Position numbers and translations under genes: made by a program. Shown piece after piece: positions 1 to 64,000 of a DNA stretch of 64,000 nt. Source of the stretch: Stenotrophomonas sp. SAU14A_NAIMI4_8. Lineage in GTDB: Bacteria > Pseudomonadota > Gammaproteobacteria > Xanthomonadales > Xanthomonadaceae. The notes under the pieces were generated by a model, which made no database searches, had not been told where the DNA came from, and saw only the letters and a program-made list of their open reading frames with translations. Location of the stretch: positions 1,352,820 through 1,416,819 of the forward strand of contig NZ_CP025999.1 of NCBI RefSeq assembly GCF_003086695.1, read 5' to 3'. The stretch's first letter is position 1. Each line of letters begins with the position of its first letter.

Positions 1-585
1 GTGCTGGGCTTCATGGGCATGACCCGTCGCCTGCAGAGCACCGTGAACCCGGCCTACGAGCCGCTGCTGCTGGTGGCTGCCGCAGGTGCCTTCATCGTGG
101 GTGCCGGCATCCTGTGCCAGATCATCCAGGTGGCTGTGTCGATCCGCGACCGCAAGAAGACCGCCGACCTGACCGGCGACCCGTGGGATGCCCGTACGCT
201 GGAGTGGGAAACCTCTTCGCCGCCGGCCTTCTACAACTTCGGCAGCCTGCCGGAAGTCACCGAGCTGGACGATTTCTGGGAGCGCAAGCAGCGTGGTGAA
301 GCCTGGCCGAAGCCGGCCAAGTACACTGACATCCACATGCCGCGCAACACCGGCACGGGTGTGGTCATCGGTGCCTTCAGCCTGGTGTTTGGCTTTGCGA
401 TGATCTGGCACATCTGGTGGCTGGCCATCGTCGGCTTCGTCGGCATGATCGCCACGTTCATCTACCGCACCTTCGACCAGGACGTGGACTACTGGGTCCC
501 GGCCGCCGAGGTGGAACGCATCGAGAACGAACACCGCAAGCACCTGGAAGCCCAGGGCCTGGTGAAGTCGGAGCTGAAGGCATGA
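1..585 (+). CDS. cyoB: Cytochrome bo3 ubiquinol oxidase subunit I, 3' end (partial)
   Basis: This is the last 194 codons of a heme-copper quinol oxidase subunit I, cut by the window edge; the frame is open from base 1, so no start is assigned. Visible are two late membrane helices (about codons 20-45 and 118-150 of the fragment) and the segment between them containing the cytoplasmic or periplasmic loop typical of the CyoB C-terminus. The heme and copper ligands lie upstream of the window. The stop overlaps the next gene by four bases (ATGA), as expected for a cyoABCD operon. The enzyme oxidises ubiquinol and reduces oxygen at the inner membrane while pumping protons. Identity rests on the fragment plus the two following genes. 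Confidence 0.93.
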
Positions 586-1220
586 GCACCAATACCTCGA
601 CCCTGAGCCACGGGCACGCCGCGCATGCGGCGGCCCATGGCCATGACGACCACGAGCACCACGACACCGGCGGCAACACCGTCTTCGGTTTCTGGGTGTA
701 CCTGATGAGCGACTGCCTCATCTTCGCCTCGCTGTTTGCCACCTACGTGGTGCTGGTGGGCGGAAATGACGGCGGCCCGACCCCGAAGGATCTGTTCGAG
801 CTGCCGTTCGTGGCGTGGGAAACCGCGCTGCTGCTGACCTCGTCGCTGACCTTCGGCCTGGGCATGATTGCCATGCACCGCAAGCAGGTGGGCCAGATGT
901 ACCTGTGGCTGGCCATCACCTGGCTGCTGGGCTTCGGCTTCATGTGCATGGAAGTGTGGGAGTTCAACCACCTGATCCACCAGGGCTACGGCCCTGACCG
1001 CAGTGCCTTCCTGTCGGCGTTCTTCGCCCTGGTCGGTACCCACGGTCTGCACGTGAGCGCCGGCCTGCTGTGGCTGGCGGTGATGTTCGTGCAGCTGAAG
1101 AAGTACGGCCTGACCCCGACCAACAAGACCCGCATGGCGTGCCTGAGCCTGTTCTGGCACTTCCTGGACCTGATCTGGATCGGCGTGTTCTCCGTCGTCT
1201 ACCTCAATGGAGCGCTGTAA
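582..1220 (+). CDS. cyoC: Cytochrome bo3 ubiquinol oxidase subunit III
   Basis: A 212-residue integral membrane protein of the cytochrome oxidase subunit III family, about the usual CyoC length. A His-rich cytoplasmic N-terminus (about residues 9-29, [18 protein letters not shown]) precedes five hydrophobic helices between about residue 35 and the C-terminus. The start ATG overlaps the cyoB stop (ATGA), which fixes the start and indicates translational coupling. Subunit III stabilises the proton-pumping core and has no redox centre. The stop TAA overlaps the cyoD start as TAATG. Confidence 0.95.
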
Positions 1221-1561
1221 TGGCACATGACAACCATGCACACGACCACGGCACCGGCGGCGAAAGCCACGGCAGCGTGAAGTCGTACCTGATCGGCTTC
1301 GTGCTGGCGGTGGTGCTGACCGTCATCCCGTTCTGGGTGGTGATGTCGGGCGACTTCTCGCGCACCGTAAGCGGTGTGGTGATCGCGGTTTCCGCGGTGC
1401 TGCAGATGCTGGTGCACCTGGTGTTCTTCCTGCACCTGGACCGTTCTTCGGAAAGCCGCTGGAACGTCAACGCTGCTGCCTTCACCGTGGTGGTGATCGG
1501 CATCATCGTGGCCGGTACCCTGTGGGTCATGCACAACATGAACGTGCACATGATGCACTGA
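1220..1561 (+). CDS. cyoD: Cytochrome bo3 ubiquinol oxidase subunit IV
   Basis: A 113-residue protein with a His-rich N-terminus ([11 protein letters not shown]) and three hydrophobic helices (about residues 23-44, 50-72 and 82-103), matching the size and topology of CyoD. It begins inside the cyoC stop codon (TAATG) and is followed 26 bases later by a rho-independent terminator, so it closes the operon here. No cyoE (heme O synthase) follows, so that gene must be elsewhere. CyoD assists assembly of subunit I; it carries no cofactor. Confidence 0.94.
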   Translation: MAHDNHAHDHGTGGESHGSVKSYLIGFVLAVVLTVIPFWVVMSGDFSRTVSGVVIAVSAVLQMLVHLVFFLHLDRSSESRWNVNAAAFTVVVIGIIVAGTLWVMHNMNVHMMH

Positions 1562-1587
1562 CGTCTTCGCGACGTTGCCACAGACGA

Positions 1588-1615
1588 AAAGGCCGCCCTT
1601 CGGGGCGGCCTTTTT
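1588..1615 (+). terminator. Rho-independent terminator of the cyo operon
   Basis: The stem AAGGCCGCCC / GGGGCGGCCTT with a short TTC-type loop is followed by five T residues. It lies 26 bases after the cyoD stop. Confidence 0.9.
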
Positions 1616-1643
1616 CGTTGGCGGCGGGGAAGGGGGCGCTCGA

Positions 1644-2374
1644 GCGCTCGTGGATGGGTAGCGCCGGGCCATGCCCGGCGGGTAGATCCACGCCATGCGT
1701 GGATGGCGGCGCGCGCGATGCATCCGGCAGTAGATCCACGCCATGCGTGGATGGCGGCGAGCGCAATGCATCCGGGGTCAGAGCCCTTGCCTGCGGCAAG
1801 GGATCCGACCCCGCCGGCCGCGCCGCTCCTGCGCTCGTGGATGGGGTAGCGCCGGGCCATGCCCGGCGGGTAGATCCACGCCATGCGTGGATGGCGGCGC
1901 GCGCGATGCAGATGGGGTCAGAGCCCTTGCCCGCGGCAAGGGATCCGACCCCGCCGTTCGCGCCGCTCGTGCGCTCGTGGATGGGGTAGCGCCGGGCCAT
2001 GCCCGGCGGGTAGATCCATGCCATGGGTGGATGGCGGCGCGCGCGATGCAGATGGGGTCAGAGCCCTTGCCTGCGGCAAGGGATCCGACCCCGCCGTTCG
2101 CGCCGCTCGTGCGCTCGTGGATGGGGTAGCGCCGGGCCATGCCCGGCGGGTAGATCCATGCCATGCGTGGATGGCGGCGCGCGCAATGCAGATGGGGTCA
2201 GAGCCCTTGCCTGTGGCAAGGGATCCGACCCCGCCGTTCGCGCCGCTCGTGCGCTCGTGGATGGGGTAGCGCCGGGCCATGCCCGGCGGGTAGATCCATG
2301 CCATGCGTGGATGGCGGCGCGCGCAATGCAGATGGGGTCAGAGCCCTTGCCTGTGGCAAGGGATCCGACCCCGC
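1644..2374. repeat. Tandem array of 140-bp composite palindromic (SMAG/REP) units
   Basis: Five head-to-tail units start at 1644, 1831, 1971, 2111 and 2251. Four steps are exactly 140 bp; the first unit is 187 bp because its middle module is duplicated, and the last is truncated at 2374. Each unit carries three inverted-repeat modules: one starting GTAGCGCCGGGC, one starting GTAGATCCA with an ATGG core, and one starting GTCAGAGCCCTTGCC that closes with ATCCGACCCC. All three module types also occur as singletons elsewhere in the window, so the array is a cassette of otherwise dispersed palindromes amplified together. It fills the gap between the cyo terminator and the stop of the c-di-GMP gene, ending five bases short of that stop codon. 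Short open frames inside it are repeat artefacts. Confidence 0.92.
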
Positions 2375-2379
2375 GCGGT

Positions 2380-4437
2380 TCAACCCACCTTGCGCAGGAA
2401 CTCGTCGGCGGCCATCGGCCTGCCCAGGTGGTACCCCTGCAGCTGGTCGCAGCCCAGTCCGCTCAGGTAATCCTGCTGTTCCTTGGTCTCCACGCCCTCG
2501 GCCACCACCTGCAGCTGCAGCGAACGGCCCAGCGCCACGATGGACGACACGATGGCCGCGTCTTCGGCGTTCTGTTCCAGCTCGCGCACGAATGCACGAT
2601 CGATCTTCAGCTCGGTGGCCGGCATGCGCTTCAGATACAACAGGCTGGAATAGCCGGTGCCGAAATCATCAATGGCGATATGCACGCCCATTGCGGTCAG
2701 GTCGTTCAGGATCACCAGGCTGGCTTCCACGTCCTTCATCGCCGTGGTTTCGGTGATTTCCAGCGTCAGCCGCTCCGGCGCAATGCCGTGCCGCTGCAGC
2801 GCAGCGCGCACGCTGTCCAGCAACGCCGGCGAAGCGAACTGCAGCGGCGACAGGTTCACCGCCATGGTCCATTCGTGCTGGCCGGCATCGTGCCAGGCAC
2901 GCAGCTGCGCGCAGGCCTGGTCCAGCACCCAATCGCCAATGGGCAGGATCAATCCGCTGCGCTCGGCAATGGGAATGAACACGTCCGGGCTGAGCATGCC
3001 CAGTTCCGGGTGCTGCCAGCGCAGCAGCGCTTCGGCGCCCACCGCCGGGGTGCCGGCGGCCACGAACTTGGGCTGGTAGTGCAGCAGCAGTTCGCCGCGT
3101 TCGGTGGCACGGCGCAGGTCCTGCAGCAGGCGCAGCTGGCGGTTCGCGCTCACCTGCATGGACGGGGTAAAGAAGGTATAGCCGTTCCGGCCGCCTTCCT
3201 TGGTGTGGTACATCGCCGCGTCGGCATGGGCCATCAGCTCGCGTTCGCTGGTGGCATCGTCCGGGTACAGCGCAATGCCCAGGCTGGCGCTGACTTGCAG
3301 TTCGGCCGCATCGATCAGGAACGGTTCGGCCACGGCGGCAATGATGCGCTCGGCCACCACCACCGCGTCGTCGGGTTCGTCGATGGCCAGCACGATCACG
3401 AACTCATCGCCGCCCAGGCGGGCGAAAGTGTCCTGCGGGCGCAGCAGGGCGCTGACGCGCTGGCTCATCTTCACCAGCAGGCGGTCGCCCAGTTGGTGCC
3501 CGTAGGCATCGTTCACCGCCTTGAAGCCGTCCAGATCGCAGAACATGACCGCCAGCGCATGGCCGCGACGGCGCGCCTTTTCGATCGACTGCTCGATGCG
3601 GTCCTGCAGCAGCATGCGGTTGGGCAGCTGGGTAAGCGGGTCATGCAGGGCGGCCTGCAGCAGCTTGTCGTTGGCCTTTTCCAGTGATTCGGCCAGCAGG
3701 CCGGTGCGCACGCGCATCTGCCGGTCGAACAGCGAGGCCACCAGCGCAATGCCGATCACGCCCAGCGTGGTGACGATCACCAGCACCGCCAGCCAGTGCG
3801 ATTCAATGCCGCCGTCGATCACCGCGCCGCAGAGGCTGCCGGCCGGGAAGCTGGCGGCGGCCATGCCGGTGTAGTGCATGCCGACGATGGCCAGGCCCAT
3901 CACCGCCGATGCGGCAATGCGCAGCGGCAGGGTGCGCTGGTCTTCGCGGCGCAGGCGGAAGGCGATCCACAGCGCGGCGGTGCAGGCGCCGATGGCCACG
4001 GCGATGGACAGCGCGAACCACAGCGGGTCGTAGTCGATGCCCGGCTGCATGCGCATGGCACCCATGCCCAGGTAATGCATGGTGGCCACGCCCAGGCCCA
4101 TCAGGGTGCCACCGGCCAGCAGGCGCCGACGCGGCAGTTCCGGGCGCGAAACCAGCCACAGCGCATAGGCCGACGCGGCAATGGACACCGCCAGCGAGTA
4201 CAGGGTAATGCCCAGGTCGAAGCCGATCGGAATCGGCAGCTTGAAGGCCAGCATGCCGATGAAATGCATCGACCAGATGCCCAGCCCCATGGCCGATGCG
4301 CCGCCGATCAGCCACCAGCGGGCCACCCGGCCCTGTGCGGTGGCCAGGCGGCCGGCCATGTCCAGGGCGGTGTACGAAGCGAGAATGGCCACCAACAGCG
4401 AGAAAGCAACCAGGCTCTGGCTGTAAGTGCCAGTCAT
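2380..4437 (-). CDS. MHYT sensor - GGDEF - EAL cyclic di-GMP protein
   Basis: A 685-residue membrane protein. About residues 1-240 form the seven-helix MHYT sensor with three MH-containing helix ends (MHFIGM, MHYLGM, MHYTGM), a unit proposed to bind copper and sense O2, CO or NO. A GGDEF domain follows (about 265-420) with intact GGDEF and an RPQD inhibitory I-site just before it. The C-terminal EAL domain (about 435-685) keeps EALLRW, NLSPLQF and DDFGTGYSSL. Both synthesis and breakdown of c-di-GMP are therefore possible; which dominates cannot be read from sequence. The layout resembles Pseudomonas MucR. I prefer the ATG at 4437 (MTGTYSQ) because AAGGA stands a few bases upstream; a longer frame opens at 4473 without a ribosome site. 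It is monocistronic, divergent from radA. Confidence 0.9.
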   Translation of the reverse strand: MTGTYSQSLVAFSLLVAILASYTALDMAGRLATAQGRVARWWLIGGASAMGLGIWSMHFIGMLAFKLPIPIGFDLGITLYSLAVSIAASAYALWLVSRPELPRRRLLAGGTLMGLGVATMHYLGMGAMRMQPGIDYDPLWFALSIAVAIGACTAALWIAFRLRREDQRTLPLRIAASAVMGLAIVGMHYTGMAAASFPAGSLCGAVIDGGIESHWLAVLVIVTTLGVIGIALVASLFDRQMRVRTGLLAESLEKANDKLLQAALHDPLTQLPNRMLLQDRIEQSIEKARRRGHALAVMFCDLDGFKAVNDAYGHQLGDRLLVKMSQRVSALLRPQDTFARLGGDEFVIVLAIDEPDDAVVVAERIIAAVAEPFLIDAAELQVSASLGIALYPDDATSERELMAHADAAMYHTKEGGRNGYTFFTPSMQVSANRQLRLLQDLRRATERGELLLHYQPKFVAAGTPAVGAEALLRWQHPELGMLSPDVFIPIAERSGLILPIGDWVLDQACAQLRAWHDAGQHEWTMAVNLSPLQFASPALLDSVRAALQRHGIAPERLTLEITETTAMKDVEASLVILNDLTAMGVHIAIDDFGTGYSSLLYLKRMPATELKIDRAFVRELEQNAEDAAIVSSIVALGRSLQLQVVAEGVETKEQQDYLSGLGCDQLQGYHLGRPMAADEFLRKVG

Positions 4438-4641
4438 TGCGGGTCCTTCAGGGAAAGCGGGGAGGGCAGGCATGAAGCCGCGAACTATAGCGGCGGCAGG
4501 GGGCTGAACCTTAGCAGTTAAAAAGTGTGATGTTCATCTCGTATTTGGAGATGTGTAGGCGGGGTGTGCCGGGCGGCCTGTCGCAGCGCCTGCGACCGCG
4601 CTCGGCTATCCTCCTTCACCGTTCACCACGCAGGATTTCCG

Positions 4642-6018
4642 ATGGCCAAGGCCCGCACCGCTTACGTCTGCAACGAATGCGGCGCCGATTCCAGCAAATG
4701 GCAAGGCCAGTGCCCGGAATGCGGGGCGTGGAACTCGATGTCGGAAATCGTGCTGGAAAGCGCCGCAGCGGCGAAGGCCCCCGCATCCCGGCGCAATGGC
4801 TGGGTGGGCAAGATCGATCCGCCGAAGATCACCGCGCTGAAGGACGTGCAGCAGACCGAGCACCGCCGGGTCAGCACTGGCATTGGCGAGTTCGACCGCG
4901 TGCTGGGCGGCGGCCTGGTGGAGGGCGCGGTGGTGCTGGTCGGTGGCGACCCGGGCATCGGCAAGTCGACCCTGCTGCTGCAGGCGGTGGCGAAGATGGC
5001 CGCCGAACTGCCGGTGCTGTACGTGACCGGTGAGGAATCGCTGGCGCAGGTAGCCGGCCGCGCGCACCGGCTGGAGCTGCCGCTGGATGGCGTGAATGCC
5101 TTGGCCGAGACGGGCGTCGAGTCGATCATGCAGCACGCCAGCAAGGCCGGCCCGCGCCTGATCGTGGCCGATTCGGTGCAGACCCTGTGGACCGAAACCC
5201 TGACCGCCGCACCGGGGTCGGTCAGCCAGGTGCGCGAGAGCGCGGCGCGGCTGGTGCGCTTTGCCAAGGAAACCGGCACCGCCGTGTTCCTGGTCGGCCA
5301 CGTGACCAAGGAAGGCGGCATTGCCGGCCCGCGCGTGCTGGAACACATGGTCGATGCGGTGCTGTATTTCGAAGGCGAAAGCGGCAGTCGCTTCCGCCTG
5401 CTGCGTGCGTTCAAGAACCGCTTCGGCGCGGTGAACGAACTGGGCGTGTTCGCCATGGGCGACAAGGGCCTGAAGGAAGTGTCCAACCCGTCGGCCATCT
5501 TCCTGTCCGGCAGCAGCGCGCACCAGCCGGGCAGCTGCGTGATGGTCACCCGCGAGGGCACCCGCCCGCTGCTGGTGGAAGTGCAGGCGCTGGTGGATGC
5601 CTCGCCGCTGTCCAACCCGCGTCGCGTGGCCGTGGGCCTGGAGCAGAACCGCCTGGCCATGTTGCTGGCGGTGCTGCACCGCCATGGCGGGGTGCTGGTG
5701 GGCGACCAGGACGTGTTCGTGAACGTTGTCGGTGGCATTCGCGTGCAGGAGACCGCCGCCGACCTGCCGGTGCTGCTGGCGGTGCTGTCGTCGCTGCAGG
5801 ACCGGCCGCTGGCGGAAAAGACCATTGCCTTCGGCGAAGTAGGGCTGTCGGGTGAGATCCGCCCGGTGCCCAACGGCGAAGACCGCCTGCGCGAAGCGGC
5901 CACCCATGGTTTCAAGCGCGCCATCGTGCCCAAGGCCAACGCGCCGAAGGGCGGCAGCGTGAAGGGCATGGAAGTGATTGCCGTGGAGCGGCTGTCCGAA
6001 GCGATCGACGCGGCGTGA
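4642..6018 (+). CDS. radA: DNA repair protein RadA
   Basis: A 458-residue RecA-like branch-migration helicase acting in recombinational repair. The N-terminal C4 zinc finger has Cys10, Cys13, Cys24 and Cys27. Walker A (GDPGIGKST) is at about 102-110, the RadA-specific KNRFG motif at about 258-262, and a Lon-protease-like C-terminal domain (about 290-458) completes the protein. Length matches the family. The start ATG is followed by AKARTAYVCNECG as in other RadA proteins, with AGGA 7-10 bases upstream. It is divergent from the c-di-GMP gene and followed by a repeat-filled gap. Confidence 0.96.
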   Translation: MAKARTAYVCNECGADSSKWQGQCPECGAWNSMSEIVLESAAAAKAPASRRNGWVGKIDPPKITALKDVQQTEHRRVSTGIGEFDRVLGGGLVEGAVVLVGGDPGIGKSTLLLQAVAKMAAELPVLYVTGEESLAQVAGRAHRLELPLDGVNALAETGVESIMQHASKAGPRLIVADSVQTLWTETLTAAPGSVSQVRESAARLVRFAKETGTAVFLVGHVTKEGGIAGPRVLEHMVDAVLYFEGESGSRFRLLRAFKNRFGAVNELGVFAMGDKGLKEVSNPSAIFLSGSSAHQPGSCVMVTREGTRPLLVEVQALVDASPLSNPRRVAVGLEQNRLAMLLAVLHRHGGVLVGDQDVFVNVVGGIRVQETAADLPVLLAVLSSLQDRPLAEKTIAFGEVGLSGEIRPVPNGEDRLREAATHGFKRAIVPKANAPKGGSVKGMEVIAVERLSEAIDAA

Positions 6019-6026
6019 GGCATGCC

Positions 6027-6049
6027 GCCGGGCATGGCCCGGCGCTACC
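6027..6049. repeat. Single SMAG/REP palindrome after radA
   Basis: An inverted repeat with a GCCGGGC / GCCCGGC stem around ATG, ending in GCTACC, the complement of the GTAGC head. It lies 8 bases after the radA stop and could form a transcript-end hairpin. Confidence 0.8.
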
Positions 6050-6058
6050 GGCGGCCGC

Positions 6059-6191
6059 GCCGGGTTTGCCTTTGCCTGGATTGACGGGCCGCGATGCGCC
6101 GGGTTTGCCTTTGCCTGGACGGACGCGCCGCGATGCGGTGGGTTTGCCTTTGCCTGGATGGATGGGCCGCGATGCGCCGGGTTTTGCCTTT
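6059..6191. repeat. 39-bp direct repeats, 3.4 copies
   Basis: Direct repeats begin at 6059, 6098, 6137 and 6176 with an exact 39-base period. Each contains the core GGGTTTGCCTTTGCCTGGA followed by a CCGCGATG end. The fourth copy is cut after about 16 bases where a GTAG-headed palindrome begins at 6192. The unit is not itself an obvious palindrome, so it differs from the SMAG elements around it. Confidence 0.85.
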
Positions 6192-6293
6192 GTAGAGTCG
6201 AGCTTGCTCGACTGCCTTTCGCGTCGAGGCAAGAGCGTCGAGCAAGCTCGACTCTACCGGGGCTGGGGAGCAGTCGAGCAAGCTCGACTCTAC
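6192..6293. repeat. Cluster of three SMAG palindromes (GTCGAGC type)
   Basis: A forward copy GTAGAGTCGAGCTTGCTCGA starts at 6192, and two reverse-orientation copies (GTCGAGCAAGCTCGACTCTA) end at about 6258 and 6293. The forward and reverse copies can pair as one long hairpin. With the preceding repeats they fill the 405-base gap 6019-6423, in which I see no gene. Confidence 0.85.
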
Positions 6294-6423
6294 CGGGGCT
6301 GGTCCCCCGCCGGGGTGCGGAATCCAACGCCCGGCACAGCAACGGTCAGCGTGCCTGTGCTAGTTTCCCCGGCTCGACGATGGCGCCCCGTGACGCCTTG
6401 TGTGGCAAGGAGTAACCGATTAC

Positions 6424-8280
6424 ATGCAGGACCCGACGCTGACCACCCCCGCCGCCGAAATCCGCCGGGCCGGGGTCGATCTCAATGGACTGATGACGGT
6501 GCTGGGCAAGCACCTGTATTCCACCCCGATGGTGGCGCTGCGCGAGCTGGTGCAGAACGCGCACGATTCCATCATCCGCCGCCGCATTGAACAGACCGGT
6601 GGCGATCTGCCCTCGCGCATCGATGTGCAGGTCGATGCCGCCGCCGGCGTGCTGCGCATCGTCGATACCGGCGCCGGCCTGACCCGCCAGGAAATCCACG
6701 ATTACCTGGCCACGGTGGGCGTGGGTTACACCCGCGGCCTGCGCCAGGGCGGCGATGACCAGGACGGCCTGATCGGCATGTTCGGCCTGGGCTTCCTGTC
6801 GGCCTTCGTGCTGGCGCGGCGGGTGAGCGTGCGCACCACTTCGTACCAGACGCCGGACCTGGGCCACCTGTATGTGTCCAGCAACGCCGAGCAGTACACC
6901 GTGAGCGAAGTGCCGGCGCGTGCGGTCGGCACCGAAGTGGAGCTGGAGCTGCACCCGGACTTCCTGCCGCTGGCCAACGAGGCGCGGCTGTATGAAGTGC
7001 TGGGCCGCTACTGCGCGCTGCTGTCCGAACCGATCTTCATTGGCGCCGCTACCGAAGCGCTGAACCCCGAGCCGCCGCCGTGGCGCGCACAGGGCGATGT
7101 GGCCTTGCACCCAGTACAGGCGCGGCGCCAGGCGCTGCAGTTCGCCGCCCGCTTCGAACACGACTTCGAACCCATCGTGACCGTGCCGCTGCGCGCCGAT
7201 GCGGAAAGTGACGCCACTGGCCTGCTGTGGGTGCAGGATGGCGCCACCTACGGCACCAGCGACAACCGCAACCTGTCGGTGTTCGTGCGCGGCATGCTGC
7301 TGGACGACGATGCGCGCGACCTGCTGCCGCCGTGGGCCGGCTTCATCGGCGGGGTGATCGAATCGTCGCGGTTGACCCCCACCGCCAGCCGCGAGGACCT
7401 GCAGCGCGACGACCATTACCGCGCCGTGCAGCACGCGCTGCTGGAAGCGCTGATCGACGGTCTGGCCGATGTGGCGCGGCAGCAGCCGGAAGCCTGGCGC
7501 CGCGTGCTCAGCCGCCACAACGAGGCCCTGCTGGGCGCAGCGCTGTGCGACGACCGTCTGTTCGACCTGCTGCTGGAACACGTGCGCGTGCCGACCTCGC
7601 AGGGCGATCTGCCGGCCAGCGCGCTGCCGGCGCGCGGCGCGGTGCACGTGATCCTCGACAACGGCGGCGGCTTCGAAGAGATGCTGTTCCGTGCCATGGG
7701 CGTGCCGGTGGCACACGGCCATCGCTACGCGGTGGTGCCGTTCCTGCGCCGCTGGACCCAGGCCAAGGGCCTGCGCCTGGTGGAGCTGGGCACCGAACAG
7801 GGCAACCGCGCGCTGTTCCGCAGCGATGACAGCCTGGATGACACACAGTTGGCCTGGTTGCGCGAGCACCTGGGCGATGGCGAGCAGCTGCTGCCGGCGC
7901 GCTTCACCCCCGAGGCGCTGCCGGTGGTGGTGGTACCCGACCGCGAGGCGGAGCTGAAACAGCGCCTGGAAGACGATGAGAACGACAAGCGCGTGTCGAT
8001 GGCCGCGCTGCGCCTGGCGCGGCAGTTCACCGCGCGCATCGAAGCGCGCGCGCCGTCGCGCTTGTACGTGAACCTGGACAACCCGGCGGTGCAGGCGCTG
8101 CTGCAGGCGCAACGCGCCGGCCATGCGCAGGCGCCCGCCGCAGCACGCCTGCTGCGTTCGCTGAAGATCATCGTGTCCGCGCAGGGGCGCCCGCTGGCGC
8201 GCGATGCCAGCACAGCCACGCCCGATCTGAACGCCGCCTTCGCCGATATTGCCGGTGCCCTGCAGCAGATGCTGCGCTGA
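6424..8280 (+). CDS. Hsp90-family GHKL ATPase (not canonical HtpG)
   Basis: A 618-residue protein with an N-terminal Hsp90 ATP-binding fold: RELVQNAHDS (Glu41, Asn45, Asp48), DTGAG at 81-85, and GMFGLGFLSAF at about 118-128 forming the ATP lid and G2 box. A middle domain follows, with SREDLQ at about 322, the equivalent of the Hsp90 SREMLQ segment containing the catalytic Arg. The C-terminal part (about 430-618) is weakly like Hsp90 dimerisation regions and does not end in MEEVD. It fits the group annotated simply as 'HSP90 family protein', separate from HtpG. The ATG at 6424 has AAGGAG 11 bases upstream; a GTG at 6400 is a less likely start. It probably forms an operon with the next gene 51 bases downstream. 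The client is unknown. Confidence 0.85.
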   Translation: MQDPTLTTPAAEIRRAGVDLNGLMTVLGKHLYSTPMVALRELVQNAHDSIIRRRIEQTGGDLPSRIDVQVDAAAGVLRIVDTGAGLTRQEIHDYLATVGVGYTRGLRQGGDDQDGLIGMFGLGFLSAFVLARRVSVRTTSYQTPDLGHLYVSSNAEQYTVSEVPARAVGTEVELELHPDFLPLANEARLYEVLGRYCALLSEPIFIGAATEALNPEPPPWRAQGDVALHPVQARRQALQFAARFEHDFEPIVTVPLRADAESDATGLLWVQDGATYGTSDNRNLSVFVRGMLLDDDARDLLPPWAGFIGGVIESSRLTPTASREDLQRDDHYRAVQHALLEALIDGLADVARQQPEAWRRVLSRHNEALLGAALCDDRLFDLLLEHVRVPTSQGDLPASALPARGAVHVILDNGGGFEEMLFRAMGVPVAHGHRYAVVPFLRRWTQAKGLRLVELGTEQGNRALFRSDDSLDDTQLAWLREHLGDGEQLLPARFTPEALPVVVVPDREAELKQRLEDDENDKRVSMAALRLARQFTARIEARAPSRLYVNLDNPAVQALLQAQRAGHAQAPAAARLLRSLKIIVSAQGRPLARDASTATPDLNAAFADIAGALQQMLR

Positions 8281-8331
8281 GTACCGCTCACTTTCTCATC
8301 CAGCCTTCGCTAGACAGGAGACTTGCACATC

Positions 8332-10638
8332 ATGGAAATCTGGAACTGGGTTGAAAAACTGCAGGAAGACCTGCGCCAGGCCGGGCAGGCGCAGAACGCG
8401 CACCTGCTGACCCGCCTGGCCGACGAGGTGAGCGAACTGCAGGTGGACCGCGTGGATGCGCTGCTGCCCGAGGCGCGTGCGCTGGGCAAGGCGCTGGACA
8501 ACCCCTGGGTGGATGTCTACGTGGGCCACTGGGCGCTGCGCAACCGCGTGGGCAACCGCGTGGAAGGCGAGAGCGCGCTGGGCGAAGCGGTGGCGCTGTT
8601 CGAGCGCGCCCACCGTGCCGACACCCTGGACTGCCCGCAGTCGATCTGCGTGACCCAGGATCTGGCCGCCTGCTACGGCAACATCGACGGCCCGGGCTGG
8701 GTGCCCGAGCGCATTGAAGTGTGCGATGAAACGCTGGCCCGCATCGATCCCAGCTGGGCGTGCTTCCAGTGCCTGAGCTGCGAAAAAGCCGATGCGCTGC
8801 TGGACGATGGCCGCGGCCAGGACGCGCTGGATTACCTGCAGGCGCAGGCCGATGCGATCAAGGCGCGCGGCAAGGAAGTGTTCGACAGCTTCCCGGAAAT
8901 GCAGATCAAGGTGCTGCTGGCCACCGGCCGTGCCGACGAAGCGCTGGTGCTGATCGAGCAGCGCGAGGCCGAAGTGGCCGCCGCTGGCGAGTACGAACCG
9001 GCCAACTGCACCGTGCCGCGCCGCCTGTCGCGTGCCTGGGCGCTGGCGCAGCTGGGCCGCGACGAAGAAGCGTTGCAGCAGCTGGTGCCGTGGAGCGAGC
9101 TGACCCCCAATACCTGGCGCATGTGGGCCAACACGGTGGCGATCCTGTGCCAGCGTGATCCGGCGCGCAACACCTGGGATCTGGGCACGCGCTTCAACAC
9201 CATCATCGAACACTTCGCGCGCGTGGGCGCGCACCGGCTGGTGATTGAAATGGCCGCCCTGAGCCTGGAGCTGGCGCTGCAGCGTGGCGCGCGCTGGGTT
9301 GCGCAGCGGCAGCTGCGGCTGGCCCGCACGCACCTGGCACAGCTGCGCCAGGACCGCGGTGCCGCCGAACAGGTGGCCGCGCTGGCCGCGCGCATCGATG
9401 CACTGCCCGAGGCCGCGCCGCTGCCGGTGGCCGCCGCCGAACTGCTGCCGTGGCTGGAAGCGCAGGGCCAGCAGAACCAGTCGCGCGACCCCGAGCGCGA
9501 GGCGCAGTGGTTGCTGCAGGGCCACGCGCAGTGCCCCGACGATGAAGGGCTGGCCGAAGTGGCCGCCTCGGCGCTGTACGCCTGCGGTGCGCAGGACGAA
9601 GCGCGCGCGCTGCTGTGGCAGTTCGTGCGCGCGCATGTGCAGGAAGACGGCCCGGCCGCCTACACGCTGATGCGCTGGCTGGCCGAGCAGGGCGATGACG
9701 AGGGCCTGCGCCAGCTGGCCGATGTATACCGCAGCAGCGTGCCGGTGTTCGCGCACTGGTGCGACGTGCAGCGGGCGCGCCGGGTGTCCGACTGGCCGGC
9801 GCTGGAACAGGCGGCCACGCAGCTGCTGGCACTGTCGCCGGGTTCGCACGGTGCGCGTGGCACGTTGGCCCGCATGTACATGGAAACCGGCCGCTTCAGC
9901 GAGGCGCAGGCCTGCTACGCGCAGCTGGTGGAGCTGCAGGAGGACCCCAACGCCGCGCATTGGGACCACATGAGCGCCGCCAGCGCCGCGCGCGACTGGG
10001 ACGCCGTGCGCCGTTCGGCCGCGGCCATCGGCATGGAACTGTCCAGCCAGGACGGCGTGGTGGAAGAGCCGTGGGGCTGGGTGATCATCCGCAGCGAAGA
10101 GCAGGGTGAGCCGATGGAGTACTACGCGCGCCGCACCGGCCCGGTAACCGCGCGTATCGTGGAAAACGCACCGGCCAACCGTGCCCAGCAGGTGGGCGAC
10201 TGGGTGGTGTTCGATGCCGCGCTGGTGCACCCGGCGCCGGAAGAGGAAGAGGCGCGCCAGCACTTCATTCCCACCTATGCGCAGGTGCACGTGCTGGAGC
10301 GCGGCGGCTTCGCGCGCAGCTGGCTGATTGATGGCGCGCACCCCGGCGAAGCCGCGTGGGATGCGCTGGTGGAAGCGGCGCAGGCGCAGGGCTGGCAGAT
10401 CTGGGGGCACAGCCGTGCCGACTACACCGTGACCGACCCGGACGCGGAAGAGGGCACGCTGCCGGGGCTGCTGTTCACCGTGGCCCAGCCGCAGGACCAC
10501 GCGCCGCTGGCGCTGCATCGGTTCCTGCAGCAGCACACCGCGCAGTGGCAGCACCCGCAGTGCTGGCTGCGCCTGGCCGAAGCCTGCGACCAGGAACGCC
10601 AGCCGCACCTGGATGTGATCGAGCGGTACGGGTTGTAA
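8332..10638 (+). CDS. Large helical-repeat (TPR-like) protein, partner of the Hsp90-like ATPase
   Basis: A 768-residue soluble protein without signal peptide or membrane helices. From about residue 20 to 560 it is almost all amphipathic helices rich in Ala, Leu, Glu and Arg, with TPR-like spacing (for example LGRDEEALQQLVPW and TGRFSEAQACYAQL, the latter a good TPR helix pair). The last 200 residues (about 570-768) change composition: they contain more beta-like segments, an acidic PEEEEARQ stretch and many Trp residues, and look like a separate globular domain I cannot name. It starts at ATG 8332, 11 bases after AGGAG; a TTG at 8323 lies too close to that site. Its place directly behind the Hsp90-like gene suggests a co-chaperone or client-adaptor role, which is inference. 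Confidence 0.75.
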   Translation: MEIWNWVEKLQEDLRQAGQAQNAHLLTRLADEVSELQVDRVDALLPEARALGKALDNPWVDVYVGHWALRNRVGNRVEGESALGEAVALFERAHRADTLDCPQSICVTQDLAACYGNIDGPGWVPERIEVCDETLARIDPSWACFQCLSCEKADALLDDGRGQDALDYLQAQADAIKARGKEVFDSFPEMQIKVLLATGRADEALVLIEQREAEVAAAGEYEPANCTVPRRLSRAWALAQLGRDEEALQQLVPWSELTPNTWRMWANTVAILCQRDPARNTWDLGTRFNTIIEHFARVGAHRLVIEMAALSLELALQRGARWVAQRQLRLARTHLAQLRQDRGAAEQVAALAARIDALPEAAPLPVAAAELLPWLEAQGQQNQSRDPEREAQWLLQGHAQCPDDEGLAEVAASALYACGAQDEARALLWQFVRAHVQEDGPAAYTLMRWLAEQGDDEGLRQLADVYRSSVPVFAHWCDVQRARRVSDWPALEQAATQLLALSPGSHGARGTLARMYMETGRFSEAQACYAQLVELQEDPNAAHWDHMSAASAARDWDAVRRSAAAIGMELSSQDGVVEEPWGWVIIRSEEQGEPMEYYARRTGPVTARIVENAPANRAQQVGDWVVFDAALVHPAPEEEEARQHFIPTYAQVHVLERGGFARSWLIDGAHPGEAAWDALVEAAQAQGWQIWGHSRADYTVTDPDAEEGTLPGLLFTVAQPQDHAPLALHRFLQQHTAQWQHPQCWLRLAEACDQERQPHLDVIERYGL

Positions 10639-10675
10639 GCCCGCCGCGCCGCGTACCCGGCCCGGCCCTCCCTCG

Positions 10676-10698
10676 GTAGCGCCGGGCCATGCCCGGCG
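10676..10698. repeat. Single SMAG/REP palindrome
   Basis: A GTAGCGCCGGGC-type palindrome between the TPR-like gene and the secreted protein gene. It ends five bases before the AAGGA ribosome site of the downstream gene, so it could affect mRNA stability or translation. Confidence 0.8.
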
Positions 10699-10716
10699 TT
10701 ACAAGGAATGAAACAC

Positions 10717-11184
10717 ATGCGAAAGACAGGGATGTTCATGATCGCCGGCCTGCTGTTGGCCCCCGCCGCCCGGGCCGCCCCGGCCTGCGAGGATGCCGTG
10801 GGCGTGGCGCGGGCATTCTTCGAGGCCACCTCCGGCGATGCGGGGTACGTGCTGGATGCGCCGCGCGCGCTGGTCAGCCCGGCCTTCGGCAAGGCGCTGC
10901 GCGAAGAACGTGCCTGCCAGGCACGCGAAGAAGGCATCTGCACGATCGATTCGGACCCGTGGCTGGATGCGCAGGATGGCGACATCGAGGGCCCGGTACG
11001 CTACGGCTGGAACGAAACGTCAGCCACGGTCGGCCAGGTCGAGTTGCGCTATTCGGTGTGGAAAAAGCCGTATGTGACCCGCCTGCCGATGGTCCGCAAG
11101 GGCCAGGGCTGCTGGCAGGTGGATGATGTGATCACGCAGAGCGGGCGCTCGGTGCGTCGCATCCTTGCCCAGCCTGTGCCCTGA
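10717..11184 (+). CDS. Secreted protein of unknown function
   Basis: A 155-residue protein with a clear Sec signal peptide (MRKTGMFMIAGLLLAPAARA, cleavage near residue 20). The mature part has Cys residues (ACEDA, ERACQA, EGICTI, GQGCWQ) that could make two disulfides in the periplasm. The pattern of a short exported domain ending in CWQVDDV suggests a DUF3828-like fold, but I cannot confirm it. I chose ATG 10717 because AAGGA at 10703-10707 is nine bases upstream; the ATG at 10708 is only spaced by zero to two bases from it. The gene is monocistronic and flanked by repeats. Confidence 0.7.
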   Translation: MRKTGMFMIAGLLLAPAARAAPACEDAVGVARAFFEATSGDAGYVLDAPRALVSPAFGKALREERACQAREEGICTIDSDPWLDAQDGDIEGPVRYGWNETSATVGQVELRYSVWKKPYVTRLPMVRKGQGCWQVDDVITQSGRSVRRILAQPVP

Positions 11185-11197
11185 CGGTTGACGCGCC

Positions 11198-11303
11198 ATC
11201 CACGCATGGCGTGGATCTACTGCAGGTTCGGATCTCCGGTGGGTGCCGACCGTTGGTCGGCAGGTTCGGATCCTCGGTGGGTGCCGACCGTTGGTCGGCA
11301 CGC
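11198..11303. repeat. SMAG palindrome plus 38-bp direct duplication
   Basis: A palindrome ending GGCGTGGATCTAC occupies 11198-11220. Two direct copies of a 38-base unit then start at 11223 and 11261, each with the GTGCCGACC / GGTCGGCA inverted repeat. The block separates two convergent genes and may end transcription from both sides. Confidence 0.8.
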
Positions 11304-11305
11304 CT

Positions 11306-12100
11306 TTATCGGGTATGCCCGAACACCAGTTCAATGGCGAACTGGCTGCCGAAGAACGCCAGCAGCAGCAACAGCATCGCGCTCAGCGTCCAGTGCACGG
11401 CCTTCACCCCGCGCCAGCCGTAGCGGCGGCGGCCGACCAGCAGCACGCCGAACACGATCCACGACAGCACGCTGAGCACGGTCTTGTGCACCAGCTTCTG
11501 CGCCAGCAGGTCGTCCACGAACAGCACGCCGGTCACCAGGGTCAGGGTCAGCAGCGCGAAACCCACGGTGATGACCCGGAACAGCAGCGATTCCAGATCG
11601 GCCAGCGGCGGCAGGGCGCGCAGCCACGGGCGGAACTCGCGGCGGCGCAGGGCGCGTTCCTGCAGCCACAGCATGATGGCCAGCAGCGCGGCGATGCTCA
11701 GCGTGGCGTAGGCCAGCAGGGCCAGCCATGCGTGGCTGGCCAGGCGCCAACCCAGCACCTTGCTGGGGGCGTGGCCGTAGCCGTGGTAAACCGCCAGCAG
11801 CAGCGCGGCCAGCGGGAACACCACCACGCCCAGCGCCGACATGCGCCCGCGTGCGCCCACCAGCGACGTCAGCCAGGCCATGCCCAGGCCGACCAGCGAC
11901 AGCGCCGCGAAGAAATGCATGTCCGGCCCGCCGCTGGTGCGCAGCGCCACCAGCACGTGGTAACCGCCGTGCAGCAGCATGGCCGGCAGCGCCGGCCACA
12001 GCCAGGTGGGCGAGCCCATTGCCTCGTCGCGGCCGAGCGCGCGCACCAGCAGGACGCTGGCGGCCAGGTACAGCAGGATCGCGATGAGAACGATTGTCAT
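11306..12100 (-). CDS. ypjD: CcsA/YpjD-family cytochrome c assembly-like membrane protein
   Basis: A 264-residue protein with about eight membrane helices. It carries the family's Trp-rich segment (SPTWLWPALPAMLLHGGYHV), a conserved mid-protein His region (SHAWLALLAY) and a late VHKTVLSVLSWIVFGVLL helix. It matches YpjD, which lies next to ffh in many proteobacteria, and the gene here is divergent from ffh with 122 bases between starts. CcsA relatives handle heme for cytochrome c maturation; the actual role of YpjD is not settled. Confidence 0.85.
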   Translation of the reverse strand: MTIVLIAILLYLAASVLLVRALGRDEAMGSPTWLWPALPAMLLHGGYHVLVALRTSGGPDMHFFAALSLVGLGMAWLTSLVGARGRMSALGVVVFPLAALLLAVYHGYGHAPSKVLGWRLASHAWLALLAYATLSIAALLAIMLWLQERALRRREFRPWLRALPPLADLESLLFRVITVGFALLTLTLVTGVLFVDDLLAQKLVHKTVLSVLSWIVFGVLLVGRRRYGWRGVKAVHWTLSAMLLLLLAFFGSQFAIELVFGHTR

Positions 12101-12222
12101 CGTGGCAGTTTCGCATACCCCCGGGAAGCTGGCGACGGCCGCAGCGTCGCAGCTCGGGAACGGGGGCGGACCCGCTATACTGTCTGCCTTATTGTCCCCC
12201 GCTTTCAGACAGGTTGCGCCGC

Positions 12223-13599
12223 ATGTTCGAGTCCTTGACCCAGCGCCTTTCCGGCACCATCGAGCGCCTGCGTGGCCGTGGCCGCCTGACCGAGGAGAAC
12301 ATCCGCGAGGCGACCCGCGAGGTGCGCATCGCGCTGCTGGAAGCCGACGTGGCGCTGCCGGTGGTGCAGGCCCTGATCGAACGCATCAAGGTACGCGCGG
12401 TCGGCCAGGAAGTGCTGAAGTCGCTGACCCCGGGCCAGGCCCTGATCAAGGTGGTGCGCGACGAGCTGACCGCGGTGATGGGCGCCGAAGCCAGCGACCT
12501 GAACCTCAATGTTCCCGCCCCGGCCATCATCCTGATGGCGGGCCTGCAGGGCGCCGGCAAGACCACCACCGTGGGCAAGCTGGCCAAGCACCTGAAGGAA
12601 AAGCGCAAGAAGAAGGTGATGGTGGTGTCGGCCGACGTCTACCGTCCGGCCGCGATCGAGCAGCTGAAGACCCTGGCCGAGCAGGTGGGCGTGCTGTTCT
12701 TCCCGTCCAGCGCCGACCAGAAGCCGGAAGCCATCGTGCGCGCGGCCATCGACGATGCGCGCAAGTCGTTCGTGGATGTGCTGCTGGTCGATACCGCCGG
12801 CCGCCTGGCCATCGACGAAGCGATGATGGCCGAGATCAAGGCCCTGCACGCGGCGGTGAACCCGGCTGAAACCCTGTTCGTGGTCGATGCCATGACCGGC
12901 CAGGACGCGGCCAACACCGCCAAGGCCTTCGGTGATGCGCTGCCGCTGACCGGCGTGGTGCTGACCAAGACCGACGGTGACGCCCGCGGCGGCGCGGCGC
13001 TGAGCGTGCGCTACATCACCGGCAAGCCGATCAAGTTCGTCGGTGTCAGCGAAAAGCCCGAAGGTCTGGATGTGTTCCATCCCGACCGTATCGCCAGCCG
13101 CATCCTGGACATGGGCGACGTGCTGTCGCTGGTGGAGCAGGTCGAGCAGCAGGTGGACAAGGACAAGGCCGCCAAGCTGGCCGAGAAGGTCGCCAAGGGC
13201 AAGAAGTTCGACCTGAACGACATGCGCGACCAGCTGGAGCAGATGCAGAACATGGGCGGCATCGGCGGCCTGATGGACAAGCTGCCGGGCCTGGGCAACA
13301 TTCCCGACCACCTGAAGCAGCAGGTCAGCCAGGGCAAGGAAGTGCCGCGCATGATCGCCATCATCAATTCGATGACCAAGAAGGAACGGCGCAACCCGAA
13401 CCTGCTGAACGGCTCGCGCCGCGCGCGCATCGCCAAGGGTTCGGGTGTGACCCCGGCCGACGTCAACAAGCTCATGAAGCAGTACATGCAGATGGAAAAG
13501 ATGATGAGCAAGATGGCCGGCGGCGGCATGAAGGGCATGATGCGCAGCATGAAGGGCATGATGGGCGCCATGGGCGGCCGCGGCATGCCGTTCCGTTGA
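12223..13599 (+). CDS. ffh: Signal recognition particle GTPase Ffh
   Basis: A 458-residue SRP54-type GTPase that, with 4.5S RNA, binds nascent membrane-protein signals and docks them to FtsY. The N domain covers about 1-90. The G domain has GLQGAGKTTT at about 107-116, DTAGR near 190 and TKTDGDARGG near 248. The C-terminal M domain is extremely Met-rich at the end (MQMEKMMSKMAGGGMKGMM), typical of signal-sequence binding. The start ATG yields MFESLTQRLS, the conserved N-terminus. A TATACT-like -10 occurs at 12176-12181 but without a clear -35. Confidence 0.97.
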   Translation: MFESLTQRLSGTIERLRGRGRLTEENIREATREVRIALLEADVALPVVQALIERIKVRAVGQEVLKSLTPGQALIKVVRDELTAVMGAEASDLNLNVPAPAIILMAGLQGAGKTTTVGKLAKHLKEKRKKKVMVVSADVYRPAAIEQLKTLAEQVGVLFFPSSADQKPEAIVRAAIDDARKSFVDVLLVDTAGRLAIDEAMMAEIKALHAAVNPAETLFVVDAMTGQDAANTAKAFGDALPLTGVVLTKTDGDARGGAALSVRYITGKPIKFVGVSEKPEGLDVFHPDRIASRILDMGDVLSLVEQVEQQVDKDKAAKLAEKVAKGKKFDLNDMRDQLEQMQNMGGIGGLMDKLPGLGNIPDHLKQQVSQGKEVPRMIAIINSMTKKERRNPNLLNGSRRARIAKGSGVTPADVNKLMKQYMQMEKMMSKMAGGGMKGMMRSMKGMMGAMGGRGMPFR

Positions 13600-13650
13600 T
13601 GTGCTGCTGAGGCCACGCATGGGTCGATGCATGGCTGGCACCGTGCGTTG

Positions 13651-13780
13651 GTAGAGTCGAGCTTGCTCGACTGAGGGGCCAGCAGCAGTCGAGCAAGCTC
13701 GACTCTACGTAGCGTGCGGTTCAGTCGAGCAAGCTCGACTCTACGTAGCGTGTGGTTCAGTCGAGCAAGCTCGACTCTAC
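13651..13780. repeat. SMAG cluster, one forward and three reverse palindromes
   Basis: A forward GTAGAGTCGAGCTTGCTCGA copy at 13651 is followed by three reverse copies ending in CTCTAC at about 13708, 13744 and 13780. The two reverse copies share a CGTAGCGTG-GGTTCA spacer, so they arose by a local 36-base duplication. The cluster lies between ffh and the nitronate monooxygenase gene. Confidence 0.88.
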
Positions 13781-13834
13781 CCCCTTGCTGCGCGCACCAT
13801 GGGGGCCTGTCTGCAACGATGGGCCGCCCTGCTG

Positions 13835-14905
13835 ATGTCTGCTGTCACTTCCCGCGTCGAGGCGTTCTGCCGGCGCTTCCAGGTTTCACTTCCGATCCTG
13901 CTGGCGCCGATGGCCGGCGCCTGCCCGGTGCCGCTGTCGGCTGCGCTGGCCAATGCCGGCAGCATGGGCGCGATGGGCGCGGTGCTGTCTTCGGCGGCCG
14001 ATATCGGCGTGTGGATGGAAGACTTCCGCGCTGCCTCTAGCGGCCCCGCGCAGGTGAATCTGTGGCTGCCGGACCCGGCGCCGGCCCGCGACGTGGCCGC
14101 CGAAGCCGCCAGCCGCGCCTTCCTGGCCCAATGGGGCCCCGAGGTGCCGGCCAGCGCCGCCGATGCCACTCCGGCCGATTTCGAGGAACAGTTCGCCGCG
14201 CTGCTGGCCGCGCGCCCTGCGGTGGCCTCGACCATCATGGGCGTGCTGTCGCCGCGCCATGTGCAGCAACTGAAGGATGCCGGCATTGCGTGGATTGCCT
14301 GCGCGACCACGCTGGCCGAGGCACGCGCTGCGCAGGACGCCGGTGCCGATGCGGTGGTGGCGCAGGGCGTGGAGGCCGGTGGCCATCGCGGCGCCTTCGA
14401 TCCGGCACTGGCCGAACGGCAACTGGTGGGGCTGTTCGCCCTGCTGCCGCGCCTGGCCGACCATCTGCAGATTCCGGTGATCGCCGCTGGCGGCATCGCC
14501 GATGGGCGTGGCATCGCCGCGGCGCTCACGCTGGGCGCCAGCGCGGTGCAGATCGGTACTGCGTTCCTGCGCACGCCCGAAGCGGCGATCGCCCCGGCCT
14601 GGGCCGACGCACTGGCGGTGACCGAACCCGAAGACACCTGGCCGACCCGCGCCTTCAGTGGGCGTCTGGGCCGCGGTCTGGCCACCCCGTATGTGCGTGC
14701 GGCGGCGGCCGATGCTGTGCCACCACCGCGCCCGTACCCGGTGCAGCGCGGGCTGACCGCGCCGATGCGCAAGCAGGCGGCGCAGCGCAATGATCTGGCG
14801 GCGATGCAGGCCTGGGCCGGGCAGTCGGCGTGGATGGCACCGGCGCGGCCGGCCGCCGGGGTGCTGGCCGACATGTGGCGCGACGCGCAGGCCCTGCTGC
14901 GGTGA
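13835..14905 (+). CDS. Nitronate monooxygenase (2-nitropropane dioxygenase family)
   Basis: A 356-residue FMN-dependent TIM-barrel enzyme that oxidises alkyl nitronates such as propionate-3-nitronate to aldehydes and nitrite. Visible signatures are [21 protein letters not shown] near the N-terminus, VEAGGHRG with the catalytic His, [11 protein letters not shown] and [12 protein letters not shown] for phosphate binding. The start is uncertain: ATG 13835 ([11 protein letters not shown]) suits the family N-terminus, while an in-frame ATG at 13799 would add 12 residues; neither has a strong ribosome site. The stop overlaps the GTG start of the next gene (GTGA), so the two are co-translated, although no metabolic link is obvious. 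Confidence 0.88.
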
Positions 14906-15714
14906 CGGTGACCTGCAATGGCCAGCCCGCGCAGGCCGACGATCTGCTGCCGGCGCTGGTGAACTACGGCCACTTCACCTCGTTGCAGGTGCGTGGCCAT
15001 GCCGTGCAGGGGCTGGAGCTGCATCTGGCGCGGCTGTCGCAGGCCACGCGCGAGCTGTTCGGCAGTGAACTGGACCTGCGCCAGCTGCAGGCCTGGATGG
15101 CGCAGGCGCTGCAGCAGGCGGGGCAGGGCGATGCCTCCATGCGGGTGACGGTGTTCTCCCGCCGCTTCGATTTCCGCAATCCGCTGGCCGCCGTGCCGGT
15201 GGACGTGCTGGTGGCGGTGTCGGCGCCGGTGGCGCTGACCGCACCGAAGCGCGTGCGCAGCGTGGTCTGGCAGCGCGATTGGCCGCAGATCAAACATGTG
15301 GGCACGTTCGGCCTGTTTGCCCAGCGCCGTGCGGCGCTCGCGGCGGGGTTTGACGATGCGCTGTTGGTGGCGGCCGATGGGCAGGTCAGCGAGGGCAGTA
15401 CCTGGAACCTGGCCGTGCACGATGGCCAACGGCTGCTCTGGCCGCAGGCGCCGGCGCTGCGCGGGACCGCCGAGGCGCTGCTGCAGCGGTACTGGCCGGG
15501 GGCGCAGGCCATCCAGCCCTTGCGGCTGGCCGATCTGGCCGGTGTGAAGGCGGCCTTTGCCTGCAATGCCAGCGGGGTGTGGGCGCTGGAGGCCATCGAT
15601 GGGCAGGTCCTGCCGGGGTCGCAGGCGCTGGCTGAACAGGGCAGGGCGGTGCTGGCCGGCGTGGCGTGGGACGTGCTGGGGTCAGAGCCCTTTTGCGCGG
15701 CAAAAGGGATCTGA
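14902..15714 (+). CDS. pabC: Class IV PLP aminotransferase, probable aminodeoxychorismate lyase
   Basis: A 270-residue fold-type IV PLP protein. The PLP lysine is likely in [13 protein letters not shown] (about residue 131), and [14 protein letters not shown] is the conserved Glu-Gly-Ser/Thr region. Length and motifs fit PabC, which turns 4-amino-4-deoxychorismate into 4-aminobenzoate and pyruvate for folate; branched-chain or D-amino-acid transaminase-like roles cannot be excluded. It starts with GTG 14902 overlapping the previous stop. The last 12 codons (from about 15678) and the stop codon lie inside a GTCAGAGCCC-type palindrome, so the tail [11 protein letters not shown] is repeat-derived. 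Confidence 0.8.
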
Positions 15715-15718
15715 CCCC
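15678..15718. repeat. SMAG-type palindrome overlapping a coding 3' end
   Basis: An inverted repeat with GGGGTCAGAGCCCTTTTG on one side and CAAAAGGGATCTGACCCC on the other around a GCGCGG loop. It supplies the last codons and the TGA stop of the class IV aminotransferase gene. Confidence 0.9.
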
Positions 15719-15756
15719 AGAATCCCCCCGCGAGCGCAGCGGTCGGGTGCCGTCCC

Positions 15757-15779
15757 GCCGGGCATGGCCCGGCGCTACC
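15757..15779. repeat. Single SMAG/REP palindrome upstream of rpsP
   Basis: A GCCGGGCATGGCCCGGC core ending in GCTACC, lying 24 bases before the likely -35 of the rpsP promoter. Confidence 0.8.
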
Positions 15780-15802
15780 GTGAAGGCGGACCACCCATGG
15801 GG

Positions 15803-15831
15803 TTGGCCCGGCCGCCATCTGCCGCTATAAT
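15803..15831 (+). promoter_or_regulatory. Candidate sigma70 promoter of rpsP-rimM-trmD-rplS
   Basis: A perfect TATAAT at 15826-15831 stands 17 bases after TTGGCC at 15803-15808, about 50 bases before the rpsP start. The -35 is a partial match only. Confidence 0.6.
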
Positions 15832-15879
15832 CGCCCGCTTACCTCGCCATTCCGGCGACTGGGCAATAGGAAAAACACC

Positions 15880-16140
15880 ATGGTCAAGATTCGACTGACC
15901 CGCGGCGGCGCCAAGAAGCGTCCGTTCTACCACATCATCGTGACCGACGTGCGCAGCGCGCGCGACGGCCGCAACATCGAGCGCGTTGGTTTCTACAACC
16001 CGGTCGCCCAGGGCGGCGAGAAGCGCATCGAGCTGGACCTGGCCCGCGTTGACCATTGGGTCAAGAACGGCGCCCAGCCGACCGAAAAGGTCCGCAACCT
16101 GATCAAGGAAGCGGCCAAGACCCAGGCCGCTGCGGCCTGA
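15880..16140 (+). CDS. rpsP: 30S ribosomal protein bS16
   Basis: An 86-residue protein, the usual bS16 size, beginning [19 protein letters not shown], the family's hallmark N-terminus. It binds 16S rRNA and is needed for 30S assembly. It is the first gene of the conserved rpsP-rimM-trmD-rplS operon, 49 bases behind a TATAAT box, with a GGAAAA ribosome site. Confidence 0.98.
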
Positions 16141-16185
16141 TCCTGACGGGCCGCGCTCTGGCGCGGCCCATCTGATTGAACGCAG

Positions 16186-16698
16186 ATGAAAGATAACGAG
16201 CGCCGCATCCTGCTGGGCAGGATTGTCGGCGCTTTTGGTGTGCGCGGCGAAATAAAGCTCGAGTCCTGGACCGAGCCGCGTTCCGCTATTTTCCGTTACC
16301 AGCCGTGGATCCTGCGCAGCCCCAACGGGCAGGAATCGACGCTTGAAGGCGCTCGTGGCCGCGACAGCGGCAAGCATCTGGTGGCCCGGTTCCCCGGCAT
16401 CGAAGATCGCGACACGGTCGAGGCCATGCACGGCACCGAGATCTACGTGGCCCGCAGCGCGCTGCCGCCGCCGAAACCCGATGAGTATTACTGGGTGGAT
16501 CTGGAAGGCCTGGATGTGAAGACCGTCGAGGGCGTTGCCCTGGGCCAGGTCTCGCACCTGTTCAGCACCGGCGCCAACGATGTGGTCGTGGTCCGTGGCG
16601 ACCGCGAGCGGATGATCCCGTTCGTGCTGCCGGACTTCGTCAAATCGGTCGACTTCGAGGCCAATCTGGTCGTGGTCGATTGGGACCCCGAGTTCTGA
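16186..16698 (+). CDS. rimM: 16S rRNA processing/ribosome maturation factor RimM
   Basis: A 170-residue protein with an N-terminal RimM beta-barrel ([24 protein letters not shown] split by a conserved GAFGVRGE) and a C-terminal PRC barrel ([11 protein letters not shown] to [10 protein letters not shown]). It helps mature the 30S head around bS19. It lies 45 bases after rpsP; a GGGCCGCGC / GCGCGGCCC hairpin at about 16148-16169 in that gap may tune rimM expression, which is normally far lower than that of the ribosomal proteins. Confidence 0.97.
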
Positions 16699-16706
16699 GT
16701 GTGAGC

Positions 16707-17465
16707 ATGCGCTTCGACGTCATCACCCTGTTCCCCGACTTCCTGGCCCAGTCCGCTGGGCTGGGCGTGGTCGGCCGGGCGCAGGAGAAGGGGCTGTTCA
16801 GCCTGCACGGCTGGAACCCCCGTGATTACGCCGAAGGCAACTACCGCCGGGTGGACGACCGTCCGTTCGGTGGTGGCCCTGGCATGGTGATGCTGATCGA
16901 GCCGCTGCAGGCCTGCCTGCAGGCGATCCGCGACGCCGACCCGACCCCGCCGCGGGTGATCTACCTCAGCCCGCAGGGCGCGCCGCTCACCCAGGCCAAG
17001 GTGCGGGAACTGGCGGCGCTGCCGCGCGTGGTCCTGCTCTGTGGCCGCTATGAAGGCATCGACGAACGCTTCCTGGAAGCCAACGTCGATGAAGAGATTT
17101 CCCTGGGCGACTACGTGCTGTCCGGCGGCGAACTGGGTGCGGCAGTCATCATCGATGCTGTGGCCCGCCTGCAGGACGGCGCCCTGAATGACGCCGAATC
17201 GGCCGCCCAGGACAGCTTCGAAGGCGACCTGGGGCTGCTCGACTGCCCGCATTACAGCCAGCCGGCCCAGCACCCGCTGGGCGACGTGCCGGACGTGCTG
17301 CGTTCGGGAAACCACGCGGCCATCGCCGCCTGGCGCCGCCAGCAGTCGCTGGTCCGTACCGCGCAACGGCGCCCGGACCTGCTGGATGAACAGGCGCTGG
17401 GCAAGGCCGACCGCAAACTGCTGGAACAGGGCCGCCAGGCCCAGAAACACAAGGCCAGCCCCTAG
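16707..17465 (+). CDS. trmD: tRNA (guanine-37-N1)-methyltransferase
   Basis: A 252-residue SPOUT-class enzyme with a trefoil knot that methylates G37 of tRNAs to prevent frameshifting. [12 protein letters not shown] is the conserved N-terminus; [23 protein letters not shown] and [13 protein letters not shown] are the knot and AdoMet-binding motifs. I take ATG 16707; a GTG at 16701 in frame would add VS. It is eight bases downstream of rimM. Confidence 0.97.
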
Positions 17466-17480
17466 CGCAGGGCTGGCTTT
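17454..17480 (+). terminator. Hairpin across the trmD stop, possible attenuator
   Basis: GCCAGCCC at 17454-17461 pairs with GGGCTGGC at 17470-17477 around the trmD stop codon, followed by TTTAT. It could cause partial termination before rplS, which is separated from trmD by 154 bases. Confidence 0.5.
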
Positions 17481-17619
17481 ATCGGCTATCATGGCCAATT
17501 CCCGCCAGCCCCGGCCGGCGCGCGCAGTACCCACAACAAACGTGCAGCACAGTTCCGTGACTGCATGAGCCTACGTTGTCAGAACGACACGCCCACCCGA
17601 ACAAGAATCGGTGTAACCC

Positions 17620-18021
17620 ATGAGCAAGCTGAACAAGTCCATCGTCGCGGAATTCGAATCCGCCCAGATCACCCGCGAACTGCCGAAGTTCAGCCAGGGC
17701 GACACCGTTGTCGTCAACGTGAAGGTGAAGGAAGGCAGCCGCGAGCGCGTGCAGGCCTATGAAGGCGTTGTGATCGCCACCAAGAACGCCGGCCTGAACT
17801 CCTCGTTCACCGTGCGCAAGATCTCGCACGGCTACGGCGTCGAGCGCGTCTTCCAGACCCACAGCGCCATCATCGACTCGGTCGAAGTGAAGCGTCGTGG
17901 TAAGGTCCGCGCCGGCAAGCTGTACTACCTGCGTGGCCTGGAAGGCAAGGCTGCCCGCATCAAGGAAGACCTGGCTGCCGCTGCTGCCGCCAAGGCTGCC
18001 CGTCTGGCCGAAAAGGCCTGA
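17620..18021 (+). CDS. rplS: 50S ribosomal protein bL19
   Basis: A 133-residue bL19 with the conserved core [16 protein letters not shown] and [11 protein letters not shown], then [16 protein letters not shown] and a basic [15 protein letters not shown] end, extended by an Ala-rich tail common in xanthomonads. It sits at the 30S-50S interface. It ends the rpsP operon and is followed by a terminator. Confidence 0.97.
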
Positions 18022-18045
18022 TAAACAACTTCGGTTGTTGCCGCG

Positions 18046-18072
18046 ACGGCCACCTTCGGGTGGCCGTTTGCG
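18046..18072 (+). terminator. Rho-independent terminator after rplS
   Basis: ACGGCCACC-TTCG-GGTGGCCGT forms a nine-pair stem with a TTCG tetraloop at 18046-18067, followed by TTGCGTTT. A weaker ACAAC-TTCG-GTTGT hairpin lies just before it (18025-18038). Confidence 0.8.
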
Positions 18073-18103
18073 TTTGTGCGCCGGCCGGCGCTATGTTCGC
18101 GGC

Positions 18104-18475
18104 ATGACGACCGTTGAACAGCGTTACCCGCCCAAGGTGCAGGCCGCCCTGCGCCATCTTGACGCCGCGGGCGTGCAGCGCCGGCACTCGGCGCCGCCAC
18201 TGCATCGCCTGCTGTGGCGCATGGGCGTCAACGCGCCCCCGCCGATCATCGCCAGCGTGGCGTCCAATGCACTGCTGATGGGTACCTGGTTCGCACTGGG
18301 CTGGGGCGTGCTGATGTGGCTGCTGGTCTGGCGCAACACCAGCCTGCCGTTGGCAGTGGCGGTGTTCAGCGCGCTCCTCGCCGGCGTATTGTTCGGTCTG
18401 CTGATGGCGGTCGTGATACGCGTGATGCGCCTGCGCCGCGGCCTGCCGTTATGGCGTGACCTGCCCAGCCGCTGA
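18104..18475 (+). CDS. Small membrane protein, DUF6404-like
   Basis: A 123-residue protein. The N-terminal half is cytoplasmic and has PPLHRLLWRMGVNAPPPI, a pattern I associate with DUF6404 proteins. Two hydrophobic helices follow (about residues 56-78 and 83-106), then a basic end (RLRRGLPLWRDLPSR). The function is unknown. It is the first of three small genes spaced by 24 and 34 bases and is likely co-transcribed with them. The ribosome site is weak, so the start is moderately certain. Confidence 0.65.
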   Translation: MTTVEQRYPPKVQAALRHLDAAGVQRRHSAPPLHRLLWRMGVNAPPPIIASVASNALLMGTWFALGWGVLMWLLVWRNTSLPLAVAVFSALLAGVLFGLLMAVVIRVMRLRRGLPLWRDLPSR

Positions 18476-18499
18476 CCTGCGACCACGGAGCGCTGCGCA

Positions 18500-18931
18500 A
18501 TGCCTTCCAAGCCATCCGCCGCCGCTGCGCCGAAGCTGTTGTCCGGCGGCAACCCGCAGATCGCCAAGGGCGATGGTGATGCACCGGTGCAGGCCTACAT
18601 CGCCGCCATGCCCGGCTGGAAGCGTGCATTTGGCGAGCAGCTCGATGCCCTCATCACCCAGGCCGTGCCCGGCGTGCACAAGGCCGTGCGCTGGAATTCA
18701 CCGATGTATGGCGTGGGCGAAGGGCAGGGCTGGTTCCTCAGCTTTCACTGCTGCACGCGTTACATCAAGGTCGCGTTCTTCCACGGCGCGCTGCTGCAGC
18801 CGCAGCCACCCGAGCCTTCGAAGCAGGCCACCACGCGCTATCTGCACCTGTATGAAGACAGCGTGCTGGACCGCGCACAACTGCTGGACTGGCTGCAGCA
18901 GGCACGTGCGCTGCCCGGCGCGCGCATGTAG
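18500..18931 (+). CDS. DUF1801 domain protein
   Basis: A 143-residue soluble protein. The DUF1801 (YdhG-like) core is visible as VQAYIAAMPGWKR, then AVPGVHKAVRWNSPMYGVG and FLSFHCCTRYIKVAFFHGALL. The fold is the frataxin-like/iron-chaperone-annotated domain of unproven function. A second DUF1801 gene follows 34 bases later, so these are tandem relatives. The start ATG is preceded by ACGGAG 10 bases upstream. Confidence 0.82.
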   Translation: MPSKPSAAAAPKLLSGGNPQIAKGDGDAPVQAYIAAMPGWKRAFGEQLDALITQAVPGVHKAVRWNSPMYGVGEGQGWFLSFHCCTRYIKVAFFHGALLQPQPPEPSKQATTRYLHLYEDSVLDRAQLLDWLQQARALPGARM

Positions 18932-18965
18932 TTTCCCTTTCCCACCGTACCGTGCGAGTGCAGAC

Positions 18966-19364
18966 ATGCCCAGGAAAGCTGCGGAAGCCGCCGAAGCAAC
19001 ACGCCCTGCCTCTGAACTGATCGATGCGCGCATTGCCGAACTGGGCGACTGGCGCGGCCAGACGCTGGCCCGCGTTCGCGCACTGATCCACCAGGCGCTG
19101 CCCGACGTGGAAGAGACCTGGAAATGGCGCGGCACGCCGGTGTGGGAACACAACGGCATCCTGTGCACGGGCGAAACCTACAAGCAGGCAGTGAAACTGA
19201 CCTTCGCCCATGGCGCCGCGCTGCCAGACCCGAAGGGTCTGTTCAATGCCAGCCTGGAAGGCAATACACGGCGCGCGATCGACATCCACGAGGGCGCGAT
19301 GCCTGACGCCACGGCGTTCAAGGCCTTGATCCGCGCTGCCGCCAAGCACAACGCCGCGAAGTAG
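18966..19364 (+). CDS. DUF1801 domain protein, second tandem copy
   Basis: A 132-residue protein with an alanine-rich N-terminus and the DUF1801 core (WRGQTLARVRALIHQALPDVEE split by the family's PDVEETWKWRGTPVW, then KQAVKLTFAHGAALPDPKGLFN). It differs strongly from the preceding copy, so this is an old pairing and not a recent duplication. It ends four bases before an SMAG pair. The role is unknown; by context it acts with the two upstream small genes. Confidence 0.82.
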   Translation: MPRKAAEAAEATRPASELIDARIAELGDWRGQTLARVRALIHQALPDVEETWKWRGTPVWEHNGILCTGETYKQAVKLTFAHGAALPDPKGLFNASLEGNTRRAIDIHEGAMPDATAFKALIRAAAKHNAAK

Positions 19365-19368
19365 AACG

Positions 19369-19436
19369 GTAGCGCCGGGCCATGCCCGGCGAGCGCAGCG
19401 GTGGTCAGACATTCGCCGGGCATGGCCCGGCGCTAC
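19369..19436. repeat. Inverted SMAG pair between convergent genes
   Basis: A GTAGCGCCGGGC-type palindrome at 19369 and its reverse copy ending GCTACC at 19436 face each other across a 22-base spacer. The pair can fold into one long hairpin and sits between the DUF1801 gene and the convergent MATE gene, eight bases from the latter's stop. Confidence 0.88.
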
Positions 19437-19444
19437 CGGCGGGG

Positions 19445-20902
19445 TTACCGGGTCACGGCATCCGGGTCGGCTACCGGCGAGGGCGGGCAGGCTGGTACTT
19501 CCGACGGCGTGGCCAGAACTTCGGCCGGCGCGGGCGCGGTGATCATCCGCGCCTTGCGCCAGCCACCCCAGCGGTAATACGCCAGCGACAGCAGCATGGA
19601 CACCAGCGAACCGGCCGGGAAACTCCACCAGATCGCATCGGCACCCCAGTACGGTTGCAGGAATTCGGCGAACGGCACGCGCACGCCCCACAGCGAGGCG
19701 GCCAGGATCAGCAGCGGCGGAATGACCGCACCGGTGGAGCGCACCACGCCGGAGATCACGAAGCTGACACCGAAGAACAGGAACGAGCCGATCACCACGT
19801 GGTTCAAATGGCGGGCGATCTGCAGCGATTCGCTGCCCTGCGGCAGGAACAGCGCCAGCGAATACTGGTCCAGCGCCACCAGCGGCAGGATCAGCGCACC
19901 GGTCAGCAGGAAGTTGAACAGCACGCCCTGCCGCGCGGTGCCGCGCACGCGGTCCCAGCGCTGCGCGCCGACGTTCTGCGCGGCCATCGACGAACACGCC
20001 GCACCGATGGCCATGGCCGGCATCTGCACGTAGTTCCACAGCTGCAGCGATGCGCCGTAGGCGGCCGCGGTGTCGGTGCCGTACTGGTTCACCATGGTCA
20101 TCAGCATGATGACCGACAGCGAGATCAGCACCATCTGCAGGCCCATCGGCACGCCCTTGACCACCAGCGCGCGCAGGATGGTGAAATCGAGCTTGAACAG
20201 GTGCATGTCGGCGCGTCCCAGCCACAGCGTGTGCCGCTTGTGCCGCATGTACAGCAGCAGGCCGGCCAGCGACAGCGTCTGCGACACCAGCGTGGCCCAG
20301 GCCGAGCCGGCAATGCCCAGTTCCGGGAACGGGCCCAGGCCGAAGATCAGCACCGGGTTCAGCGCGATATCCAGCACCACCGACACCAGCAGGAAGCGGA
20401 ACGGCGTGCGCGAATCGCCGGCACCCCGCAGCGCGGCGCTGAGGAAGGCGAACGCGTACAGCGTGGGCATGGCCAGGAAGATCACGCGCAGGTAGGCCTC
20501 GGCCAGCGGCAGCGACGCGGCCGGCGTGCCCATCGCTTCCAGCAGCGGGTGGGCCAGGAACCAGCCGGCGATGGCGATGACCACCGACAGGCCGATGAAG
20601 AACGTGGCACTGGTGCCGACCACACGCCGCGCCTGGCCGATGTCGCGCGCGCCGATGGCCTGGCCGATCAGGATGGTGGCGGCCATGCCGAAGCCGAACA
20701 CCGAGCCGATCAGGAAGAACATGATGTTGTTGGCGTTGGCGGTGGCCGTCAGCGCGGCCTCGCCCAAAAAGCGCCCGACCCACACCGCGTTCACCGAACC
20801 ATTCAGTGACTGGGCGATGTTGCCGGCCAGGATGGGCAGCGCGAACAGCAGCAGGTTGCGCCCGATCGGGCCGGAAGTCAGGTCAAGCGGCGCTTTGGCC
20901 AT
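19445..20902 (-). CDS. MATE-family multidrug/cation efflux transporter
   Basis: A 485-residue inner-membrane antiporter with twelve predicted helices. MATE signatures include LLLFALPILAGNIAQSLNGSV near the N-terminus, RGAGDSRTPFRFLLVSVVLD in the first half and AAQNVGAQRWDRV after helix 7. It would export cationic drugs or metabolites using Na+ or H+ gradients; the substrate cannot be read from sequence. The start at 20902 (MAKAPLDLTSGPIGRNLL) matches the family; an open extension to 21031 is low-complexity and lacks similarity. No regulator is adjacent. The C-terminal tail after about residue 450 is Pro/Ala-rich. Confidence 0.9.
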   Translation of the reverse strand: MAKAPLDLTSGPIGRNLLLFALPILAGNIAQSLNGSVNAVWVGRFLGEAALTATANANNIMFFLIGSVFGFGMAATILIGQAIGARDIGQARRVVGTSATFFIGLSVVIAIAGWFLAHPLLEAMGTPAASLPLAEAYLRVIFLAMPTLYAFAFLSAALRGAGDSRTPFRFLLVSVVLDIALNPVLIFGLGPFPELGIAGSAWATLVSQTLSLAGLLLYMRHKRHTLWLGRADMHLFKLDFTILRALVVKGVPMGLQMVLISLSVIMLMTMVNQYGTDTAAAYGASLQLWNYVQMPAMAIGAACSSMAAQNVGAQRWDRVRGTARQGVLFNFLLTGALILPLVALDQYSLALFLPQGSESLQIARHLNHVVIGSFLFFGVSFVISGVVRSTGAVIPPLLILAASLWGVRVPFAEFLQPYWGADAIWWSFPAGSLVSMLLSLAYYRWGGWRKARMITAPAPAEVLATPSEVPACPPSPVADPDAVTR

Positions 20903-20964
20903 GGGCTGGAGATCGAATGCCGGGAGGCGCACACTAGCACCAAGCCGGTTTGCGGGGTGTGGCA

Positions 20965-21204
20965 ATGCAGCAGCAACAGCAGGGGGTGTGCGGGATTGCG
21001 CTGGCCTTGATCGTGGCCGTGCTGCCCGCATGTTCCATGGACGACCGCCTGGGCGATACCCAGATACGGCCGACCGACCGACCCGAATGCCTGGTGGGCA
21101 GCCAACGCCAGGACCTGGCCTCTGGTGTGAAGCCGTTGATCGGCGGCACCGGCTGCCGGGTCGACCCGGACAACCCGCGTCCCTTGAATCGACCCACGGA
21201 GTAG
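20965..21204 (+). CDS. Small putative lipoprotein
   Basis: A 79-residue protein beginning MQQQQQGVCGIALALIVAVL and ending the signal at LPAC (Cys about residue 24), an acceptable lipobox. The remaining 55 residues are polar with two Cys (PECLVG, GTGCRVD). It would be anchored in the envelope. It lies nine bases before hslR and divergent from the MATE gene. No family recognised; the start is uncertain, since a GTG nearby is possible. Confidence 0.55.
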   Translation: MQQQQQGVCGIALALIVAVLPACSMDDRLGDTQIRPTDRPECLVGSQRQDLASGVKPLIGGTGCRVDPDNPRPLNRPTE

Positions 21205-21213
21205 TTTCCGCCG

Positions 21214-21621
21214 ATGCATGCGCTTTCCCCGCTGCCGCCCAGTGTCCGCCTGGATATCTGGCTGTGGGCGGCCCGTTTCTTCAAGACCCGCAGCCTGGCC
21301 AAGCAGGCCATTGAAACCGGCAAGGTAAGCGTGGCCGGCCAGCGCCCGAAATCCTCACGCGCGGTGCGCGTGGGCGAGCAGGTGCAGGTGGACCGTGGCG
21401 AGGAACATTTCGAGATCCAGGTGCTGGGCATCAGCGACCAGCGCGGCCCGGCGCCGGTGGCGCAGCAGCTGTATGTGGAAAGCGAAGCGTCGAAGGCGCG
21501 GCGGGCCGAGCAGCGTGCGTTGCGCATCGCCGCCCGAGATGGTTTCCAGCCGCCGGAGCACAAGCCGGACAAGCGCGCGCGGCGGTTGATCCGCGCGCTG
21601 GGTGATCTGGACGCGTTGTAA
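21214..21621 (+). CDS. hslR: Ribosome-associated heat shock protein Hsp15
   Basis: A 135-residue S4-domain RNA-binding protein. The S4 motif runs from VRLDIWLWAARFFKTRSLAK to AVRVGEQVQV (about residues 10-60), followed by a basic, Arg/Ala-rich C-terminal helix (KARRAEQRALRIAAR). Hsp15 binds free 50S subunits still carrying peptidyl-tRNA and helps rescue them. Length matches E. coli HslR (133). It is probably co-transcribed with the small lipoprotein gene. Confidence 0.9.
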   Translation: MHALSPLPPSVRLDIWLWAARFFKTRSLAKQAIETGKVSVAGQRPKSSRAVRVGEQVQVDRGEEHFEIQVLGISDQRGPAPVAQQLYVESEASKARRAEQRALRIAARDGFQPPEHKPDKRARRLIRALGDLDAL

Positions 21622-21645
21622 CGGCGTGATCGTGGTGCGTTCACG

Positions 21646-21699
21646 GTAGTCGCCCACCTTGGTGGGCGATTTGGGGTGCCCACCAAGGTGGGCACCTAC
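21646..21699. repeat. Inverted hairpin pair between hslR and katG
   Basis: TCGCCCACCTTGGTGGGCGA forms one palindrome headed by GTAG at 21647; a second palindrome GTGCCCACCAAGGTGGGCAC follows and ends in CTACC. It resembles the SMAG layout but has a different core. It lies eight bases beyond the katG stop and could terminate both convergent genes. Confidence 0.85.
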
Positions 21700-21707
21700 C
21701 AAACGGG

Positions 21708-23954
<2,247 letters not shown>

Positions 23955-24045
23955 CTACCTGTGGGCTGGCGAAATGGGAATCGGGTTCAAGCCCACGATA
24001 GGCAGGGCCTGACGATCGGTAAATTCGATTGATTCAACCAATGCG

Positions 24046-24060
24046 ATAGTGGTGACCTAT
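24046..24060 (-). promoter_or_regulatory. OxyR-like half-site upstream of katG
   Basis: ATAG at 24046-24049 and CTAT at 24057-24060 are separated by exactly seven bases, the OxyR half-site layout. It lies 98-112 bases upstream of the katG start. A second good half-site at the expected ten-base step is not evident. Confidence 0.5.
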
Positions 24061-24091
24061 GGTGCCGTCTGCATAGGACGATCGTGGCCGA

Positions 24092-24691
24092 TCAGCGCTT
24101 CAACAGGCCGGCGCCCAGTTTCATCAGGTCGCTGGCGCCGAACTGGCCATCGCCGTCCTGGTCCAGGACGCCGCCCAGCAGGCTGCCCAGACCGCCGCCG
24201 CTCTGCGCTTCCTGCCCCAGCGCACTGCTGAGTTCAGAGGCATTGCCCTGCTGGGCAAACCGCTGCGCCAAAAACGACATGACGATGGGGGCGAGGATCG
24301 CCAGCAGCTTGCCGGAGGTGCCGCTGTACAGCCCGGTCTTCTGGCCAAGGGCCGCGGCCGCCTGCGGCTGCTGGCCGCCGAACACGTGGCCGAGGATGCC
24401 GGCGCCGTCGGTGGCACCGCTGCCACCGCCGCCCATCACCGCGCCGAGGATGCCGCCCAGGTCAAAGCCGCCGCCGCCGCTGTGGTCGCGCTGCAGGGCA
24501 TTGAGCAGGGACTGCGCGCCCTGCGGTTCACTGGCGTTCTGGCCCATGGCGCCCAGCAGCAGGGGCAGGGCGCTGCCCACGGCCTGGCTGGTCTGCGCGC
24601 TGTCCAGGCCAAGCTGCTGCGATACCTGCTGCAGGCCTTGGCCCTGCTGCAGTTGCTGGAACAGGGATGCGGCGAGGGATTGGGTATTCAT
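24092..24691 (-). CDS. DUF937 protein with a C-terminal EF-hand-like loop
   Basis: A 199-residue protein, Gln-rich at the N-terminus (residues 8-30) and Gly-rich in the middle (FDLGGILGAVMGGGGSG). The DUF937 core (LASALPLLLGAMGQN-like repeats, LAILAPIVMSFLAQR) is helical. Residues about 175-190 read DQDGDGQFGASDL, with Asp at positions 1, 3, 5 and 12 spacing close to a calcium-binding EF-hand loop. Function unknown; DUF937 proteins are common in Stenotrophomonas and Xanthomonas. It is upstream of katG in the same direction, but the OxyR-like site between them suggests katG has its own promoter. Confidence 0.8.
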   Translation of the reverse strand: MNTQSLAASLFQQLQQGQGLQQVSQQLGLDSAQTSQAVGSALPLLLGAMGQNASEPQGAQSLLNALQRDHSGGGGFDLGGILGAVMGGGGSGATDGAGILGHVFGGQQPQAAAALGQKTGLYSGTSGKLLAILAPIVMSFLAQRFAQQGNASELSSALGQEAQSGGGLGSLLGGVLDQDGDGQFGASDLMKLGAGLLKR

Positions 24692-24794
24692 GGCGGTCTC
24701 CGTTCAGTGAAGGAAGGACCGCCCGAGCATAACGCCGGGTACACGACGGAAATGCGAAGGGTTCATGGCGCCGGGACGGGCGCCATGCCGACCG

Positions 24795-24852
24795 GTAGCG
24801 CCGGGCCATGCCCGGCGGCACATGACCTGGTAGCGCCGGGCCATGCCCGGCG
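24795..24852. repeat. Two direct SMAG palindromes
   Basis: GTAGCGCCGGGC-type palindromes start at 24795 and 24830 in the same orientation, 35 bases apart, just downstream of the mutS stop (24860 end on the minus strand). Confidence 0.88.
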
Positions 24853-24859
24853 GGGGCCG

Positions 24860-27451
<2,592 letters not shown>

Positions 27452-27563
27452 GGGGCTCGTGGATCTGGGGTGTCCGCCGCGGGCAGGCCGCAGGGCGGAG
27501 ACGGGTACAGGGCTGCCCATGGTAACGGCTAGGGGTGGCTCGGCGCGCCCCCGCCAGGCGCCC

Positions 27564-27968
27564 TCACTGCATCTGCAGGCTGATGTTCGGATGCCCGGTA
27601 AAGATCTCCATCACGATCTCGAAGTAGGTTTCGCCTTCGCCGCGCTGCAGTGCCCGAAGTTGTCGCGTGATGGCCGCGGTGTTGAACGCGGCGGCGTTGT
27701 CCAGCTTGTCCTGCAGCCACGCCCGGGTGGTGGCTTCACCCAGCGCGTGGCGCGTGTGGGCGATGTCCTTCCAGACCAGTGTTGCCGTGGCGTGCCCGGC
27801 CAGCACCCCGTAGCCGCCGTACAGCAGGTCGTCCAGCGCATCCAGGCTTGGCCCCAGCTGCCAGTCTTCGCCCGCCATGAAGACGCGGTTGATCTCGGCG
27901 TAGAAGCTGGCGATGTCATGCACGGCACTGCCTTCCAGCACCAGTTCCAGCGGCGCATCGTTGTGCAT
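27564..27968 (-). CDS. Barstar-like (ribonuclease inhibitor family) protein
   Basis: A 134-residue protein with [16 protein letters not shown] then [16 protein letters not shown], resembling the barstar region in which helix 1 is followed by YGxNLDALWD; here LDALDDLL keeps the Leu-Asp-Ala-Leu core. No partner ribonuclease gene is adjacent, so a toxin-antitoxin role is not supported. The start could be ATG 27968 (MHNDAPLEL), chosen for domain fit, or GTG 28031, which would add 21 residues. It is upstream of mutS on the same strand with 112 bases between, so probably independent. Confidence 0.55.
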
Positions 27969-28122
27969 GCACGGGTCTCGGTCCACGGTTTCATCACTGT
28001 AGCAATGCGGCGCGGCGTAGATGAACCGCACATGGCCGTTCAGCGCGCAGTGATCTGGATTTCACCTGTGGTTGCCACCGCCCACGAGACACTTGCGCCA
28101 TACCGCAACACAGGAGACCGCC

Positions 28123-28485
28123 ATGAATACTTCTATCCGCGTACTGCTGCTGGGCAGCCTTCTGGCAGCGTCGTCGGTGGCCGGTGCACAGACTTATGGC
28201 CCGCGCGATGAAGGCCGCAAGTTCAACGACGGCAGCCGCGTGGTGTGCAAGAACGTAGAAGTGCAGCGCAATTCTCGTGACCCGAACCGCATTACCGGTA
28301 CCGCCACCGGTGCGGTGGTGGGTGGCCTGCTGGGTAACCAGGTGGGCGGCGGCAACGGCAAGAAGCTGGCCACCGTGGCCGGTGCCGTGGCCGGCGGTGC
28401 TGCCGGTCGCCAGATCCAGGGCAACCACCAGAGCAAGACCGGCGACCGTGTGGTCGAGCGCCGCTGCGAACGCGTGTACCGATAA
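28123..28485 (+). CDS. Glycine-zipper (17-kDa surface antigen-like) envelope protein
   Basis: A 120-residue exported protein. Residues 1-23 are a Sec signal (MNTSIRVLLLGSLLAASSVA) with likely cleavage at AGA-Q. The mature protein carries a glycine-zipper: TGAVVGGLLGNQVGGGNGKK and AGAVAGGAAGRQIQG (about residues 60-97), a two-helix outer-membrane or periplasmic motif found in the Rickettsia 17-kDa antigen family. AGGAG stands eight bases before the ATG. It is often annotated as a stress-linked surface protein; no specific function can be assigned. A terminator follows. Confidence 0.85.
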   Translation: MNTSIRVLLLGSLLAASSVAGAQTYGPRDEGRKFNDGSRVVCKNVEVQRNSRDPNRITGTATGAVVGGLLGNQVGGGNGKKLATVAGAVAGGAAGRQIQGNHQSKTGDRVVERRCERVYR

Positions 28486-28518
28486 ACCCTTTGTAGTCCC
28501 TTCCACCTGCAGTACCCG

Positions 28519-28548
28519 AACGCCGGCCTTGTGCCGGCGTTCTTCGTT
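28519..28548 (+). terminator. Rho-independent terminator
   Basis: AACGCCGGC-CTTGT-GCCGGCGTT forms a nine-pair stem, followed by CTTCGTTT. It ends the glycine-zipper gene transcript. Confidence 0.8.
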
Positions 28549-28614
28549 TGCGCGGGCGTACCACCGGGCCGGGTGGCGCCCTATACTGCGCCAACTTCCA
28601 AGGATGAACGCGCT

Positions 28615-30000
28615 GTGAACGAATCCCCCGTTGCTGCGCCGCAAGCCGTGCCCACACCCACCCACGCCGAGCCGGAAGCGAACACCCGCTTCAGCCGGCT
28701 GCGCGAGCGCGCGGACGAGCTGGAGCTGTTCATTTCCGGCCTGCTGGCGTTCGCCCTGCTGGCCGTGCCCGGTTATCTGTTCGATGCCTGGGCGCGCAGC
28801 AGCCTGCATACCGAAGGCATGTACTTCCAGCTGCTCTGGTTTGCCTTCAGTACGGTGGTGGGCATGTGCTACGTGCTGGCAGTGGCGCTGATCGCGCACC
28901 TGACCGTGCGCGGTTATTGGATCGGCCTGGTCGGGCTGAAATCGCATTTCCCCGAGGGCATCGACTGGACCGCGCTGCAGAAGATGGGGCCGGTGTCGCG
29001 TGCGTTCCTGCGCGCGCGCGACGGCGGCCTGGACAGCAGCATCCAGCGTGCCGATCGGTTGGCCACGCTGCTGTTTTCCACCACGCTGATCTGCGTGCAG
29101 ACCCTGGCCGGCACCCTGGTACTGGCCATGGTGACCTTGGCCGTTGCGATGCTGATCGCCTTCCTGGCCGGTGGTTCGGACCAGGTGGCGATGGCGGTGG
29201 TGGGCGCGTGCCTGGGGAGCCTGCTGGCGCTGGCCTTCGTGCCCTTCATGCTGGAAAAGGCCATCGCCCGCCGCCACGCACGTGGCCGCGCCAGCGAGGG
29301 GCTGGAACGCGCGCTGCAGCGCTTCCTGGCCGGCATGCAGCGGGTGCCGTTGCTGCGCTTGATGCAGACCATGCAGCTGACCATCCAGAGCAACCTGCGC
29401 TCGCGCTCGTTCATGGTGGGCTACCTGCTGGCCATTGGCGTGGCGATGGTGCTGGCGGCGGTGCAGGTGGCCGGTTCGGTGAAGTTCTCGCTGTTCAACC
29501 GCTACCAGGTGCTGACCGAGGAGGCGGTGGACAACGGCATGCTGAGCGCGCACTACGAATCACTACGTTCGACGCACGACCAGCTGCTGGCCTACCCGAT
29601 GATTCCGGCCGATACGATCAGCAGTTCGCGCCTGCGGCTGTTCATTCCGCATCGCCCGCAGCGCGACAATCCGCTGGCTCGGCGCTACTGCACTGCCTTG
29701 CCCGGGGGCGAGAACAGCGCCGAGGGTGCGCCGGCGGCACGTGCGGCAGTGGACTGCCTGGCGTTGATCTGGACCATCACCCTGGACGGCAAGCCGGTGG
29801 CGCTGGCCGACTTCGTGCCGTTCGAGCGCCGCGACCTGGAAATGCGCGGGCTGGTGGGCTATCTGCCGTTGCAGGGCCTGGCGCCGGGCCGGCATGACCT
29901 GCACCTGGTCTGGCATGCGCAGGGCGAGAGCACAGGGCCCGACCGCCGCCGTGAGTACCGCATTCCGTTCTGGTACACGCCAGACGACAGCAAGGATTAG
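28615..30000 (+). CDS. Integral membrane protein of unknown function
   Basis: A 461-residue protein with five predicted membrane helices (about residues 38-60, 78-108, 148-180, 188-212 and 266-288) and a long C-terminal soluble part (about 295-461) that is presumably periplasmic. A cytoplasmic stretch with many Arg and Leu residues lies between helices 4 and 5. No family recognised. It starts at GTG 28615, eight bases after an AAGGA site; the ATG at 28604 meets a stop after four codons. Its stop TAG overlaps the stop of the convergent ABC permease by three bases. Confidence 0.8.
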   Translation: MNESPVAAPQAVPTPTHAEPEANTRFSRLRERADELELFISGLLAFALLAVPGYLFDAWARSSLHTEGMYFQLLWFAFSTVVGMCYVLAVALIAHLTVRGYWIGLVGLKSHFPEGIDWTALQKMGPVSRAFLRARDGGLDSSIQRADRLATLLFSTTLICVQTLAGTLVLAMVTLAVAMLIAFLAGGSDQVAMAVVGACLGSLLALAFVPFMLEKAIARRHARGRASEGLERALQRFLAGMQRVPLLRLMQTMQLTIQSNLRSRSFMVGYLLAIGVAMVLAAVQVAGSVKFSLFNRYQVLTEEAVDNGMLSAHYESLRSTHDQLLAYPMIPADTISSSRLRLFIPHRPQRDNPLARRYCTALPGGENSAEGAPAARAAVDCLALIWTITLDGKPVALADFVPFERRDLEMRGLVGYLPLQGLAPGRHDLHLVWHAQGESTGPDRRREYRIPFWYTPDDSKD

Positions 30001-31118
30001 TCGGAACTGCGTGGCGCGCCGCCGTGCAGGCGCCGGTAGGCCAGCGTGCCATAGAGCATCAGCAAACCACCCAGGGTGATCAGTTCGTGGCGGACATCGG
30101 CCAGGCTGGCGTCCATCTGGGTCAGGCGCACCATCAGGTTGATGCCGGCGGTGGTGGGCAGCAGCTGCGACAGCCAGACCAGCGGCGTTGGGGTCATCAC
30201 CGCCGGCCATGACAGATTGGCCAGGAAGAACAGCGGGATGGAGGTGGCGATGACGTACTGGAACGCGCGTTCGCGGGTGCGGAAGAAGCTGCCCACGAAC
30301 AGGCCGAAGGCCACTGTGGCGGCGATGAACAACGTGCCGCCCAGCAGTTGCCCCAGCGGGTTGCCGCCGCGCGGGTAGTCCTGCACCCAGGCAGTGAAAC
30401 CGGCGTAGTAGAACAACCCGAACAGGCCGATGAGGCCAAAGCCCAGCGCCATGCCCAGCAGGGTGGGGCGGTCGAAGCGCAGGCGCCGGCCCAGCGCCAG
30501 GCGGCGGCCGCCCAGCAGCACGCCGATGCCCATCAGCAGGGTCTGGTGCACGATCAGTTCGGCCACGCCCGGCACGATGGCGCTGCCGTAGCCTTCCTGG
30601 GTGTTGTACAGCGGCCGCTGCACCAAGGTGACCGGTGGTGCCTGCGGGGCGCCCATGAAGGCGGCCTGGGTGACGGCCGCATCGCGACCGAACGCGCCCA
30701 GCGCATCGGCCACGCTGCCCAGTACCCAGCTGGCGCGGCCCAGATAGGCACCGTTGCCGAGCAGTACCAGCTTGGCGGGGTGGCCGCGCAGGATGTCGCG
30801 CTCCAGGTTCGCCGGAATCAGCACGATGCCTTCGGCGTGGCCGGCTTCCAGTTGCTGGCGTGCGCTTTCGATATCGGCCGGTTGCCCGACCACCCGTGCC
30901 ACGCGCAGCGCATCCAGCGTGCGCAGCAGTTCGCGGCTGGTGGCGCTGTGGTCCTCGTCCACCACCAGCACGGGCAGATCGCCGGCCACCTGGTGGCGAT
31001 ACGCGGCCGGGTAGAAGAACGAGTACAGGATGACCGCGCCGACCATCACCACGATGGCGTAGCGGTCCAGCAGCACGGCCAACAGGGTCTGGCGCAGGCT
31101 GCGCCACACCGCGTTCAT
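29997..31118 (-). CDS. ABC-2 type transporter permease, distal gene
   Basis: A 373-residue inner-membrane permease. One helix (about 20-40) is followed by a large periplasmic segment and then five helices from about 185, the ABC-2 family layout. The N-terminal VVDEDHSATSRELLRTLDA matches the YhgE/ABC2-type periplasmic domain of export permeases. The start overlaps the stop of the upstream permease (ATGA), so translation is coupled. It works with its paralogue, an HlyD-type adaptor and a TolC-type channel, but no ABC ATPase gene is present. Confidence 0.86.
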   Translation of the reverse strand: MNAVWRSLRQTLLAVLLDRYAIVVMVGAVILYSFFYPAAYRHQVAGDLPVLVVDEDHSATSRELLRTLDALRVARVVGQPADIESARQQLEAGHAEGIVLIPANLERDILRGHPAKLVLLGNGAYLGRASWVLGSVADALGAFGRDAAVTQAAFMGAPQAPPVTLVQRPLYNTQEGYGSAIVPGVAELIVHQTLLMGIGVLLGGRRLALGRRLRFDRPTLLGMALGFGLIGLFGLFYYAGFTAWVQDYPRGGNPLGQLLGGTLFIAATVAFGLFVGSFFRTRERAFQYVIATSIPLFFLANLSWPAVMTPTPLVWLSQLLPTTAGINLMVRLTQMDASLADVRHELITLGGLLMLYGTLAYRRLHGGAPRSSD

Positions 31119-32302
31119 GCGCTGGCCCTGGCCGCTTGCGTGGCCGGTGTGCTGCGGGCGAAGGCGATCAGCCGTGCGCCGCCGATGCCGCCGGCCACCA
31201 CGATCATCAGCAGCAGGGTGGCCAGTGGCCACAGCGATACCGCCAGCGGCGCACCGACGAACTGCTGCTGGGTCTGCAGTTTGATGTAGGCGCTCAGCGG
31301 CAGCAGCAGGTGCCAGATGCGGGTGAACAGCGGCGCATCGATGACCGGGAACGTGGCGCTGGAAAAGGCCAGTGCGGTGCCGATGCTCAGGCCCACCGCC
31401 GACAGTGCGGTGCCCATGTCACGGGTGACGCCGACGAAGAACAGCGCGTAGCTGGCGGTGGCCAGGTAGAACAGCGGCTGTGCCAGCAGCAGCAACAGCA
31501 CGCTGCCGGCAATGCCATCGCCGCGCAGCCACGCCAGGTAGGCGACACCTGCGGCGCCGTACATGGAAAACAGCAGCACGTAGGGCGCGATCTTGCCCAG
31601 CAGCGCCGACCATGGCGTGCGCTCCAGCCAAGCGCGCAACGTGCCATCGCGGATCTCGCGGCCCAGGCTGCCGGCCACGGCCAAGGCCAGCACCAGCGAC
31701 AACACCGCCGGAAAGATCAGCGGCAGCAGGAACAGTTCGTAGCTGCGCGCCGGGTTGTACAGGATGTCCGACTGCACGGCGATGGGCGCGGCGCGCAGCT
31801 TGCCGGGGCCGACCTGCAGGCCGATGCGTTCGCGCAGCAGGCGCGCGCCCCAGGCCGATACCGCATCGCCGATATCGCGCGCGGCCGACTGCCCGGTGGT
31901 CATGTAGGTGGCGTTGTAATAGGCGAACACCGTGCCCTGGCGCCCGCGCAGCGCCTGGCGGGTGACATCGCGTGGCACCAGCACCACCGCGAACACCTGC
32001 AGGCTGCGCAGCTGCGCCTGTGCTTCGTCCAGGCTGACCGGTTGCGTGGCCACGCGTACGCCGGGGCTGGCATCGAGCATGCGCAGCAGCAGGCGGCTGT
32101 CGCTGCTGTGGTCCAGATCGACCACGGCAATGGGCACATCGCGCATGACCGATGCGGAAAACATCCAGGCCATCACCGCCAGCATCAGCAGTGGCAGCAA
32201 GGTGACCAGGGCCAGGTCGGCACGGTTGCTGCGCAGCGCACGCAGTTCGCGCCGACATGCAGCGCCGATGCCGGTACTGTCCGGGTTCAGTCCTGCGGCC
32301 AT
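31115..32302 (-). CDS. ABC-2 type transporter permease, proximal gene
   Basis: A 395-residue permease with the same layout as the following gene: a first helix (about 31-51), a periplasmic stretch containing VVDLDHSSDSRLLLRMLDA, and later helices from about 195 to 380. The two permeases probably heterodimerise. It overlaps the HlyD-type gene by 16 bases at its 5' end and the next permease by four bases at its 3' end. The substrate is unknown; related YhhJ/YbhS-type systems export drugs. Confidence 0.86.
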   Translation of the reverse strand: MAAGLNPDSTGIGAACRRELRALRSNRADLALVTLLPLLMLAVMAWMFSASVMRDVPIAVVDLDHSSDSRLLLRMLDASPGVRVATQPVSLDEAQAQLRSLQVFAVVLVPRDVTRQALRGRQGTVFAYYNATYMTTGQSAARDIGDAVSAWGARLLRERIGLQVGPGKLRAAPIAVQSDILYNPARSYELFLLPLIFPAVLSLVLALAVAGSLGREIRDGTLRAWLERTPWSALLGKIAPYVLLFSMYGAAGVAYLAWLRGDGIAGSVLLLLLAQPLFYLATASYALFFVGVTRDMGTALSAVGLSIGTALAFSSATFPVIDAPLFTRIWHLLLPLSAYIKLQTQQQFVGAPLAVSLWPLATLLLMIVVAGGIGGARLIAFARSTPATQAARASA

Positions 32303-33300
32303 GCGAACAGCACGCTCATGCCGGGCCGGAAGCCTTCGACACGCTGCACCGGGCGTACCCGCACTTCGAAGCTGCGCACGTCGTAGCCCGACGACTGGCG
32401 CGTGCTGCGCCAGGTGGCGTAGTCACCGGCCGGATTGATGAAGTACACCTCGAAAGCCGCGTCTTTTTCCAGCGCGGGAATCCGGCCTTGCAGGCGGCTG
32501 CCGACCTTCAGGCCCTGCATCTGCGATTCGCGCAGGTTCATCGACACCCACATGCGATCGATGTCGACCAGGGTGAACACCGGGAAGCCGGCCGGCACCA
32601 GTTCGCCCGGGTCGGCCATGCGTTTGTTGATCTCGCCGGCCACCGGGGCGCGGCCTTCCACTTCGGCACGGGCGGCGTTGACTTCGGCCACCGCGCCCTG
32701 TGCCTGCTGTACCTGGCCCTGTGCGGCACGCTTGTCCTGTTCGCGTGCGCCGGCCAGGGCCATGTCGTACTGCGCGCGCGCGGCACGGGCCAGTTCGCGC
32801 GAGCTGGTGGCCTGGGCGTGGGCTTCGTCGCGCTTCTGCCGGGTCATCACGCCTTCGTTGAACAGGTTCTGCACGCGGCCGGCGGTGGCCTCGGCCAGGG
32901 TTGCACCGGCTTCGGCGCGCTTCCAGTTGGCTTCGGCGGCACGGATGTCTTCGCGGCGCGCGCCTTCGTCGGCCTTGTCGGCCACCGCCTGGGCGGCGGC
33001 CAGCGCACCGTGGGCCTGCTGTTCCTTGGCCGCCACTTCCGGGCTGTCCAGCAGGAACACGATCTGCCCGGCCTGCACGCGGTCGCCTTCGCGTACCTTC
33101 AGTTCGGCCACGCGGGCGGTGATCTTGGCGGCCACGTTCAGTGTGTCCGCGTCGGCCATGCCCTGGATCTGGTCGGCCGGGCTGCGCCACGCCAGCCACA
33201 GGCCCAGCACCACCACCAGCAGCAACACCACCACCAGGATCAGGCCGGTACGGCGCTTGCCCGGTGGCGTTGCTGCGTCATCGTGCAATACATCACTCAT
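32287..33300 (-). CDS. HlyD-family membrane fusion (adaptor) protein
   Basis: A 337-residue periplasmic adaptor anchored by one N-terminal helix (about residues 18-40). A biotinyl-lipoyl-like half (ITARVAELKVREGDRVQAGQ) is followed by a long coiled-coil hairpin (about 95-215) and a second lipoyl half. The protein ends near FRPGMSVLFAWPQD, typical of the YhiI/EmrA group. It bridges the ABC-2 permeases to a TolC-type channel. It overlaps the upstream outer-membrane gene by eight bases and the downstream permease by 16. Confidence 0.88.
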   Translation of the reverse strand: MSDVLHDDAATPPGKRRTGLILVVVLLLVVVLGLWLAWRSPADQIQGMADADTLNVAAKITARVAELKVREGDRVQAGQIVFLLDSPEVAAKEQQAHGALAAAQAVADKADEGARREDIRAAEANWKRAEAGATLAEATAGRVQNLFNEGVMTRQKRDEAHAQATSSRELARAARAQYDMALAGAREQDKRAAQGQVQQAQGAVAEVNAARAEVEGRAPVAGEINKRMADPGELVPAGFPVFTLVDIDRMWVSMNLRESQMQGLKVGSRLQGRIPALEKDAAFEVYFINPAGDYATWRSTRQSSGYDVRSFEVRVRPVQRVEGFRPGMSVLFAWPQD

Positions 33301-34705
33301 GGTCGATCACCTCGTCCGCGCGCCGCCGGTAGTCTTCGAAACGGTCCATCTGGCCACTGATCTCCAGCAACTGCGCCAGCGCCACGTCGTACTGGTACGC
33401 CGCCTGCGAACGCTCCACGCGGGCGCCGCCCAGGCCCAGCCGTGCATCGATCACGTCCAGCGATGTGGCTTGGCCCTCGCGGAACGCCAGTTCCTGCAGG
33501 CGCAGGTTTTCCTGTGCCTGGGCAATGCTGCTGTCCAGCAGCACGAACTGCTGGCGGGCGGTTTCCAGTTCGTTCCAGGCCTTGCGCACGCCCAGCGCGA
33601 CCTGGTTTTCGGCTTCGCGCAGGCCGGCCTCGGCCTGGTCCTGCTGCGCTCGCGCCGCGCCGATCTGCGCCGGCCGCGAGTTGGGCGACAGGAAGGTGTA
33701 CTTCAGCCCGATGCCGAACGCCCAGTCCGGGTCGGTCAGCATTTCATCGCGGCGGCGGAAATCGTACTGGCCGAAGGCAAAGATCTGCGGTTTCAGTTTG
33801 GCTTGCTGCACGCGCACGCCTTGCTCGGCCTGCGCCACCAGCGCACGCAGGCGTGCAATCTGCGGTTGCCGCGCCTGCGCGGTGCGTTCGAAGCTGACCA
33901 CCGGCTCCAGCGGCGCGCGCTGCACGAACAGCGGCGAGGTGGGGCGGACCTGGCCGCCACTGCGCAGCAGGGTGGCCAGGGCGGCCTGCAGCGTGGCCAG
34001 ATCGTTCACGCTCTTCTGGTACTCGCGTTCGGCCTTGTCGCGGGCCACGGTGGCCTGCAGGCGCTGGGCCCGCGTGGCGAAGCCTTCGCGTTCCAGTTTC
34101 TGTGCATCGGACAGATGGCGTTCCAGCCCGTCGCGCACATCGCGGCGCACGTCCACCGCCTGTTCGGCCAGGCGCTGGCCGAAGTAGGCCTGCGCCAGCT
34201 GCACGGTGATCGACTGGCGCTGCGCTTCGCGCTCGGCGCTGGCCTGTTCGCTGGCGGCGCTGGCCGCGCGCTGCGCCGCGGGAATCACCCCGCCGGTGTA
34301 CAGCGGCAGTACCGCGGTCACCACCGGGCGGGTGCGCCAGTCGCGTTCGGTGAAGGTCAACGGCGAGTCGATGCCATAGGCCTCGGCCACCGGTGCCAGC
34401 GAGCCCAAGGGCAGGGTAAGGGTCTTCTGGAACTGCAGGCGGCGCACTTCGCCGGTGATCTCGGGCAGACGCAGCAGGCGGGTGGCTTCCTGCAGTTCCT
34501 GTTTGTTGCGCACGCCGGCATCGGCGGCGGCCAGCGCGTCGGACACCTGTTCCAGCCGTTGCCGCGCCTGTTCCCAGTCCAGTGCCGGTGGTGCCGCGCT
34601 GTCAGGCAGGGGCTGCGCGCCGCCGGCTGTGGGCAGCCACAGCGCACAGATCAGCAGGGGCACGCCTGCGCGTTGCAGCCACGGGGTGGGGCGATGCCGA
34701 TGCAC
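33293..34705 (-). CDS. TolC-family outer membrane efflux channel
   Basis: A 470-residue protein with a signal peptide (about 1-30; LLICALWLPTAGGA) and two tandem OEP repeats of long helices rich in Gln, Ala and Glu (about 40-235 and 250-455). It provides the outer-membrane exit of the export system encoded by the next three genes. It is the first gene of the operon on the minus strand; the promoter should lie in 34706-34780, where I saw no clear -10/-35 or operator. Confidence 0.88.
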   Translation of the reverse strand: MHRHRPTPWLQRAGVPLLICALWLPTAGGAQPLPDSAAPPALDWEQARQRLEQVSDALAAADAGVRNKQELQEATRLLRLPEITGEVRRLQFQKTLTLPLGSLAPVAEAYGIDSPLTFTERDWRTRPVVTAVLPLYTGGVIPAAQRAASAASEQASAEREAQRQSITVQLAQAYFGQRLAEQAVDVRRDVRDGLERHLSDAQKLEREGFATRAQRLQATVARDKAEREYQKSVNDLATLQAALATLLRSGGQVRPTSPLFVQRAPLEPVVSFERTAQARQPQIARLRALVAQAEQGVRVQQAKLKPQIFAFGQYDFRRRDEMLTDPDWAFGIGLKYTFLSPNSRPAQIGAARAQQDQAEAGLREAENQVALGVRKAWNELETARQQFVLLDSSIAQAQENLRLQELAFREGQATSLDVIDARLGLGGARVERSQAAYQYDVALAQLLEISGQMDRFEDYRRRADEVIDHE

Positions 34706-34768
34706 GTGGGTCCGTCATCCGTAAAGTGTCCGGCAAAAATTAGTCGGTATGCCGTGAAGCCGTTGTAG

Positions 34769-34945
34769 GTGGAGGGCGTAGGCCAGTTCGCGCATGGCGC
34801 GCGGGTGCCATTGCCGCGCGCGCACGCCAGCGATGGCACCGTGCATGTGACCGCCGATCCGCGCGGCCTCTTCGAGGAGCGCTATGACCTGCGCTTCGAT
34901 GCGCAGGGGCGGTTGTTCCAGGTCGATTACTGGATTGCCTGCTGA
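34769..34945 (+). pseudogene. Possible 3' remnant of a lost gene
   Basis: An open frame of 58 codons between a stop at 34766 and TGA at 34943 reads like a real protein end: DGTVHVTADPRGLFEERYDL, then RFDAQGRLFQVDYWIAC. It has no ATG start and no ribosome site, so it looks like the C-terminal scrap of a deleted gene. The rest of the 417-base gap (34706-35122) shows nothing else that I can support; the ORF on the opposite strand there lacks protein character. Confidence 0.35.
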
Positions 34946-35122
34946 CATCGCGCGCTGCATGCGCAGGCGGACCTCTCCATTCCATTGGTGCGGTCGTCAG
35001 GCGCGGCCTTTAACGAGACAATAACGAATCGCCGCGACTCGCCGCGCGGGCCCGTTCGTGGACCTGCCCCCTGTCGCCTTTGTTTTCCGCAGTTTCGCCG
35101 CTTCCGGCGCAGGTAGTACGTA

Positions 35123-35791
35123 ATGAAGAATGATCTCCGCCTCCTGCTGTCCCACCTGGGACGCACCTTCCTTTTCGGCTTCATGGTGACCCTGCCGCCC
35201 TTGCTGGCCTGGCTGGACATCCATTGGCTGGGCGACGCGGTAGGCGAGTGGTCGCTGGTGGAACTGACCCAGGAAGGCTTCCTGGCGGCCAGCGTGCTGG
35301 CGTTCGCGCGGTTGGCGTGGCGCCGCGTCGAGGACCGGGGTTTCGCGGTGCTGGCCGCCGCCCTGTTCGCCTGCATGTTCCTGCGCGAGATGGACGAGGC
35401 GCTGGACCTGATCGCGCACGGGTTCTGGAAGTACCCGGTGACCCTGCTGATCGTCGGTTCGCTGGCCTGGGCCAGCCGTGACTGGCGCGGTGCCGTGGCC
35501 GGTCTGGTGCGCTTCCTCACCTCGCGCGCCGGCACGGTCATGACCATTGGCCTGGTGCTGCTGCTGTTCTACTCGCGCCTGATCGGCATGACCTCGTTGT
35601 GGACGGGCCTGCTGGGTGACCAGTACATCCGCGTGTTCAAGAACACCATCGAAGAAACCACCGAGCTGCTGGGCTACACCTTCATCCTGGCCGCCAGCCT
35701 GGGCTACCTGGCGCAGCGCGTACGTGAGCCGCTGGCCACTCGCGCGCGCAGTGAAAGCACCGCGGCGCCGATGCAGCAGCGCCCGCTTTAA
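35123..35791 (+). CDS. Six-helix inner membrane protein, unknown
   Basis: A 222-residue protein with six predicted helices (about residues 12-31, 52-66, 74-88, 105-120, 137-157 and 185-203) and short charged loops, including VEDRG and REMDEALDL. No family recognised; it could be a small transporter-like or signalling membrane protein. It has a TAGTACGTA leader and no strong ribosome site. It ends overlapping the convergent map gene by four bases. Confidence 0.75.
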   Translation: MKNDLRLLLSHLGRTFLFGFMVTLPPLLAWLDIHWLGDAVGEWSLVELTQEGFLAASVLAFARLAWRRVEDRGFAVLAAALFACMFLREMDEALDLIAHGFWKYPVTLLIVGSLAWASRDWRGAVAGLVRFLTSRAGTVMTIGLVLLLFYSRLIGMTSLWTGLLGDQYIRVFKNTIEETTELLGYTFILAASLGYLAQRVREPLATRARSESTAAPMQQRPL

Positions 35792-36576
35792 GGCGCATCC
35801 ACCGGGCACAGCGGGCGTTCGCCCGGGCGCAGTGTCAGCACGCGCACGCCGCTGGCGGTCACCGCCACGGTGTGTTCGAACTGCGCCGACAGTTTGCCGT
35901 CGCGCGTGTACACCGGCCATTCGTCAGGCTGCTGGCGGATGGCCGGCTTGCCCTGGTTGAGCATGGGTTCGATGGTGAACACCATGCCTTCTTCCAGCGC
36001 CATGCCGGTTCCGGCGTGGCCGTAGTGCAGGATCTGCGGCTCTTCGTGCATTTCCTGGCCGATGCCGTGGCCGCAATATTCCTTCACCACGCTGTAGCCG
36101 TGGCTGCGTGCATGGCGGGCGATGGCATGGCCGATATCACCCAGTCGCGCGCCGGGGCGGACTTCGGCGATGCCTTTCCACATGGCCTGGTAGGCCGTGC
36201 TGACCAGCCTGCGCGCAGCGTAGTCGACCTCACCCACTAGGTAGGTGGTGCTGGAATCGGCGATGTAGCCGTTCTTTTCCAGGGTGATGTCCAGGTTGAC
36301 GATCTGCCCATTGCGCAGCACGTCATCGGTACTGGGCACGCCGTGGCAGATCACGTTGTCGATGGATGTGTTGAGCACGAACGGGAAACCGTACTGGCCC
36401 TTGCTGGCCGGCCGCGCGTGCAGCGCATCGACGATCATGCGTTCGACGAAATCGTTGATCTCCATCGTGCTGCGGCCCAGCAGCGGCAACGCGTCGAGTG
36501 CGGCGAACACCTGCGCCAGCAGGCGCCCGGATTCGGCCATCAGCGCGATCTCGTCGGGGCGCTTGATGATGCCCAT
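35788..36576 (-). CDS. map: Type I methionine aminopeptidase
   Basis: A 262-residue metalloprotease of the M24 fold that removes the initiator Met from new proteins. Metal ligands are in NLDITLEKNGYIADSSTTY (Asp pair), CGHGIGQEMHEEP (His), FTIEPML (Glu) and QFEHTVAVT (Glu). CHGVP contains the substrate-binding His. It lacks an N-terminal zinc-finger extension. It follows, with three bases between, a ParD-like ribbon-helix-helix gene and shares its palindromic promoter, an unusual setting: the housekeeping map normally lies beside rpsB. So this is probably a second copy of the genome. Confidence 0.93.
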   Translation of the reverse strand: MGIIKRPDEIALMAESGRLLAQVFAALDALPLLGRSTMEINDFVERMIVDALHARPASKGQYGFPFVLNTSIDNVICHGVPSTDDVLRNGQIVNLDITLEKNGYIADSSTTYLVGEVDYAARRLVSTAYQAMWKGIAEVRPGARLGDIGHAIARHARSHGYSVVKEYCGHGIGQEMHEEPQILHYGHAGTGMALEEGMVFTIEPMLNQGKPAIRQQPDEWPVYTRDGKLSAQFEHTVAVTASGVRVLTLRPGERPLCPVDAP

Positions 36577-36579
36577 GGC

Positions 36580-36792
36580 TCAGGCCTGGCCGGGTGCCAG
36601 CAGCGGCGGCTGCACGCCGGCGGCACGCAGTTCGCTGGCCACGATGTCCTGGAAGCTCAGGGTCGGGTTCAGTTCGCACAGCATGCCGACGCGGATCCAG
36701 AAGTTGGCCTGGGCGTTGATGGAGCGGCTGGACACGGAGCAGGCACGGCGCAGCTGGTCGTGCAGGGTGTCATCGATGTTGACGATGCCCAT
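36580..36792 (-). CDS. ParD-like ribbon-helix-helix protein
   Basis: A 70-residue protein beginning MGIVNIDDTLHDQLRRACSV, with the short beta strand plus two helices of ParD-like (PF11903-type) antitoxins. It would be a DNA-binding dimer that autoregulates. Its partner gene, three bases downstream, is map and not a RelE/ParE toxin. A perfect 32-bp palindrome stands 18 bases upstream of its start and is a likely operator. Confidence 0.8.
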   Translation of the reverse strand: MGIVNIDDTLHDQLRRACSVSSRSINAQANFWIRVGMLCELNPTLSFQDIVASELRAAGVQPPLLAPGQA

Positions 36793-36809
36793 GGCGGATT
36801 CTCGGAAGG

Positions 36810-36841
36810 GAATATATGAATCATATATGATTCATATATTC
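36810..36841 (-). promoter_or_regulatory. Perfect 32-bp AT-rich palindrome, candidate operator
   Basis: Bases 36810-36841 equal their own reverse complement over all 32 positions. The sequence holds two overlapping 13-base boxes, ATATGAATCATAT and ATATGATTCATAT, which is a layout for cooperative ribbon-helix-helix dimers. It is strikingly AT-rich in GC-rich surroundings and lies 18 bases before the ParD-like start, so it probably overlaps the core promoter. Confidence 0.8.
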
Positions 36842-36882
36842 CTGCTCAAGGGCCGCGTCGCTTTGCCGATGACGTGCCAGCC

Positions 36883-36949
36883 GTAGAGTCGAGCTTGCTC
36901 GACTGCACGAAATGCCAGAACCGAAGCAGTCGAGCAAGCTCGACTCTAC
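36883..36949. repeat. Inverted SMAG pair (GTCGAGC type)
   Basis: A forward GTAGAGTCGAGCTTGCTCGA copy at 36883 and a reverse copy ending CTCTAC at 36949, separated by about 24 bases, can form one long hairpin. It lies seven bases from the stop of the metallophosphatase gene. Confidence 0.88.
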
Positions 36950-36955
36950 CGACGG

Positions 36956-38086
36956 TCAGCCATCCACGCCGGGAACGCCTTCGGCCAGCGATACGCGACT
37001 TCCATCCAGCAGGCCACGGCTCAGCGTGCCGTTTTCAATGAACAGCAGTTCGCCGTTCTCGCCGTTCTTGATGCTGCTGTCGATGGCGATCACCCGGCCG
37101 CCGTGGAAGGTGCTCACGTGCGGCATGGAGGTGTGGCCGACCACGATGCGCTTCAGCTGCAGGCGGTCCAGCACGGCCTGCACGCCCTGCGCATCCAGGC
37201 GCCCGTCGAAATAGCCCCGGTACCAGATCGGACTGGTCTTGCCGTCGTACAGCGGAGCAGTGGCCGGGTTGGCCTTTACCTCTGCCTTCGGCGTGCCGAG
37301 CGAAGCCTGGTAGGCGTGGTTGGTGGCGGCCGGGTCCAGCGCCAGTTCCACCGCGTCGGGCGAAATGCCGCCGTGCAGGAACAGGGTGTCGCCGATCTTC
37401 AGCAGTACCGGCCGCGTGCGCAGCCACTGCCCGATCACCGAATCGGCGCCGTACAGCTGCGGGTAGCTGCGGCCGAGCAGTTGTGCGCTGCGCAGGTACT
37501 TGGCGTTGACGTAGCGCAGGTCGTCGTACAGCACCATGGTTTCATGGTTGCCCAGAACGAAGTGCACCGCGCCACCGGCGGCCGCGGCCTGTTGCTGCAG
37601 GCCGTACAGCAGCCAGAACGCCTCGGTCACCTGCGGGCCACGGTCGAACACATCGCCGGCAATGACCAGGGTGTCGGTGCCCAGCGCCCAGCGGTCCTGC
37701 GCATCGATCACCTTGTTGGCACGCAGCAGGCGCACCAGCAGGCCGTACTGGCCATGGATATCGGACAGGGCAACGATGCGCGGTGCGGCCGGCAGTACCG
37801 AAACCGAGGGTGCCGCCGGCGGCGCCACGTGCACGCTGTGGGTGTAGCCGCACTGCGGGCTGAAATCGGTGCCGCTGGCAGTGGCGGGCAGGGTGCGCAT
37901 CTGCACCTGGTCACCACAGATCCACTGCGCGCGCAGCTGCTCCCCCACGCGGAACACATACGGGCCATCGGCATCCACGTGCTCGGCCGGTGTGGCTACC
38001 TCGCGGGCCTGCAGCAGCGGCGTGCCCAGCAGCAGGGCCAGTGGCAGCAGCAGGCGGGCAGGGCGGGACAGGGCACGGTGCAGCAT
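36956..38086 (-). CDS. Exported calcineurin-like metallophosphoesterase
   Basis: A 376-residue protein with a signal peptide (about 1-27, LLLPLALLLGTPLLQA). The dimetal phosphatase motifs are in order: DIHGQ (about 110), GDVFDRGP (about 145), GNHET (about 178), then a late HGG and GHTSMP (about 318). The order and spacing match the PPP/Shewanella-like phosphatase group that has a long N-terminal addition. It acts in the periplasm on an unknown phosphoester. A Cys pair lies near residues 57 and 78. It follows a terminator, so it has its own promoter. Confidence 0.88.
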   Translation of the reverse strand: MLHRALSRPARLLLPLALLLGTPLLQAREVATPAEHVDADGPYVFRVGEQLRAQWICGDQVQMRTLPATASGTDFSPQCGYTHSVHVAPPAAPSVSVLPAAPRIVALSDIHGQYGLLVRLLRANKVIDAQDRWALGTDTLVIAGDVFDRGPQVTEAFWLLYGLQQQAAAAGGAVHFVLGNHETMVLYDDLRYVNAKYLRSAQLLGRSYPQLYGADSVIGQWLRTRPVLLKIGDTLFLHGGISPDAVELALDPAATNHAYQASLGTPKAEVKANPATAPLYDGKTSPIWYRGYFDGRLDAQGVQAVLDRLQLKRIVVGHTSMPHVSTFHGGRVIAIDSSIKNGENGELLFIENGTLSRGLLDGSRVSLAEGVPGVDG

Positions 38087-38106
38087 GGGGTATTTCCTTG
38101 GCGGGC

Positions 38107-38136
38107 AAAAAAAAAGGCGGACCCGAAGGCCCGCCC
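38107..38136 (-). terminator. Rho-independent terminator after the TonB receptor gene
   Basis: On the minus strand GGCGGGCC-TTCG-GGTCCGCC is followed by nine T residues, 19 bases after the receptor stop. It separates the siderophore operon from the phosphatase gene. Confidence 0.9.
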
Positions 38137-38154
38137 CTGATGCTACGCCGTTGC

Positions 38155-40362
38155 TCAGAACTTCGCGCGCAGGTTGAACAGCACGCGGCGCGGTTCACCC
38201 CAATAGCCGGAGTTGAAGAAGCCGACGTTGCGGTAGTAGACCTTGTCGAACAGGTTGGTGACGGTCACGCCCACGCTCAGGTTGTCGTTGATGCGGTAGC
38301 GGCCCATCAGGTCGAACAGCACGTAGCCGCCCTGGCTCATCTTGCCGGTGGCGGTAACCGGGGTGCCGTTGGCATTGAAGCGCCCGGTGGGGATGGGCTG
38401 CATCTGGTAGATCTCGCTCTGCACGCTGACACCGCCGCCCAGCGTCCACTGGCCATGGGTCCAGGTGGTGTTGAAGCGGGCCAGGTGCATCGGGCTGGTG
38501 CTGGCGAAGCGGCTGCCATCGGGGTTGCTGCTGTAGCTGTAGGTGTAGCCGCCGGTCATGCTCCAGTGGTCGTTGATCGAACCGGAGACTTCGAACTCGC
38601 CACCCTTTGTGGTGATGCCGCGGCTGGCGATGTACGGCGAACTGCCATCGGGCAGCTTGATCTCACCGCCGTTCGGGTCCAGCTCGGCCACGTTGTCCTG
38701 CTTCATGTAGAAGCCGTTCAACGCCGCGTACAGGCGGCCGCCGAAGAAGTCGGCCTTCAGGCCGTACTCGTAGTTGCCACCGGTGGTGGGGTCCAGCAGC
38801 TGGTTGTTGATGTCGCGCCGGGCGGTGGCCTGGAACACGTCCGAATAGCTGGCAAAGGCGGTGATGCTGCTGCTCAGGTCGTACAGCACGCCCACGTACG
38901 GGGTCAGCTCATGGGCGGTGGTGCGCGCACTGCGGCTGGTGAACACACCGTCGGTGTTGTAGTTGTCGGTGGTGGTGCGGTAATCGGAATAGCGCGCGCC
39001 GGCGATGATCTTCAGCGGGTCGATCGGGTTCAGGCGCACGGCGGCGTAGTAGCCGGTCTCGGTGGTGTTCACCGTGCTGGACGGAATGCCGTTGTTGTAG
39101 GTGGTCGGCTTGCCGATGTTGCCGTCCCAGCTGAAGATGCTGGGGAAGGCGGCTACGTTGTACGGGCGCGAAGTGATGCCGGCGCGGATGGTGTCCAGGT
39201 CACGGTCGTAGTGGTTGATGCCCACCACCAGTTCGTGCGAGCGGCCGAACAGCTGGAACGGACCGGATGTGTACAGGTCGAAGGCATCTTCGCGGGTTTC
39301 CGACACCGAATAGGTATCGGCAATGCGCAGGCCCAGGCCGGTGACCGGGTCGGCCCAGTTGCCGGTGTTGGAACCGGCAAGCAGCAGCGAATCGGTATCG
39401 GTGGCGCGGTGGTTGTAGGCCAGGCGGCCGCTCCAGCCGGCGCCGAACTGCTGTTCCAGGGTGGCGAAGTAGTTGGTGCTTTCGCGGTTCCATTCGTTCC
39501 AGCGCGCGGCGGCGCTGTAGGAACGCGGCATGTGCGCGCGGCTGCCATCGCGGAAGTACAGCGGCGAGGCGCTCCAGGCGCCACCGTCGGAACCGGTCTT
39601 CAGGTAATCGATGCCCGCGCGCAGGCGGGTGCTGTCGGTCAGGTCCGCTTCGATCACCCCGTACAGGCTGGGGGATTTGTCATGCTGGAATCGCACCCAG
39701 CTTTCCTTGTCGGTGTAGGCACCGACGAAGCGCCCGCGCACGCGGCCACTCTTGCTGAGCGGGCCGGACACATCCACTTCGGCGCGCTTGTAATCCCACG
39801 ATCCGGCGCTGAGGCTGGTGCTGGCCTGGAAGGTTTCGGTCGGGCGCTTGCGCAGCATGTTCACCGTGGCCGACGGGTTGCCCGAGCCGGTGACCAGGCC
39901 GCTGGCGCCGCGCACCACTTCAATGCGCTCGTAGATGGAGGTGTCGCTGAGGATCGAGTTGCCGCCGGCGCCGGTGGTGTAGTTGGTGGGAATGCCATCG
40001 AACATGAAGTTGTTGATGGCAAAGCCACGCGCGTTGAACAGCGTGCGGTTGCTGTCATACGACTGGATGGTCACGCCCGGCGTCTGCTGCAGCACTTCGG
40101 AAATCGTGATGAGGTTGAAATCCTCGATGCGCTGGCGGGTGAACACGGTCAGCGACTGCGGCGTCTCGCGCAGGGTCAGCGGCAGCTTGGTGGCGGTGTT
40201 GGTGCCGTATACCTGGTAGCCCTCGGTGCGCTGGGTCACCATCACCCGGTCCAGTTCGGTGGTGGTCGGCGCGGCATCCTGGGCGAGTGCCGGCGCGGCG
40301 GCACAGGCGAGTGACAAGGCGAGGGCGTTCCGGCGCAGGGCGCCAGAGTGCGTGTGCTTCAT
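38155..40362 (-). CDS. TonB-dependent siderophore receptor
   Basis: A 735-residue outer-membrane receptor with a signal peptide (about 1-28), a Ton-box-like segment (LDRVMVTQ), a plug domain (about 50-170: LPLTLRETPQSLTVFTRQRI and the TINNFMFDGIP-like loop) and a 22-strand barrel ending in the required Phe (NLRAKF). The siderophore-receptor subfamily is supported by the plug pattern; FhuE- or FpvA-like hydroxamate or pyoverdine-type ligands are plausible. It is the last gene of a four-gene operon, 17 bases after the DUF3325 gene, and is followed by a terminator. Confidence 0.93.
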   Translation of the reverse strand: MKHTHSGALRRNALALSLACAAAPALAQDAAPTTTELDRVMVTQRTEGYQVYGTNTATKLPLTLRETPQSLTVFTRQRIEDFNLITISEVLQQTPGVTIQSYDSNRTLFNARGFAINNFMFDGIPTNYTTGAGGNSILSDTSIYERIEVVRGASGLVTGSGNPSATVNMLRKRPTETFQASTSLSAGSWDYKRAEVDVSGPLSKSGRVRGRFVGAYTDKESWVRFQHDKSPSLYGVIEADLTDSTRLRAGIDYLKTGSDGGAWSASPLYFRDGSRAHMPRSYSAAARWNEWNRESTNYFATLEQQFGAGWSGRLAYNHRATDTDSLLLAGSNTGNWADPVTGLGLRIADTYSVSETREDAFDLYTSGPFQLFGRSHELVVGINHYDRDLDTIRAGITSRPYNVAAFPSIFSWDGNIGKPTTYNNGIPSSTVNTTETGYYAAVRLNPIDPLKIIAGARYSDYRTTTDNYNTDGVFTSRSARTTAHELTPYVGVLYDLSSSITAFASYSDVFQATARRDINNQLLDPTTGGNYEYGLKADFFGGRLYAALNGFYMKQDNVAELDPNGGEIKLPDGSSPYIASRGITTKGGEFEVSGSINDHWSMTGGYTYSYSSNPDGSRFASTSPMHLARFNTTWTHGQWTLGGGVSVQSEIYQMQPIPTGRFNANGTPVTATGKMSQGGYVLFDLMGRYRINDNLSVGVTVTNLFDKVYYRNVGFFNSGYWGEPRRVLFNLRAKF

Positions 40363-40379
40363 GGAATGACCTTTCTAGT

Positions 40380-40679
40380 TCAGGAACGGGAAGACGGGCG
40401 TGGCGCCGGCTTGGCCGGGCTGCGGAAACTGAGCCAGAGCACCATGGCTCCGGCGCCGGCGGCGAGCACGCCGCACCAGCCCACGAACCCTTGGGCAACG
40501 CCCCAGGCCGCGATGCTGGGTGCCAGGCTGCCCGCCAGCGCGGCCGCGCCCAGCAGGCGCAGCACGCGGCGGCGCGGCGCGGCCGGTGCATGGCCGGTGA
40601 CGTCGCGATGGTGGCGTTCCATCGCCAGCGCCAGGCAGACGAAGCCGAAGGCCGCCAGCAGCAGGGCGAGCGCGCTCAT
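40380..40679 (-). CDS. DUF3325 small membrane protein
   Basis: A 99-residue protein with three helices (about 2-18, 36-58 and 62-80) and the RHHRDV turn common in DUF3325. It overlaps the upstream PepSY gene by four bases (ATGA). DUF3325 genes travel with PepSY and TonB receptor genes for iron uptake, so it probably assists the inner-membrane step. Confidence 0.82.
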   Translation of the reverse strand: MSALALLLAAFGFVCLALAMERHHRDVTGHAPAAPRRRVLRLLGAAALAGSLAPSIAAWGVAQGFVGWCGVLAAGAGAMVLWLSFRSPAKPAPRPSSRS

Positions 40680-42265
40680 GCGCTGGCCTCGGCCGCCTGG
40701 GCCGTGCGTGCGGCGCGTGGTTTGCGTTGTGCCGGCACGAAACGATGCACCTTGCGTGCGGCCCACAGCAGGCTGGCGCCGATCAGCAGCAGGCCGATGT
40801 CGATGCCGGCCCGGGCGCCATCACCGTTGGCCAGCGCAGTGATCGCGCCACCCTGCCAGACCACCAGGTTGTACAGCGGCAGGCCCAGCGCCAAGACGCC
40901 GGCAACGGCCAGTTGTTCCACCCAGCCGCGACGGGCCGGGCGCAGCAGCGCGTGCAGCAGGCAGGCCGCCCATGCGTAGAAGAACACCTTCACTTCGGCA
41001 TCGCTGCGGTTGGCCAGTTCCACAGGCAGCAGGCGGTTGCCCCACAGGAAGGCCAGCATGGCCACCGGCAGGCCACTGACGAAGCCGATGTTCAGCCGTT
41101 CAACAATACGGAAACCCAGATGCGGACGCGCAGGATCCGGCAACTGGGTGCGCCGCTTCACCGTCCACAGCACCAGCCCGGTGGCGACCATCAGCGTGCC
41201 GGCCACGCCGGACAGGAAGAACAGCCAGCGCATCGTGGTGGGTGCGAAACGTGCGGCGTGCAGCCCGATCATGCCGTCGCGGGTGATAACGGCGGCCGAG
41301 CGCGGCGGGGCAGCATCGAGCAGTTCGCCGCGTGCGTCGAAGGTGAGCGTGTCGTTGGCCCCGGCAATCTGGTCGGCCTGCTGGCGGCGCACGGCAATGC
41401 GCATGGACGCATCACCGGGCTGGTCGATCTGCAGCGACGCGGCATGGCCACCGCCCCACTGCAGTTCCGCGCGGCGCAGCACCTGGGCCAGCGTGGGCGG
41501 CACAGCGGCCACGCCACTGGGCTCGACCTTTTCCGCGCGCGGAAACAGTTCGGCGAAGAACGCATCGCGGCCACCGGGGTAGTTCGCATCCACCGCCCAC
41601 GGCATGTACAGGGTCATCAGGGTGATCAGACCGGTGTAGGTGATCATCAGATGGAACGGCAGCGACAGCACCGCCAGCGCGTTGTGGCCGTCCAGCCAGG
41701 TGCGTTGGCCCTTGCCGCGGCGGAAGGTGAAGAAGTCGGTGAAGATCTTCTTGTGGGTGATGACACCGCTGATGATCGCCACCAGCATCAGCATGGAACA
41801 GGCACTGATGAACCACCGCGCCCACAGCACCGGCACGTAGTGCAGATCGAAATGCAGGCGGTAGAAGAAGTTGCCGCCGCGTGTTTCGCGCACCTGCACG
41901 GGCGTGCCGTTGGCATCCAGGGTGGCCTGGTTGGGATTGCGCTGGCCGCGCCGGCGTTCCTTCTCGCCCTTGGGCTGCCAACTGACCGCGGTGGCGCTGC
42001 TGCGTGAATCGGGCAGTTCGATGCTCCAGCGCTGCGCGTCCGGTGCGGTGCGCGCCAGGAACTGCTGGGCCTGGTTCACGGCGGTGCTGGCATCGGCGGG
42101 CAGGCCGATTTCCGGCTGCATCCAGCGGGTCAGTTCTTCCTTCCAGTACGAGGCGGTGCCGGCAATGAAGATCAGGAACAGCACCCAGCCGACCACCAGG
42201 CCCGACCAGGTGTGCAGCACCGATTGCGATTGGCGGATGCCGCCCAGGTTGTCGGCGCTGCTCAT
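40676..42265 (-). CDS. PepSY-associated transmembrane protein, putative iron-siderophore reductase
   Basis: A 529-residue inner-membrane protein of the PepSY-TM (PiuB/FpvG-like) family. About five helices are visible: near residue 20-40, a pair at 150-175 and 205-225, one at 370-395, and a C-terminal group from 430. Conserved His residues lie in LHTWSGLVVGW, HFDLHYVPVLW and DGHNALAVL, good candidates for heme ligands. Relatives such as FpvG reduce ferric siderophore on the periplasmic side. It overlaps DUF3649 upstream by four bases and DUF3325 downstream by four. Confidence 0.85.
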   Translation of the reverse strand: MSSADNLGGIRQSQSVLHTWSGLVVGWVLFLIFIAGTASYWKEELTRWMQPEIGLPADASTAVNQAQQFLARTAPDAQRWSIELPDSRSSATAVSWQPKGEKERRRGQRNPNQATLDANGTPVQVRETRGGNFFYRLHFDLHYVPVLWARWFISACSMLMLVAIISGVITHKKIFTDFFTFRRGKGQRTWLDGHNALAVLSLPFHLMITYTGLITLMTLYMPWAVDANYPGGRDAFFAELFPRAEKVEPSGVAAVPPTLAQVLRRAELQWGGGHAASLQIDQPGDASMRIAVRRQQADQIAGANDTLTFDARGELLDAAPPRSAAVITRDGMIGLHAARFAPTTMRWLFFLSGVAGTLMVATGLVLWTVKRRTQLPDPARPHLGFRIVERLNIGFVSGLPVAMLAFLWGNRLLPVELANRSDAEVKVFFYAWAACLLHALLRPARRGWVEQLAVAGVLALGLPLYNLVVWQGGAITALANGDGARAGIDIGLLLIGASLLWAARKVHRFVPAQRKPRAARTAQAAEASA

Positions 42266-42597
42266 GCGATGTTCCCGCGCAACAGCCAGGCGATCAGCGC
42301 AGCCAGAGCGCCCGCGCCCAGCAGACCCACGGCGGCACGCAGGGTGCTGCGCGCGGCGTAGGCCCAGATGGCGGCCAGTGCGTAGACCACGAACGCGGCC
42401 ATGGTGGCCACCAGGGTGGCATCGGCCTTCGCGCCGGGCAGCAGACGCGCCAGTGCGGCGGCCCAGCAGGCGGCCACGGCGTAACCGCCCAGCAGCGCCA
42501 GCAGCCCGCGTGCCCACAGCAGGCCATGACCGTTACCGCGCGCCACGCGCTTGGCCGGCGCAGCGCCGGCAGCAGAAGGAGAGGTAGGAGCGGCCAT
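42262..42597 (-). CDS. DUF3649 small membrane protein
   Basis: A 111-residue protein with three helices (about 25-48, 58-76 and 84-103). It is the first gene of the iron operon and overlaps the PepSY gene. DUF3649 occurs almost always beside PepSY-TM and TonB receptor genes. AGGAG stands nine bases before the ATG. Confidence 0.82.
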   Translation of the reverse strand: MAAPTSPSAAGAAPAKRVARGNGHGLLWARGLLALLGGYAVAACWAAALARLLPGAKADATLVATMAAFVVYALAAIWAYAARSTLRAAVGLLGAGALAALIAWLLRGNIA

Positions 42598-42620
42598 TGC
42601 CGATGTCAATGAGAACCGAG

Positions 42621-42643
42621 TGCAATTGCAATTGAATGCTATT
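42621..42643 (-). promoter_or_regulatory. Candidate Fur box before the siderophore operon
   Basis: A rich A/T stretch containing the palindrome CAATTGCAATTG (42623-42634) and a GAATGC end stands 24-46 bases before the DUF3649 start. It resembles Fur boxes with GCAATT hexamers, but only partly fits the 19-bp consensus. Confidence 0.4.
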
Positions 42644-42690
42644 TGACGCCGGTGACCCTGTCGAGTCCCCCATTCGGGGGATGCCACCGC

Positions 42691-43119
42691 CTACAGCTTG
42701 CGCACCACGGTGGCGTGCGCGGGCAGCGGCTGGCCGTTGTGATCCCGCGGCTGCATGTAGGGCAGGGCGTGGCCGCTGCTGCGCTCGGTCAGCAGCGAAT
42801 GTGCTTCGCCGGCCGCGAAGCAGTGGCGTTCGCCCCACTGGCGCAGCGCCACCAGCACCGGAAACAGGTCCTGGCCGGCGGCCGTCAGCACATAGTCGTG
42901 ATACGCGCTGCCATCGGCGGCAGGCTGCTGCTGCAGCAGGCCGGCGTCGAGCAGGCGCCGCAGGCGGTCGCTGAGGATGTTGCGGGCCGCACCCAGGCTG
43001 CGCTGGAAGTCGCTGAAGCGGGCCACGCCGTCGAAGGCATCGCGCAGGATCAGCAGGGCCCAGCGGTCGCCGAGCAGATCGACGGTGCGGGCAACGGGGC
43101 AGGGGCTGTCAGCGTGCAT
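42691..43119 (-). CDS. HxlR-family transcriptional regulator
   Basis: A 142-residue winged-helix protein with Cys7 in PCPVART, then DLLGDRWALLILRDAF and RFSDFQRSLGAARNILSDRL (recognition helix), typical of HxlR/MarR-like regulators; Cys7 may sense redox or electrophiles. It is divergent from an MFS gene with 77 bases between starts. Two direct repeats in that gap are probable operators. Confidence 0.9.
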   Translation of the reverse strand: MHADSPCPVARTVDLLGDRWALLILRDAFDGVARFSDFQRSLGAARNILSDRLRRLLDAGLLQQQPAADGSAYHDYVLTAAGQDLFPVLVALRQWGERHCFAAGEAHSLLTERSSGHALPYMQPRDHNGQPLPAHATVVRKL

Positions 43120-43133
43120 GGGCGACTCCGGAA

Positions 43134-43190
43134 TCTGGTTGCAGTTTAAAACCGGAATCGCTACCGTGCATCTGGTTGCAAAATGAAACC
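43134..43190. promoter_or_regulatory. Direct-repeat operators for the HxlR regulator
   Basis: TCTGGTTGCA followed ten bases on by AAACC-type ends occurs at 43134-43153 and again at 43171-43190, 37 bases apart. Each copy is a GGTT-N9-AACC inverted repeat. The pair overlaps the divergent promoter region. Confidence 0.7.
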
Positions 43191-43196
43191 ACAATC

Positions 43197-44384
43197 ATGC
43201 CCTCGTCCCTTTCTTCTTCGCTGCGGGGTCTGTTGGCCATCGCCGCTGGCGCCAGCGTGGCCAATGTCTATTACGCGCAGCCCCTGCTGGCCGAGCTGGC
43301 CCGTGCGTTTGCGCTGGCGCCCGCGGTGGCCGGGTGGGTGGTGGCCGCCACCCAGGCCGGTAGCGTGCTGGCCTTGCTGGTGCTGCTGCCGCTGGCCGAT
43401 CGGCTGGATCGCCGAAGATTGCTGCGCCTGCAGATGGGCGCGCTGGTGCTGGCCCTGCTGGGTCTGGCAGCGGCGAACAGCTCCATAGGGCTGCTGCTGG
43501 GCATGGTGCTGGTGGGGCTGCTGGGCACGGCGCTGACCCAGGGGCTGATTGCCTGCACCGCCGGCCTGGCCGCCGAGAACGAACAGGGGCGCGCGGTGGG
43601 AATGGTGCAGGGCGGGGTGTTCATCGGCCTGTTGCTGGCGCGCGTGGTGTCGGGCAGCGTGGCCGCGCTGGCCGGCTGGCGCGCGGTGTACCTGCTGTCT
43701 GCCGTGATGGTGGCGACGGTGGGGCTGCTGCTGTGGCGACGGCTGCCGGCCATGCCCGCACCGGCGGTGCTGCCGTCTGTGCGTGCGTTGTATGCCGGCA
43801 TGCTCGCCATGCTGCGTGGCAACCCGGCGCTGCGCGAACGCGGTCCGCTGGCGCTGCTGCTGTTCGCGGGGCTGAACGTGTTCTGGGCCGCGGTGCCGCT
43901 GCCGTTGTCGGCGCCCGCGCTGGGCTGGTCCACGGCGGCCATCGGTGCGCTGGGCCTGGCCGGTGCGTTCGGCGCCGCGCTGGCCGCGCGCGTGGGGCAG
44001 TGGATGGACCGCGGGTTCGCCCATCGCGTGAGCCTGGCGGCGTTGCTGCTGATGCTGCTGGCCTGGTGGCCGCTGCTGGGCCTGCCGCAGTCGATCGCGC
44101 TGCTGCTGCTGGGCGTGGTGGTGCTGGATCTTGGCGGGCAGGCGCTGCACGTATCCAACCAGGCCCTGCTGCTGCGCGCGCCGCCACAGCAGCATGGGCG
44201 CCTGGTGGCGCTGTACATGCTGTTCTATGCGCTGGGCAGCGGCGTGGGCGGGGCCCTGGGCCCCTGGTTGCAGATGCGCTGGGGCTGGACCGCCGTGTGT
44301 GCGGCGGGCGCGGCCATTGCCCTGCTGGCGCTGGGCTGGTGGGCGTTCTGGCGCCGCGCCGAGGGTCGAAGCGCGGCGCAGTGA
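43197..44384 (+). CDS. MFS transporter (drug/metabolite efflux)
   Basis: A 395-residue protein with twelve predicted helices and the motif A-like DRLDRRRLLRLQ between helices 2 and 3, GLAAENEQGRAVGMVQGGVF and the late ALGSGVGGALGPWLQ. It is the likely target of the divergent HxlR regulator. ATG 43197 (MPSSLSSSL) is the best start. Its substrate is unknown. It ends 24 bases from the convergent diguanylate cyclase gene. Confidence 0.88.
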   Translation: MPSSLSSSLRGLLAIAAGASVANVYYAQPLLAELARAFALAPAVAGWVVAATQAGSVLALLVLLPLADRLDRRRLLRLQMGALVLALLGLAAANSSIGLLLGMVLVGLLGTALTQGLIACTAGLAAENEQGRAVGMVQGGVFIGLLLARVVSGSVAALAGWRAVYLLSAVMVATVGLLLWRRLPAMPAPAVLPSVRALYAGMLAMLRGNPALRERGPLALLLFAGLNVFWAAVPLPLSAPALGWSTAAIGALGLAGAFGAALAARVGQWMDRGFAHRVSLAALLLMLLAWWPLLGLPQSIALLLLGVVVLDLGGQALHVSNQALLLRAPPQQHGRLVALYMLFYALGSGVGGALGPWLQMRWGWTAVCAAGAAIALLALGWWAFWRRAEGRSAAQ

Positions 44385-44408
44385 CGTGCGTTCGGCGCCG
44401 CGCCTGCT

Positions 44409-45824
44409 TCAGCGCGGCTGTGGGCGCCGTCCCGGCGGTTCGGGCAATGCAGCATCGGCCACCACCACGCGGTTGCGGCCGCCCCGTTTGGCCGCATACA
44501 TCGCCGCGTCCGCACGTGCCATCAGGCGTTCGTAATCGGGGTGCCCATCGTGGCCGGCCACGCCGATGCTGGCGCTCAACGACAGCACTGTGCCATCGGC
44601 CAGCGCGACCGGCGATTGCGCAATCTGCCGGCGCAGGCCTTCGGCAATGACCGCCGCCTGCGATTGGCTGGCGGCCACCAGCACCACCACGAACTCCTCG
44701 CCGCCGTAGCGGAACAGGTAGTCGCTGCCACGGGTGGATTGGCTGAGCAGCGTGGCCACGTGCTGCAGGGCGCGGTCGCCGGCATCGTGGCCGTGGCCAT
44801 CATTGATGGCCTTGAAGTGGTCCAGGTCCAGCAGCAGCAGCGAGAACGGGGTCTGGTGGCGGGTGGCCAGTTCGATCTCGCGGCGCAGTACGGTGGGCAG
44901 GAAGCGGCGATTGAGCAGATTGGTCAGCGTGTCACTGCCGGCGTCCAGTTCACCGATGCGCTCGAACAACAGGGTCATCAGCGTGCGGATGCTGGCCAGG
45001 TCCTCGCGGATGGCCGGCAGCTGCGCCAGACGCTGTGCAGGGTTGTCTGCGATGGCGTGCTGCAGCCCGCTGTCGATGCGGGCGATCAGCTGCCCCACCT
45101 GCTGGGTTTCGCTGCTTTCACCAAAGCTGGGAATGCCCTTGTGGGTGAACCACAGGCCGAATTCGGAGGTGGCCAGGCTGGCGCTGTCGCTGCTGCTGGC
45201 ATGGCCTGCCAGCGTGTACAGCAGGGCGTTTTCCCAATCCAGCAGCAGGGCGCGCTGGCGCTCGCGTTCGGTACTCACGTTCTGCACCAGCGAGAACAGG
45301 CGATAGGCCGCATCGGTACGCGATGAACGCTCGCGGGCATGGGTGTAGGCCAGGGTCATGCCTTCCATGGCAATGTCCATTACCGTGCTCAGGCAGGTGA
45401 TGGCAGCGAATGCGGTGGTGCTGTCGCTGGCCTGCGCCCGCAGCCGTGCGAACAGATCGTGTTTCAGTACCCGTGCGCCGCGGGTGACCAGATCCACCGG
45501 AATACCCACGCGCGCGTGCACATCGCCGATCACCCGCTGCGCCGCAACGGCGCTGGCGACCGCGCCGGCGTCCGTGGTGAGCAGCTGCACCAGCCAGCGC
45601 TGCATGGCCGGCTGCAGGCGATGCTTCACCTGTTCGTGGGACAGGAAGCGACGGGCGCGCGCATCGTCCAGCAAGACTTCATAGAAGCGCTGCGCCAGCA
45701 GCGGCGGGGCATCGCTGGCTACGCGATGCAGCAGTGCGGTGGCAGCCGGGCCGGCCTGCTGCAGGCTGTGCTGCCAGGCCTCGGCCAGCGGTTGGCTGGC
45801 ATCGTCCAGATGGGGTGTGTCCAC
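44409..45824 (-). CDS. Globin-coupled diguanylate cyclase (DosC-like)
   Basis: A 471-residue protein. An N-terminal globin sensor (about 10-160) has the proximal His103 in IGDVHARVGIP and Tyr48 in QRFYEVLL as the likely distal ligand, as in E. coli DosC (460 residues). A middle helical linker (about 165-300) follows. The GGDEF domain (about 310-450) is intact as GGEEF, with RGSD before it as an inhibitory I-site. Oxygen binding is expected to gate c-di-GMP synthesis. It is divergent from the CDF gene, separated by 201 bases. Confidence 0.9.
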   Translation of the reverse strand: MDTPHLDDASQPLAEAWQHSLQQAGPAATALLHRVASDAPPLLAQRFYEVLLDDARARRFLSHEQVKHRLQPAMQRWLVQLLTTDAGAVASAVAAQRVIGDVHARVGIPVDLVTRGARVLKHDLFARLRAQASDSTTAFAAITCLSTVMDIAMEGMTLAYTHARERSSRTDAAYRLFSLVQNVSTERERQRALLLDWENALLYTLAGHASSSDSASLATSEFGLWFTHKGIPSFGESSETQQVGQLIARIDSGLQHAIADNPAQRLAQLPAIREDLASIRTLMTLLFERIGELDAGSDTLTNLLNRRFLPTVLRREIELATRHQTPFSLLLLDLDHFKAINDGHGHDAGDRALQHVATLLSQSTRGSDYLFRYGGEEFVVVLVAASQSQAAVIAEGLRRQIAQSPVALADGTVLSLSASIGVAGHDGHPDYERLMARADAAMYAAKRGGRNRVVVADAALPEPPGRRPQPR

Positions 45825-46025
45825 GGTGTTCTCGAGCGGTGTAAGGCGGCGTAGCGGTATCGGCTGCGGGCGTGCGCGGTTGAGCGCGGTTGCGCAGCCA
45901 GTTTACGTGCGGTGCAGCCTGCGCGGCGCGCGTGAGGGGTGGCCTGCACTGCAATGTTATAAACAGCGCAATAGTCTCCCGCGCCTGCGCGGCGTAGCCT
46001 GACCGCATTGCACAGGAACTTCGCC

Positions 46026-46991
46026 ATGGGCCACGACCACGATCACCTGCCGTCCGAAATCCGCCATGAAAAGCCGCTGTGGTGGGCGCTGGGGCTGACC
46101 ACCACCTTCCTGCTGGTGGAAGTGGTGGGCGCGTTCTGGACCAACAGCCTGGCGCTGCTGTCCGACGCGGCGCACATGGCCACCGATACGCTGGCGCTGA
46201 TGATCGCGCTGGTGGCGGTGCGGCTGAGCCGGCGGCCGCCGGATGCGCGGCGCACCTATGGCTATGCGCGGCTGGAAGCGCTGGGCGCGATGATCAACGG
46301 CGCCATGCTGTTCGTGGTGGCCGCCTACATTCTGTGGGAAGCGATCGAGCGCTTCCGCCAGCCGCAGGAGATCGCCTCGACCGGCATGCTGGTGATCGCC
46401 GCGATCGGGTTGGTGATCAACCTGATTTCCATGCGCCTGCTGCAGGCCGGCAGCGGCGAAAGCCTGAACGTGAAGGGCGCCTACCTGGAAGTGTGGGCCG
46501 ACATGCTCGGTTCGGTGGCGGTGATCGTGGGCGCGCTGCTGATCCGCTGGACCGGCTGGAAGCCGATCGACCCGATCCTGGCCGTGCTGATCGGCCTGTG
46601 GGTGCTGCCGCGCACCTGGGTGCTGATGCGCGAGGCGATCAACGTGCTGCTGGAAGGCGTGCCCAAGGGCACCGATGTGGCGCGGGTACGCGAACGGTTG
46701 GGCGACCACGAGGCGGTGCTGGATGTGCACGACCTGCACATATGGGCGCTGGCCTCGAGCACGCCGGCGCTCACCGCACACGTGGTGATGCGCGAAGACA
46801 GCGACGCCGACGCCCTGCGCCGCACGCTGAGCGACCGCCTGCATGATGAATTCGGCATCGAGCACGTAACCCTGCAGGTGGAGGCCGACCATTGTGGCGA
46901 GGCCTGTGGGCAGCCGCCGAAACACCCGCACGACCATGATCATGACCACGACCATGATGCGCAGGGCCATCATGGCCACGTACACCGGTAG
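46026..46991 (+). CDS. Cation diffusion facilitator (zinc/cobalt exporter)
   Basis: A 321-residue CDF protein with six helices, metal-site residues in LLSDAAHMATDTLAL (Asp, His, Asp) and VWADMLGSVAV, and a cytoplasmic C-terminal domain. His-rich ends (MGHDHDH at the start; HDHDHDHDHDAQGHHGHVH at the end) and a DHCGEACG segment bind metal. It resembles CzcD/ZitB and would export Zn2+ or Co2+ using protons. ATG 46026 fits; the start is preceded by GGAAC. Confidence 0.93.
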   Translation: MGHDHDHLPSEIRHEKPLWWALGLTTTFLLVEVVGAFWTNSLALLSDAAHMATDTLALMIALVAVRLSRRPPDARRTYGYARLEALGAMINGAMLFVVAAYILWEAIERFRQPQEIASTGMLVIAAIGLVINLISMRLLQAGSGESLNVKGAYLEVWADMLGSVAVIVGALLIRWTGWKPIDPILAVLIGLWVLPRTWVLMREAINVLLEGVPKGTDVARVRERLGDHEAVLDVHDLHIWALASSTPALTAHVVMREDSDADALRRTLSDRLHDEFGIEHVTLQVEADHCGEACGQPPKHPHDHDHDHDHDAQGHHGHVHR

Positions 46992-47008
46992 CGACCGGGA
47001 TACCGGCG

Positions 47009-47095
47009 GTAGAGTCGACTGTCAGTCGACTATCGCGCGCAGCGCGGGGTTTTCGATGGCCGAGGGAAGAGCAGTCGACTGACAGTCGACTCTAC
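47009..47095. repeat. Inverted SMAG pair (GTCGACT type)
   Basis: GTAGAGTCGACTGTCAGTCG at 47009 and its reverse copy ending CTCTAC at 47095 flank a spacer containing GCGCGCAGCGCG. This core differs from the GTCGAGC type and recurs at 50742. Confidence 0.85.
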
Positions 47096-47198
47096 CGGTC
47101 GGCGTTGCCTTCCTCGCGACCCAGCCGGCCAACTGACCCTGTTGCGCCCGGCGGGGCTACAATGCCCGCCTGCCTTTCCTCGCGTTGGAGACCCTGCA

Positions 47199-47948
47199 GT
47201 GACCCGTAAACTCGTACTGTTGCGCCATGGCCAGAGCCAGTGGAACCTGGACAACCGCTTCACCGGCTGGGTCGATGTCGACCTGACCGACCAGGGCCGC
47301 AGCGAAGCCGCCAACGCCGGCCGCCTGATGCGCGAGGAAGGCCTGCAGTTCGACGTCGCCCACACCTCGGTGCTGAAGCGCGCCATCCACACCCTGCAGG
47401 GCGCGCTGGCCGAACTGGGCCAGGACTGGCTGCCGGTGAACAAGTCCTGGCGCCTGAACGAGCGCCACTACGGCGGCCTGCAGGGCCTGGACAAGGCCGA
47501 GACCGCCGCCAAGCACGGCGAAGACCAGGTCAAGGTGTGGCGCCGTTCCTACGACATCCCGCCGCCGCCGATGGAGCTGGACGACCCGGGCCACCCGATC
47601 CACGACCGTCGCTACGCCGGCCTGGACCGCAACGCCCTGCCGGGCACCGAATCGCTGGCCACCACCCTGGACCGCGTGCTGCCGTACTGGCACGACGCCA
47701 TCGCGCCGCAGCTGAAGGACGGCAAGACCGTGCTGGTCACCGCCCACGGCAACTCGCTGCGCGCGCTGTACAAGTACCTCAACAGCGTGTCGCGCGAGGA
47801 AATCCTCGAGCTGAACATCCCGACCGGCATCCCGCTGCTGTTCGAACTGAACGACGACCTGACCGTGCAGTCGTTCCGCTACCTGGGCGACCCGGAAGCG
47901 GCGCGCAAGGCCGCCGAAGCCGTGGCCAACCAGGGCAAGGCGAAATAA
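47199..47948 (+). CDS. gpmA: 2,3-bisphosphoglycerate-dependent phosphoglycerate mutase
   Basis: A 249-residue glycolytic enzyme that interconverts 3- and 2-phosphoglycerate through a phosphohistidine. [12 protein letters not shown] carries the phospho-His (about residue 10), and ERHYGGLQG and [11 protein letters not shown] (second His) complete the site. It starts with GTG (47199), 12 bases after TTGGAG; length and N-terminus agree with GpmA. Confidence 0.96.
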
Positions 47949-47955
47949 GAAACAG

Positions 47956-47985
47956 AAGGCCGGCGTAAGCCGGCCTTTCTTTTTG
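47956..47985 (+). terminator. Rho-independent terminator of gpmA
   Basis: AAGGCCGGC-GTAA-GCCGGCCTT is followed by TCTTTTT, eight bases after the stop. Confidence 0.92.
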
Positions 47986-48001
47986 CGGTTGGGAAAGAGC
48001 A

Positions 48002-48022
48002 GTCGAGCAAGCTCGACTCTAC
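48002..48022. repeat. Single SMAG palindrome (GTCGAGC type)
   Basis: A reverse-orientation copy, GTCGAGCAAGCTCGACTCTA plus C, downstream of gpmA. Confidence 0.8.
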
Positions 48023-48046
48023 AGATTGCACTGGGTGGCTGCGCCC

Positions 48047-48470
48047 TCAGCAGTCATACCCCCAGTCTTCCACATCCAGCGCACACCCCAGCAGCTCCCC
48101 CAACGGCGCGCGCTGCCCAAGCAGTCCATCCAGCGCCGCCTGATCGAACGTATCGCTACCCAGCACATCGAGCATCTGCGCGTGGTCGGTGCGCACGAAC
48201 AGGGTGATGAAGCCACCCCCCCTTGGCCGGCCGCATGCTGCCAATGCCGGCAACGAGTACCGGCAGCGGCAGCAGTAGATGGCGACCGTGCTGGCTGAAC
48301 CCCGCGATCCCGACCTCCACCGCCGACCATGCCAGCAGGTGCGCGCGTGGCGCTTCGGTCATCTGCGCGGCAATGGCGCCTGGCAGGTGTTCAACGCCCA
48401 CCAGATACGGGTTGCTGGCATGGAGTCGGAGCGGTGCGTCCGCGCCTGTGGCAAGCGTGAGGATCTTCAT
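48047..48470 (-). pseudogene. Frameshifted small gene of unknown function
   Basis: A gene starting at ATG 48470 (MKILTLATGADAPLRLHASN) is open to about 48223, then continues in another frame to a stop at 48047 (ending LGCALDVEDWGYDC). The switch falls at a run of seven C (48216-48222); with six, one 140-codon frame would run through (GSMRPAKGG joined to GFITLFV). So this is a pseudogene, a phase-variable gene or a sequencing error. No family recognised. The 103 bases to the M13 gene are a divergent promoter region. Confidence 0.7.
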
Positions 48471-48573
48471 GGCCAACGATGGTAACGGTCCGGCCTCGCC
48501 CTGTGACCTTTGGCCGGTCCCCCGCACCGCCATGCCCGCTAGGCTTGAGGATTCGCCGTCGGAGAGAGACTCC

Positions 48574-50667
48574 ATGAACGTCCGCAACCTGGTCCCGCTG
48601 GGCCTGACCATCGCCATCGCTGCTTCGCTGGCCGCCTGTGGCAAGAATGAAACCGCGCCGGCGGCCACCGCCGATGCCAAGCCGGCCTTCGATCTGTCGC
48701 AGATCAAGACCCCGCTGATCTCGCTCAACAGCGCCGACCTGGACCCGTCCATCGCCGCCTGTACCGACCTCAACGGCTTCGTCAACAGCAAGTGGCTGAC
48801 CGCCAACCCGGTGCCGGGCGACCAGACCACCTGGGGCAGCTTCGAGATCCTGCGCGAGCGTTCGCTGGAAGTGCAGCACGCGCTGGTGCAGCAGGCCGCC
48901 GCCAGCCAGGCCAAGGCCGGTTCGGTGGAAGCCAAGATCGGTGATATCTGGAAGACCGGCAACGATGAAGCCAAGATCGAAGCCGCCGGCCTGGCGCCGC
49001 TGCAGCCGCAGCTGGACAAGATCGCCGCGCTGAACGACACCACGGCCATCACCCAGTACCTGCGCGACAGCCAGGCCGAGGGCAAGGGCGTGCTGTTCTC
49101 GCTGTTCGCCAATGCCGATTACAAGGATTCGGCCAACGTGATCGCCTACGTCGGCCAGGGTGGTCTGGGCCTGCCGGAAAAGGGCTATTACTTCGACGAG
49201 GCGCAGGCCAAGATCCGCGATGCCTACGTGGCCTACATCGCCCAGGTGCTGACCCTGTCCGGCGTGGACGCTGCGCAGGCTGCCGAGCAGGCCAAGGCCG
49301 TGATGGCCTTCGAAACCCGCCTGGCCAAGGCGTCGATGTCGCGCATCGAAATGCGTGACCCGGCCAAGCGCTACAACCCGCTCAGCGCCGCCGACGCCGA
49401 CAAGCTGACCCCGAACTTCAGCTGGACCGCGCTGTTTGACACCCTGAAGGTGCCGGCCGCGCAGAAGTTCTCGCTGGCCCAGCCGGGCTTCTTCGGTGAA
49501 ATGGACAAGATGCTGGCCGACGTGCCGGCCAGCACCTGGCAGGCCTACCTGCGCTTCCACACCATCGACGATGCCTCGCCGTACCTGAGCAGCACCTTCG
49601 AAAAGGCCAACTTCGATTTCTACGGCACCACCCTGCGTGGCCAGAAGGAAATGCAGCCGCGCTGGAAGCGCGTGCTGGAATCGGTCAACGGTGGCATGGG
49701 TGAAGCCCTGGGCCAGCTGTACGTCGATGCGGTGTTCCCGGCCGAATCGAAGGTGGCCATGCAGCACCTGGTGGAAAACCTGTCGCAGGCGCTGAAGGCG
49801 CGCCTGGAGCAGCTGCCGTGGATGGGCGACGAAACCAAGAAGAAGGCGCTGGAAAAGTGGGCCAGCTTCACCCCGAAGATCGGTTACCCGGACAAGTGGC
49901 GTGACTGGGCGGGCCTGCAGACCAACGGCGACAGCTACCTGGGCAACATGCAGGCGGCGCGCGCGTTCAACTACCGCTACATGCTGGACAAGATCGGCAA
50001 GCCGGTGGACAAGACCGAGTGGGGCATGACCCCGCAGACGGTGAACGCCTACTACAACGCCACCAAGAACGAGATCGTGTTCCCGGCGGCGATCCTGCAG
50101 GCGCCGTTCTTCGACGCCAAGGCCGATCCGGCGCTGAACTACGGCGGCATCGGTGCGGTCATCGGCCACGAAATGATGCACGGCTACGACGATTCGGGCA
50201 GCCAGTTCGCCGCCAACGGCAACTTCGACAACTGGTGGACCGACGCTGACCGCAAGGCCTTCACCGAACGCACCGACCAGCTGGTGGCGCAGTTCGACGG
50301 CTACGAGTCGGTGCCGGGCGTGTTCGTGAAGGGCAAGCTGACCCTGGGCGAGAACATCGGCGACCTGGGCGGCCTGACCGTGGCTTACGACGCGCTGCAG
50401 ATGGCGCTGAAGGAAGACCCGAAGGCGAACGTCGAAGTCGATGGCCACAGCCAGGACCAGCGCTTCTTCATGAACTGGGCCACGGTGTGGCGCCGCAACT
50501 TCACCGACGGCGAGCTGCGCGTGCGCCTGAACACCGATCCGCACGCACCGGCCAACTTCCGTGCCAACGGCGCGCCGTCGAACATGCCTTCGTTCGCCGC
50601 GGCATTCCAGTGCAAGGCCGGCGATGCGATGGTGCGTGCCGACGACAAGCGCGTGGTGATCTGGTAA
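48574..50667 (+). CDS. M13-family zinc metallopeptidase lipoprotein
   Basis: A 697-residue exported peptidase of the neprilysin/PepO family. A lipoprotein signal ends in LAAC (Cys22). The zinc site is GHEMMHGYDD (HExxH, near residue 530), and GENIGDLGGL supplies the third ligand Glu. The N-terminal half is the large helical cap that limits access to peptides. It probably degrades oligopeptides in the periplasm. GGAGAGAG stands a few bases before the ATG. A terminator follows. Confidence 0.94.
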   Translation: MNVRNLVPLGLTIAIAASLAACGKNETAPAATADAKPAFDLSQIKTPLISLNSADLDPSIAACTDLNGFVNSKWLTANPVPGDQTTWGSFEILRERSLEVQHALVQQAAASQAKAGSVEAKIGDIWKTGNDEAKIEAAGLAPLQPQLDKIAALNDTTAITQYLRDSQAEGKGVLFSLFANADYKDSANVIAYVGQGGLGLPEKGYYFDEAQAKIRDAYVAYIAQVLTLSGVDAAQAAEQAKAVMAFETRLAKASMSRIEMRDPAKRYNPLSAADADKLTPNFSWTALFDTLKVPAAQKFSLAQPGFFGEMDKMLADVPASTWQAYLRFHTIDDASPYLSSTFEKANFDFYGTTLRGQKEMQPRWKRVLESVNGGMGEALGQLYVDAVFPAESKVAMQHLVENLSQALKARLEQLPWMGDETKKKALEKWASFTPKIGYPDKWRDWAGLQTNGDSYLGNMQAARAFNYRYMLDKIGKPVDKTEWGMTPQTVNAYYNATKNEIVFPAAILQAPFFDAKADPALNYGGIGAVIGHEMMHGYDDSGSQFAANGNFDNWWTDADRKAFTERTDQLVAQFDGYESVPGVFVKGKLTLGENIGDLGGLTVAYDALQMALKEDPKANVEVDGHSQDQRFFMNWATVWRRNFTDGELRVRLNTDPHAPANFRANGAPSNMPSFAAAFQCKAGDAMVRADDKRVVIW

Positions 50668-50693
50668 TTCCCTCCGCAGTGGCGTAGTTGCAG

Positions 50694-50723
50694 AAAGGCC
50701 CGGCGAAAGCCGGGCCTTTCGTT
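50694..50723 (+). terminator. Rho-independent terminator of the M13 peptidase gene
   Basis: AAAGGCCCGGC-GAAA-GCCGGGCCTTT forms an 11-pair stem followed by CGTTT, 27 bases after the stop. Confidence 0.92.
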
Positions 50724-50741
50724 TGGCAGGGCGCAGACCCG

Positions 50742-50868
50742 GTAGAGTCGACTGTCAGTCGACTATCGCGCGCAGCGCGGGGTTTTCCGCGGCCTGTGGG
50801 AAGAGCAGTCGACTATCGCGCGCAGCGCGGGTTTTTTCGCGGCCTGTGGGAAGATCAGTCGACGCTAC
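50742..50868. repeat. SMAG element (GTCGACT type) with an internal 50-bp duplication
   Basis: It begins GTAGAGTCGACTGTCAGTCG and ends GTCGACGCTAC. Inside, a 50-base unit starting CAGTCGACTATCGCGCG occurs at 50756 and 50806. Compared with the element at 47009, one arm has been copied once more. Confidence 0.85.
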
Positions 50869-50885
50869 CGCGCGTCGGCGGGCGA

Positions 50886-51491
50886 TCAGGCCAGCGCTGG
50901 TTCGCGCTTCAGCATGCCGTGGAAGCGCTTGAGTACATACGGATCGATCAATCCGCCGGACTGTTCTTCCAGGATGCGCAGCACGGTGTCGTGTTCCATC
51001 GCGCCGCGGTACGGGCGCGCGCTGGTCATCGCGTCGTAGGCATCGGCGATGGCCACGATGCGTGCGCCCACCGGAATCGATTCGCCGTGCAGGCCATCGG
51101 GATAGCCGCTGCCATCGAAGGCTTCATGGTGGGCGCGGATCACCCGCGCCACGGCGGTGGCATCGCTGCGCCCGGTGGCCAAAAAGATGTGTTCGCCGCG
51201 CACCGGATGTTCGCGCATGATGTCGCGCTCTTCGAGGGTGTGCTGGCGCGGGCTGAGCAGCACGTCATCGGGAATGCCGATCTTGCCGATGTCGTGGAAA
51301 CGCGCGGCCAGGCCGATCAACGCGCAGGTTTCGTCCTGCTGGTCGCAGTGCGCGGCCAGGCGCTGGGCCAGTACGCCCACCCGGTCGCAGTGGTAGCGGG
51401 TGTAGGCATCGCGCATCTGCAGCGACATCGACAGTGCATCGATCAGGCAGGCATGTTCGTGCAGCAGGTCTGGGGCTTGGGAGTGGGGCAT
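50886..51491 (-). CDS. HD-GYP domain cyclic di-GMP phosphodiesterase
   Basis: A 201-residue single-domain protein. The metal site is RFHDIGKIGIPDD (HD), HPVRGEHIF, RAHHEAFDGSGYPDG (GYP) and DAYDAMTSARPYR, all intact. It lacks the receiver domain of RpfG, so its control must be through partners or expression. It hydrolyses c-di-GMP. It is near a lipoprotein gene on the same strand, with 125 bases between. Confidence 0.92.
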   Translation of the reverse strand: MPHSQAPDLLHEHACLIDALSMSLQMRDAYTRYHCDRVGVLAQRLAAHCDQQDETCALIGLAARFHDIGKIGIPDDVLLSPRQHTLEERDIMREHPVRGEHIFLATGRSDATAVARVIRAHHEAFDGSGYPDGLHGESIPVGARIVAIADAYDAMTSARPYRGAMEHDTVLRILEEQSGGLIDPYVLKRFHGMLKREPALA

Positions 51492-51616
51492 CGGTGTGCA
51501 GGCGCAGGCAGTGCGCGAAAGCGACCGGCCCGCAGCAGCGGGCCGGTCTGGAAGAGTGGCACCTAGGGTAACGCGTGCGGCCTGTGCACCGTGTGGCGCG
51601 CTGGCCGCGTTCGCGA

Positions 51617-52132
51617 TCAGCCGGTGGTCTGCAGCTGGATGCGGTTGGCCTTGGCGAACGCGTCCTGCGCATCGCTCAGTGCCTGCATGTCGGTGTCCAT
51701 CTTCGTGGTGGCTTCATCCAGTGCCTGCAGCAGCGGCGTCACCTGCTCTTCGGTGTAGCCATCGGGCAGGGCGGCGATCTTCTGCATCACCGCGAACATG
51801 TCGGCGGTGCTCTGCACCGAATCGCGCAGGTCCTGGTGCAGGGCATCGGCATCCTTGCCGTGGGTCAGCAGCTCGATATGGGTCAGCCGGTCGGTGGCTT
51901 CCTTGTGGGCGTTGCCCAGGCCGAAGCGGAACTGTTCCAGGCTCTTGCCGTCCTGCAGCGCAGCATGGAAGGCTTCGCCACGCGCGCCTTCGGTCCACAG
52001 CTGGACCGTGTTCACCATGCTGTTCCAGCTGGCAACGTTCTCGTACAGGTAATCGCGGTTGCTCATGCCGCTGTGGCAGGCGGCCAGCAGGCCCAGGCTG
52101 GTGGCCAGCAGAAGGGGGGCGAATCGATTCAC
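51617..52132 (-). CDS. Helical lipoprotein of unknown function
   Basis: A 171-residue lipoprotein with lipobox LLAAC (Cys18) and otherwise amphipathic helices with no Cys. It begins at GTG 52132, seven bases after AAGGAG, chosen over upstream frames because of this ribosome site and the adjacent signal (VNRFAPLLLATSLGLLAAC). A coiled-coil or helical-bundle envelope protein is likely. No family recognised with confidence. It is followed 83 bases later by mfd in the same direction, upstream in its transcription. Confidence 0.75.
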   Translation of the reverse strand: MNRFAPLLLATSLGLLAACHSGMSNRDYLYENVASWNSMVNTVQLWTEGARGEAFHAALQDGKSLEQFRFGLGNAHKEATDRLTHIELLTHGKDADALHQDLRDSVQSTADMFAVMQKIAALPDGYTEEQVTPLLQALDEATTKMDTDMQALSDAQDAFAKANRIQLQTTG

Positions 52133-52214
52133 AGCAACACTCCTTGTCGCGGGCGCAGGAACGAATAGCGTGCCCTTCCACCGCCCGCAGCGGAAAGGCA
52201 CCGGGGGATTGCAG

Positions 52215-55200
52215 TCAGCGCACGGCCAGGGTCAGCAGCAGGGCGCGCGCGGCGTTGAAACGGTCTTCCGGCAACGGCAGCGGGTGCTTGATGCGCAGCT
52301 TGTCCGGCCCTTCCATTGCGTACAGGTTGGGCTGCTTCTGGATCAGCTGGATCACCGCCATCGGGTCGATGTTCGGCTTGGATTCGAACACGATGCGGCC
52401 GCCGTTTTCGCCAAGATCCAGCTTGCGGATGCCCAGCGTGTTGGCCTGCAGCTTCAGCTCGGCAATGGCGAACAGGTTCTTGGCAGGATCGGGCAGCAGG
52501 CCGAAGCGATCGATCATCTCCACCTGCAGTTCGCGCAGTTCGGCGCTGTCGCGCGCGCTGGAAATGCGCTTGTACAGGGTCAGGCGGGTGTGCACGTCCG
52601 GCAGGTAGTCTTCCGGAATCAGCGCCGGCACATGCAGTTCGACTTCGGCACCGCGCACTTCTTCGCCGGCATCCAGGTCGGGCAGCTTGCCCTGGCGGAT
52701 GCTGCGCACGGCGCGTTCCAGCAGTTCGGTGTACAGGCTGAAGCCCACCTCGGCCATCTGCCCGCTCTGGTCTTCGCCCAGCAGTTCGCCGGCGCCGCGG
52801 ATCTCCAGATCGTGCGTGGCCAGGGTGAATCCGGCGCCCAGTTCGTCCATCGAGGCGATCGCTTCCAGGCGCTTTTCCGCATCCGGGGTGATCGAGCGGC
52901 GGTCGGGCACCACCAGGTAGGCATAGGCGCGGTGGTGCGAACGGCCCACGCGGCCGCGCAGCTGGTGCAGCTGGGCCAGGCCGAAGCGGTCGGCGCGGTT
53001 GATGATGATGGTGTTGGCGTTGGGAATGTCGATGCCCGATTCGATGATCGTGGTCGACAGCAGCACGTTGAAGCGCTGCTTCTGGAAATCCAGCATCACC
53101 TTTTCCAGCTCGCGTTCGGGCATCTGCCCGTGGGCGATGCCGATGCGCGCTTCGGGCACCAGCTCGGACAGCTCGCGCTGCATGCGGCCGATGCTTTCCA
53201 CGTCGTTGTGCAGGAAATACAGCTGGCCACCGCGCGAGAGTTCGCGCTGGAAGGCCTCGCGCAGCAGCGCGTTGTCCCACTGGGTGATGAAGGTCTGCAC
53301 CGCCAGCCGGTTCGGCGGCGGGGTGGCGATGATCGACAGGTCGCGCAGGCCGGCCATGGCCATGTTCAAGGTGCGCGGAATCGGGGTTGCGGTCAGGGTC
53401 AGCAGGTGCACGTTGGCGCGCAGCGCCTTCAGTGCTTCCTTCTGGCGCACGCCGAAACGCTGCTCCTCGTCGACGATGACCATGCCCAGGTCCTTGAACT
53501 TCACGTCCGGCTGCAGCAGGCGATGGGTGCCGACGATCACATCGATGGTGCCGGCGGCGACCTTTTCCAGCTCGGCCTTGATTTCCTTGCTGGTCTTGAA
53601 GCGCGACAGCACTTCGACCTTCATCGGGTAATCGGCGAAGCGGTCGCGGAAATTGCGGAAGTGCTGTTCGGCCAGCAGCGTGGTCGGCACCAGCACCGCC
53701 ACCTGCTTGCCGGCACTGGCGGCGGCAAAGGCGGCGCGCACGGCCACTTCGGTCTTGCCGAAGCCCACGTCGCCGCAGACCACGCGGTCCATCGGCTGGC
53801 TGCTGGCCAGGTCGCGCAGGGTGGCGTCGATGGCGGCCAGCTGGTCGGGGGTTTCCTCGAACGGGAAGCCGGCCGCGAACGGTTCGTACATGGCGCGGTC
53901 CACGTGCAGCGCCAGACCGGCGCGGGCCTGGCGGCGCGCCTGGATTTCCAGCAGTTCGGCGGCCACGTCGCGCACCTTTTCGGCGGCCTTGCGCTTGGCC
54001 TTGCTCCATTGCTCGCCGCCCAGCGAGTGCAGCGGCGCGGTTTCCGCCGATGCGCCGGAATAGCGGCTGATCAGGTGCAGCTGGGCCACCGGCACGTACA
54101 GGCGATCGCCCTTGGCGTACTCGATTTCCAGGAATTCGCCGGGCATGCCGCCCACGTCCATCGCGATCAGGCCCCGGTAGCGGCCCACGCCATGGTCTTC
54201 GTGCACGATGGGCGCGCCTTCGGTCAGCTCGCCCAGGTCGCGGATGATCGCTTCGGGCTCGCGGCCGGCGCGACGCGTGCGGCGGGTGCTGCCCGCACGC
54301 TCGGGGAACAGCTGGCGCTCGGTGAGCACCGCGATGCGCGGTTCGTCCAGCGCGAAACCGTCTTCCAGTGCCGCCACGGTAATGGCGAAGCGCTCGGCGC
54401 TGTCCAGAAAGGCCGGCAGATCGGCCACCACCGGCGGCTTCAGTTCGGCCGCCTGCAGCACTTCCAGCAGGGCCTCGCGGCGGCCCGGGGAATCGGCCGC
54501 GATCAGCACCCGGCCGGGGTAATGGGCCAGGAAGGATTTCAATGCATCGCCGGCCGGTGCCTCGCGCGCGGCCACCGGCAGCGGCGGCAGCGGCTGGTCA
54601 CCCAGCGCATGCGCATCGGCGATGCGCGCATGGTCGGCGGCCCACACTTCGATGCGCGCGGTATCGTTCAGACGTTCGCGCAGCAGATCCGGCGACAGGT
54701 ACAGCGCCGACGGCGGCAGCAGCGGCCGTTCCACATCGTGGCGGCGCTGCTCGTAGCGCTCGGCGGTCTGGTTCCAGAACGTTTCGGCGGCCTCCCCGGC
54801 GCCGGCACACAGCACCGGCAGGCTGCCTGCGGGCAGGTAGTCGAACAGCGTAGCGGTGCGTTCGAAGAACAGCGGCAGGTAGTACTCGATGCCGGCCGGT
54901 GCCAGGCCGGATTTCAGATCCTGGTACAGCGCGCTGCGGCGGGTATCCACGTCGAAGCGTTCGCGCAGGGTGGCCAGCACGCGCGCAATGCTGGCCTCGT
55001 CCATCGGCACTTCGCGGCCGGGCAGCATGTGCACGGCCTCGACCTTGTCCAGCGAGCGCTGGCTTTCCGGGTCGAAGGCGCGGATCGAATCGATGTCCTC
55101 GTCCAGCAGTTCCACCCGCAGCGGCTCGTCGGCGCCCATCGGGAACACGTCCAGCAGGCCACCGCGCACGGCGAAATCGCCCGGGTCCATCACCTGCGGC

Positions 55201-55679
55201 ACGTTGCGGTAGCCGGCGCTTTCCAGCCGGCGCTTCTCGGCCTCCAGGTCCAGGCGCTGGCCGACCTTCAGGTCGAAGCTGCCGCCAATCACATAGCTCT
55301 GCGGTGCCAGCTGCTGCAGCAGCGTCTGCACCGGCACGATCACCACACCCCGCTTCAGCGTAGGCAGGCGGTGCAGGGCGGCCAGGCGCTGCGAAATGAT
55401 GTCCGGGTGCGGGCTGAAGCGGTCGTAGGGCAGCGTTTCCCAATCGGGGAAGGCGACCACCGGCAGCGACGGATCGGCACCCAGCAGGGTGTGCAGATCG
55501 GCTTCCAGCTGGCTGGCGCCGTGGTTGTCACGGGCGATGACCAGCAGCGGCGCCGTGTGCGCGCGTGCGGCCTGCACCAGATACCAGGCCAGTGCAGTGG
55601 GCGAGGCGGGGGCGCGCCACCAGGCGCGAAGCTGGCCGGCACGGGGCAGCGGCGGGGCGGGGTATGGAGTACGCGACAT
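52215..55679 (-). CDS. mfd: Transcription-repair coupling factor Mfd
   Basis: A 1154-residue DNA translocase that removes stalled RNA polymerase and recruits UvrA. A UvrB-like N-terminus (about 1-350) precedes the RNAP-interacting domain (about 470-540, HEDHGVGRYRGLIAMDVGG region). The helicase core has GDVGFGKTEVAVR (Walker A, near 635), VDEEQRFGV near 737, TATPIPRTLNMAM and HQLRGRVGRSHH. A TRCF C-terminal domain follows. Length and motif order agree with Mfd. It is downstream of repeats and monocistronic by spacing. Confidence 0.97.
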   Translation of the reverse strand: MSRTPYPAPPLPRAGQLRAWWRAPASPTALAWYLVQAARAHTAPLLVIARDNHGASQLEADLHTLLGADPSLPVVAFPDWETLPYDRFSPHPDIISQRLAALHRLPTLKRGVVIVPVQTLLQQLAPQSYVIGGSFDLKVGQRLDLEAEKRRLESAGYRNVPQVMDPGDFAVRGGLLDVFPMGADEPLRVELLDEDIDSIRAFDPESQRSLDKVEAVHMLPGREVPMDEASIARVLATLRERFDVDTRRSALYQDLKSGLAPAGIEYYLPLFFERTATLFDYLPAGSLPVLCAGAGEAAETFWNQTAERYEQRRHDVERPLLPPSALYLSPDLLRERLNDTARIEVWAADHARIADAHALGDQPLPPLPVAAREAPAGDALKSFLAHYPGRVLIAADSPGRREALLEVLQAAELKPPVVADLPAFLDSAERFAITVAALEDGFALDEPRIAVLTERQLFPERAGSTRRTRRAGREPEAIIRDLGELTEGAPIVHEDHGVGRYRGLIAMDVGGMPGEFLEIEYAKGDRLYVPVAQLHLISRYSGASAETAPLHSLGGEQWSKAKRKAAEKVRDVAAELLEIQARRQARAGLALHVDRAMYEPFAAGFPFEETPDQLAAIDATLRDLASSQPMDRVVCGDVGFGKTEVAVRAAFAAASAGKQVAVLVPTTLLAEQHFRNFRDRFADYPMKVEVLSRFKTSKEIKAELEKVAAGTIDVIVGTHRLLQPDVKFKDLGMVIVDEEQRFGVRQKEALKALRANVHLLTLTATPIPRTLNMAMAGLRDLSIIATPPPNRLAVQTFITQWDNALLREAFQRELSRGGQLYFLHNDVESIGRMQRELSELVPEARIGIAHGQMPERELEKVMLDFQKQRFNVLLSTTIIESGIDIPNANTIIINRADRFGLAQLHQLRGRVGRSHHRAYAYLVVPDRRSITPDAEKRLEAIASMDELGAGFTLATHDLEIRGAGELLGEDQSGQMAEVGFSLYTELLERAVRSIRQGKLPDLDAGEEVRGAEVELHVPALIPEDYLPDVHTRLTLYKRISSARDSAELRELQVEMIDRFGLLPDPAKNLFAIAELKLQANTLGIRKLDLGENGGRIVFESKPNIDPMAVIQLIQKQPNLYAMEGPDKLRIKHPLPLPEDRFNAARALLLTLAVR

Positions 55680-55732
55680 GGACCGCCGATCTTAACAGAT
55701 GCTCTTGTCGTGACCGTGTGCGTAACGTCGCG

Positions 55733-55842
55733 GTAGCGCCCGGCCATGCCCGGCGGACGTCGCGGTGGGGTCGGCACGCCGGGCATGGCCCAGCGCTACC
55801 GGAATGTCTGTCGCAACGCGGCACGCCGGGCATGGCCCGGCG
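55733..55842. repeat. Three SMAG palindromes between mfd and the GNAT gene
   Basis: A forward GTAGCGCC copy (one base changed, CCCGGCC) at 55733 is followed by two reverse copies, at about 55778-55800 and 55824-55842. The last ends six bases from the GNAT gene's stop codon. Confidence 0.85.
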
Positions 55843-55847
55843 TCATC

Positions 55848-56393
55848 TCAATTGTCCAGTTCCAGCACCATGCGCACCAGGCCTTCGGCGCCGTTGGGGT
55901 GCGGCACCGGCTTGAAGCCCAGCGAGGCGGCCAGCTGCTTCATCGGCTCATTCTCAGCGGCCACATCGCCGTACAGACGGTCCAGGTACTTGCCGCGGCC
56001 CCACTTCACCAGCTTGCGCATCAGCTGCCGGCCCAGGCCCTGGCCGATCAGGAAGCGGCTGATCAGGATCGCGTACTCGGCTTCACGGGTACCGGGAATG
56101 ATCGAGGCGCGCGCCACCGCGCCCACCACGGCTTCGCCGGCCGGCAGCGATTCGGCCGCGACCAGGGTGATCTCGGTCTTCGGATTGGGGTGGGTCAGGC
56201 GCTGGGTGGTTTCCGGCGAAAGCTCGGTGACCGCCTGCAGGAAACGGTCGCGGATTTCTTCCGGCCCGAACAGGCTGAAGGCGGCCTGCAGCGGCGCGCC
56301 GTCTTCCGGGCGGATGGGGCGGATCAGCAGCTCGTGGCCGCTGGGAGCCTTGAAGATCTCATGCCAGGGCGGCATGCGGTTGCGAGTGGCCAT
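55848..56393 (-). CDS. GNAT-family N-acetyltransferase
   Basis: A 181-residue GNAT protein. The acetyl-CoA loop is ISRFLIGQGLGRQLMRKLVKW (with QGLGRQL as the Q/RxxGxG/A motif), and ENEPMKQLAASLGFKP is the C-terminal helix motif. The N-terminus reads MATRNRMPPWHEIFKAPSG. It resembles the GNAT part of the lysine acetyltransferase Pat, without the acyl-CoA synthetase domain, so a protein target is possible but unproven. Confidence 0.85.
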   Translation of the reverse strand: MATRNRMPPWHEIFKAPSGHELLIRPIRPEDGAPLQAAFSLFGPEEIRDRFLQAVTELSPETTQRLTHPNPKTEITLVAAESLPAGEAVVGAVARASIIPGTREAEYAILISRFLIGQGLGRQLMRKLVKWGRGKYLDRLYGDVAAENEPMKQLAASLGFKPVPHPNGAEGLVRMVLELDN

Positions 56394-56499
56394 ACCGGGT
56401 GGTTCCTTGGTGGTCCATCGATTGTGGCATCACCGAGGCTGTGTTCCGTGAACAAAAGGCTCACGCACGTACAGCCTCGTGAAGATGGCAGATCGTCGC

Positions 56500-57357
56500 T
56501 TATTCGGCGGTCTTCAGCCAGTCCAGGCGGGTCGTGGCACCCGGTTCGCCCAGGTGCTGGCGCAGCGCCGGCAGGGCAGGGCCGACCACCCGGTCGAACT
56601 GCCAGGGGGCGTTGAGCACCAGCATGCCGCTGCCGTTGAGGCGCAGCGGGGAATCGTCCGGGCGCACCAGGAATTCGATGGTCAGGGCCGACTTCACCGG
56701 CAGGGCGGTGGCCTTGCGCAGGAAATGCAGGATGGTGCGGCGCTGCTTGATCGGGAACCAGACCGCGCAGGTGGCCTGCGGCCATCGCGCCAGCGTTTCG
56801 GCCAGCGCGGCCAGGATCGCCTGGTACTCGGCATCCTGCGCCTCGTAAGGCGGGTCGATCAGCACCAGGCCACGGCCGATCTTGCTGCCATTGACCTTGG
56901 GCGGCAGCAGGGCACGCAGCTGGCCGTAGCCATCGCCGGGGTGCACGCCCACCCGGCTGTCATGGGCGAACAGGGCCTTCAGCGAAGCGGCCTCGTCCTC
57001 CTGCAGTTCGCACACCGCCATGCGGTCCTGCGCGCGCATGGCCTGGGCGGTCAGCAGCGGCGAGCCGGGGTAGGTGATCATCGCCCCCACCGGGTTGTCG
57101 GCCTGCACCGCCTTCAGGTAGCGCTCGACCACCTCGGGCAGCTTGGGCTGGGCCATCAGGCGCATGACCCCGGATTCGGCTTCCAGGGTCTTGCGGCTTT
57201 CTTCGCTGGCCAGCAGGTAGCGGCCGGCGCCGCCGTGGGTGTCCAGCACGAAGAACGGGCTGTCCTTGCGCTTGAAGCTGTCGATCAGGGCCAGCTGCAC
57301 GATGTGCTTGAGGACATCGGCATGGTTGCCGGCATGGAAGGCGTGGCGATAGTTCAT
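56500..57357 (-). CDS. rlmJ: 23S rRNA (adenine-2030-N6)-methyltransferase
   Basis: A 285-residue AdoMet enzyme. The N-terminus MNYRHAFHAGNHADVLKHIV is distinctive of RlmJ (YhiR). THGGAGRYLL is near residue 40, and LIDPPYE (DPPY motif) is near residue 163. Length is close to E. coli RlmJ (280). It is divergent from creB with 47 bases between starts. Confidence 0.95.
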   Translation of the reverse strand: MNYRHAFHAGNHADVLKHIVQLALIDSFKRKDSPFFVLDTHGGAGRYLLASEESRKTLEAESGVMRLMAQPKLPEVVERYLKAVQADNPVGAMITYPGSPLLTAQAMRAQDRMAVCELQEDEAASLKALFAHDSRVGVHPGDGYGQLRALLPPKVNGSKIGRGLVLIDPPYEAQDAEYQAILAALAETLARWPQATCAVWFPIKQRRTILHFLRKATALPVKSALTIEFLVRPDDSPLRLNGSGMLVLNAPWQFDRVVGPALPALRQHLGEPGATTRLDWLKTAE

Positions 57358-57404
57358 GGGCGGCAGTGTACGGGGCGGCGGCCGCAGCGGCTATGCTGCG
57401 CGCC

Positions 57405-58127
57405 ATGACAGCGCCCGTTGCCCATGTGCTGGTGGTCGAAGACGAAGCCGCCATCGCCGAAACCGTGCTCTACGCCCTGCGCAGCGAAGGCTATGCGGCC
57501 AGCCACTGCCTGTTGGGCGGGGAAGCGCTGCAGCGCCTGCAGGACGGGGGAATCGACCTGCTGGTGCTGGATGTGGGCCTGCCCGACCTGGGCGGCTTCG
57601 AGGTCTGCCGGCGCCTGCGTGCGCTGCCCGGCGCGGTGGCGCAGCTGCCGGTGATCTTCCTGACCGCCCGCAACGACGAGCTGGACCGGGTACTGGGCCT
57701 GGAGCTGGGCGCGGACGATTACATGACCAAGCCGTTCTCGCCGCGCGAGCTGGTGGCGCGGGTACGGGCGCGCCTGCGCCGGGTGCCGGCGCCTGTCATC
57801 GCCACCCCGGGCCCGGCCGAGGACGGCGGCTGGCGCGAAACCGGTGCCTTCGCGATCGATCGCGAGGGCCGGCGCATCCGTTTCCAGGGCCAGCCGCTGG
57901 AGCTGACCCGCTACGAGTACGCCCTGCTGGACGCCTTGCTGCAGCGCCCCGGCGCCATCCTCAGCCGCGCCCAGCTGATGGACCGTGGCTGGGACAGCAG
58001 TGCCGACAGCGCCGACCGCACCGTCGACACCCACGTGAAGACCCTGCGCGCCAAGCTGCGCGCGGCCGGTGCCAGCGATGACCCGATCCGCACCCACCGT
58101 GGCGTGGGTTACGCACTGCAGGTGTAG
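57405..58127 (+). CDS. creB: Response regulator CreB
   Basis: A 240-residue OmpR-type regulator. The receiver has acidic residues Glu12 and Asp13 and phospho-acceptor Asp56 (VLDVGLPD), and Lys near residue 108 (MTKPFSP). The winged helix contains TRYEYALLDALL and DTHVKTLRAKLR. It sits in creB-creC-creD. The start ATG follows a rlmJ-creB gap of 47 bases. Confidence 0.93.
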   Translation: MTAPVAHVLVVEDEAAIAETVLYALRSEGYAASHCLLGGEALQRLQDGGIDLLVLDVGLPDLGGFEVCRRLRALPGAVAQLPVIFLTARNDELDRVLGLELGADDYMTKPFSPRELVARVRARLRRVPAPVIATPGPAEDGGWRETGAFAIDREGRRIRFQGQPLELTRYEYALLDALLQRPGAILSRAQLMDRGWDSSADSADRTVDTHVKTLRAKLRAAGASDDPIRTHRGVGYALQV

Positions 58128-58129
58128 CC

Positions 58130-59590
58130 ATGCGGCTGATGCTGAAACTGTTCCTGGGCTTCTTCCTGATCGTGGGCATCGCCGCGTTCTTCGTGATGCG
58201 CGTGTTCGTGAACGAAGTGAAGCCCGGCGTGCGCCAGGCGATGGAATCGACCCTGGTGGATGCGGCCAACGTGCTGGCCGAGATGGCTGCCGCCGACGTC
58301 AAGGCCGGCACCATCGGCAGCGGCAGCTTCACCCGCAATCTGGCCAAGGCCCGGCAGCGCGACCTGAAGGCCATGGTCTGGCGCTTTCCCAAGCGCGCGC
58401 TGGATTACCGGGTCACCATCACCGATGCCCGAGGCATCGTGATCTACGATTCGCTGGGGCGCGACGTGGGGCGCGACAATTCGCGCTGGAACGATGTCTA
58501 CCGCACTCTGCGCGGCGAGTACGGCGCGCGGTCCAGCCCGGAGATTCCGGGCGAAGAAGGCAACACCGTGATGCACGTGGCCGCGCCGGTGTACGACCCG
58601 GCCGATGGCCAGACCCTGATCGGCGTGCTCAGCCTGGCCCAGCCCAACCGCAGCATCGACCCGTTCATCGCCGCCAGCCAGCGCGCCATCATCGAGCGCG
58701 GGGCATGGCTGATCGGCCTGTCGGCGCTGGTGGGCATCCTGGTGACCGTGTGGCTGACCCGTGGCCTGGGCCAGCTCAGCCGCTACGCACGCGCGGTGAC
58801 CAATGGCGAGCCGGTGCCGCCGCCACGGCGGCGCCGCGACGAGATCGGCGAACTGGGCCAGGCGCTGGAAACCATGCGCCGCAAGCTGGAAGGCAAGGCC
58901 TATGTTGAACAGTACGTGCAGTCGCTCACTCATGAAATGAAGAGCCCGCTGGCGGCGATCCGTGGCGCGGCCGAGCTGCTGCAGGAACCGATGCCCGATG
59001 CGGATCGCGCGCATTTCGCGCGCAGCATCGTCGACCAGCAGCAGCGGTTGACCGAAACCATCGACAAGCTGCTGGCGCTGGCCGAAGTGGAACAGCACGG
59101 CTGGCTGCAAACCCGTGCGCCGATCGAGGTGTCTGCCCTGCTTGAGGAAGCCGCCGGCGCCGCACAGGTGGCCGCGCAGGCGTCAGGGGTACAGGTCGTG
59201 GCCCACGCTGCGGCAGGCCTGCGCGTACACGGCGACGGCTACCTGGTGCGTCAGGCCCTGCACAACCTGATCGACAACGCGGTGGCGTTCTCGCCGCCCG
59301 GTTCGGTGGTGGAACTGTCGGCACAGAACGAAGGGCAGGGCGTGCGCCTGCAGGTGGCCGACCGTGGCGCCGGTATTCCCGATTACGCGCGCGAACGGGT
59401 GTTCGAACGCTTCTATTCGCTGGCCCGGCCCGGCAGTGGTCGCCGCAGTTCCGGGTTGGGCCTGCCCTTCGTGCAGGAAGTGGCCCGCCTGCACGACGGC
59501 CGCGCTGCCCTGGCGGCACGCGACGGTGGCGGCACCCTGGCCGAACTGTGGTTGCCCGCCGGCAGCCCCGCCACGCGCGCCCGGCGCTGA
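58130..59590 (+). CDS. creC: Sensor histidine kinase CreC
   Basis: A 486-residue inner-membrane kinase. Two helices (about 5-23 and 196-216) bound a periplasmic sensor of about 170 residues. HAMP (about 218-265) is followed by SLTHEMKSPLAA (phospho-His at about 268) and an HATPase_c domain with NLIDNAVAFS, DRGAGIPD and GLGLPFV. It starts three bases after creB stops. In Enterobacteria and S. maltophilia CreBC responds to carbon/cell-wall signals; the stimulus here is not visible. Confidence 0.94.
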   Translation: MRLMLKLFLGFFLIVGIAAFFVMRVFVNEVKPGVRQAMESTLVDAANVLAEMAAADVKAGTIGSGSFTRNLAKARQRDLKAMVWRFPKRALDYRVTITDARGIVIYDSLGRDVGRDNSRWNDVYRTLRGEYGARSSPEIPGEEGNTVMHVAAPVYDPADGQTLIGVLSLAQPNRSIDPFIAASQRAIIERGAWLIGLSALVGILVTVWLTRGLGQLSRYARAVTNGEPVPPPRRRRDEIGELGQALETMRRKLEGKAYVEQYVQSLTHEMKSPLAAIRGAAELLQEPMPDADRAHFARSIVDQQQRLTETIDKLLALAEVEQHGWLQTRAPIEVSALLEEAAGAAQVAAQASGVQVVAHAAAGLRVHGDGYLVRQALHNLIDNAVAFSPPGSVVELSAQNEGQGVRLQVADRGAGIPDYARERVFERFYSLARPGSGRRSSGLGLPFVQEVARLHDGRAALAARDGGGTLAELWLPAGSPATRARR

Positions 59591-59591
59591 C

Positions 59592-59607
59592 TTCACGCTC
59601 ACTTCAA
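59592..59607 (+). promoter_or_regulatory. Cre-tag-like CreB binding site
   Basis: TTCAC at 59592-59596, six bases, then TTCAA at 59603-59607, matches the TTCAC-N6-TTCAC Cre-tag apart from the last base. It starts one base after the creC stop and lies 65 bases before the creD start. Confidence 0.7.
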
Positions 59608-59671
59608 ATTCGCCACAAACCCCGCTCACCGGCGGCGTCCATCCTGCAGTCCTCTCCAACGAGGATGGACC

Positions 59672-60991
59672 ATGAAATCCCTGAAGATGCTGCTGCGGTT
59701 CGCCATTGTTGGCGGCCTGATCCTGCTGCTGCTGATTCCCCTGATGATGATCCGCGGCGTCATCAACGAGCGCAGCGCATACCGCGATGAAGCGTATTCG
59801 CGCGTGGCCGAAAGCCGCGCCGGCACCCAGCGGCTGATCGGCCCGGTGCGGGTGGTGCCGTGGGTGGAGCGCCAGCAGGTGGAAGTGGTGGACGCGCAGG
59901 GCGTGAAGAAGACCGAAATGCAGACCACCGAAGGGCAGTGGCTGCAGGTGCCGACCACGCTGGAAGTGAACGGCGAACTGCTGCCCAGCCAGCGCTCGGT
60001 GGGGCTGTTCAAGGTGCCGGTGTACAGCTGGAACGGCCAGGTCAAGGCCAGCTTCGCCGCCGACGATTACCCGGTGAAGGCCGGCCGCAGCTACGGCCAG
60101 CCGTACGTGGCACTGGGCGTGTCCGACGCCCGCGGCCTGGTGGGCACGCCGAACCTGCGAGTGGATGGCCAGCAGGTGCGGCTGCTGCCGGGTGTAGGCG
60201 CGGCCGACGCGCTGGGTCGTGGCCTGCATGCGCCTTTAGCCGGCTTCGCCGATGCCAGTGGCGGCACCCTGGCTGCCAGCAGCGTGGAACTGGAACTGCG
60301 CCTGGACGGCAGCCGTGCGCTGTCGGTGGTGCCGCTGGGCGATGACAACCAGATCGCGCTGCGCTCGAGCTGGCCGCACCCCTCGTTCACCGGTGCCTTC
60401 CTGCCCAACGAGCGCCGCGTCGATGGCCAGGGCTTCGATGCACGCTGGGCGGTATCGTCGCTGGCGTCCGATGCGCAGCACCAGTTGCGCAAGGGCGGCG
60501 ATCTGGACGCGCAGGCCGTGGCGGTTTCGCTGGTGGACCCGGTGGACAGCTACACCCAGGCCGATCGCGCGTCCAAGTACGGCGTGCTGTTCATCGTGCT
60601 CACCTTCGTCGGTTTCATTCTGTTCGAGCTGATCAAGGCGCTGCGCATCCATCCGCTGCAGTACCTGATGGTGGGCCTGGCGCTGGCGATCTTCTTCCTG
60701 CTGCTGATCAGCCTGTCCGAGCACATCGCATTCTGGCAGGCCTACCTGGTCTCGGCCGTGGCCTGCATCGGGCTGCAGGCGGTGTACCTGGCCAATGTGC
60801 TGGGGCACTGGAAACGCGGGCTGGGCTTTGCGGCGATGCTGACGCTGCTGTACGGCGCGCTGTACGGGCTGCTGGTTTCGGAAAACAACGCGCTGCTCAT
60901 GGGTTCGCTGCTGCTGTTTGCGATCCTGGCCGTGGCGATGTGGGTGACCCGCCGCGTGGACTGGTACGCGCTGGGCAGCGAGCTGAAGTAA
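59672..60991 (+). CDS. creD: Inner membrane protein CreD
   Basis: A 439-residue protein: an N-terminal helix (about 10-29), a periplasmic domain of about 270 residues, then a cluster of five helices from about 308 to 430. The order and length match CreD (about 450), often described as linked to colicin E2 tolerance. It has a Cre-tag upstream, so it is probably the main CreB target. AGGA stands 10 bases before the ATG. Confidence 0.92.
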   Translation: MKSLKMLLRFAIVGGLILLLLIPLMMIRGVINERSAYRDEAYSRVAESRAGTQRLIGPVRVVPWVERQQVEVVDAQGVKKTEMQTTEGQWLQVPTTLEVNGELLPSQRSVGLFKVPVYSWNGQVKASFAADDYPVKAGRSYGQPYVALGVSDARGLVGTPNLRVDGQQVRLLPGVGAADALGRGLHAPLAGFADASGGTLAASSVELELRLDGSRALSVVPLGDDNQIALRSSWPHPSFTGAFLPNERRVDGQGFDARWAVSSLASDAQHQLRKGGDLDAQAVAVSLVDPVDSYTQADRASKYGVLFIVLTFVGFILFELIKALRIHPLQYLMVGLALAIFFLLLISLSEHIAFWQAYLVSAVACIGLQAVYLANVLGHWKRGLGFAAMLTLLYGALYGLLVSENNALLMGSLLLFAILAVAMWVTRRVDWYALGSELK

Positions 60992-61001
60992 GGAGCACAC
61001 C

Positions 61002-61412
61002 ATGGGCTGGCGCCAGGGATTGCGGCAACGGGCACAGCAGGGCATTCCTGCGCTGCTGGAAGTGGATGCACTGCTGCAGGCACATGGTGTGCTGGCGGCC
61101 CTGCCGGGGGCACGGATCGCCCCCGGCCTGGTCCGCTTCCAGCTGGCCGCGGTGAGCTGCGAAGGGCTGCGGCAGCAGGGATTGGCGTGGTTGAACAACG
61201 CCCGCCAGGGGCGCGGTGCGCTGGCCGGCCGGGTGCCGCGCTACCGGCCCTGGCAGGCCGGTGCGGCCGCGCTGCAGGCCATCGGCATTGACGGTCTGCC
61301 GGCGGACTGGCCGGCGCACGCCGCGGTGTACGGCTGCAGCAGCATCGACCAGCAGCACTGGTTGCTGCTGCTACCGGAACGGGCGCAGCTGTGGCTGGGC
61401 TGGCGCGGCTAG
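61002..61412 (+). CDS. Small protein of unknown function, cre-linked
   Basis: A 136-residue protein, Leu/Gln/Arg-rich, with GLRQRAQQG near the start and repeated LQAHG / LPGAR segments. It has a tail ending LWLGWRG. No signal peptide or family recognised. It starts 10 bases after creD stops with AAGGAG in front, so it is almost certainly in the creD transcript. Confidence 0.7.
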   Translation: MGWRQGLRQRAQQGIPALLEVDALLQAHGVLAALPGARIAPGLVRFQLAAVSCEGLRQQGLAWLNNARQGRGALAGRVPRYRPWQAGAAALQAIGIDGLPADWPAHAAVYGCSSIDQQHWLLLLPERAQLWLGWRG

Positions 61413-61451
61413 CGGCAGGCACAATGCGCTGTCATCAGGAGAAGCAATGCC

Positions 61452-61931
61452 ATGGACATCGTAAGACTGAGCGAGACCCGCGACGGCTATGACATCGATA
61501 CGACTGGCTGGGATGCCTACGTAGCGTCGATCGAAGCGGGGCTTCCGGCGCCGGTGAAAGCGTTCGTGGCGGCACCGTGGCGCTACGACTTCAGCGATCC
61601 CCGCTGCCTGCATGACGCGCGTCTTGAACAGCTGGCGCTCAGCGAGGGGGAAGACGAGAACGGTCGCCCGCATGAGGTCCTGCTGGTGCTGCAGGGCGCC
61701 TGGGGCGGGCGCATCGAACTGCGCTACGGGCAGGTGTCGCGGCTGCGGGTGGACAAGCACGGCGGGCCCTCGGAGGGATTCGGCGATCTGCTGCTGGAGG
61801 AACTGGTGGCGGTCGGCGCCGGCAGCTTCCGCCACGAACTGGTGTTCGTCGAGGGGACACTGCTGCTGGAGTTCAGCGATTTCAGCGAAACCCAGATCGA
61901 TGTTCCCGTGCCGGAAGTGGCGGGCCCATGA
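61452..61931 (+). CDS. Acidic protein of unknown function
   Basis: A 159-residue soluble, acidic protein with several Asp/Glu stretches (LSEGEDENGRPHEV). It starts 39 bases after the previous gene with AGGAG 11 bases upstream. No family recognised. Its place suggests co-expression with creD. Confidence 0.7.
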   Translation: MDIVRLSETRDGYDIDTTGWDAYVASIEAGLPAPVKAFVAAPWRYDFSDPRCLHDARLEQLALSEGEDENGRPHEVLLVLQGAWGGRIELRYGQVSRLRVDKHGGPSEGFGDLLLEELVAVGAGSFRHELVFVEGTLLLEFSDFSETQIDVPVPEVAGP

Positions 61932-62009
61932 CCGATGGGACGGGGGGCGCCCGCCGCCGCTGGCTAGACTCGAAGGCTTGATGATCGAGCCGAAGGGCAG
62001 GGGTACGGC

Positions 62010-63617
62010 GTGGTGAAGTGGAGTGGGCTGAAGTGGGGTGTGCTGGCCGCAGCCCTGGTGATGGGCGGCAATGCAGGGGCGCAGCAGCGCGAAACGGTCG
62101 ACCTGGACATGGTCAGCCGTATCCGCCAGGAGGCGTTCCACCGCTCGCAGGTAATGGATACCTTCGGCTATCTCACCGAACGCATCGGCCCGCGCCTGAC
62201 CAATTCGCCGGCGATGGGCCGCGCCAACGCCTGGACCCGCGGCAAGTTCAGCGAATGGAAGCTGGACAACGTGCACGACGAAGCCTTCGACGACTTCGGC
62301 CGCGGCTGGGAGTTCACCTCGGCCAGCGTGGAAATGCTGGGCGACCGCGTGCAGCCGCTGCATGCCCTGCCCAAGGCGTGGACGCCGGGCACGAACGGGC
62401 CGGTGGAAGGCGAACTGCTGCAGGTGGAGATCAAGAAGCCGGAGGACATCGAGAAGTACCGCGGCAAGCTGCGCGGCAAGATCCTGCTGCTGGGCGAAGC
62501 GCGTGAGTACAAGCGCGGCACCGAGGCCGATTCGCACCGCCACGACGCCACCTCGCTGGAAGGCCTGCAGGAATTCACCCTGCCCAAGGATGCCGCCGCC
62601 GAGCGGGCCAAGCGGGTGAAGGAATACAAGGAACGCCAGGAACTGGCGGCCAAGGTCAATGCGTTCTTCGTGGAAGAGGGCGCGCTGGCCGCGATCAGCA
62701 TCAGCAGCTGGGACAACGGTATCATCCGCGTGGCCGGCGGCGGTTCGCGCAAGGCCGGCGAATCGGTCGGCATTCCCGAGCTGGCGATGATCGCCGAGCA
62801 CTTCAATCCGCTGGTACGCGCGCTGGCGGCCAAGCAGAGCGTACGCCTGCGCGTGGATGTGGCCGCTCGCTTCACCGACGAAGCCGACCAGCCCGGCTAC
62901 AACACGCTGGCCGAGATCCGTGGCAGCAGCAAGCCCGATGAAGTGGTGATGATCGGTGCGCATCTGGATTCGTGGCACAGCGGCACCGGCGCGGCCGACA
63001 ACGCCGCCGGCGTGGCGGTGATGATGGAGGCCATGCGCATCCTCAAAGCCACCGGCGCCAAGCCCAAGCGCACCATCCGGGTGGCGCTGTGGAGCGGCGA
63101 GGAACAGGGCCTGATCGGTTCGCAGGCCTACGTGGCCAAGCACTTCGGCCGCTTCCCCGAACCCACCGACGCGGCGCAGAAGGCATTGCCGGCCTCGCTG
63201 CGCGAGCCCACCGGCGCCCTGCAGAAGACCCGCGATTACAACAAGTTCCAGGTCTACTTCAACATGGACAATGGTTCGGGCCGCTTCCGTGGCATCTACG
63301 CCCAGGAAAACCTGGCGGCCATGCCGATCTTCGAGGCCTGGCTGGCGCCGTTCCACGATGTGGGCGCCACCACCGTGGCTACCCGCAACACCGGCAGCAC
63401 CGACCACATCAGCTTCGACCGCATCGGCCTGCCGGGCTTCCAGTTCATCCAGGACCGGCTGGACTACTTCACCAACGTCCACCACAGCCACCTGGACACC
63501 TGGGACCACGCCGAACCGGACGATCTGAAGCAGGCGGCGGCCATCGTGGCCTCGTTCGCCTACAACGCGGCGATGCGCGAGGCCTCGTTCCCGCGCAAGG
63601 CTGAACCGCAGCCCTGA
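62010..63617 (+). CDS. Secreted M28-family zinc aminopeptidase
   Basis: A 535-residue protein with a signal peptide (about 1-24, VLAAALVMGGNAGA). A PA-like insert (about 125-290) precedes the M28 catalytic core: GAHLDSWHSGTGAADNAAG (His, Asp, Asp), SGEEQGLIGS (Glu pair), then GSTDHISFD and HHSHLDTWD (metal ligands). It would release amino acids from peptides in the periplasm or outside. Starts with GTG 62010 or 62013; AGGGG precedes both. Confidence 0.9.
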   Translation: MVKWSGLKWGVLAAALVMGGNAGAQQRETVDLDMVSRIRQEAFHRSQVMDTFGYLTERIGPRLTNSPAMGRANAWTRGKFSEWKLDNVHDEAFDDFGRGWEFTSASVEMLGDRVQPLHALPKAWTPGTNGPVEGELLQVEIKKPEDIEKYRGKLRGKILLLGEAREYKRGTEADSHRHDATSLEGLQEFTLPKDAAAERAKRVKEYKERQELAAKVNAFFVEEGALAAISISSWDNGIIRVAGGGSRKAGESVGIPELAMIAEHFNPLVRALAAKQSVRLRVDVAARFTDEADQPGYNTLAEIRGSSKPDEVVMIGAHLDSWHSGTGAADNAAGVAVMMEAMRILKATGAKPKRTIRVALWSGEEQGLIGSQAYVAKHFGRFPEPTDAAQKALPASLREPTGALQKTRDYNKFQVYFNMDNGSGRFRGIYAQENLAAMPIFEAWLAPFHDVGATTVATRNTGSTDHISFDRIGLPGFQFIQDRLDYFTNVHHSHLDTWDHAEPDDLKQAAAIVASFAYNAAMREASFPRKAEPQP

Positions 63618-63710
63618 GAAGGCGGGCAGGAGGGGCCGGACGCGTCCGCCTCTCCTTGCCCTTGCGGGGCTGGTGGTAAAATCGGCGGATTCCCGTTCCC
63701 CGAGCGCCCC

Positions 63711-64000
63711 ATGATCTGCCGCACCCGCTTCGCCCCCAGCCCCACCGGTTACCTGCACATCGGCGGTGCCCGCACCGCGCTGTACTGCTGGCTGGAGGCC
63801 CGCCACCGCGGCGGCGAGTTCGTGCTGCGCATCGAAGACACCGACCGTGAACGCAGCACCCAGGGCGCGATCGACGCGATCCTGGAGGCGATGGACTGGC
63901 TGGGCCTGGACTACGACGTCGGCCCGATCTACCAGACCGACCGCGTGGCCCGTTACCTGGAAGTGGCCGAACAGCTGGTGGCCGACGGCAAGGCGTACTA
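63711..64000 (+). CDS. gltX: Glutamyl-tRNA synthetase, 5' end (partial)
   Basis: The first 96 codons of a class I synthetase run into the window edge. [19 protein letters not shown] contains the HIGH-type motif as HIGG, and [13 protein letters not shown] follows, as in GluRS. It charges tRNA-Glu. The ATG at 63711 ([13 protein letters not shown]) fits the family N-terminus. The KMSKS part lies outside the window. Confidence 0.95.

Follow-up and report, generated by a model that had tools for sequence, protein, structure and literature searches.

The window, the whole 64-kb stretch of DNA analysed, contains a small gene of the PF11903 (ParD_like) family followed by a second gene for type I methionine aminopeptidase (MetAP). 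Judged by sequence comparison, this cassette is real and widely conserved, and it is undescribed as far as the searched literature goes. The predicted binding site of the PF11903 protein is a conserved repeat with an 11-bp lattice, which lies over the predicted -10 hexamer of its own gene; by binding there it probably represses both itself and a MetAP with an altered substrate pocket. Cells thus likely hold an altered spare copy of an essential enzyme silent until there is a need for it. The proposal builds on features visible in the DNA: a pair of genes which nearly touch or overlap, a lattice repeat with no second copy in the genome, a canonical map gene elsewhere, intact metal ligands, and the position of map in the place of a toxin.

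No description of a ParD-like and methionine aminopeptidase pair was found in the literature searched (subscription papers lay outside its scope). The passages of ParD-like papers available to the search contain nothing on MetAP, and those of PMC3948609 concern a map which is unrelated and has different neighbours.

The gene pair and its operator-like repeat

The PF11903 protein of the window scores 71.5-74 bits against a gathering cut-off of 23, and the map product scores 277.7 bits against the TIGR00500 cut-off of 171.35; the gap between the two genes is 3 bases. The original prediction of a ParD-like gene followed after three bases by a complete type I map is borne out by these values. Coordinates are collected in Table 1.

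Table 1. Features of the cassette and its upstream region (window coordinates; genome coordinates in brackets)
Feature	Position	Strand	Remarks
PF11903 (ParD_like) gene	36580-36792	-	70 aa; Pfam 71.5-74 bits; starts Met-Gly-Ile; predicted ribbon-helix-helix (RHH) autorepressor
Second type I methionine aminopeptidase gene (map-2)	35788-36576	-	262 aa; all metal ligands kept; altered residues in the substrate pocket
Perfect 34-bp palindrome, operator-like	36809-36842		Half-site array kept in relatives
15-bp box TATATGAATCATATA	36813-36827 (genome 1389632-1389646)		Box search of genome
15-bp box TATATGATTCATATA	36824-36838 (genome 1389643-1389657)		11 bp offset from TATATGAATCATATA
Predicted -35 hexamer TTGAGC	36844-36849	-	Sigma-70-like site search
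Predicted -10 hexamer TATGAT	36820-36825	-	Mid-palindrome; sigma-70-like site search

The monomer model of the PF11903 protein (mean pLDDT 75.8) has the expected helices, at residues 8-21, 25-41 and 47-57, and no strand; residues 2-7 are coil of low confidence. Searches of the PDB with the sequence and the monomer model gave no match to an RHH fold, and no solved structure related by sequence was found. Weak Pfam matches to FitA-like_RHH are present in 6 of 16 PF11903 members, the best with an E value of 0.0097.

The palindrome upstream of the pair is the only perfect palindrome of at least 18 bp in the window. It had been described as a perfect 32-bp palindrome holding two overlapping 13-base boxes. 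It is indeed perfect, but it is two bases longer, and the relatives fit two 15-bp boxes with an 11-bp offset instead of the 13-base boxes. The sigma-70-like site TTGAGC-18-TATGAT (36849-36820, minus strand) overlaps the palindrome and has its -10 inside it; this is the sole such site within 35000-37200, where shuffles average 0.3. Throughout the 4.48-Mb genome, a single contig, the 15-bp box with up to one mismatch is found at the two operator-like positions only (the reversed pattern, as a control, matched once), and the 28-bp core with up to three mismatches is found only at this site. Because box and core are confined to the operator-like site of the PF11903 gene, their uniqueness points to a regulator with one predicted target, itself.

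A different repeat lies directly upstream of the palindrome. This is an inverted repeat with 39-nt arms (36868-36964) and the core GTAGAGTCGAGC, which is present again at 6192, 13651, 47009 and nearby in the window. It has the look of a REP-type element and resembles a Stenotrophomonas repeat which we take to be SMAG.

Two branches of PF11903 and the spread of the cassette

A draw of 397 Pseudomonadota genomes (the phylum draw) yielded 119 PF11903 matches in 110 genomes. The surroundings of all 119 were inspected; map adjoins 57 of them (the linked branch; 52 in phylum-draw loci and five via the loci of relatives), and 62 have no adjoining map. The linked set of the phylum draw was picked by its start-motif pattern, and it is the same set as that given by map adjacency (52 with, 62 without). 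Repressor and map are co-directional in 51 of the 52 phylum-draw linked pairs. In locus L074 (885-2027, repressor on the plus strand) the two genes are divergent, with half-sites in between. Counted by eye, TIGR00500 matches number two or three in each of the 57 phylum-draw genomes that hold a linked pair. About 37 other genomes of the draw (also by eye) have at least two type I MetAPs and zero PF11903 matches; a spare map therefore does not require a PF11903 regulator.

In the loci of the non-linked branch the toxin slot holds an ORF of at least 60 aa in 57 of 62 cases, a few of them plainly spurious. Of ten slot ORFs scanned, chosen from both sizes, seven proved ParE-like and the other three Zeta-like; map thus occupies the place of the toxin of the sister branch, as the toxin-antitoxin-like layout put forward for the window had implied. 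Passages of the TASmania paper (PMC6504116) likewise pair ParD_like with Zeta_toxin. The label of ParD-like antitoxin is misleading for about half of the PF11903 matches here (57/119).

Co-occurrence is strict among the relatives. When the genome of the window is taken with 60 relatives, 31 of the 61 have the repressor, and these alone have a close map (69-100% identity); the two are adjacent in 31/31, and the remaining 30 of 61 genomes carry neither. In named genomes map is adjacent in 80/80 loci, these being the best 80 of at least 593 and partly chosen by a pattern holding MGIV. One of the 80 is L182, which is titled Bacillus subtilis; with 67% GC, and with long stretches of DNA that share 86-90% identity with Stenotrophomonas loci, it is probably mislabelled or contaminated.

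Plasmid records with the repressor number 161, of which 143 have it at less than 60% identity, and map adjoins it in all four of the plasmid records opened. The genes overlap by 4 bases in two of these annotated copies and by 8 bases in one, and are 2 bases apart in the fourth. Phage records gave zero matches to the repressor. Records of Solimonas and Cupriavidus share a 6.2-kb stretch at 98% identity, of which an Extensimonas record also has 4.3 kb. Such near-identical DNA in different genera suggests that the cassette has recently been transferred between them. Cassette and flanks together are 98-99% DNA-identical across genera in two groups of loci, L185/L191/L209 (Solimonas, Cupriavidus, Extensimonas) and L199/L200 (Burkholderia, Halotalea).

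The upstream repeat goes with the gene pair. Half-sites TATAYG and CRTATA recur upstream of map-linked PF11903 pairs, where they combine as TATAYGnnnCRTATA with a period of 11 bp. Two or more half-sites are present in 30/31 relatives, 78/80 named loci (the best 80 of at least 593) and 47/52 phylum-draw linked loci; fewer than two exact half-sites are found in 1/31, 2/80 (of the same best 80 of at least 593) and 5/52, respectively. None of the 62 non-linked loci has two or more, and since the linked and non-linked upstream groups differ in base composition, dinucleotide shuffles are the fairer control: about 6% of these have at least two. Two half-sites were found in none of 21 upstream regions of canonical map genes. 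When identical regions are merged, 142 of 150 distinct upstream regions have at least two half-sites, and in 134 of the 142 all of them lie on one 11-bp lattice. The cassette therefore has a trait of RHH autorepressors, namely regularly spaced boxes at its own predicted promoter. Promoter spacing was counted over the relatives in 51/150 regions against 0.9% of shuffles, a weak comparison, as shuffling destroys the boxes. The element was originally proposed to be an ideal operator, and its operator-like character is upheld: the repeat is kept with the gene pair and is missing at both control sets and elsewhere in the genome of the window.

MetJ, Arc, CopG and FitA are RHH autorepressors with tandem operator boxes. 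The cassette is similar to these in its tandem boxes, set at about one helical turn, and in the weak FitA-like_RHH matches of its family, and its expected mode of action is that of an RHH autorepressor operon. The cassette differs in that the predicted target of linked PF11903 proteins is a MetAP gene, in their short, invariant Met-Gly-Ile start, and in having no solved sequence relative.

The second methionine aminopeptidase

There are four Peptidase_M24 matches in the genome of the window, two of which are MetAP by TIGR00500. The other map is canonical and is 50% identical to the map of the window; the ORFs that come after it, of 902 and 354 aa, are presumably glnD and dapD. The gene of the window is thus an extra map, as was predicted, and the objection that it might be the only one is excluded by the canonical copy. 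Taken as a whole, the original interpretation is supported in part.

Like canonical enzymes, the MetAP of the window is above the TIGR00500 cut-off and has all metal and catalytic residues (H78, D96, D107, H170, H177, E203 and E234). Residues H78, D96, D107 and E203 are present in 161/161 linked maps and H170, H177 and E234 in 160/161; these counts cover 161 of 163 linked loci (L161 and L165 were left out), many of which are close relatives and so not independent. Unlike canonical enzymes, it has S, Q, N and M at the positions of E. coli C59, Y62, C70 and F177, which we take to line the substrate pocket. Q (Y62) and N (C70) are found in 143/161 linked maps versus 0/21 canonical maps, and M (F177) is found in 142/161 linked maps. 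The C59 position varies among the 21 canonical maps (C in 9, N in 3 and P in 9). Going by these alignments, most linked MetAPs examined keep the catalytic residues and have a changed substrate pocket.

When 53 linked maps are placed in a tree with 21 canonical ones, the linked enzymes form one clade of 35, which includes the window, and another of 17 (clade C); the map of L074 is a third lineage on a long branch. The 17 maps of clade C keep Y62, have C70 in 13/17 and have Y at 177, a near-canonical pocket, and the pocket change is therefore not common to all linked enzymes. As there are several linked map clades, at least two MetAP lineages have become partners of a single type of regulator and repeat. 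In the short repressor tree the partners of clade C lie together to one side of a single branch (SH-aLRT 88), in an alignment with few columns and with long-branch warnings.

Bacteria depend on MetAP for viability, and the enzyme is a long-standing candidate drug target. The remodelled pocket of MetAP-2 is possibly insensitive to inhibitors. A widespread, sometimes plasmid-borne and pocket-altered second MetAP with an apparent switch of its own would matter for how cells buffer N-terminal processing; a toxin-antitoxin layout has apparently been re-used to control a housekeeping activity.

The repressor N-terminus and the proposed control of the pair

Start codons were assigned by rule, taking the closest one that coincides with or precedes the match. 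With this rule, residue 2 is Gly in 136/136 distinct linked repressors and residue 3 is Ile in 135/136, and the codons of both vary synonymously; the distance to an RSINAQ-like motif is identical in 136/136. Because the 80 named loci were partly selected for MGIV, the phylum draw and the relatives give fairer figures for Gly2 (52/52 and 23/23 distinct proteins). A further in-frame ATG or GTG lies upstream before a stop in 72/136 linked repressors; the four annotated plasmid copies begin at the same Met as the rule-chosen start. The linked branch has four further invariant residues, H11, R15, N26 and A29. Among non-linked members, position 2 holds at least eight residue types, and the leaders range from 19 to 33 in length (measurable in 54/62).

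PF11903 antitoxins with ParE-like (PF15781) or Zeta toxins share with the cassette the Pfam family, the small first gene and a partner directly downstream. In the cassette, however, the partner is a MetAP, the N-terminus is distinct, the linked branch has invariants of its own (G2, H11, N26 and A29, with I3 in 135/136), and there is a half-site array which is missing from every non-linked locus.

A Met-Gly start is a good substrate of MetAP. By analogy with RHH proteins, residues 2-7 of the repressor are the predicted DNA-contacting strand, and since a MetAP substrate would lie at this ribbon, the N-terminus may act as a sensor. The PF11903 protein would bind the repeat as cooperative RHH dimers, and binding over the predicted -10 would repress the PF11903 gene and map-2 together until the housekeeping MetAP could not keep up. 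As long as Met1 is removed, Gly2 would be the N-terminal residue within the ribbon that binds DNA, and production of the spare MetAP would be off. If the housekeeping enzyme were inhibited, metal-starved or overloaded, new repressor would keep Met1, bind poorly and leave the operator, and the remodelled spare MetAP would be made. This closed loop, in which the repressor is itself a MetAP substrate and senses N-terminal methionine excision, is the trigger that we rank as most likely, and we put it forward tentatively. If it is correct, it would be, to our knowledge, the first known sensor of methionine excision. DNA contact alone could explain the invariance of Gly2 and Ile3.

Release by a small ligand or metal bound at His11 and Arg15, independently of the N-terminal state, is a rather doubtful second reading. 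His11 is invariant in linked repressors (136/136) and mostly Val in non-linked ones, and Arg15, at which most non-linked members have K or R, is invariant in the linked branch as well; moreover MetJ, an RHH repressor of the methionine pathway, uses a small corepressor. Yet no ligand site is known in PF11903, and the invariant Met-Gly-Ile start would be left unexplained.

It is improbable that the pair is a true toxin-antitoxin module with MetAP as the toxin, or as an enzyme which the PF11903 protein keeps inactive by forming a complex with it. In favour of this, the Pfam name of the family is that of an antitoxin, modules of this kind typically have autoregulatory operators, and all ten slot ORFs scanned in sister loci are ParE-like or Zeta toxins. 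However, type II systems have a recognised toxin partner; here the second gene encodes an intact MetAP, of which the cell also has a canonical paralogue, and PADLOC matched neither protein of the window. The cassette is set apart from toxin-antitoxin systems because its partner is no recognised toxin. Two different MetAP lineages are used, and control of gene expression therefore fits better than one fixed binding surface. That the genes are chance neighbours, an antitoxin relic beside an extra map, is suggested by the PF11903 family name alone and was judged already ruled out by the comparative data, given adjacency in 57 phylum-draw genomes and in 80/80 named loci (the best 80 of at least 593) and the shared upstream repeat, which make it vanishingly improbable.

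The neighbours of the pair in 136 loci were compared for conserved genes that might hint at its function, with ORFs in other frames over the pair excluded, and no stress theme was drawn from them. The largest neighbour cluster is found in 11/136 loci and was read by eye as a short-chain dehydrogenase. The next clusters, each in 8/136 loci, include a LysR-like ORF (by eye) and several which are confined to one genus. In L256 (4001-5635), from a plasmid of Pantoea sp. At-9b, an annotated msrA (peptide-methionine sulfoxide reductase) lies directly after the pair; a link to methionine oxidation is possible in this locus.
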